Below, one piece after another: positions 1 to 27,499 of a stretch of 27,499 nucleotides of DNA (position 1 is the first letter of the stretch; every line of letters begins with the position of its first letter). This DNA is from a virus. The notes under the pieces were generated by a model that made no database searches, was not told the origin of the DNA, and was given only the letters and a program-made list of their open reading frames with translations. Location: the IMG/VR virus record IMGVR_UViG_3300036770_002525, positions 1-27,499 of that record; one strand, written 5' to 3'. A program made the translations under genes and the position numbers.

Positions 1-421
1 CACGATCTGAATCTTGGTCATCCATCTTGTTGTCAAAGTCAACTATTCTACCGCCGATTGAAAAACCTGTGAGGGTGCCATCTAGCACCATCTGCCAAAT
101 ATTTTCTGCGCCTTTAGATATATAAGCATCAACAAAGATTCCGTTATATGTTTGACCTGTTTCTTTGTCATAAAAAGAATTTTCGCGGAAAGACACAACT
201 TTACCTGCTGGGATTGGTTGGTGCATTAGACGAACGTTGCCCCTAAAATTCTCAAATGCCTTTCGTGATGCTTCTGATAAAAGAATATCCCCTTGACGAT
301 CTACGTTGTCAAGGGTAGCGAATCCACTAACGATCCTGCGCTCTTCATCTACTTTAGCGATAGGCATAGTAAGGCGGAGGCTGTCTCCGTCTACATCGAA
401 ATGCGCTTTATTAATAATCAT
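1..421 (-). CDS. Prohead protease, XkdF-like (3' end cut by window)
   Basis: Capsid maturation protease that would cleave scaffold and capsid subunits inside the prohead. The 140 visible residues match the XkdF/HK97 (S78-like) layout: an early VSGFATLDNVDRQGDIL segment (residues 31-47), a RLMHQ segment with His67 and GFSIGG with Ser121, the spacing expected for the catalytic His and Ser. The gene starts at the ATG at 421 and runs off the left edge, so the end of the domain and any fused scaffold are not visible. It follows the portal gene by 30 bases, the usual portal-protease-capsid order. There is no Shine-Dalgarno sequence; two overlapping TATAAT boxes lie just upstream. The family call rests on motif recognition, without a database search. 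Confidence 0.8.
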   Translation of the reverse strand, partial: MIINKAHFDVDGDSLRLTMPIAKVDEERRIVSGFATLDNVDRQGDILLSEASRKAFENFRGNVRLMHQPIPAGKVVSFRENSFYDKETGQTYNGIFVDAYISKGAENIWQMVLDGTLTGFSIGGRIVDFDNKMDDQDSDR

Positions 422-430
422 AACAATTAA

Positions 431-441
431 ATTATATTATA
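431..441 (-). promoter_or_regulatory. Tandem TATAAT -10 boxes before the protease gene
   Basis: On the minus strand the 30-base gap between portal and protease contains two overlapping perfect TATAAT hexamers (436-441 and 431-436). The second ends 9 bases before the ATG at 421, so a transcript would have only a 0-3 base leader, and no Shine-Dalgarno sequence is present. No -35 box is visible. This is a candidate promoter for the capsid genes to the left. Confidence 0.45.
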
Positions 442-451
442 TCTAACTTTA

Positions 452-2053
452 TTAATTTTGCTGCCTACCTTCTCCTTGTGTTGCCCGCCCCAATTCATCG
501 GTGTCTGGAGCATTTGAGGCACGTTCTTGATCTCTTACTCTGTTCCGTGTTGTTTGAGTAATCTGCTCTGCCTGAGCCTGAGCATTAAGAACGACAGGTG
601 TGTCACCACTAGGAAGTGTAGATAGCCCAAGTCTTTCTCTTACCTCATTGGGAACAATGACTTGCATTCTCAAGTACCGCTCATCAATTTTAGATCTTGT
701 TTCTTCATCAGTAAGGGTAAGTTCATTAAACTCAAATTTGAAGGCGTCTGTTTTTTCAGCAATAATCTTGTTGATTTTCTTTTCTAGTGCATCTTGTGCA
801 GGACGACATACTTGCTCTTTGAAGGTTCTATCTGCCTCTCTCGCCGCCGCCAAACCAATTCCCTCTGTAGATCCAACCTTTGAGGCGGGGACACGATGAG
901 CCATAAGGATTTCATCCTTATTCATCTTCTTGTAGTTATTGAATGATGAATCCTGAATATTTGTTTCAATCGGCTCCATCTTCATTTCTACCTTATTATC
1001 GGGGGTGTCGCCAGGAATAGGAATAATTGCTGTTCTATGAGACTGGCCGCGCAAGTTTCCTTGGAAGAATTCAAACAGTCTTTCTTCTGCCGCCCTTGAC
1101 ATTTTTGCACCTTTTAGCCAGAAAATATAACGAGGGACAGCCTTGTTCTCAAAGTATTCAAGGTTGAACCTGGATGCAAATTCGTTGCCCGCCATGGCAT
1201 TTTTGGCAGCAACAATGGCGGGAAGACCATAATAAGTATTTGTGGGGGTGTAATTCTTGATATGAATTATCTCATTGGGTCTGGGATCGGTAGTAATAGG
1301 ATTCTTTTCATCTCCTTGGAAATTGCGGAAGAATACTGCCTTACCGTTAACAATCTGAACAAATCCATCTCTAAGGCGACGCACACGCATTGTGGGCGCT
1401 GGAATATGTCCAATATACCCAATTTCACCAGTTGTTTTTCTACCGATTTCAATGAAGCCATTTCCTGTGGACTCTGCATCGATGTAGGCCTTGATCAGGG
1501 TCATTGTGAAGGTGTCGTCATCATTTCTTGTTTCTAGCCAATCGATGACGCGGTGTTTTTGACGAGCAAGATTTCTTCTTACCCTCCCGAGTTCTTCTGT
1601 ATTTGAGATGGACTCAAGTTTTTCCATGACACTAAGGGTGGGGAGAAGGTCGTACCCAAGGCCAACAATGTTTGCGACCTTAGCATTAATGGCTGAATAG
1701 TTTGGGGCGGAAAGTTCATAGATCTTGGCCAATGCATATGGATTATAAAGAGGCTCAACAACATCAAAGATACCGTAGCCATACTTATCTGGAATGATCT
1801 GCTTAGATGTAGCATCATCTCCAGAATACATATTATCTTCTGCTGTTACGATCTCTCCGCCTGCCGTCACAAGATTTTTGTTTAACTTGCGTCTAGCAGA
1901 TCTTTTAAAGTTTTGTGATAAACCATTTAGGCTAAGAATTGAATCGGCGTCCTGACTAAAGTCATCCTTATCTACAGGAAGAAATGACTCAGGATTCATG
2001 GCCTTACTCAGGCCGACGTTATCTATCCAGGTCTCTTCTGGTTCTCGCTGCAT
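452..2053 (-). CDS. Portal protein (PBSX-type)
   Basis: Forms the dodecameric ring at the capsid vertex through which DNA is packaged and ejected. About 533 residues, normal for the family. Recognisable portal features are the helix-rich N-terminal half, the DAESTGNGFIEI strand, the block PNEIIHIKNYTPTNTYYGLP followed by AAKNAMAGNEFASRF and YFENKAVPRYIF, and the C-terminal MAHRVPASKVG helix segment. The start chosen is ATG 2053 because AGGAG lies 9 bases before it; an in-frame GTG at 2074 would add seven residues but has only a weak ribosome site. It overlaps the upstream 108-residue gene by 35 bases, so translation is probably coupled. The C-terminal 40 residues are Gln/Thr/Asp-rich and look disordered. 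Confidence 0.92.
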   Translation of the reverse strand: MQREPEETWIDNVGLSKAMNPESFLPVDKDDFSQDADSILSLNGLSQNFKRSARRKLNKNLVTAGGEIVTAEDNMYSGDDATSKQIIPDKYGYGIFDVVEPLYNPYALAKIYELSAPNYSAINAKVANIVGLGYDLLPTLSVMEKLESISNTEELGRVRRNLARQKHRVIDWLETRNDDDTFTMTLIKAYIDAESTGNGFIEIGRKTTGEIGYIGHIPAPTMRVRRLRDGFVQIVNGKAVFFRNFQGDEKNPITTDPRPNEIIHIKNYTPTNTYYGLPAIVAAKNAMAGNEFASRFNLEYFENKAVPRYIFWLKGAKMSRAAEERLFEFFQGNLRGQSHRTAIIPIPGDTPDNKVEMKMEPIETNIQDSSFNNYKKMNKDEILMAHRVPASKVGSTEGIGLAAAREADRTFKEQVCRPAQDALEKKINKIIAEKTDAFKFEFNELTLTDEETRSKIDERYLRMQVIVPNEVRERLGLSTLPSGDTPVVLNAQAQAEQITQTTRNRVRDQERASNAPDTDELGRATQGEGRQQN

Positions 2054-2345
2054 CTCTCCACGCTCCTGTGTCACCGTAACTTAATAAACCGTTTTCCATG
2101 CGGTATTTATCTTCCTGGTATTCTTCTTCCGTTACCCGCCCAATACCAGGGATGAACACCGCCTGACCTTCCGGTTGCCCATAATGTGCGGCGGCTTTAC
2201 GAATTTCGGCCATTTTTGTGATATCTCCACGCTCTGACGGAATGTTCAGAACATTATCGTCATCATCTTTGAATACTCCCCCTTCTGGAAGGAGCCATAC
2301 ATAGATGCCAAAGTTGCTTTTATCTCTTACTACTTCAAGTCCCAT
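2019..2345 (-). CDS. Small conserved phage protein upstream of portal, unknown function
   Basis: 108 residues, charged and compact (MGLEVVRDKSNFGIYVWLLPEG at the start, an AEIRKAAAHYGQPEGQAVFIPG core, then VTEEEYQED). I recognise this as a type of small protein that sits next to portal genes in actinobacteriophages, but no function is known to me. No membrane segment or signal peptide. The gene has no Shine-Dalgarno sequence; an extended -10 box (TGCTATTAT) ends 7 bases before the ATG, so it is probably translated from a leaderless mRNA that continues into portal. Its 3' end overlaps portal by 35 bases. A role in portal or packaging assembly is only a guess from position. Confidence 0.8.
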   Translation of the reverse strand: MGLEVVRDKSNFGIYVWLLPEGGVFKDDDDNVLNIPSERGDITKMAEIRKAAAHYGQPEGQAVFIPGIGRVTEEEYQEDKYRMENGLLSYGDTGAWRDAARTRRDLDR

Positions 2346-2352
2346 GTACCAA

Positions 2353-2361
2353 ATAATAGCA
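2353..2361 (-). promoter_or_regulatory. Extended -10 box, predicted leaderless start
   Basis: Minus-strand TGC-TATTAT (TATTAT at 2353-2358) ends 7 bases before the ATG at 2345. That places the expected transcription start on or next to the A of the start codon. No -35 box at 16-18 bases upstream. Confidence 0.5.
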
Positions 2362-2363
2362 CA

Positions 2364-3212
2364 TTAGACATTATTTGACTGTATCGTGTTCAGGTAGGAG
2401 TTAATTTTAACTCGTATCGGCTGGATTTCGAAACCGTTAGAAGTCTTTATGAATGAAATACGGTTTAAGTATTGACCATAAAGAACTCTAACAACATCTC
2501 CAACGGAACTTGATACTGTAGTAAGTTGAGATGATTCGTTCAATTCATATATCTGATTATCTGCTAAAGAAAGTATTTTGTTGCCCACATTAATATTTAC
2601 TGTATCGATATAGAGGTCATCATTTGTCATTATTGATGCTGACACAAATTGACTTAGACTGCTCTCCGTCGCCGCAGTAATATCCATAAGATACCTTTGT
2701 TGTCCAAATGATGGTTGATAAATAACATTAGTAGATGCTGATGTAAAGTTATTTTCGGGATAATCAATGATACTTACTGAGTAGGATGCAGATGGTGGGA
2801 CGGTAAGTTTATTACTCGTTCCACCTGTAAATTCTTGATGCAAATATCCAACTTCGGAGGCACTAAAAGAGTTCTCTAAAATATATAGATTCTGTATATT
2901 AAAATTACTTGAGGCAGAATCACCAAACTGTACTAAAAAATTATTAGTATCATCGGTGGCTAATTTATCCTCAAACGAGAAGGTGACATGAGACCATTGT
3001 TGACTAGGAATGACTGATCCAGACACACCATTAATATATAAGGATGTTGATGCTGAAGAAAAAGAAATTATTCCTGTTGAATTGTTCACCTGCGCTGAAA
3101 ATAATGAAGTCTGGGCAGCAGATGAAGAATACACATTTAATAATTGATAGGTTGCATCAACATTATCATTTAACCTTATAAAAGTTCCAACTGATCCAAG
3201 ATATTTAATCAT
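2364..3212 (-). CDS. LamG/concanavalin-like virion protein
   Basis: 282 residues, probably a virion surface or receptor-binding protein. The first half reads like a jelly-roll carbohydrate-binding (laminin G/concanavalin) domain: alternating beta strands with SSAST-SLYINGVSGS and then SQQWSHVTFSFED (about residues 70-82), the typical W-x-H-V-x-x-x-F strand of LamG domains. The second half is beta-rich and Ser/Thr/Asn-rich. It shares the recurrent Ser-Ala-Ser tripeptides of the fibre proteins at 10.7-20.9 kb, which ties it to the same structural set even though it sits beyond the modification island. No Shine-Dalgarno sequence; TATAAT ends 6 bases before the ATG. No signal peptide. The sugar target is not predictable. 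Confidence 0.7.
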   Translation of the reverse strand: MIKYLGSVGTFIRLNDNVDATYQLLNVYSSSAAQTSLFSAQVNNSTGIISFSSASTSLYINGVSGSVIPSQQWSHVTFSFEDKLATDDTNNFLVQFGDSASSNFNIQNLYILENSFSASEVGYLHQEFTGGTSNKLTVPPSASYSVSIIDYPENNFTSASTNVIYQPSFGQQRYLMDITAATESSLSQFVSASIMTNDDLYIDTVNINVGNKILSLADNQIYELNESSQLTTVSSSVGDVVRVLYGQYLNRISFIKTSNGFEIQPIRVKINSYLNTIQSNNV

Positions 3213-3218
3213 GTGTCT

Positions 3219-3224
3219 ATTATA
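3219..3224 (-). promoter_or_regulatory. TATAAT -10 box, predicted leaderless start
   Basis: Perfect minus-strand TATAAT ending 6 bases before the ATG at 3212, in the 19-base gap after the upstream glycosyltransferase gene. No Shine-Dalgarno sequence and no -35 box. It would give the LamG gene its own transcript, separate from the modification island. Confidence 0.5.
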
Positions 3225-3231
3225 ACTCTAT

Positions 3232-3987
3232 TTAAATATACCTAGGTATCGACATATATCTTTCCACATTAAAAACGATATCCTCTATTTTATCTTTTTC
3301 CACTTTTTCTAAAACCATGTTTTTATTTTTAAAAACATTTTCTGGGCTTCCAAAAATATTCATCATGGAGCGTAAATATTCTTTATAGAGAAAGATAGCG
3401 TTAATATTAAAGTATGGGTGCGATGGCTTTAACTTATACCCGTCTGTTTGTAAAAATATTATTTTATTAAAAATAGAGTTTTTATAACAAAATTCAAAGT
3501 CGAAGGCCAGCGGAATATCTATGCTTTCATTTATTTTAATATTTTCATTAACAGCAGTTGCGGGAATCACCCATGCTCCACCCATTGGCCAAGTTTCGTA
3601 TCTTTTGTCTATATCGTAATATAATCCAACAATGTCTGTCTCATCAATTATTGAGGAGACTATACTATTCATAGAGTCCTCGTTGTCGATCATATATATT
3701 TTATTTACGGGCTTTATTAAACAGTTATAATTTTTTGATAATTCTATTGCCAAATTAATAGAAAACTTTGAAATAATAACGCTGTCTATTATTACATAGA
3801 CTTCTTCGGACCCGCTTGTGATGGTATCATTGATAATTTTTGTGTAATTAACTCCAGAGTCATTACTAATATTTAAAGCCTTTACATTAAATCCAATGTC
3901 ATTATAATATTTTTTATAGAAATTAAATTTTTCTTTATCGTGAAAGTCTTCTGTATATGGAATATATATGTTATGGGTATACGACAT
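3232..3987 (-). CDS. Putative GT-A type glycosyltransferase
   Basis: 251 residues. The N-terminus is a Rossmann-like start (HNIYIPYTEDF, then a long helix and GFNVKALNI), followed by SGVNYTKIINDTI and EEVYVIIDSVII, which resembles the region around the DxD metal site of GT-A enzymes, though here it reads D-S-V. Further on, GGAWVIPATAVNENIKINESIDIPLAFDFEF (about residues 136-166) looks like the acceptor-side GG-x-V-x-P block of small GT-A transferases. The family call is by resemblance only and could be wrong. The start overlaps the end of the preceding GlcNAc-transferase gene by 17 bases, with GGGAGG about 12 bases upstream, so the two are probably co-translated. Very AT-rich, with high Asn/Ile/Lys content, like the rest of the island. 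Confidence 0.5.
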   Translation of the reverse strand: MSYTHNIYIPYTEDFHDKEKFNFYKKYYNDIGFNVKALNISNDSGVNYTKIINDTITSGSEEVYVIIDSVIISKFSINLAIELSKNYNCLIKPVNKIYMIDNEDSMNSIVSSIIDETDIVGLYYDIDKRYETWPMGGAWVIPATAVNENIKINESIDIPLAFDFEFCYKNSIFNKIIFLQTDGYKLKPSHPYFNINAIFLYKEYLRSMMNIFGSPENVFKNKNMVLEKVEKDKIEDIVFNVERYMSIPRYI

Positions 3988-5035
3988 TTAATTTTGGCAC
4001 CTCCCACCAAGGAGATGTTTTTCTATTGATTAAATCAATATCTGAGTATTTTAAATACCCACGAATAGATCGTGGAAGATAGCCTAAACTTTTGCTATTA
4101 AATAAATTACTAACTATATCATTATCGTCAAATGACTTATTTAAAATCTCTTGTTCTAGACCGACTGTTTTTTTTATATAATTTTCGTATATATGGTTTC
4201 GTATTTCTGATGAATCATAGTCCTCTAGATTTTCATCTAGGTATGCTCTTTTTCCGCCCCCGTATTTGTGATAAGCAATATTAGTTTTATACCAAACCAA
4301 ATTATATCCTCTGGCATAGGACAAAGATGACTGATAAAATTCTTCTCCCCAAAAATTTATAGATTTATCTAAATTTAGATTATATTTAACTAGCCATGGG
4401 TCTGACTCTGTAAAATAAAAATGTGCAGATATTTTTTTTGCAGGAAGATATTCGTTATCTAACATATATTGTTTTAAAAAATTTAGATCCTGTTCATTGA
4501 GTTTTTTATCATTTGGGAGAGGATGATTTAAACTAGATGCTGGCAAATCCCCTATTAGTCTATGGTAAAAATCAAAAAACGGCCATCTATTAACGATATC
4601 ATCAGGCTCCTCATCTTTGAATGGACTCAGATATGTTGTTAAGACTCTTCTTTTCCCAAAGAATTTTCTAGAGTTTTCATACATATCTATAATTTTAGAA
4701 TCCCAGTCACGCTCAAAGTCCGTGTGGGAATCTATAGACAAAAAATATTTTTCGTTATTAAAATGTTTTACTGGGCTGAGTCTACCTGCGCCAACCCCTG
4801 GGTATCGATGCCATGGCTGAATATCATATTTAACATTTTTGAATTTGTTGTCTAACTGATTTTTTATATGAAAAAAAAATGGTTTTTTATTATTTTTTAT
4901 ATCATTATTTTTCCAAAATATTGTTGTGGCAATAGATATTTTATTTGTATTTTCTGAGTTATCCATAATTCTTTCTATGGTTGATATAAATTCAACATCA
5001 TTCATAGTTGGAACACAGACAAAAATATTACTCAT
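3971..5035 (-). CDS. GlcNAc-transferase-type glycosyltransferase
   Basis: 354 residues. It matches the protein GlcNAc-transferase family (PF11397, Skp1 GnT-like): MSNIFVCVPTMND at the N-terminus, a YPGVGAGRLSP segment (79-89), the metal-binding motif in KYFLSIDSHTDFERDWD (Asp102, His104, Asp106, Trp111), SAHFYFTESDPW (203-214), FWGEEFYQSSLSYARGYNLVWY with the conserved G-E-E (230-232), and a late AYHKYGG His. All key motifs are intact, so catalysis is expected. Enzymes of this family add GlcNAc to hydroxyproline or Ser/Thr of proteins, or to glycans, in the cytoplasm. The start is ATG 5035, which overlaps the preceding stop by 8 bases; the 17 residues further upstream in the same frame lie inside the upstream gene. 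Tyr/Asn/Lys-rich, very AT-rich. A protein acceptor is inferred from the neighbours. Confidence 0.8.
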   Translation of the reverse strand: MSNIFVCVPTMNDVEFISTIERIMDNSENTNKISIATTIFWKNNDIKNNKKPFFFHIKNQLDNKFKNVKYDIQPWHRYPGVGAGRLSPVKHFNNEKYFLSIDSHTDFERDWDSKIIDMYENSRKFFGKRRVLTTYLSPFKDEEPDDIVNRWPFFDFYHRLIGDLPASSLNHPLPNDKKLNEQDLNFLKQYMLDNEYLPAKKISAHFYFTESDPWLVKYNLNLDKSINFWGEEFYQSSLSYARGYNLVWYKTNIAYHKYGGGKRAYLDENLEDYDSSEIRNHIYENYIKKTVGLEQEILNKSFDDNDIVSNLFNSKSLGYLPRSIRGYLKYSDIDLINRKTSPWWEVPKLNVVYP

Positions 5036-5741
5036 ATGTTTTTTTACTCCACATGTATTTTCTATACCCGCCGTAAAACTCATCAAACACTTTATTATGT
5101 ACTCGGTTCATTTCTTTTTCTATAACTTCGTATTTAGCGATCTTTGATCGCCAATTCTCTCTTTTAAAGAAAAACATTTGATAGAGAGGTGTTCCTTTTT
5201 TAATTGTACCTTCAAAACCAGTCTTTAATAGAAATGGTATAGACCCGCCTATCCACCATCTGTCGGTATCAATTATTCCGTCAACAGTTCTAAAAGGTAG
5301 ATCATATTGATTAAATGGGTGGGAGTAATACGTTGACCACCCTTTTGGAGTTTTTGGCTCCCAATGAGTATACCAGTTTAAATGATTTTCGTATCTTGAA
5401 TAGTAATTTTTATCCTTTGGGATTATTCTATTAGGCCCTTCACGACTCATAATAATAGGTATTTGATTATTTGCAGAAGAGACTGTTATGAACCCATCAT
5501 CATCGCTTTTAAAACTAATATCACACCAGGCCTCTTGAATGTATCCAGCAGAAAATGTATCTAAAAGAGGTATGCATTGTTTTTCAGTAGAGTCCGCCCT
5601 AGAACCACAAATACTTGGAGTATGACCTCCCTGAAATGGTGGAAGATTCTTATACCAGTCTGGGATATAGTTTTTAGCAGGCTTTGGTGGAGTGATATAA
5701 TCTGATGCATATTGACTTTGGGGAATCCATTCTACTATCAT
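5028..5741 (-). CDS. Tandem paralog 3 of the PDWYK family (DUF6065-like)
   Basis: 237 residues; third (last transcribed) of three adjacent paralogs. Shared blocks: PxPAKNYIPDWYKNLP (19-34), KQCIPLLDTFSAGYI (54-68), a W-x-x-HWEPKTPKGWS block (123-136), DLPFRTVDGIIDTDRWW (147-163), PF..GFEGTIKKGTP (169-185) and FFKRENWRSK (191-200). Three aromatic W/Y positions and the KTPKG and DTD motifs are invariant. The layout resembles the DUF6065 family as I remember it; the biochemical function is unknown. No membrane segment or signal peptide, so cytoplasmic or virion. The stop overlaps the start of the GlcNAc-transferase gene (8 bases), and its own ATG overlaps the previous stop (ATGA), with AAGGAG just upstream. 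Context suggests a part in surface-protein modification. Confidence 0.75.
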   Translation of the reverse strand: MIVEWIPQSQYASDYITPPKPAKNYIPDWYKNLPPFQGGHTPSICGSRADSTEKQCIPLLDTFSAGYIQEAWCDISFKSDDDGFITVSSANNQIPIIMSREGPNRIIPKDKNYYSRYENHLNWYTHWEPKTPKGWSTYYSHPFNQYDLPFRTVDGIIDTDRWWIGGSIPFLLKTGFEGTIKKGTPLYQMFFFKRENWRSKIAKYEVIEKEMNRVHNKVFDEFYGGYRKYMWSKKTYE

Positions 5742-6460
5742 GAAAACTCCTTCTTAGACCAGCACTCTTTTCTGTATCCAGCAGTAGCGTGCCTTCTTAC
5801 CTTGCTCTGTAATACATCATGCTCCATCTGTTCTATTGATCGTGAATTTGATTTCCAATTTTCCCTTTTAAATGGAATCATGCTCATCATGGGTGTACCC
5901 ATGGGGATTATACCCTCAAAACCTTTTTTGATTATAAATGGATGATTTCCAGTTATATACCATTCATCAGTATCCATAACACCTGATACGGTATAGAAAG
6001 GAAGTTCTGGCCTATTAATTGGATGTGTATATAAAGTGCTATATCCTTTAGGCGTTTTTGCCTCCCATTGAGTCATCCATGTAAACTCTGTTTGATAGAA
6101 GTCTTGTGGAATCGGCATAGAATTTACTCTTGGGCCACCTCTATTTCCAATCAAATCAAACATCTTGTGGGTGTAAACATTGACACTACTTCCATCAAAG
6201 TTTTTTTCAACCATAACATCACATGGGGTGACCATGATATACCCGAATGTAAAACTATCGAAAAACGGCATACATTGTTTAAATGTAGCGTTCTGATTAC
6301 CATGGCCGTCCTCAAATGCAGGACATTTTGTTTCATGTGTTGGCATATCTTTATACCAATCAGGAATCATGGATTTTGAAGGAACTGGTGCTTGGGTGGC
6401 CTCATATATGAATTCATTTTTTGCCACAAAAGTAATATCGTTATATTTTTTATAAAACAT
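5738..6460 (-). CDS. Tandem paralog 2 of the PDWYK family (DUF6065-like)
   Basis: 240 residues, the middle copy of the triplet. It has the same ordered blocks: SKSMIPDWYKDMP (28-40), ATFKQCMPFFDSFTFGYI (58-75), QWEAKTPKGYSTLYTHP (131-147), LPFYTVSGVMDTDEWY (153-168), GFEGIIPMGTPMMSMIPFKRENW (180-202). The C-terminus ends in a Tyr/Arg/Lys segment much like its left neighbour (GYRKECWSKKEF versus GYRKYMWSKKTYE), so these two are the closest pair. Overlaps on both sides (ATGA downstream, TAATG upstream) indicate a translationally coupled string. Function unknown; no catalytic residues can be named with confidence. Confidence 0.75.
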   Translation of the reverse strand: MFYKKYNDITFVAKNEFIYEATQAPVPSKSMIPDWYKDMPTHETKCPAFEDGHGNQNATFKQCMPFFDSFTFGYIMVTPCDVMVEKNFDGSSVNVYTHKMFDLIGNRGGPRVNSMPIPQDFYQTEFTWMTQWEAKTPKGYSTLYTHPINRPELPFYTVSGVMDTDEWYITGNHPFIIKKGFEGIIPMGTPMMSMIPFKRENWKSNSRSIEQMEHDVLQSKVRRHATAGYRKECWSKKEFS

Positions 6461-7155
6461 TATTTGAACTCTTTTCTATTCCACCAATTTATTTTATATC
6501 TATTCATAAATGTTTTATTATGAAAGTTGGTAATTTTTTTATATTCATCTGAATTGAATGGGCCCTTTTTAGATTTAAAAGAATTTCTTTTAAATGGTAT
6601 CACTTGGACCATTGGAGTATTATACGGGATGACTCCCTCAAATGCGCTCTGGATAAAAAATGGAAAATTTATTGTTAGGGGAAACCTATCTGTATCTACG
6701 ACGCCTTCAATTATTTTAAACGGTAGATGGTGTCCTATAGGGGTAACGAACATACAACTATAACCCTTTGGCGTCTTTATCTGCCATGGATTTATCCATT
6801 TAAACACATCTTTTCTGTAAAAAGATGGTATTGGGTATCCAGGTATCTGCTCTTTTGGATGACCCTCTACTGCTGGATAATCTAATCCTTCAATGCTCCA
6901 GGTTACTGAATCTTTTGTAAAAAATGTGTCCGTCCATGTTTTTATAACATAGCCGTTAGATATAGCATCCATTACGGGAACACATTTTTTTACTGTTTCA
7001 TTTGGCCGTCCTTTTGAGTATGTAATTTTATCATCAGTAAACGATGGCATTTTTTTATACCATTCGGGGAGATTTTTTATAGCGGGGCTAGGAAACTCTG
7101 CCGTATCACTTAATGTTTCATCTATGAGGGTAAATTCTATATTTTTATTTAGCAT
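6460..7155 (-). CDS. Tandem paralog 1 of the PDWYK family (DUF6065-like)
   Basis: 231 residues, first transcribed and most divergent of the three. Blocks: PAIKNLPEWYKKMPSF (24-39), TVKKCVPVMDAISNGYVIKTW (54-74), WQIKTPKGYSCMFVTPIG (124-141), LPFKIIEGVVDTDRFP (144-159), AFEGVIPYNTPMVQVIPFKRNSFKSK (171-196). Glu replaces Asp in PDWYK and the FKRENW motif is changed to FKRNSF, so if there is an active centre it may differ in specificity from its sisters. The gene starts at ATG 7155 with GGAAT 7 bases upstream, inside the end of the preceding gene (7-base overlap). Duplication and divergence inside a glycosyltransferase/dioxygenase island suggests a family adapting to varied acceptors or sugars; this is inference. 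Confidence 0.75.
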   Translation of the reverse strand: MLNKNIEFTLIDETLSDTAEFPSPAIKNLPEWYKKMPSFTDDKITYSKGRPNETVKKCVPVMDAISNGYVIKTWTDTFFTKDSVTWSIEGLDYPAVEGHPKEQIPGYPIPSFYRKDVFKWINPWQIKTPKGYSCMFVTPIGHHLPFKIIEGVVDTDRFPLTINFPFFIQSAFEGVIPYNTPMVQVIPFKRNSFKSKKGPFNSDEYKKITNFHNKTFMNRYKINWWNRKEFK

Positions 7156-8393
7156 CTTTTATTCCAACTCAAAGTATTTTCATAAGTAGAAAAATTATAC
7201 ATGGATATAAAAAAATTTATACCGTCTATAAGTCTATTAGAGATTATAGAATCTCTAACTTTAAATTTCTTTTCTTTCCAGTCTACTGCTAGCAGTTCGT
7301 CAAATTTTTTATTGTTATAAACATTATTATGAATATTTCTCTGAATCAACTCAGCGCCCTGAGATTCTTTGTAATCTGACTCAGATATCAGATCCCTGGG
7401 ACTTTTTTCCTGTTGAATAAATTCTGAATTATCGTCATACATAATGTATGTTGGAATAAATCTAAATGAGATCAGGGATACATTTTTATTTACAAAGTTA
7501 ATAAATGAATAGAAATTAAATTGATCTTTGTCTATTAATGTATTATCCGATCTATTATTTTTTATGTACACATCTCCGTAAGAGAAGCAAAAATCTGTAT
7601 AAAATCCTGAGGCAATTGCAATATATTCGTCCTTAACAAATTTTCTGCTGTTAAATTTGACAAAGTTGTTTATTTGTAAGAACTCTTCACCCTCCATTAC
7701 TTTATCGATTTGGCTTATATGATCATGGGTGCTATGATCTTCTGCCGCCTCCTGAGACCTGCTAAACATAATATTATCTTTGTTAACAAAGTGACTGTAT
7801 CCAGATATAGGAATTCTAGCCCCATCATAATCTTCTCTTTGCATAGATTTTTTTGTTTTATGATTAGTAAAATAAGAGAATCCCTCCACAACATTGTCAT
7901 GGGGTAAATACAATCTTGGCTCTGCTGTTACAATAAAGTCTCCGTCAAGGCTACTAGATAAATTATTATACTGTGTTATAAGAATGTCATCCCAGTTTGG
8001 ACAAAATTCAGATCTTGATGATATTGACATGTAATAATTCTCTTTATTATATTGAGAATCTGCAATACTTTTAAGTTCGCCAAAAGTTGTCTCATTCTTT
8101 AGATCTATAATTTTTATTCTTAGATTTTTAATATTTTCTTCCATATCTTTTAGGGGCTTGACCCATTGATGAACGTATGATGAAAAAAATTCTGTTAATG
8201 CCACCGAAATAAAAATATTATTAGGCCTTTTTGCATTCTCAAGTAGGGAGGAAATTGTATTGATAATACTTTCATCTCTATATGAGACAATTGAAACAAA
8301 TATAGAACTTCTTTCTATATCATCTACTGGTCTATTAAATATCTTCCCTGAGTACGGCTCATAGTTTGTCGGTATGTTCACCTTAAATCCCAA
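7149..8393 (-). CDS. Divergent GlcNAc-transferase-like protein, key motifs changed
   Basis: 414 residues with the fold signature of the same GT family as the gene at 3971: SSIFVSIVSYRDESIINTISSLLENAKRPNNIFISV (29-64), the usual N-terminal strand-helix pair, and YYMSISSRSEFCPNWDD (120-136), which aligns with the metal-binding segment. Here the two Asp residues are replaced (IDSHTDF becomes ISSRSEF) and the later G-E-E segment seems to be replaced by K-D-Q near DKDQFNFYSF. A canonical metal-dependent transfer is therefore doubtful; it may be a pseudoenzyme, a binding or scaffold partner, or have moved its catalytic residues. The C-terminal 60 residues are extra. The start is TTG 8393, overlapping the upstream gene by 16 bases, with AGGA upstream. 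Confidence 0.6.
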   Translation of the reverse strand: MGFKVNIPTNYEPYSGKIFNRPVDDIERSSIFVSIVSYRDESIINTISSLLENAKRPNNIFISVALTEFFSSYVHQWVKPLKDMEENIKNLRIKIIDLKNETTFGELKSIADSQYNKENYYMSISSRSEFCPNWDDILITQYNNLSSSLDGDFIVTAEPRLYLPHDNVVEGFSYFTNHKTKKSMQREDYDGARIPISGYSHFVNKDNIMFSRSQEAAEDHSTHDHISQIDKVMEGEEFLQINNFVKFNSRKFVKDEYIAIASGFYTDFCFSYGDVYIKNNRSDNTLIDKDQFNFYSFINFVNKNVSLISFRFIPTYIMYDDNSEFIQQEKSPRDLISESDYKESQGAELIQRNIHNNVYNNKKFDELLAVDWKEKKFKVRDSIISNRLIDGINFFISMYNFSTYENTLSWNKRC

Positions 8394-8884
8394 TCCTGAA
8401 AATATATATGTTCTGGCTCCGCATAATGCATAAATAACATTAAAACTTTATTTTTGGGGGCAATTTCAGGCCTCCAATGTTCTTGATCTTCTCCGTAGAA
8501 ACATAACGCATTGTTTTTATTAAGAATATATTCTTTGCCCTCAACTACCAGCGGCCACACAGACTCTGAATATAGACAAATGTCAAATGTGTATGTGCAG
8601 GCATTAGTATCTTTATGTTTTTCTAACCTAGAAGAATTTTTATTATATAAAGCAAGTAAAGAATATGTAGGAAGAAGTGTTTCGCTTTCAAATTGTTCTC
8701 TAGCGTAATTTAATTTAACCCAAGAAATTCTATGTAAAAGTTCTGATGAATAAACATATCTGTCAAAAAACCCCTCGTATATCCATTTACTTTTTTCAAT
8801 TTTATTGATACTATTCATAATTTTACTGTATTCTTTTTCATTGAAAAAATTATTTACTATCCACGGATCTTTTATCTTTACCAC
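8378..8884 (-). CDS. 2-oxoglutarate/Fe(II) dioxygenase, short form
   Basis: 168 residues, a minimal double-stranded beta-helix dioxygenase. The iron ligands are visible as His90-Lys-Asp92 (LEKHKDTNACTYTFDICL) and distal His136 (GEDQEHWRPEIAP), with Lys146 ten residues later in the place of the 2-oxoglutarate-binding basic residue. FYGEDQEHWRPE matches the distal segment of prolyl-hydroxylase-like enzymes. The substrate is not shown by sequence; a protein prolyl or lysyl side chain is plausible given the nearby collagen-like fibre. GTG start at 8884 overlapping the preceding dioxygenase by 7 bases; the 3' end overlaps the next gene by 16 bases. Soluble, no signal peptide. Confidence 0.75.
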   Translation of the reverse strand: MVKIKDPWIVNNFFNEKEYSKIMNSINKIEKSKWIYEGFFDRYVYSSELLHRISWVKLNYAREQFESETLLPTYSLLALYNKNSSRLEKHKDTNACTYTFDICLYSESVWPLVVEGKEYILNKNNALCFYGEDQEHWRPEIAPKNKVLMLFMHYAEPEHIYFQDWDLR

Positions 8885-9525
8885 TTATTTACCTGAGTCC
8901 ATGGTGGTCCGAACCAAGTTACAATAGCATACTTATATCCATCAAATACTGGTCTAGCAGCATGTTCATAGGCATAATTTGATGGAAATAGTGCAAGGGC
9001 AGGGTTTTCAGGTTCAATAGTATAGTCAAAGTTGGTGAAATACGTTCCTCCCCCGATGTAATCTCCAGGATTTAAATATATTAAACCCGATAGGACTCTA
9101 TGCTCTGCTCCTGGCCCATAGTCAACGTGGGGCTTATACTGTCTTCCTGGACCATATTTTAATAACTGAAGGCCTTCATCGAAGGCTATATTTATTCTGT
9201 ATTTTTCGGAATAGTGTCTAACAAAAATAGAAAGTTTTTCTCTTATAAAAACAACTACATCGTTTATTCCGCAGGGGCATGGATTGTTGTCTGCGTCCCA
9301 ATGCTCATCTATATTCATCGTCACATTAGATCTAACAGCGCCGCCAGGGTCTCCTGCGCCAATAAGAGCACCAGAATAAGATAGTGGACATAGTGAACTT
9401 TCACTTGCATCTTCAAAAATTTTTATTATTTTTTTAGATGTATCTACACTAAATATATTTTCATATATATCTATTGCGCCAGCAACAGTTTTTTCATCTG
9501 CCCCTGATAGCATAACATTGCTCAC
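8878..9525 (-). CDS. 2-oxoglutarate/Fe(II) dioxygenase, prolyl 4-hydroxylase-like
   Basis: 215 residues with the full prolyl-hydroxylase-like core: LLKYGPGRQYKPHVDYGPG (His133, Asp135), RVLSGLIYLNPGDYIGGGTYF (143-163), then ALALFPSNYAYEHAARPVFDGYKYAIVTWF with distal His188 and Lys198 for 2-oxoglutarate. The order and the H-to-K spacing of ten residues are those of active enzymes, so hydroxylation of a protein or small-molecule substrate is expected. A CPCG pair (83-86) is an extra feature. GTG start at 9525 with AGGAAAAG upstream; 9 bases after the preceding gene. Of the three relatives here this is the most canonical, and the best candidate for a fibre prolyl hydroxylase. Confidence 0.85.
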   Translation of the reverse strand: MSNVMLSGADEKTVAGAIDIYENIFSVDTSKKIIKIFEDASESSLCPLSYSGALIGAGDPGGAVRSNVTMNIDEHWDADNNPCPCGINDVVVFIREKLSIFVRHYSEKYRINIAFDEGLQLLKYGPGRQYKPHVDYGPGAEHRVLSGLIYLNPGDYIGGGTYFTNFDYTIEPENPALALFPSNYAYEHAARPVFDGYKYAIVTWFGPPWTQVNKW

Positions 9526-9534
9526 AAACTTTTC

Positions 9535-10209
9535 CTATCTCATATAGGAAGACAAAAGGTTTGGGCCTTCGTCCTCAAGACCATTTTCTTCAGATAGAAA
9601 GTCTTTTCCACCATTAAAAAATGTTGTTAATACTATTTTCCTACCTGACATTATAGTATCATGTTTTTTAGAAAACAAGTAATTTGATGGATAAAAGATA
9701 ATACTTCCTTTTGGAATTTTATCTATTTTTAAATTATTTAAATATGGCCACTCAACGCTTCCGCCAATATAATCATCATCTATAATAACTTCCACACACA
9801 CCTGCCTACTAAAAGGAGTATTTTTTATTTTATCATTCTCAGTAAAAGACCTATTAGGGTTAAAGGTATAATTTTGCGATCCTGCATAATCCACATCTAT
9901 AAAAATATTCTCTTGCCATTGAATCGTATGAATTGCTTCTTCGTATAAATCGCAGTACCTTGCAAAACAACTTAATATTGTTTTTTGAATTTTTTCTGCT
10001 AAATTTTTTTTATTTATTTTGTTTAAACCGTATAAAAAAGTATTTTTTACTTTAGATAATTCATAATACTCCTCATATTCAAATAGATGCTTATATGTAT
10101 CATAAATATCTGATATATCGTTTTCTGTAATATCTAAAATATTTTCATAAACCACTATTCCTGGATATAAAATTTTTTGCTGTTTATCCAGGGAAAAAGA
10201 ATCTATCAT
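9535..10209 (-). CDS. Dioxygenase-fold relative lacking the HxD iron motif
   Basis: 224 residues. Its C-terminal half lines up with the neighbouring dioxygenase: QVCVEVIIDDDYIGGSVEWPYL against RVLSGLIYLNPGDYIGGGTYF, and GSIIFYPSNYLFSKKHDTIMSGRKIVLTTFF against ALALFPSNYAYEHAARPVFDGYKYAIVTWF. The 2-oxoglutarate-type Lys is kept, but the position of the distal His is Lys with a His two residues later, and no H-x-D is found where the first two iron ligands should be (the stretch reads NRSFTENDKIKN). It is therefore probably not a standard enzyme. Start chosen at ATG 10209 because GAGGAG lies 11 bases upstream; ATG 10230 is the alternative. It overlaps the previous gene by 26 bases. Confidence 0.6.
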   Translation of the reverse strand: MIDSFSLDKQQKILYPGIVVYENILDITENDISDIYDTYKHLFEYEEYYELSKVKNTFLYGLNKINKKNLAEKIQKTILSCFARYCDLYEEAIHTIQWQENIFIDVDYAGSQNYTFNPNRSFTENDKIKNTPFSRQVCVEVIIDDDYIGGSVEWPYLNNLKIDKIPKGSIIFYPSNYLFSKKHDTIMSGRKIVLTTFFNGGKDFLSEENGLEDEGPNLLSSYMR

Positions 10210-10696
10210 TTGCCGCTGACTCCTCTTCATATTTTTTATAAATAATTATACTATCTGAAAATACTATATAGTCTTTTGTTGATTTTTTATATACTATCTC
10301 AACGGGGTACTCTCCGTAAGAATCCAATGAAAGTTCTATTTCATAAATATATGAATAGACTTCTTCGAACGATTTAGAGAAAAGATAATCCCTTTTATTT
10401 AAATCCTTATCATCTAATTTATATAAATTGATAAATATTCCGTCTCCATCTTCTTTGCTAAAAAACTCGTCAATCCAGACAACTTTAAACATATGTTTTT
10501 CTTCATATACAAGGTAGTCGTCTTTAATGTGCCTAAATTCAGGTATAGTGATTTCTTGAGACTCAGATCTATCTTTTATAAGGTGCTCTATTATGTCTGA
10601 TTCTCCGTGGATAATTTGATTAAATTTATTATTAACAGAATCTTCAATATAATCATCTATATCTTTTTCTATTGGAACGTATAAATACTTTATCAT
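10184..10696 (-). CDS. Hypothetical protein at the head of the modification island
   Basis: 170 residues, not recognised. Acidic and Tyr/Ile/Lys-rich, with alternating hydrophobic strands in the second half (VVWIDEFFSKEDGDGIFINLY, then YPVEIVYKKSTKDYIVF), no membrane segment, no signal peptide, no cysteine motif. It starts 5 bases after the glycine-rich fibre paralog ends and overlaps the next gene by 26 bases, so it belongs to the same leftward string. There is no clear Shine-Dalgarno sequence. Position between fibre and dioxygenase genes could mean a chaperone or adaptor, but nothing in the sequence shows this. Confidence 0.65.
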   Translation of the reverse strand: MIKYLYVPIEKDIDDYIEDSVNNKFNQIIHGESDIIEHLIKDRSESQEITIPEFRHIKDDYLVYEEKHMFKVVWIDEFFSKEDGDGIFINLYKLDDKDLNKRDYLFSKSFEEVYSYIYEIELSLDSYGEYPVEIVYKKSTKDYIVFSDSIIIYKKYEEESAANDRFFFPG

Positions 10697-10700
10697 AGGA

Positions 10701-11366
10701 CTACACTACAAACTGTAGTATGCTCCCGTCTTCATAACCATCAACATTTATGTTTATACTACTTGGAACTATTCTTGATGAACAATATATTACAACTCCT
10801 CCACCAGTTGAATAAAAATTTCCATCGTGGAATCCATTAGCATATATTGTTCCGTTTCCAGATACCCTTCTTGCTGATAATATAACAACCCCTCCTCCTG
10901 AGTTTACTCCATCTCCCGCGCCGCCATTTATTCCTAAAGGCTGCTGCTGAGAGGCATTAAGAATATATCCATCTACAGCATGTTCAGGTTTATAAAAATA
11001 CGATGCGCTCCCAAATATAGAATCAATATCCAGGGCGGAGTAACTAGCACTACTTCCACCAAGACTATTGGATGCAGACGTAATACTTCCACCAAAAATT
11101 GTTCCTGTGTTAGAAGACCCGTCTATTAAGCCAATGCTAGTGCTTGCAGATTGATTTTCTGATCCAAAAAATACTAAATTATTGCGAACAAAAATTTTAT
11201 ACCCATTGGTATCAATATGCACTCCATTTAATACTTTTAAATTGTTCCAATACATGTCCCTTGACAACGAAAATGAAGACGAAGCCGTATAATTACCGTC
11301 TTTACCAGAACCATAAATTGGATCTGGAAAATTTTTATCAGTATCCGAATAATTTTTAATTGGCAC
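10701..11366 (-). CDS. Glycine-rich fibre protein, short paralog of the collagen-like fibre
   Basis: 221 residues. The N-terminal 75 residues align with the start of the 538-residue protein upstream (MPIxx...YGxGxDGN, LxRDMYxNNLxVxxGxxxDTNGYxxFVxNxL), and the C-terminal part has two copies of the GGGVVI-x-S-x-R block (GGGVVILSARRVSGNGTIYANG, GGGVVIYCSSRI). This block is common in glycine-rich phage fibre proteins. It lacks the collagen triplets and TTYN repeats, so it looks like the fibre with its variable middle removed, or a second, simpler fibre. GTG start at 11366 overlapping the previous stop by 11 bases. Probably a virion surface protein; no enzymatic motif. Confidence 0.75.
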   Translation of the reverse strand: MPIKNYSDTDKNFPDPIYGSGKDGNYTASSSFSLSRDMYWNNLKVLNGVHIDTNGYKIFVRNNLVFFGSENQSASTSIGLIDGSSNTGTIFGGSITSASNSLGGSSASYSALDIDSIFGSASYFYKPEHAVDGYILNASQQQPLGINGGAGDGVNSGGGVVILSARRVSGNGTIYANGFHDGNFYSTGGGVVIYCSSRIVPSSININVDGYEDGSILQFVV

Positions 11367-12972
11367 TTTCTACCGCCTCATTTTTTATAATTATAACAGT
11401 TCCTGAAGTTGGAAATCCTTCATCACCCGTACCCGCTGCGGCCCTAGTTTCTATTCCATTCGGAATATCTGACTCGGTAATAACTAGAACCACCCCACCT
11501 CCACCAGCATATCCATTAAGGCCTGGAGACCCTGGAAGACCAGCGCTACCGACACCGCCTGCGCCGCCAGCGCCACCGGAACCACCTGCTCCTCCGGCAA
11601 AATACTGTGCTGGTTCAAGGGAGAATTGATCTGGCTGCAATGCATAATTATACCCATAAGAAAGATTTCCAGGAATAATTGCATTATAGGTGGTTCTTGG
11701 ATTTCCTCCTGTAGGATTAAAATAACCATTAAAAAGAATTGGGACAAAATAATAATAATTACCAGCAAAAGTTCCTGGAGAAGGGCTGTTATAGGTTGTT
11801 ACTGGACTATTATAAGTTGTTGTAGGTCTATTATATGTTGTCGGATTTCTAGTAGATGGCCTATATCTTACAGATGCGGGGCCTAATGTCCTTGGATTAG
11901 CATATCCTGGTATAGCATTTCCTGGAGATGTTCTGGCAGTTCCTGCTGCCGTCCTAGCAGTTCCTGGGGTTGGGCTATTATATGCCACAAAAAGTCCTGG
12001 AATTTGATAATATGCAGAAAAAACATACCCAGGCTGGATTGCATTATATGTAGTTCTTGCATTTCCTCCTGTAGGCGGATTAGTGAAAGAATATTCTACT
12101 GCATAATTATATGCAGCCTGAGAGAGATAATTATACGCTGCTTGAAAGAAATCTGGCGCTGGAGCCCCAGGGTTTCCCGGACTTCCTGGGCTTCCAGGGT
12201 TTCCTGGACTTCCTGGATATCCAGGGTTTCCTGCCTCACCAGATTTACCATCCGCCCTTATAGTGCCAGAACCTATAATATTTCTAGCAGAAATGATAAC
12301 TACTCCTCCGCCAGCGCCTCCTGCGCCGCCCTCGCCTCCTAAACCGCCTTCACCACCAACCCCAGGAGATCCTGGTGAACCAGGAGATCCTGAATAGCCC
12401 CTGCCTCCAGGAACTCCAACGGTGGATTCAAATCCTGGACGAGAACCTACAGATCCAAGAGATCCTGCCCCTCCTGGTGAGCCAGAAGTAAATGAACCAC
12501 TTTGCCCTGTTTCCCCCACGCTTCCAGAAGACCCTCCGCTTCCACCCATAAGAAATCTTAAAGTGTTTGATATTGCATCAAATTTATATCCTGCAATAGC
12601 CTGTGAAAAATTATAAAACTCTGCCTCTCCAAAGAAGTTTTCACCGGGATTAAGCCCTCCGTTGCCACCAAGAGTATCGGAGGCCTTTATTCCAGATAAA
12701 GCCCCACCTAAAATACTACCGACAGACGTTGTATCTGCCAGCCTGCCAATAACAGCGCTGGAATCTGCCATGTTTAATGTATTTTTTACAAATACTCTGT
12801 ATCCATTAGTATCAAGTTGCGCCCCACCCATTACTGTTAAATTATTGTAGTACATATCTCTGTTTAGAACAATTGTCCCTGTGATAATAACGTTTCCGTC
12901 TGTTCCTGGACCATAAACCGCTAGACCAGCCCTAGTATTAAAATTATTCGACGGAAATTCTTGTATCGGCAT
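11356..12972 (-). CDS. Collagen-like fibre protein
   Basis: 538 residues, a probable trimeric virion fibre or adhesin. Layout: conserved N-terminus (1-140) shared with the next gene; glycine-rich, imperfect G-X-Y tract (142-223); GGGVVIISARNIIGSGTIRADG block; a perfect run of ten G-X-Y triplets (242-271), eight of them G-X-P, the position hydroxylated in collagens; then Tyr/Thr/Asn/Pro-rich low-complexity sequence (272-455) with five TTYN motifs; a second glycine-rich tract (459-492); and a C-terminal GGGVVLVITESD block. Collagen-like phage fibres are known; the interrupted tract resembles them. ATG 12972 overlaps the preceding stop (TAATG). Downstream genes encode dioxygenases and glycosyltransferases that may modify it. 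No signal peptide or membrane segment. Confidence 0.85.
   Translation of the reverse strand: MPIQEFPSNNFNTRAGLAVYGPGTDGNVIITGTIVLNRDMYYNNLTVMGGAQLDTNGYRVFVKNTLNMADSSAVIGRLADTTSVGSILGGALSGIKASDTLGGNGGLNPGENFFGEAEFYNFSQAIAGYKFDAISNTLRFLMGGSGGSSGSVGETGQSGSFTSGSPGGAGSLGSVGSRPGFESTVGVPGGRGYSGSPGSPGSPGVGGEGGLGGEGGAGGAGGGVVIISARNIIGSGTIRADGKSGEAGNPGYPGSPGNPGSPGSPGNPGAPAPDFFQAAYNYLSQAAYNYAVEYSFTNPPTGGNARTTYNAIQPGYVFSAYYQIPGLFVAYNSPTPGTARTAAGTARTSPGNAIPGYANPRTLGPASVRYRPSTRNPTTYNRPTTTYNSPVTTYNSPSPGTFAGNYYYFVPILFNGYFNPTGGNPRTTYNAIIPGNLSYGYNYALQPDQFSLEPAQYFAGGAGGSGGAGGAGGVGSAGLPGSPGLNGYAGGGGVVLVITESDIPNGIETRAAAGTGDEGFPTSGTVIIIKNEAVESAN
11678..11715. repeat. 38-base direct repeat, copy A
   Basis: Nearly identical (3 mismatches by eye) to 12038-12075, spaced exactly 360 bases, which is 120 codons. 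It encodes the TGGNPRTTYNAI segment in the middle of the collagen-like fibre. The in-frame spacing means that recombination between the copies would remove or duplicate 120 residues without a frameshift. Confidence 0.85.
11786..11848. repeat. Three tandem 21-base repeats coding for TTYNxPx
   Basis: Three imperfect 21-base units (11786-11806, 11807-11827, 11828-11848) encode three heptads TTYN-R-P-T, TTYN-S-P-V and TTYN-S-P-S at residues 378-398 of the collagen-like fibre. They are protein-coding repeats, in frame, and of a kind that changes copy number by slippage. Confidence 0.8.
12038..12075. repeat. 38-base direct repeat, copy B
   Basis: Partner of 11678-11715. It encodes TGGNARTTYNAI at residues 301-312 of the collagen-like fibre. 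Confidence 0.85.
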
Positions 12973-13307
12973 TAGGCTACCTCTACTCCAGAAATATGAA
13001 TGTTTAACGATGCAGATGCACTAGCGAACCCGTGAATTGAAGATCCTGTTGGTAAGACGCTCTTAATTTCAATACTCAGGGTGTTGTTTGCACTAATCAA
13101 TACCCCTGGAAACATTGCATTAGATGTATCGGGGGTATCTCCGCTCGGGACAAAATATAAAGTAGCCTCTAAATCTGTTGATGTTGTATTTGCTACTAAA
13201 ATTTGCTTAACAATTGCTTCAGTCAGGGCGGGGACGGTGTAAAGGGCGCTTGCGGAGCCTGGAAGAGATCTCGCGGAAACTAATTCCTTAAGACTATAAG
13301 TTGACAT
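12972..13307 (-). CDS. Small virion/tail protein with beta-sandwich pattern
   Basis: 111 residues. The pattern LYTVPALTEAIVKQILVANTT (22-42), a-x-L-YFVPSGDTPDTSNAMFPGVLISANNTLSIEIKSVL and a final ASLNIHISGVEV is a common small tail-associated protein of actinobacteriophages, probably a beta-sandwich accessory decorating fibres or the tail tip. The exact role is unknown. Strong AAAGGAGG ribosome site 5 bases before the ATG and an extended -10 box 20 bases upstream, so a transcript likely begins here and continues into the collagen-like fibre (TAATG overlap) and the modification island. Confidence 0.7.
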   Translation of the reverse strand: MSTYSLKELVSARSLPGSASALYTVPALTEAIVKQILVANTTSTDLEATLYFVPSGDTPDTSNAMFPGVLISANNTLSIEIKSVLPTGSSIHGFASASASLNIHISGVEVA

Positions 13308-13327
13308 TTAGGCCTCCTTTTTTATAA

Positions 13328-13336
13328 ATTATATCA
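13328..13336 (-). promoter_or_regulatory. Extended -10 promoter TGATATAAT
   Basis: Minus-strand TGA-TATAAT (TATAAT at 13328-13333), 20 bases before the ATG at 13307 with the Shine-Dalgarno sequence between. No -35 box. The same nonamer occurs at 17093-17101. Likely promoter for the collagen-like fibre and modification genes. Confidence 0.5.
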
Positions 13337-13342
13337 TCCATG

Positions 13343-15346
13343 TTAGTAAATTCCCATATGAGTGGCTACCATAAGATTATTAAAATCTTGATTAGTAGCA
13401 TATGTTGCAGATGCTGTTGCGGCAGAAAGAAAATATTCCGGTAAGTTCCCGCCCAAGGTTGTAGCATCAACATTATCCCAAGTGGCTACTAAACCATTGG
13501 TTGTAAGATATTTTCCAGAATTTCCATTTTGATCGGGCAAAACATCTAATGAATCTATAGTGTTTAATGCTGCCTGAACTGTTGTATCTGCTCCTGACAA
13601 AATACCATTAAACAAAGATGTATCTACTTGTATGCCGCTTGCATCTTTTACTGGAATAACTGAAACTGGTACAGGGAATACCGTCCTGACAGGATTATTT
13701 CCACCAAATTGAAAAAGGTAGGCACATTTATTTTCATCGGCCTGAACGGTGTCAGCGTAGTACTTTATGACAATTCTATCTGATATGGAAAAAGTAGTAG
13801 ATTGAATTAATGCAGTATCGCTAAACTCCTCAAATTCATAGCCGCCTGAGGGCCTATCGTATGCCTGAATTGCTGATGTTTTATCGGCGGTGGCTATAAG
13901 TGTTTCTACGCCAGAAGAATTTCTTTTAAATACTTTAAAATAGAATGATGCATAATAATCTTTGCTACCGCCATCTACGTTAGTATCATTAGATCTACTT
14001 ATTTTACCAATAGTGGTTATTCCAAAAATACCTGGATTGCCTTCAAGTAGTCCAGATGCACTTACCAGTTGTCCGACTAATTCAGTACTCGTTCCATCAT
14101 CATTGGAGGATGAACTTAAACTTCCAGTACTAGGTACATTCACCGCCACAGATGCTGTGTTGAAACTTGGGTCTGTTAATGATGTTACCAATTTGTTATA
14201 ATTTACAATATCGCTAGATGCTGTTGTCGCATAGAAAATAATGTTTGATGATAAAGCAGATATATCTGCTTTGCCTAAACTTAATTCATCAAGTGCCCCT
14301 TTTACGTTGGTGGCAGATATTTCAGCGTCCGAGTTGTCATAGGGTATTAGGTAGGCGGAGGGATATGTTCTTGGATTAACTAAAATAGATCCATTATAAC
14401 TAGAACTCTCTACTACAATTCCTGCGACTACGGCTCTATCTGGAGAAAGAGGCTCCAATGATACCAACCCTCCATAATTATCTGGATCGGCGTACAAAGT
14501 TGTTCCTGGAGCGTATGAAGCAGTATTAAGACCTCTAACCATTCCTAAGGTAGTAACATATCCATGAGATCCGCTGACAATATCATGAGTGGCCACCCCA
14601 ATTACTCTATCTGGATTAATTGAACCATCTGCAATAAATTGAGAGACTAGGGGGTGTGATTGATGCCCTGGAGTAGATTCTCCAGCCCCTACAACGTAAA
14701 CCATCTGACCATTGAATATTGAAGACCCAGTTTCATTGGCAACTCTTGTATAAAATATTTGACCAACCTGTAAAACTACATCTTGCTGTAAACCTAAATT
14801 AAGCGTGCCCTCTGAGTCATTCCATTGAAGTTTTCCCAGGGTATCTTGTTCTGTAGTAGTTTGATCAAAATCAATACTAGTTATTGAAAATGATTTATCG
14901 GCATCCCTTTTAATAATAGTTTCAGAGGAGTTGGACTCTGTGGCATTGGTGGATATAGTTAATTGATCAACAGAGGCGGTGGCATTAAGAATAATTCCAT
15001 TATTCGCCGCAAAAGTTAATTCATCAGTAATTAAATCTGCTATAACATCTTCGGTGGCAGGAATGGTTTTAATCGTGCCAAAGTTGCTTACACTTGATGA
15101 TATTCTAAAGTATGCGGAAGCGGCTGCTTCTTCTGTTAAGAAATTTTCTGAGATTTCGCCACTATTTCCATCACCAACTAAAACCCATGTAGATGCTGAT
15201 GACCATGCGTATAGGCTGCTTGCACTAATCCAAAGTTGACCAAGAAATGGATTTGAAGGAGAGGCTGATGAATAATTGACAAGATTAGTAGGGCCACCGA
15301 CTTGTAGGCCATTCTTTACTTTAAAATCTTTATCTTGCGTAGCCAA
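13343..15346 (-). CDS. Tail fibre protein
   Basis: 667 residues. The N-terminus MATQDKDFKVKNGLQVGG is the KDF-x-V-x-NG motif found at the start of long fibre proteins of many phages and shared with the next fibre upstream, probably the attachment end. Then SNPFLGQLWISASSLYAWSSASTWVLVG resembles short tail-fibre repeats, followed by long beta-rich segments, a VIGVATHDIVSGSHGYVTTLGMVRGLNTA region (about residues 245-275) typical of fibre shaft domains, and a C-terminus with TTLGGNLPEYFLSAATASATYATNQDFNNLM. Start is TTG 15346; AGGG lies 5 bases upstream. The gene is followed after 35 bases by the promoter and start of the small tail protein. Confidence 0.8.
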   Translation of the reverse strand: MATQDKDFKVKNGLQVGGPTNLVNYSSASPSNPFLGQLWISASSLYAWSSASTWVLVGDGNSGEISENFLTEEAAASAYFRISSSVSNFGTIKTIPATEDVIADLITDELTFAANNGIILNATASVDQLTISTNATESNSSETIIKRDADKSFSITSIDFDQTTTEQDTLGKLQWNDSEGTLNLGLQQDVVLQVGQIFYTRVANETGSSIFNGQMVYVVGAGESTPGHQSHPLVSQFIADGSINPDRVIGVATHDIVSGSHGYVTTLGMVRGLNTASYAPGTTLYADPDNYGGLVSLEPLSPDRAVVAGIVVESSSYNGSILVNPRTYPSAYLIPYDNSDAEISATNVKGALDELSLGKADISALSSNIIFYATTASSDIVNYNKLVTSLTDPSFNTASVAVNVPSTGSLSSSSNDDGTSTELVGQLVSASGLLEGNPGIFGITTIGKISRSNDTNVDGGSKDYYASFYFKVFKRNSSGVETLIATADKTSAIQAYDRPSGGYEFEEFSDTALIQSTTFSISDRIVIKYYADTVQADENKCAYLFQFGGNNPVRTVFPVPVSVIPVKDASGIQVDTSLFNGILSGADTTVQAALNTIDSLDVLPDQNGNSGKYLTTNGLVATWDNVDATTLGGNLPEYFLSAATASATYATNQDFNNLMVATHMGIY

Positions 15347-15372
15347 GGTTCCCTATCCCCTCGTCTTTAAAT

Positions 15373-17058
15373 TTATGCTTCTAGGCTTGTTCTGACAGCC
15401 TTAATGACTATATTAGTAGATGATGCGTCAGGTGACTCTGCAGTAAGTGAAAGTGTACCAGATGATTCACTTGCACTAAAGTCAACATTGGCTGCCCCCG
15501 CAGAACTATCTACAATAGCAAATTCTGATACATAGGCGTTGGTGCCGTCCCACATAACAAGAATCTTGGTAGAAGTCATCTTAGAGCCCTGAATGGCCTG
15601 AATGATATATTCAGCAGTTGTGAATGTTGAAACAGTAAATGAGTCGATAGTAGTCGGAGTGTCATTAGAACTTACTGTAGCGCTTGAACTTGTTACCGCA
15701 GCATTAGCAAGATTTACACCAGCAAAAGTTGGAGTTGATGATGTGCCAATACTTTGCGGGAGGCTCAGGGTAACTGAAGCAGATTCACCGCTGCCAGATA
15801 CAATAATTTGATCAGCAGTTCCATAGATGCCAGCAACATAATCACCAGTTGTATCTGCGCCAAGAGCAACAGAATCTGCTGCAACGGTAAGTGAAATACT
15901 AGCGCTTCCAAGATTGCTAACAGTAGCAGATCCAGTTACGTCGCCAGTAAATACAAGGTTAAAGTCTTTTTCTACGGTTACCGTGATTGATGCAGAGCCA
16001 AGATCTGTAAGTGTACCTGAGCCTGAAACATCACCAATTAAGGTTACTGTGGGGTCTGGCTTACTAAGAACATCGTCCCATTCAATATTGGCATCAATAG
16101 TTCCCCTAGTGCCGCTGAAAACTTCTGAGGTATTTGTGGCGTCTGGAATAAAGGTAAATTTACCCGTGCTGTCATCATATCCAAAAAAGCCAACCTTTGC
16201 AGAGCCATCATAGTATCTGAATTCAATTCCACGATCTTTGTTATCGTCAACTGAAGGGGCCGTATCTCCACCCAATGTAAAGATTGGATCATCAATAGTT
16301 ACGACGGTGCTATTTATACTAACAACTGAACCTGTTACAACAAGATTTTCTCCAATTGTAAGAGAGCCAGCGATAGATACATCATTTGGAAGACCAATTT
16401 GGACAGAACCAGTTGAGGCAGAAACCTCAATTTCGTTTGCTGTGCCAATAACCGATTGGACTCCGCCGCTAGATAGAACTTCTGCTAATGTATAGCCGCC
16501 TAGGTACTCAACATTCAGATTGTTTACTTGAACGGAAGAAGATACTGTAAACGGTGCGCTGGTAGTAGTAGAAGATGTAATTGTATTAAAAGATACATTT
16601 GATGATGTGTCAACATCTTGACCAATAGAAATTGTTGGGCTAGCAGACTCCCCTGATTGATGGCTAACTGTAACACCTGTGCCAGCCTTTACTGACTCAA
16701 CGTAGTCACCGTAAGTTTCAACACCTAGGGTGACACCATCTAGTGCCACGCCAGCATCATTTAAAACAAGGGTCGCACTACCGAGATCGGTGAAAGTGAC
16801 GGAGCCACTTCCAACTAATGCCCCACCTAACTCTAAGGCAAGAGTAAGATCCGGCTTATTTGAAGTATTATTCCAATCTAAAAGATAGGTAGAGTCTAGT
16901 CCATCAAGAAGATCAGCATTAAGATTGTCTACTTTTGCTGATGATGTAACCGTTAAGGGGGGCTGGGAAGAAGTAGTTGATACTAATTGAACACCCTGAA
17001 CGTTATCACCAGCAATAACGCCATTCCTTACAACAAAGTCTTTGTTTACAGTAGCCAT
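15373..17058 (-). CDS. Tail fibre protein with internal repeats
   Basis: 561 residues. N-terminus MATVNKDFVVRNGVIAGDNVQG shares the attachment motif with the 667-residue fibre. The middle has repeats of the type GDVSGSGTLTDLGSASITVTV and GDVTGSATVSNLGSASISLTV, plus a related GALVGSGSVTFTDLGSATL near the start, followed by a second shared unit (ETYGDYVESVKAGTGVTVSHQSGESASPTISI against DTTGDYVAGIYGTADQIIVSGSGESASVTLSL). SVVSINSTVVTIDDPIFTLGGD and GIEFRYYDGSAKVGFFGYDDSTGKFTFIPDA (middle) are typical of long phage fibre shafts. The C-terminal 100 residues match the adjacent 157-residue protein. ATG 17058 is preceded by GAGGTG; the in-frame GTG at 17064 is less likely. Receptor-binding role inferred. 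Confidence 0.8.
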   Translation of the reverse strand: MATVNKDFVVRNGVIAGDNVQGVQLVSTTSSQPPLTVTSSAKVDNLNADLLDGLDSTYLLDWNNTSNKPDLTLALELGGALVGSGSVTFTDLGSATLVLNDAGVALDGVTLGVETYGDYVESVKAGTGVTVSHQSGESASPTISIGQDVDTSSNVSFNTITSSTTTSAPFTVSSSVQVNNLNVEYLGGYTLAEVLSSGGVQSVIGTANEIEVSASTGSVQIGLPNDVSIAGSLTIGENLVVTGSVVSINSTVVTIDDPIFTLGGDTAPSVDDNKDRGIEFRYYDGSAKVGFFGYDDSTGKFTFIPDATNTSEVFSGTRGTIDANIEWDDVLSKPDPTVTLIGDVSGSGTLTDLGSASITVTVEKDFNLVFTGDVTGSATVSNLGSASISLTVAADSVALGADTTGDYVAGIYGTADQIIVSGSGESASVTLSLPQSIGTSSTPTFAGVNLANAAVTSSSATVSSNDTPTTIDSFTVSTFTTAEYIIQAIQGSKMTSTKILVMWDGTNAYVSEFAIVDSSAGAANVDFSASESSGTLSLTAESPDASSTNIVIKAVRTSLEA

Positions 17059-17092
17059 GGGCACCTCACGAAAAAATTTATATTTCTATTAG

Positions 17093-17101
17093 ATTATATC
17101 A
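17093..17101 (-). promoter_or_regulatory. Extended -10 promoter TGATATAAT
   Basis: Minus-strand TGA-TATAAT (TATAAT at 17093-17098), 34 bases before the ATG at 17058; a second TATAAT (17101-17106) overlaps it and includes the stop codon of the preceding gene. No -35 box. Candidate promoter for the two long fibre genes. Confidence 0.5.
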
Positions 17102-17575
17102 TTATATGTTTATCATAACTTTGTAAATCTTAACAGTCAGGGGGCTAACATCTCCATCTGGCACTACTATTCTAAGTACAGCATTTGAGTCAATAATGTC
17201 GGCGGATAGGGTATAGTTTATACCTCCTCCTAAATCTATTTTTCCATACTCACATATACCTGCATCAGTTCCATTATGAACTACAACTGCTTTTACAGTA
17301 GTATATTTTGTTCCTTGGACTAATTGGATATTGTACTCAGCGCTCCTGTATGAAGATATGGCAAATGAATCTACAGTTGTTATAATATTGGTAGATATAT
17401 TAATAGTTGAAGCCTGACTTTTTGCATCAGAATATATAAGGCCAGCCAGGACAGGGCTTTGACCGTCTGTGTTCTGATCTAAATATGAGTCATACGTTGT
17501 TAACGTTTCTGAAATATTATTATGATCTTGAAGATGACCTGATTGGCCATGAGATCTAATTGGAGGAATAGCCAT
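17102..17575 (-). CDS. Small tail protein sharing a domain with the long fibre
   Basis: 157 residues. The N-terminus MAIPPIRSHGQSGHLQDHNNIS is of the H-G-x-x-x-H-x-D-H-N type found at the start of short fibre or tip proteins. Residues about 65-157 (VDSFAISSYRSAEYNIQLVQGTKYTTVKAVVVHNGTDAGICEYGKIDLG...) align with the last 100 residues of the next fibre (IDSFTVSTFTTAEYIIQAIQGSKMTSTKILVMWDGTNAYVSEFAIVDSS...), so the two share a beta-rich terminal domain. Translation has no Shine-Dalgarno sequence; a perfect TATAAT ends 7 bases before the ATG, predicting a leaderless transcript. Confidence 0.75.
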   Translation of the reverse strand: MAIPPIRSHGQSGHLQDHNNISETLTTYDSYLDQNTDGQSPVLAGLIYSDAKSQASTINISTNIITTVDSFAISSYRSAEYNIQLVQGTKYTTVKAVVVHNGTDAGICEYGKIDLGGGINYTLSADIIDSNAVLRIVVPDGDVSPLTVKIYKVMINI

Positions 17576-17582
17576 ATTTTAT

Positions 17583-17588
17583 ATTATA
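17583..17588 (-). promoter_or_regulatory. TATAAT -10 box, predicted leaderless start
   Basis: Perfect minus-strand TATAAT in the 58-base gap after the 1081-residue protein, ending 7 bases before the ATG at 17575. TTGTCA further upstream is too far away to be its -35 box, so it reads as a -10-only promoter. Confidence 0.5.
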
Positions 17589-17633
17589 CAGAAAATTTTA
17601 GATAATTAATATATAACGATATGACAAAATAAA

Positions 17634-20600
17634 TTATAGATTGAAAGATTCTTCTAGCCAATTTTCTATCATTGACCTAGTTTCATAATTTTGTTCGCCT
17701 TCATATAAAAGAACTGCAGATACATCTCCGCTTAGATAAGTGGCGGCAGATCCTTCTATGCTACCACGACCAATTTGTATACTTGATACATCATTGTTTC
17801 CAACAACAATTTGCCCAAGATTATCTTTGTTTAGGTAGATGTTTGCGCTTCCTGAATCTACTACGATTGAATATATGTTAAATTCTTTATTTGAAGGGTT
17901 AAACTGAGAGGCAGAGCCAGAATTAAAATAATAATATCCATTTTTTGAATATAGGGATGCCGAGGATGAATAACTGATAAATACTGAATCATTAAATCCT
18001 CTGCCGACAAGATATAAAGTGTATGGCTGATTTACTGAGGCACTAGATTGTAGAAATGCTTGCCTTCCATCAAATTTTATAGTTGGACGATCATTGAGTG
18101 TAAGCGGTTGGACCCATTCATATTGAGTGCTAGATGCGGTGACTGGGTACAGCCCCATATTGTCCCAGTAAACAATGTCGTCAAAGTCATTGGAGCCATT
18201 GTAGAATAATATTCTTGCACCAGTTGTTGAGGCGGTGGTAGTAAAGGTGGCAGATAATGAGTAAAGGCCCGCAGAGTTCGTGGCGGCTATAGAAGAACCA
18301 GAAAGACTTTCTGTGACTCCATCTGTTGTATAAATTACTATTTTCCTGGCACTTTCACTTAAAGACGAAGCGGTCTGAGGCTTGAACATTTTTATAGTTC
18401 CGACAACATTATATTGTTGTGATGAAAATACCGTAATAGAAGCAGTATTGAAACTCATGTCAATATACGAATCTAGTGAACTGCCGCTTGGAATTATTTG
18501 TATACCTCTTGTTCCAGATATTGCACCCTGTATGTCGGATGAAATAGTAGAATCATTTGGAGTGATAAAGGATATATCGTCATTCTCTCCGCCATCTAAT
18601 TGATTCATCCTGAAAATATTTAATGATTGAGTCCTAAATACTGGGGCTAGTGAAGCGGTAGTTTGAATGGCATTATTTTCATTGTTAGATAAATCTATCC
18701 ATGAGGTTACCCTGGTATCATCTGGAGGATTACTTTTATTTAGCCCATTGATAAATCTTGAATCCAGCCAAAGTTTTAATCCATCTATTGTCAGCGGGTT
18801 CAGCGGCTTAGGTAGTATATTTTCTGTAAACTCTGCAGTTGTTTTGTACAACTTAATGCCAGAATTTTCAGTCATAAATATGGTTGGGGTATATCTAATT
18901 TCTGGTAAATATACAGATGAAGCGGATGGGTTAAGTTTATACGTTGGGCCAGCGTCATCTTTCATAATTGCCGAATTATTAGTAGATTTAAATGTTTGCA
19001 TTTTAAAGTATTTTACAAGAGGTGGAAAATATATGGAGTCATCCGAGAATATTTCAAAGTCAATCTTTAAATACTGATCGGTAAGATTAACATTATTAAG
19101 AAAGTCTAGATAATTATTTTCTTCTAGCCTCACCTGTTCGTGAACTACGCTCCCACTATAAGATAATAGCGTTGCATAGAATTTAACAAAATCTGAAGTC
19201 CCTGTTTCTGGATATCCGATTCCTATATAGTTGGCCCCGACAGTTTGATTATCATCATCAATATATTCTGAGAAATTTATTGCATGAAAGTTAAAACTTC
19301 CTTTTCCATAAGTTTTTACTCTAAATCTTTGTAGGTTTGAGTCATAGACAAACTCATAACGAGATTGATCATAATTATCAATATACGAATAATCAGACGA
19401 GGCAGAGAAATTTGTTTGAGCAACAAGCAGTCTATCAAAAGATCCAAGATACTGGTCCACACCATACACATTGCTGTTAAAACTTGTTTCATCGTAATTC
19501 AGAGAACTACCTATTCTAAGAACAGAGTTATAGGAGAATGGTATATACCCTGTTAATGGGTCTAATCCTAAAGAACTTGCAGTAGCATATGAAAATGATG
19601 CGCTTTGTATGGAACCGCCGTCCTCTGCAAAATATAATGTTGTGGATGAATCAAATACCATGCCTACATAGAAACTTGGACTAGCGTTGACATTAGAAAT
19701 ATTAAAGGATACAGGGTTTGGGTACTCCACCGCCGAAATTCTTACCTGATACTGTCCGTTATTGTTATATAGATTAAATGAAATAATCTCTTCATTGGCT
19801 ATTCTCCCAATAGATATTAATCTCTGAGATAGATAAGGTGCGGGAAGTTCTCCGTCTAAAGTAAATTTAACTAGTAATGGATATTGTCCATAATCTAATT
19901 TAGATATTAATTTATCTGTTTCTATATACGATGCCTTAGTGTTAGACACACTAGAACTAAATTTATACTTATCTGAAGAAGTATCTATATTGTTATCAAA
20001 AGAATATGTGTAGGGCTCAGTAAAATTAAGTGGACCTAGACCAAATTCATTATTATTCAGATCTTTTAGTTCTGAAAATTTCCATTCGTCTGGATAGTCC
20101 CAATTTATATCTGATAATCTTTCAGTATATATTGTGGTGAAGTTATACAAGTTCCCGCCGCGAGAATAAAATATACTATCTGAAACATTTCTTCCCAGTC
20201 CATATACATAGTGCCTTTTTGCAATATTTGAATTCAACGTATTGGGGTAGAATGCTGGAGTGTCTATGTTCCAACTCCCCTGAGGTGGTCCATAGAAATC
20301 TATATAGTTATTATCATCGTGCGATGGATCTAATTCTAATTTTACAACTGAGCCATCTTTGCTCATATACGATATTCCATCTAAAATCATCATCAGACCC
20401 GAGCCATTTCTTGAAGTTACAATATGATGAGGCTCTTCAACATTAATGAAATCTACCCTTAATTCATTGTAACTGGCGCTTGACCCACATCTAAATATTA
20501 AATAGTTTTTCTTAATAAATAATCCAATATTATCTTCACCGCGCTTTTTAAATATTGGATATTCTTCATTAGGGAGATAATTTGTCTGAAACCAAAAAGA

Positions 20601-20879
20601 TAGGGTAGAGTCTTTATTGTCATAATATTCTGAAAATCTATTCATTGCTGGAATAGAAAGACCAACCGCCGAACTAGTGAATGATAGCAATGTGCCCCCA
20701 CCGAAAACGATGGGGTTTCTCATTAAGTTAGTCGTATTAGTATTTATCGATGCACTATACGCATACTCATCATTTGTAAAAAAATTGATTGGCTTTGATA
20801 TAGAAGATGATTCGGTTATATCATCCAGAGGCCAGACAATTTCGGCTGAGTCGCGCAAAATAAGTTGGCTATAGGACAC
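17634..20879 (-). CDS. Large LamG-rich tail protein
   Basis: 1081 residues, the largest gene here and probably a tail-tip or side-fibre adhesin. Several jelly-roll (LamG/concanavalin-like) regions can be picked out: about 85-175 (DSTLSFWFQTN ... HHIVTSRNGSGLMMILDG), about 325-460 (YPLLVKFTLDGELPAPYLSQRLISIGR ... GQYQVRIS), and about 700-1081 (IDGLKLWLDSRF ... TSWIDLSNNENNAIQ ... RPTIKFDGRQAFLQSS ... YTLYLVGRG ... DVSAVLLYEGEQNYETRSMIENWL), the last with the usual W-x-D-x-S-x-x-x-N and terminal helix of phage LamG adhesins. Rich in Ser-Ala-Ser tripeptides. GTG start at 20879 with GGAGG 4 bases upstream, 10 bases after the reductase stop. Binding of surface sugars is the expected role. Confidence 0.75.
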   Translation of the reverse strand: MSYSQLILRDSAEIVWPLDDITESSSISKPINFFTNDEYAYSASINTNTTNLMRNPIVFGGGTLLSFTSSAVGLSIPAMNRFSEYYDNKDSTLSFWFQTNYLPNEEYPIFKKRGEDNIGLFIKKNYLIFRCGSSASYNELRVDFINVEEPHHIVTSRNGSGLMMILDGISYMSKDGSVVKLELDPSHDDNNYIDFYGPPQGSWNIDTPAFYPNTLNSNIAKRHYVYGLGRNVSDSIFYSRGGNLYNFTTIYTERLSDINWDYPDEWKFSELKDLNNNEFGLGPLNFTEPYTYSFDNNIDTSSDKYKFSSSVSNTKASYIETDKLISKLDYGQYPLLVKFTLDGELPAPYLSQRLISIGRIANEEIISFNLYNNNGQYQVRISAVEYPNPVSFNISNVNASPSFYVGMVFDSSTTLYFAEDGGSIQSASFSYATASSLGLDPLTGYIPFSYNSVLRIGSSLNYDETSFNSNVYGVDQYLGSFDRLLVAQTNFSASSDYSYIDNYDQSRYEFVYDSNLQRFRVKTYGKGSFNFHAINFSEYIDDDNQTVGANYIGIGYPETGTSDFVKFYATLLSYSGSVVHEQVRLEENNYLDFLNNVNLTDQYLKIDFEIFSDDSIYFPPLVKYFKMQTFKSTNNSAIMKDDAGPTYKLNPSASSVYLPEIRYTPTIFMTENSGIKLYKTTAEFTENILPKPLNPLTIDGLKLWLDSRFINGLNKSNPPDDTRVTSWIDLSNNENNAIQTTASLAPVFRTQSLNIFRMNQLDGGENDDISFITPNDSTISSDIQGAISGTRGIQIIPSGSSLDSYIDMSFNTASITVFSSQQYNVVGTIKMFKPQTASSLSESARKIVIYTTDGVTESLSGSSIAATNSAGLYSLSATFTTTASTTGARILFYNGSNDFDDIVYWDNMGLYPVTASSTQYEWVQPLTLNDRPTIKFDGRQAFLQSSASVNQPYTLYLVGRGFNDSVFISYSSSASLYSKNGYYYFNSGSASQFNPSNKEFNIYSIVVDSGSANIYLNKDNLGQIVVGNNDVSSIQIGRGSIEGSAATYLSGDVSAVLLYEGEQNYETRSMIENWLEESFNL

Positions 20880-20889
20880 CTATCCTCCA

Positions 20890-22824
20890 TTATGCCGAAG
20901 TGATATCAACCGTTTCACAGTACCCTGCTGCACATGCGAGATCCTGGCTCCCCGTAGTACCATCTGAAGATTCATAATAGGTCAGCCAGGTCCAATCGAT
21001 ATCTTTCGGAGTTTTTTCTAATAATTCATTATACTCCGATTCGGTTATGTCCTGATAAGGTGCTTGCTGATATGTGTGATCTGAATATGGCAGAAAAGAC
21101 ACTCCAGAAAGTTCATCCATATGATCATATACCCAGGCCCCTACTGCCATCCATTCATTCTCCTTGACAGATACCGTGATGGAAGGCTTATGCTCTGACC
21201 AATGGCGTTGATATATAAGCCAAAGTTCTAAATGCTCAACGGCGGTGAGATCTTTTCTAGTGATAGCATCTTTTGGGGCTTTAATAGGAAAGGTGAAGAC
21301 CGTTGTATCTGATGGCTTCATTACGTCTGGTTCTGACAAAATACCAAAATCTTTAAGCATAGTTGTAATTGGATCTTTGTTATCTCCACGAATTGTACGA
21401 GCGTAGAATTCATTATGCCAAGGATGCATACCAGATGATACACCGACCAACTGTGACACCGTTCCAGAAGGCTTTACACAGGTAATGGCGGCGGCTGGAT
21501 TAATAGATAGGTCTCCTGCATACTTAGCATTTACTTCTACTGCCTTTTCTCTCATAGCATCTAGCCACTCAATTAGTTTATCGTGCCCCTTGCTTCCATT
21601 TAGCACATTATGTCCTAATTGTCCGGTTAATGAAACACCTAGAAGTCTTTCATCCTCACAGTTCTTTTGCCATTGCCTACGAAGATATTTGAATCTGGTA
21701 AATGTTGACTGAAATGTTCCAAGGATAGTGGCAATTTCTACTTTCTCTAGTAGATCATCTAAATTATCGCTCTCTCTTACTACCACTTCAGTAAGGTTGC
21801 AAAATTCAAATGGCTTAAGAATAATCTCGGAGCAGGGGTTCGTGCCAAATTCTGCTGTTGCATCTCTGCGACCATTCTTAGAAGCAACTTTACGAGCGGC
21901 GTCCCTAGAGAAGATCCCGCGCTCCCCACTCTTAGAGTCATACAACGACTTCCATTCAGCCATAAATACTTCCATGGTTGGCTTTGTTTCATAGACGGCA
22001 GAATTATTTGCGAGGGCTCTTTGACCATTGTATTCCCACCATGAACCAGACTTTGCAGCAGCCATATTACGATCTTCAAGATCTGATAATGAAATCATTG
22101 CTGAACGTCTAACTCCTCCGACCACAACAACTTCTGCAATCTTGCACATAATGTCGTGGGCCTCTAATGGAGTAAGTTTTCTACCAGCAGCAGATTTTAC
22201 TGTCTCTACAGTAAATTTAAACAATCTTTCTAATGGCTCTGGCCCAGAGGCTCTACCACCAAAAGTCTTTAATCTCGCTCCTGCTGGTCGAACATTAGAT
22301 ACGTCCCATGATGGAATTTGCCCCTGATATAAAAGAGCGATAAGTTCTCTTAAAGCCTTGGCCCATCCAGCCTTAGAGTCATCGACAACAATTACAGTAG
22401 AAGAATTTTCAAAATGTTCGTTAACTACAGGAAGTTGGTTTACATACTTTGATTCTACCGAATACCCAACCCCCGTACCACACATAAGAATATACATAGC
22501 CTCATCGAATGATCTTAGAGAATCTACTGGAAGATATGAGCAATTATAAAGACAAGTATTGTCTCTTTCTAATGCTGGTCCCGCAGTCATTAGGCCACGC
22601 ATTGATGGCATAACTTTTGTATTAAGGATAAAGTTTTCAATCTTATCCTTAAGAATAGGGTCTACCTTATAACTGTTATGTTTTTCTAGTGATTCACAGA
22701 TAAAGTTGGTGAATCTACTGACGGTTTCATGCCAGTCCTCTCTACGATTTTCTTCATCAATCCATCTTGCGTAGCGAGTCTTGTGGATTACTTGCTGGTA
22801 GGCGGTTGGCAACGAAACTGTCAT
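20890..22824 (-). CDS. nrdJ: Ribonucleoside-triphosphate reductase, adenosylcobalamin-dependent (class II)
   Basis: Makes dNTPs from NTPs with a B12-generated thiyl radical; no second subunit is needed. 644 residues from ATG 22824 (GGGAGT 4 bases upstream; an in-frame ATG at 22857 is unlikely). The cysteines match Lactobacillus leichmannii RTPR in type and spacing: Cys91 (NTCLYNC), thiyl Cys331 in GTNPCSEIIL with Glu333, Cys342 in FCNLTEV eleven residues later, and the shuttle pair Cys631/Cys636 near the C-terminus. GGVRRSAMISLSD (236-248) and VKPSGTVSQL (450-459) complete the signature. About 95 residues shorter than the classic enzyme; no intein. It sits among tail genes and starts next to the divergent intergenic region. 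No B12 riboswitch was found upstream. Confidence 0.95.
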   Translation of the reverse strand: MTVSLPTAYQQVIHKTRYARWIDEENRREDWHETVSRFTNFICESLEKHNSYKVDPILKDKIENFILNTKVMPSMRGLMTAGPALERDNTCLYNCSYLPVDSLRSFDEAMYILMCGTGVGYSVESKYVNQLPVVNEHFENSSTVIVVDDSKAGWAKALRELIALLYQGQIPSWDVSNVRPAGARLKTFGGRASGPEPLERLFKFTVETVKSAAGRKLTPLEAHDIMCKIAEVVVVGGVRRSAMISLSDLEDRNMAAAKSGSWWEYNGQRALANNSAVYETKPTMEVFMAEWKSLYDSKSGERGIFSRDAARKVASKNGRRDATAEFGTNPCSEIILKPFEFCNLTEVVVRESDNLDDLLEKVEIATILGTFQSTFTRFKYLRRQWQKNCEDERLLGVSLTGQLGHNVLNGSKGHDKLIEWLDAMREKAVEVNAKYAGDLSINPAAAITCVKPSGTVSQLVGVSSGMHPWHNEFYARTIRGDNKDPITTMLKDFGILSEPDVMKPSDTTVFTFPIKAPKDAITRKDLTAVEHLELWLIYQRHWSEHKPSITVSVKENEWMAVGAWVYDHMDELSGVSFLPYSDHTYQQAPYQDITESEYNELLEKTPKDIDWTWLTYYESSDGTTGSQDLACAAGYCETVDITSA

Positions 22825-22858
22825 TTTTACTCCCATTAAAATATAAAATATAGTCACC

Positions 22859-22900
22859 CTACCAGTAGCGGGGCGACTTTTACAATTCTACTACTTGTAG
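22859..22900. promoter_or_regulatory. Pair of CTAC-NN-GTAG dyads
   Basis: CTACCAGTAG (22859-22868) and CTACTTGTAG (22891-22900) lie 32 bases apart, about three helical turns, between the divergent reductase and small zinc-ribbon genes. Each is a 4+4 inverted repeat. The first also lies in a larger imperfect palindrome (22853-22877, GTC...CCC...GGG...GAC). They could be an operator for the divergent promoters, but 4-base half sites occur often by chance. Confidence 0.3.
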
Positions 22901-22926
22901 CATTTAAAGTACATGATTTTTGTGTG

Positions 22927-22935
22927 TGATATTAT
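22927..22935 (+). promoter_or_regulatory. Extended -10 box, predicted leaderless start
   Basis: Plus-strand TGA-TATTAT (TATTAT at 22930-22935) ends 6 bases before the ATG at 22942, so transcription should begin at the start codon. No -35 box and no Shine-Dalgarno sequence. Confidence 0.5.
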
Positions 22936-22941
22936 ATCGAC

Positions 22942-23154
22942 ATGATTACAATACAAGAACTCCATGCATATAAAAAGTTATCTGATATAGGCCTTGTTCC
23001 AGCATTAATTTGCCCCGTGGATGTTTTACATAATGAAATTTTTCCATGGATAGACCAAGACGATAAAGTTTGTTTATGGTGCATATATTGCAATGCAAAA
23101 GTTTATCTAGGTTCTGAAAGAGAAGATTATATTAAGGGGTTACTTGATCGGTGA
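22942..23154 (+). CDS. Small zinc-ribbon-like protein, opposite strand
   Basis: 70 residues, read against all its neighbours. LICPVDVLHNEIFPWI followed by KVCLWCIYCNAKVYLG gives Cys24 and His29 with Cys44, Cys47 and Cys50, which looks like a small zinc-binding knuckle seen in short actinophage proteins. It has its own extended -10 box 6 bases before the ATG. Its last 23 bases overlap the end of the convergent tail gene at 23132. It has the look of an independently expressed accessory gene (moron-like) set inside the late region. Function unknown; a nucleic-acid or protein-binding regulator is possible. Confidence 0.65.
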   Translation: MITIQELHAYKKLSDIGLVPALICPVDVLHNEIFPWIDQDDKVCLWCIYCNAKVYLGSEREDYIKGLLDR

Positions 23155-23473
23155 CAAATATACTGCCTGCCAACAGCGTTGTTACAACTCCACCAACGGT
23201 TTCTAATTGAAGGTCGTAGACCCAGTTCTTTTTAGCATCTAATAAAGATGATTCAGTCGCTGGTAACGTAAATAAGACTACACCGCTTGCAGAAGAAAGT
23301 ACGCTTGTGTCAAACTCCGCCGTTACTGAAGTAGAATGCTTTTCTTTTACTGATCCGCTAAAAGATGAACCCCCTGGGATAGAATAAGCGCTTCCAGAAG
23401 CATTAAGTGTAAGAGTAAACTGTAATGTATCGCCCTTATACAACTGAAAAGAATTATACGCTGGCATTGTCAT
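23132..23473 (-). CDS. Tail/baseplate-like protein with beta-sandwich domain
   Basis: 113 residues: FQLYKGDTLQFTLTLN (9-24), FSGSVKEKHSTSVTAEFD (38-55), VVLFTLPATESSLLDAKKNWVYDLQLETVGG (65-95), TLLAGSIFVTDQVTP. The K-G-D-T-x-x-F strand followed by A-x-K-x-W-x-Y-D-L-Q is the pattern of small BppU-N-like or baseplate-decorating beta domains common in phage tail-tip regions. ATG at 23473 overlaps the preceding stop (ATGA). The end overlaps the convergent plus-strand gene. The precise position in the virion is unknown. Confidence 0.7.
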   Translation of the reverse strand: MTMPAYNSFQLYKGDTLQFTLTLNASGSAYSIPGGSSFSGSVKEKHSTSVTAEFDTSVLSSASGVVLFTLPATESSLLDAKKNWVYDLQLETVGGVVTTLLAGSIFVTDQVTP

Positions 23474-23847
23474 CTTTGTGCTACCGCCTTATATCCAGTA
23501 AGATCAATTGCTGCTCTAATGTTAACATAATTTTGATCCTCGCTGATAATATCTGTAAAAACTAATTGATTATTTGGATTATAAACACTTACAACGACAT
23601 TCTGATAATTTAAGTTATGGTTAAAAAAGTGATTGTAGTATCCATTTGAAGAGGTGGTAAGACTAAGTTCTGCCTCTGCTGTTAGAATTACTGAGTCTGT
23701 TAAAGAGTTTACTGAAGTGACGGCGGCACCAGTAACTATTGCAGAACTAAGATTTAGAGTTATTGCATCTACTTGTGAAGAATAATCGATGCTAATATTT
23801 TCAATAGAGTCAGCAAAATCTATGACAATATTATCTATTTCAGACAT
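23470..23847 (-). CDS. Small fibre/tail-tip protein
   Basis: 125 residues. TSVNSLTDSVILTA (44-57) is the V-x-S-V-N-G-x-x-G-x-V-x-L shaft-capping motif of many phage fibres in a slightly altered form; then SSNGYYNHFFNHNLNYQNVVVSVYNPNNQLVFTDIISEDQNYVNIRAAIDLTGYKAVAQR is a beta-sandwich typical of small tail-tip proteins. It overlaps the preceding DUF2746-like gene by 8 bases and the following one by 4, so this trio is a coupled string after the endolysin. GAGG lies about 9 bases before the ATG. Confidence 0.65.
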   Translation of the reverse strand: MSEIDNIVIDFADSIENISIDYSSQVDAITLNLSSAIVTGAAVTSVNSLTDSVILTAEAELSLTTSSNGYYNHFFNHNLNYQNVVVSVYNPNNQLVFTDIISEDQNYVNIRAAIDLTGYKAVAQR

Positions 23848-24199
23848 TTAATCTTTCCTCTATCTCATTGAGTCTTTTTTCAATTCTATTAATAGCATCT
23901 TTTGCTGAGTGGCCTGAATTCGGCTGCAGTTCATAGTTTATTTCGGCTACGCGATATTCTATTATCTCAAGTCTGTCGCTAACCTTTTCTATGCAACCTT
24001 CTAACTTAGACATTCTTGCAGAAAATCCTGGTCTTGCTGGAACCCCCGCTCTCTCTTCTTCTCCAAGAAAATCATCAAAGAAGTGAATGGTACGCTTGAC
24101 AAACTTTCCAGATTTTATTATTGCAATTATCAATACTGTACATGCAGTTATTATAGATGCGGTGATCAGTAAGGCTTCTACTAAGGGTAGGTCGTTCAT
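23840..24199 (-). CDS. DUF2746-like membrane/coiled-coil protein
   Basis: 119 residues. One N-terminal membrane helix (about 7-27, VEALLITASIITACTVLIIAI) followed by a basic segment, GVPARPGFSARMSKLEG, and a coiled coil to the end (IEKVSDRLEIIEYRVAEINYEL, IEKRLNEIEERL). The R-P-G-x-x-x-R-x-x-x-L-E and PNSGHSAKDAI blocks are those of the DUF2746 family found next to actinobacteriophage lysis genes. A membrane-anchored helper in lysis is plausible but not established. AGGAGA lies 9 bases before the ATG; 23 bases after the endolysin stop. Confidence 0.75.
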   Translation of the reverse strand: MNDLPLVEALLITASIITACTVLIIAIIKSGKFVKRTIHFFDDFLGEEERAGVPARPGFSARMSKLEGCIEKVSDRLEIIEYRVAEINYELQPNSGHSAKDAINRIEKRLNEIEERLNV

Positions 24200-24222
24200 A
24201 TTCAGTTGTCTCCTAGATTAAA

Positions 24223-25113
24223 CTATGGTTTATCCTTCCCAAATAATTTAATCCATGTCGTTTTATTGGGAAGCCCGTCACGACGATCTTCTTTAATCCC
24301 AATGGATTCTTGGAATTGTTTAAGAGCAGCAGTTGGAAATGCTTGTTTTCCTAGATCTATCGGCTTTTGCTTACGGAAGCCCAGGTCATGTAGCCTGCAC
24401 GCTACCCTCCAGGCAGCCTTGTTTTTCAACTTTTCTTTGGCTGCTTTGGTGGCGGCAGTACGAGAAGGAATGGTTCCATCCCATGTTTGTTTTATGGAAT
24501 TGTGACGATACTTTTTAGCCTCATTACGCCAGAAGTTCTGATCATAGAACTGACGAAGTGTGTCATTTTTGCGATAACGGAATGGACCATAATTCTTTTC
24601 ACCTAGATATGGTCCTGAGTCTGTCCAATCTCCATGGGTCACAATACGGGAGCCGTCTTCGGGCCATTCATTAAGATCCCACAGGGCTGCAAGGGTGCGA
24701 GCAACTTGTTCGATCTGGTAGGCATTAATAGTATTTGAGCGGCCTGGATCATCAATTTCGATGCCCCATGCTCTCCAATGCAATACATTACCCGTACCTA
24801 CACCAACAGCACTCCAAGGACCACCGTCTCCAGAATGATATGTTGCCCCTGCACTCAAATACCAGTTTGTGCCACGATCCTTACCCACTAATTGATTGGC
24901 AACAGCCATAGGAGCATATGCAGTAACAGCCCAATAAAGTGAGGGGGCTCCATTACCATTTACAGCACTTTGAGTTGCTGTGTGATGAACGACACAAGCC
25001 TGCATACCATTATCCCATGAACGACCCTTTTTATCCCAATCTTTATAGAATTGAGCGTCTACACCATGGTCGATAAGTGCTTGTCTAATTTGAGCGGCGG
25101 TAGGTTTAATCAT
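24223..25113 (-). CDS. Endolysin, N-acetylmuramoyl-L-alanine amidase
   Basis: Cuts the amide bond between N-acetylmuramic acid and the peptide stem to lyse the host. 296 residues. Amidase_2 domain about 36-190: ACVVHHTATQ with zinc His43, HSGDGGPWSAVGVG, WGIEIDD with Glu119, and VTHGDWT with His160. After a basic linker, residues about 230-296 (AAWRVACRLHDLGF, AFPTAALKQFQESIGI) look like a peptidoglycan-binding type 1 domain. Start is ATG 25113 with GAGGG 5 bases upstream; GTG 25119 is an alternative. It overlaps the 43-residue ORF by 8 bases. No signal peptide, as expected with a holin upstream. Confidence 0.92.
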   Translation of the reverse strand: MIKPTAAQIRQALIDHGVDAQFYKDWDKKGRSWDNGMQACVVHHTATQSAVNGNGAPSLYWAVTAYAPMAVANQLVGKDRGTNWYLSAGATYHSGDGGPWSAVGVGTGNVLHWRAWGIEIDDPGRSNTINAYQIEQVARTLAALWDLNEWPEDGSRIVTHGDWTDSGPYLGEKNYGPFRYRKNDTLRQFYDQNFWRNEAKKYRHNSIKQTWDGTIPSRTAATKAAKEKLKNKAAWRVACRLHDLGFRKQKPIDLGKQAFPTAALKQFQESIGIKEDRRDGLPNKTTWIKLFGKDKP

Positions 25114-25237
25114 TTGCACCCTCGTCTCTATCTAAAGCATTAAAGGGTAGTTCATCTTGAATTGGTGACCAGCCAGCAGGAACTGGCTGATTAGTGTCAA
25201 TATCTTCTAGATCCAGATCTCCATTAATTTCAGGCAC
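25106..25237 (-). CDS. 43-residue ORF in the lysis cassette
   Basis: Small acidic protein (VPEINGDLDLEDIDTNQPVP at the start, PAGWSPIQDELPFNALDRDEG in the centre and end) from GTG 25237 to the stop at 25106. It is linked to both neighbours by 8-base overlaps, starting inside the end of the holin gene and ending over the endolysin start, and fills the only gap in the cassette, which argues for a real gene. No membrane segment, no recognised family. No in-frame ATG exists. Possibly a regulator of lysis timing or simply a coupling ORF. Confidence 0.55.
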   Translation of the reverse strand: MPEINGDLDLEDIDTNQPVPAGWSPIQDELPFNALDRDEGAND

Positions 25238-25466
25238 CAGTTTCACCTTCTTTGATAAGGCTGGGAGTGTCGGACTTAGTAATTCCAGCAGATACTATTG
25301 ATGTAGCAAATGACATAAGAACGCCACCGAGGGCTAGACCTAAGTTAGTCTGCCAGTCTAATTCAAAAACATTAAATGCTTCTGCGCCACCGAGAACGAG
25401 AATAAACTGTGCAAAAGTTTTTACGGCTCTTTCCGTTGCGTCTTTCCAAAATTGTAATTTAAACAT
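25230..25466 (-). CDS. Holin, r1t-like
   Basis: Membrane pore-former that releases the endolysin. 78 residues: FWKDATERAVKTFAQFILVLGGAEAFN with the first membrane helix (about 15-32), then WQTNLGLALGGVLMSFATSIVSAGI with the second (about 39-61), and a short charged tail. The W-K-D-x-x-E-R-A-V-K-T-x-A-Q start and the L-x-S-x-x-TSI-x-S-A-x-x second helix are typical of the phage r1t holin family in actinophages. AAGGAGAT lies 8 bases before the ATG, and TAATG couples it to the preceding membrane protein. Confidence 0.9.
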   Translation of the reverse strand: MFKLQFWKDATERAVKTFAQFILVLGGAEAFNVFELDWQTNLGLALGGVLMSFATSIVSAGITKSDTPSLIKEGETGA

Positions 25467-25732
25467 TAAATACTATCTCCTTCTGTAATAGGTAACGATT
25501 CTGCATCAGTTTGATAAGTCCTTACATCTTCATACGCCGCTCCGCCAATATAGGCGGCCACCACCGTACCGATCAAGGCAAAGGATGATAGTACTAGAGT
25601 TTGCGCTAGTGATGTGTCATCCCATCGAACTAATGTATAAACTATTATACCCATAGCAAAGATCATAGAACCGAATACTGCGCGGCGGCGCAGTTTCCAG
25701 GAAGGCTTCGTAAGCAAATCGTTACCATTCAT
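25466..25732 (-). CDS. Two-helix membrane protein, first lysis-cassette gene
   Basis: 88 residues. A basic N-terminus (KPSWKLRRR) followed by membrane helices at about 18-36 (VFGSMIFAMGIIVYTLV) and 45-67 (TLVLSSFALIGTVVAAYIGGAAY), ending in a Tyr/Asp/Glu-rich tail. Small two-helix proteins next to the r1t holin are common in actinophages and may act as a second holin or antiholin. Strong AAAGGAGG ribosome site 6 bases before ATG 25732. First gene of the leftward block; its promoter should lie in the intergenic region to the right. Confidence 0.75.
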   Translation of the reverse strand: MNGNDLLTKPSWKLRRRAVFGSMIFAMGIIVYTLVRWDDTSLAQTLVLSSFALIGTVVAAYIGGAAYEDVRTYQTDAESLPITEGDSI

Positions 25733-25783
25733 CCTGGTCCTCCTTTTTATCCCATGTGTATAATGTTCTTTAATATTTAAAAC

Positions 25784-25811
25784 ATGTTAAACATTGTTAG
25801 ATTTTTAACAT
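25784..25811. promoter_or_regulatory. 8-base inverted repeat in the divergent intergenic region
   Basis: ATGTTAAA (25784-25791) and TTTAACAT (25804-25811) form an 8-base inverted repeat around a 12-base spacer, in the 180-base gap between leftward lysis genes and rightward genes. Possible operator for a repressor; a 28-base span is a normal operator size. The region is AT-rich, so chance is possible. Confidence 0.3.
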
Positions 25812-25841
25812 TTGTAATAAGTATACTTTCTAATATATTAT
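25812..25841 (+). promoter_or_regulatory. Possible rightward promoter
   Basis: TTGTAA (25812-25817), an 18-base spacer and TATTAT (25836-25841), about 73 bases before the DUF7455-like gene. A TATAAT with TG directly before it (25759-25764) is an alternative. The two candidate boxes and the AT-rich context leave the call uncertain. It would drive the gene at 25914 and perhaps the tRNAs and thyX. Confidence 0.35.
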
Positions 25842-25913
25842 AAAACACACAGCACAAATCAGAACCGGAACAAAAACAATACTACAATATAACTACAACT
25901 CCTGAGGAGAAAA

Positions 25914-26156
25914 ATGAATACCATGACAGAACAATCAGCATCTGCAACAGTAGCCCAAAATGTCTTGACAAAGCAAGATCGGTGTGACACAGGTGGCTGT
26001 CCTGCACAAGCATGGGTATTGGTAAAATTTCTTTCGGGAGAATTGTTGTTTTGTTCCCATCACTTTGATAAATTTGAAGCCGCACTAATTAAGGATGCCT
26101 ATGAAGTCATTGACGAAAGGCATCGAATAAATGCGAAGTCTGAATCTTCTGCATAA
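25914..26156 (+). CDS. DUF7455-like small Cys/His protein
   Basis: 80 residues. CDTGGCPAQAWVLVKFLSGELLFCSHHFDKFEAAL (24-58) matches the DUF7455-type core of actinobacteria and their phages (C-x4-C-x-AQA-x-V ... SGELLFC-x-HH). Four Cys/His ligands (Cys24, Cys29, Cys47, His49/His50) suggest a small zinc-binding knuckle. The N-terminal 20 residues are Ser/Thr/Ala-rich and probably flexible. The homologous host proteins have no established function. Good GAGGAG site 5 bases before the ATG; an in-frame ATG nine bases later is a weaker choice. First rightward gene before the tRNA cluster. Confidence 0.8.
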   Translation: MNTMTEQSASATVAQNVLTKQDRCDTGGCPAQAWVLVKFLSGELLFCSHHFDKFEAALIKDAYEVIDERHRINAKSESSA

Positions 26157-26168
26157 CTAAATAGTCTA

Positions 26169-26242
26169 GCGGCGGTGGCCAAGTTGGTGAAGGCGTCACT
26201 CTTATAAGGTGAAGATCGTGGGTTCAAGTCCCACCCGCCGTA
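26169..26242 (+). tRNA. tRNA-Ile (anticodon UAU)
   Basis: Full cloverleaf by hand: acceptor GCGGCGG/CCGCCGT (one G-U), D stem GCC/GGC, anticodon stem TCACT/GGTGA with loop CTTATAA (anticodon TAT at 26203-26205), T stem GTGGG/CCCAC with loop TTCAAGT. 74 bases, no encoded CCA. It would read AUA, rare in GC-rich actinobacteria but frequent in this AT-rich phage. The D arm looks a little like tRNA-Leu, but the short variable loop rules that out. Confidence 0.85.
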
Positions 26243-26247
26243 CTCAG

Positions 26248-26320
26248 GTGCCTGTGGCGCAACGGATAGCGCAAATGGTTTCTACCCATTAGGTTGGGGG
26301 TTCGAATCCCTCCAGGCACA
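26248..26320 (+). tRNA. tRNA-Arg (anticodon UCU)
   Basis: Acceptor GTGCCTG pairs perfectly with CAGGCAC; D stem GCGC/GCGC; anticodon stem AATGG/CCATT with loop TTTCTAC (TCT at 26281-26283); T stem GGGGG/CCCTC (one G-U) with loop TTCGAAT. 73 bases, no encoded CCA, five bases after the preceding tRNA. Reads AGA, and AGG weakly. Confidence 0.92.
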
Positions 26321-26325
26321 CATAT

Positions 26326-26412
26326 GGAAGTATGGCAGAGTGGTTATTGCAACGGTTTGCTAAACCGTGATCGGTTAATACTGATCCATAGGTTCGAATC
26401 CTATTACTTCCG
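26326..26412 (+). tRNA. tRNA-Ser (anticodon GCU)
   Basis: Acceptor GGAAGTA/TACTTCC; anticodon stem ACGGT/ACCGT with loop TTGCTAA (GCT at 26359-26361); long variable arm (26369-26387) with a stem as expected for serine; T stem ATAGG/CCTAT with loop TTCGAAT; discriminator G. 87 bases, no encoded CCA. Reads AGC and AGU. Confidence 0.92.
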
Positions 26413-26466
26413 CTCTATGCACAAAGTCGAAAGCGAAAGCCGAAATGAGAATACACTATACTATCC

Positions 26467-27177
26467 TTGACGATTGGATCTTCTTTGAATATCGATGTTC
26501 TAGATAAAGGTTATGTTAGATTAATTAATACTCTTGGTACTGATGTAGATGTTGTAAATTCTGCAAGAGTATCTTTTGATAAATCTGTTTCTTCACTCTC
26601 TCGCCTTGACTTTAATCTTATTGATTATCTAGTTAAAAATAAGCATGATTCTGTTTTGAGACATTGCGCTATGACCTTTGAAGTTTATGCCCCACTTTTT
26701 GTCGCACGCCAATGGTGGAAGCACCATGTATCTGCGACAAGCGTGGATGACCAAAACGGCTGGAATGAGTCCTCTCGTCGCTACGTTACCGAAGAGCCAG
26801 AGTTCTACATTCCTGGCTCCTGGAGGGGCGCTCCCGACAATAAAAAACAAGGTAGTAGTGGGGAGGTAGACCCGTATATTTCATTGAAGTACAACAAGTT
26901 GCTGGAGTATTTTGCGGAGACTGGAATGTATGCCTATGATTCTGCAATGAAAGATGGAATTGCTACCGAACAGGCTAGGATGTTTCTTCCTGCTTATGCT
27001 ATGTATGTAAGATGGAGATGGACGGCTTCTCTCAATGCACTCCTCCATTTTGTATCATTGCGTCTAGATGAACATGCACAATGGGAAATGCAGCAATACG
27101 CCTCTGCTGTCGCAGCGGCGGTGAAAGAGAAGTTCCCGTCAACGTATGCTAGTTGGGAGAAGTATCGTGTCGGATGA
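26467..27177 (+). CDS. thyX: Flavin-dependent thymidylate synthase
   Basis: Makes dTMP from dUMP with FAD and methylene-tetrahydrofolate, fitting with the class II reductase for dNTP supply. 236 residues from TTG 26467. Family blocks: VLDKGYVRLINTLGTDVDVVNSARVSF (11-37), HCAMTFEVYAPLFVARQWWKHH (66-87), NESSRRY (100-106), ARMFLPAYAMYVRWRWTASLNALLHFVSLRLDEHAQWEMQQYA (170-212). The usual RHR-x-x-S-x-NE-x-S-x-R motif is changed: KHH replaces RHR, and about eight extra residues (within VSATSVDDQNGW) separate it from NE. The start is uncertain because no ATG is in frame; TTG 26485 would give NIDVLDKG at the front, closer to family starts. No Shine-Dalgarno sequence at either. Confidence 0.9.
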   Translation: MTIGSSLNIDVLDKGYVRLINTLGTDVDVVNSARVSFDKSVSSLSRLDFNLIDYLVKNKHDSVLRHCAMTFEVYAPLFVARQWWKHHVSATSVDDQNGWNESSRRYVTEEPEFYIPGSWRGAPDNKKQGSSGEVDPYISLKYNKLLEYFAETGMYAYDSAMKDGIATEQARMFLPAYAMYVRWRWTASLNALLHFVSLRLDEHAQWEMQQYASAVAAAVKEKFPSTYASWEKYRVG

Positions 27178-27376
27178 TAAGATGAACGATATCAATGAAA
27201 ATTTCGGGGCGGTGTCGTATATCATGCTTGGTCGTATATATGACATGCTAGTCCTTATTGCAGATGCAGTAGGCAAGGGAGAAGATGCCTTGCAATTAAT
27301 TGCCTTGCATGGGCAGGGTCAACTCATGGCTCCCCCGCCGTCTTTAATGTTGGACGATGACAATGACAAGGAATGA
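27167..27376 (+). CDS. Small acidic protein after thyX, unknown
   Basis: 69 residues from GTG 27167, with GGGAG 7 bases upstream and an 11-base overlap with thyX, so probably co-translated. The sequence is an N-terminal MSDDKMNDINENFG, a helical middle (VSYIMLGRIYDMLVLIADAVGKGEDALQLIALHGQG) and an acidic tail (LMLDDDNDKE). The longer ATG at 27146 lies inside thyX and is less likely. I recognise no family; the helix has an amphipathic pattern that could oligomerise. Confidence 0.65.
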   Translation: MSDDKMNDINENFGAVSYIMLGRIYDMLVLIADAVGKGEDALQLIALHGQGQLMAPPPSLMLDDDNDKE

Positions 27377-27499
27377 AAAAAGAAATATTCAAAGAGCAGC
27401 CAAATGGCGACGTTCTGGACGAATTAAGGTATCAAGAGGATGTGAGAGTGGAACGTGTCCACTTCCGTCCGATTTTTTATTTGAACCTGTAGATTTAGA
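27363..27499 (+). CDS. Basic Cys-containing protein, cut by window end
   Basis: The open frame from ATG 27363 runs off the window (45 residues visible): MTRNEKRNIQRAAKWRRSGRI at the start, then KVSRGCESGTCPLPSDFLFEPVDL. A basic helix followed by a C-x4-C pair and a D-x-x-F-E-P-V-D-L strand recalls the front of small HNH-type or zinc-binding phage proteins, but the diagnostic part would lie beyond the edge. It overlaps the preceding gene by 14 bases. A second frame with ATG 27373 stops at 27492 and reads less like a protein. Confidence 0.5.
   Translation, partial: MTRNEKRNIQRAAKWRRSGRIKVSRGCESGTCPLPSDFLFEPVDL

What the first reader, a model, noticed from the sequence alone, without database searches (positions are those of the whole stretch)
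3232..12972. Candidate phage system for hydroxylating and glycosylating its own collagen-like fibre
Seen: a fibre gene with ten perfect G-X-Y triplets (residues 242-271, eight G-X-P) lies at the head of a leftward string that contains two intact 2OG/Fe(II) dioxygenases (His133/Asp135/His188/Lys198 and His90/Asp92/His136/Lys146), one intact GlcNAc-transferase-type enzyme, another putative GT-A enzyme and three paralogs of an unassigned family, linked mostly by overlaps of 1-47 bases. Known: Pro in the third position of G-X-Y is the usual target of prolyl 4-hydroxylase, and PF11397-type enzymes include Skp1 hydroxyproline GlcNAc-transferase. Inference: the enzymes first hydroxylate Pro, then add sugar to the fibre (or its Ser/Thr/Tyr-rich relatives), stabilising it or varying its surface. 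A dedicated hydroxylase-plus-glycosyltransferase set for a phage tail fibre is, as far as I know, not described.
Basis: partly seen in the sequence, partly recalled or inferred. Interest (0 to 1): 0.88.

Follow-up and report, generated by a model that had tools for sequence, protein, structure and literature searches.

The report
Phage adhesin with dedicated modifying enzymes
Many uncultured water-living phages carry a glycine-rich attachment protein right next to a matching set of enzymes (hydroxylase-like ones plus a sugar-adding, halogen-adding or methyl-adding one), which suggests, though it is not yet shown, that these viruses chemically decorate their own host-attachment protein.

Summary
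In detail: a glycine-rich fibre with ten G-X-Y triplets (eight G-X-P) heads an overlapping leftward gene run containing two intact prolyl-4-hydroxylase-like 2OG oxygenases, two PF11397 glycosyltransferases (one without its DxH-like motif), a degenerate third oxygenase and three paralogs.

The whole cassette, fibre included, recurs in related phages, in one case at another genome position. The broader pattern is new: of 69 distinct homologous fibres, all 57 carrying a low-complexity insert (Tyr/His/Asn/Pro-rich) have these enzymes adjacent, against 0 of 12 without the insert. The partner enzyme tracks insert type: glycosyltransferase (11/11), FkbM methyltransferase (30/30) or Trp-halogenase (16/16). 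These types are clade-bound, so this is about three events, not 57.

The collagen part is not supported. Glycine periodicity is fixed, but Pro in Y varies from 3 to 9 of 10. Most module-bearing fibres lack a G-X-Y run, and one long G-X-Y fibre has no enzymes. AlphaFold packs the run inside a confident single-chain Gly-rich block.

Best reading: the enzymes tailor the adhesin's hypervariable insert (confidence 0.55). The three paralogs have a dUTPase-like fold. No cultured relative or virion chemistry exists, so modification itself is unproven.

The parts
11356..12972 (-). Glycine-rich adhesin/fibre (538 aa): N-domain, two Gly-rich blocks flanking a hypervariable low-complexity insert
   Evidence: N-domain 66-86%, insert 19-52% identical to orthologs
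12160..12249 (-). Ten G-X-Y triplets (residues 242-271)
   Evidence: Gly fixed (10/10 in 6 of 7 sequences), Pro in Y 3-9 of 10; AF2 pLDDT about 95 within one chain
11608..12150 (-). Hypervariable Tyr/Asn/Thr/Pro-rich insert (residues 275-455), proposed substrate region
   Evidence: AF2 pLDDT under 50 for nearly all of 283-451; short tandem repeats in DNA
12972..13307 (-). Small conserved protein just upstream of the adhesin in the window group and the L114-type group
10701..11366 (-). Second, short fibre protein sharing the N-domain
   Evidence: adjacent to fib1 in module-bearing loci
10184..10696 (-). Conserved protein of unknown function in the cassette
9535..10230 (-). Degenerate 2OG-oxygenase paralog (HxD...H lost in window group, intact in a Tyr+His-group member)
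8878..9525 (-). 2OG/Fe(II) oxygenase, prolyl-4-hydroxylase-like (H133, D135, H188, K198)
8378..8884 (-). Second 2OG/Fe(II) oxygenase (H90, D92, H136)
7149..8393 (-). PF11397 glycosyltransferase homolog without the DxH-like motif (probable pseudo-enzyme)
6460..7155 (-). phrog_7084/DUF6065-related protein, dUTPase-like fold by homology (D6460)
5738..6460 (-). phrog_7084/DUF6065-related protein, dUTPase-like fold (D5738, modelled)
5028..5741 (-). phrog_7084/DUF6065-related protein, dUTPase-like fold by homology (D5028)
3971..5035 (-). PF11397 (GlcNAc-type) glycosyltransferase with DxH-like motif
3232..3987 (-). Weakly glycosyltransferase-like protein, variable among relatives
   Evidence: (phrog_1721 E=0.007)

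Best explanation
The island is an exchangeable host-recognition cassette: a glycine-rich adhesin plus the enzymes that tailor it after translation. The adhesin has a constant N-domain and two Gly-rich blocks (probably intrachain polyglycine/polyproline-II packing) that present a hypervariable, repeat-rich insert. Prolyl-4-hydroxylase-like 2OG oxygenases oxidise side chains of the insert (Pro, Asn, Tyr or His; which one is open). A partner enzyme then adds a second group: a PF11397 glycosyltransferase in the window type. Related cassettes use a flavin halogenase or an FkbM methyltransferase instead. The dUTPase-fold proteins and degenerate paralogs probably act as assembly or recognition subunits. 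Shown here: gene content, motifs, predicted folds of D and of the fibre scaffold, linkage, and the match of enzyme set to insert type. Inferred: that modification happens, its order and its target.
For: Cassette kept as a unit across divergent phages and at two genome positions. 57/57 insert-bearing fibres have D, 55/57 a 2OG gene, 57/57 a partner enzyme; 0/12 insert-free homologs have any (earlier cut of the same data). Partner enzyme follows insert type: GT 11/11, FkbM 30/30, halogenase 16/16. In module-bearing records of 63-203 kb, nearly all matches to the main oxygenase profile lie at the cassette (one exception, G023:112878), and each halogenase does. Halogenases keep GxGxxG and the Lys motif, mostly WxWxIP. 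Nearest solved relatives of the oxygenase are peptide-acting P4Hs. Insert is the fastest-changing part of the adhesin. Close relatives (portal 87%) have a different Gly-rich adhesin plus 2OG, halogenase and D at the same locus.
Against: Types are clade-bound: three changes of insert type and three of enzyme type on the tree, so the match rests on about three events. The insert-type labels and cut-offs were set after seeing the data. D and 2OG genes also occur in phages with quite different neighbours; of 57 further D loci only 20 have a 2OG gene. In the window group Tyr+His enrichment is modest (11-19% per 80 aa; background 99th percentile 17.5%). No cultured relative of the fibre and no virion proteomics.
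Confidence: 0.55

Rival explanations
1. One reading: the oxygenases hydroxylate Pro in the Y position of the collagen-like G-X-Y run, and the glycosyltransferase adds GlcNAc to hydroxyproline.
For: Nearest solved relatives of ox8878 are P4Hs, including the Bacillus anthracis enzyme (3itq/5hv0, organism from own knowledge); PF11397 includes the Skp1 hydroxyproline GlcNAc-transferase type (own knowledge; pathway papers found); eight G-X-P in the window.
Against: Pro in Y is only 3 of 10 in two window-type orthologs (L110, L108) that keep the cassette; 30 Tyr+His fibres have the oxygenases and no G-X-Y run of 5 or more; a 25-triplet fibre (L164) has none of the enzymes; a G-X-Y run of 10 or more does not predict the enzymes (p=0.09); AF2 packs the run in a single-chain block.
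Confidence: 0.12
2. The enzymes modify the host surface receptor recognised by this adhesin (superinfection exclusion or receptor masking), so they travel with the matching adhesin.
For: Phage glycosyltransferases near tail fibres in pelagimyophages are read this way (PMC7029224); it also predicts adhesin-enzyme linkage.
Against: P4H-like oxygenases and flavin halogenases are peptide/aromatic chemistries rather than glycan ones (established family knowledge); no membrane or lipid-linked-sugar genes were recognised in the window cassette; it does not explain why enzyme type follows the insert's composition.
Confidence: 0.2
3. The enzymes serve metabolism or DNA: 2OG level control, nucleotide pool or DNA modification, and lie near the fibre by chance of late-gene placement.
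For: D has a dUTPase-like fold and in haloviruses lies beside thymidylate synthase or ribonucleotide reductase genes; cyanophage 2OG oxygenases have been linked to 2OG/NtcA control (PMC3037559).
Against: Nearly all matches to the oxygenase profile in module-bearing records sit at the adhesin cassette; the cassette moves with the fibre; homologous fibres without the insert lack all of them.
Confidence: 0.1

Closest known systems
Skp1 prolyl-4-hydroxylase plus Gnt1 (PF11397-type) pathway of Dictyostelium/Toxoplasma
   Same: P4H-like 2OG oxygenase and a PF11397-family GlcNAc transferase acting in sequence on one protein
   Different: Eukaryotic oxygen-sensing pathway on one Pro of an E3 subunit; here a phage adhesin, several oxygenases, and the partner enzyme differs between cassettes
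Mimivirus collagen-modifying enzymes (L230 lysyl hydroxylase and collagen glycosyltransferases)
   Same: Virus encodes hydroxylase and glycosyltransferase for its own collagen-like protein
   Different: Eukaryotic giant virus and lysine chemistry; here P4H-like enzymes in tailed phages, and the collagen-like run is not the shared feature
Glycine-rich (polyglycine-II) phage adhesins such as Salmonella phage S16 gp38 (own knowledge)
   Same: Gly-rich blocks presenting variable segments at a fibre tip
   Different: No fold or sequence match to it was found here; S16 gp38 is not known to me to carry modifying enzymes
Viral flavin halogenase VirX1 of a cyanophage
   Same: Phage-encoded PF04820 enzyme, detectable homolog (6qgm)
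   Different: Here the gene lies inside an adhesin cassette with a His-rich insert; VirX1's natural substrate is not established (own knowledge)
E. coli prophage collagen-like tail fibres (EPclA and relatives)
   Same: Phage fibre with G-X-Y repeats
   Different: Recombinant EPclA is not glycosylated and E. coli has no prolyl hydroxylation enzymes (PMC3368898)

Membership tests
2OG/Fe(II) oxygenase, P4H-like | HxD...H iron site and Lys for 2OG | tested here: met
   8878-9525: H133, D135, H188, K198 invariant in 7 orthologs; 8378-8884: H90/D92/H136 conserved
2OG/Fe(II) oxygenase, P4H-like | Curated family match | tested here: met
   8878-9525 PF13640 53.1 bits vs 27 cut-off; 8378-8884 stays below its Pfam cut-off
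2OG/Fe(II) oxygenase, P4H-like | Hydroxylates peptidyl proline | not testable with these tools
   Needs assay; nearest solved relatives are P4Hs
Collagen-like triple-helical protein | Pfam Collagen above gathering score | tested here: not met
   20.1 vs 27.2 bits
Collagen-like triple-helical protein | G-X-Y periodicity conserved in orthologs | tested here: met
   Gly 10/10 in six of seven sequences
Collagen-like triple-helical protein | Three-chain triple helix | tested here: inconclusive
   AF2 monomer models the run at pLDDT about 95 inside a one-chain block; a trimer was not modelled
PF11397 (GlcNAc) glycosyltransferase | Curated match and DxH/DxD-like motif | tested here: met
   3971-5035: 74.1 bits, SIDSH; 7149-8393 matches but lacks the motif
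dUTPase / dCTP deaminase superfamily (D proteins) | dUTPase jelly-roll fold | tested here: met
   AF2 pLDDT 94.6; the top Foldseek and VIA rows are dUTPases, best VIA Z 9.3 (rmsd 5.2, 121 aligned); 2py4 Z 9.0, rmsd 2.8, 116 aligned
dUTPase / dCTP deaminase superfamily (D proteins) | Pfam dUTPase match above cut-off | tested here: not met
   One of 70 members at E=0.063; one place at 16.1 vs 22 bits. So dUTPase-fold, not filed as a dUTPase
Polyglycine-II adhesin (S16 gp38 type) | Structural match to a solved polyglycine-II domain | tested here: inconclusive
   No usable Foldseek match; one VIA row, an ice-binding protein, Z 6.5, rmsd 3.1, 105 aligned
Flavin-dependent halogenase (partner in His-insert cassettes, not in window) | PF04820 match, GxGxxG, Lys motif, WxWxIP | tested here: met
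   E about 1e-100; GxGxxG and Lys motif in the His-cassette members listed, WxWxIP in most; the pattern was not found in L136, L138, L149, L151, L154

The most novel reading that the evidence does not exclude
Tailed phages treat their adhesin like a giant ribosomal natural-product precursor: a constant scaffold recruits a lineage-specific set of tailoring enzymes (hydroxylases with a glycosyltransferase, halogenase or methyltransferase) that chemically diversify a hypervariable repeat core, extending receptor binding beyond the twenty amino acids.
Probability: 0.3. Interest if true: 0.92.

Novelty: new variant of a known kind. Interest (0 to 1): 0.74.

Why it matters
2OG oxygenases, halogenases and glycosyltransferases are widely reported in aquatic phages as auxiliary metabolic genes with unclear roles; one survey calls viral use of prolyl 4-hydroxylase 'cryptic' (PMC9301287). 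If these enzymes tailor the phage's own adhesin, a large set of such genes gains a concrete substrate, host-range prediction from protein sequence alone would be incomplete for these phages, and phages would be a source of enzymes that hydroxylate, halogenate or glycosylate repeat proteins.

Tried and rejected
Collagen Pro as the shared target: rejected. Cultured phages with this fibre: none; one conserved protein of the Tyr+His cassette also had none. D as a Fe(II) oxygenase: its invariant columns hold no HxD...H and its fold is dUTPase-like. D as a replacement for a missing dUTPase: no canonical dUTPase was found in 15 records, but records may be fragments, so left open. Tyr/His richness as a rule for every D/2OG-linked fibre: not true for L015, L016, L018, L019, L023. 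Foldseek on the fibre model gave nothing usable, so no polyglycine-II relative was seen. Alignment A4 was too diverse for a contig scan. Papers on fibre hydroxylation in phages: none found in the held library, which misses most subscription journals.
Full report
WHAT IS THERE. The window is a fragment of an uncultured tailed phage (a 27,499-base virus record). Its portal protein is about 51% identical to those of Streptomyces phages. On the minus strand, tail-fibre genes run down to the portal, and between them lies the island. Fibre 11356-12972 has ten G-X-Y triplets at residues 242-271, eight of them G-X-P, beyond 5000 shuffles. Below it follow a short fibre paralog, a small conserved protein, three 2OG-oxygenase relatives, two PF11397 glycosyltransferases, three phrog_7084 proteins and a weakly GT-like protein. 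The oxygenase at 8878-9525 has an intact H133/D135/H188/K198 site, invariant in seven orthologs, and its best solved relatives are prolyl 4-hydroxylases. The one at 8378-8884 keeps H90/D92/H136. The one at 9535-10230 has lost the site in the window group but keeps it in another group. GT 7149-8393 lacks the DxH-like motif that GT 3971-5035 has.

THE CASSETTE IS A UNIT. Relatives of the portal show a constant backbone with a variable island. More distant relatives (L036-L083) have the large fibre gene beside the portal block and no island. Close relatives have either this cassette (L008, L011, L026/L086, L031/L084, G001, G004) or different ones. In G019 the same cassette, collagen-like fibre included, sits tens of kilobases from the portal. 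A scan with the main oxygenase gave 49 loci at 40% identity or more; all carry the conserved gene block around the oxygenase, and the fibre pair is there wherever the locus extends far enough upstream.

THE WIDER PATTERN. A scan with the fibre found homologs in other phage groups. Among 69 distinct fibres of at least 400 aa with 5 kb or more downstream, 57 carry a low-complexity insert between the Gly-rich blocks. All 57 have a D gene, 55 a 2OG gene, and all a partner enzyme. The 12 homologs without such an insert have none. Two of these 12, L166 and L173, fell in the Tyr/Asn/Thr/Pro bin by composition and were moved to the insert-free class because they lack a D gene, so that class is partly defined by the outcome. 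The partner follows insert type: Tyr/Asn/Thr/Pro inserts, PF11397 glycosyltransferase 11/11; Tyr+His inserts, FkbM methyltransferase 30/30; His-rich inserts, tryptophan-halogenase family 16/16. The halogenases keep GxGxxG and the Lys motif, and most keep WxWxIP. In module-bearing records of 63-203 kb nearly all matches to the oxygenase profile fall at the cassette; the clear exception is G023:112878. Halogenases occur once each, only in the four His-insert records checked.

HOW STRONG THAT IS. Insert type and enzyme type each need only three changes on the fibre tree. The association is therefore about three co-occurring switches plus long retention of linkage, not 57 independent cases. Thresholds for insert types were chosen after seeing the data. 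A view without such bins (maximum Tyr+His fraction in 80 residues) ranks all enzyme-bearing fibres at or above all enzyme-free ones, with ties at 0.11.

WHY NOT COLLAGEN PROLINE. Gly at every third position is kept (10/10 in six of seven sequences), but Pro in Y is 8, 7, 8, 8, 3, 9 and 3 of 10. G-X-Y runs of 10 or more do not predict the enzymes (20 of 21 with a D gene against 39 of 51 without such a run, p=0.09). Tyr+His fibres have the oxygenases without any such run, and L164 has a 25-triplet run without enzymes. AlphaFold2 models residues 144-277 and 456-530 at pLDDT about 86-96 as a mostly non-helical, strand-poor block in one chain and leaves nearly all of 283-451 disordered. This fits polyglycine/polyproline-II packing, but no solved structure matched and a trimer was not modelled.

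THE PARALOGS. D5738 models at pLDDT 94.6, and its best structural matches are dUTPases (best VIA Z 9.3; Foldseek E 5e-4). A motif-3-like G-[VI]-x-D-x-D, a P-x-G-x-S and a G-T-P-x-x-Q are conserved. Sequence matches to Pfam dUTPase stay below cut-off. 42 of 70 members match DUF6065 at E<=1. The family is common in phages, occurs in haloviruses next to both nucleotide genes and the tail-fibre cluster, and elsewhere with halogenases or a carbamoyltransferase. I take it as an accessory or recognition subunit, at low confidence.

MECHANISM. Most likely the oxygenases hydroxylate side chains of the hypervariable insert and the partner enzyme adds a second group, so the adhesin's receptor-binding surface is chemically extended. 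Gene linkage, motifs and matching of enzyme set to insert are shown; the reaction, residue and order are inferred. The main rival is modification of the host receptor; it explains linkage but not the match to insert composition, and halogenases and P4H-like enzymes are unlikely glycan modifiers.

KNOWN OR NEW. Virus-encoded hydroxylase plus glycosyltransferase for a virus's own collagen is known in mimivirus (papers found), and P4H plus GlcNAc transfer in Skp1. Published readings of these enzymes in aquatic phages are metabolic, regulatory or surface-directed (PMC3037559, PMC7029224, PMC9301287). I found no description of an adhesin-linked tailoring set, in a library that lacks most subscription journals. 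I rate it a new variant of a known kind until chemistry is shown.

Noticed in passing
L114:1419-8598, L118, L122: Proteins with up to 87 consecutive G-X-Y triplets, rich in Thr/Asn and almost without Pro in Y (GNTGATGLTG), lie directly upstream of the adhesin cassette in the L114-type phages.
   Followed up: no
L018:765-1700, L019:2190-3065, L023:3611-4564: At the same locus in close relatives a different Gly-rich adhesin (GGTITTAGGYRIHTF...VVVRY) is paired with 2OG oxygenase(s), one or two tryptophan-halogenase homologs and a D protein.
   Followed up: partly
L262:8278-16311 (Synechococcus phage S-SCSM2R): Annotated cluster of 2OG oxygenases, several glycosyltransferases, AHBA synthase, a radical SAM maturase and an amidinotransferase, resembling a natural-product tailoring locus.
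   Followed up: no
window 9535-10230 and 7149-8393: Two catalytically degenerate paralogs (oxygenase and glycosyltransferase) are kept in the window-type cassettes examined, which suggests subunit or scaffold roles.
   Followed up: partly
window 20890-22857: A B12-dependent-type ribonucleotide reductase gene lies inside the structural/tail-fibre gene run, and this placement recurs in many relatives.
   Followed up: no
L087:7902-8774 (HRTV-2), L088:7902-8786 (HF2): Haloarchaeal tailed viruses carry one D-family (dUTPase-fold) gene between nucleotide-metabolism genes and the tail-fibre cluster.
   Followed up: partly
L194:4783-6111 and other Tyr+His fibres: The insert holds HxH-like clusters (such as HTHYHWH in L194) next to NYSYGYSY repeats, a possible metal-binding feature.
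   Followed up: no
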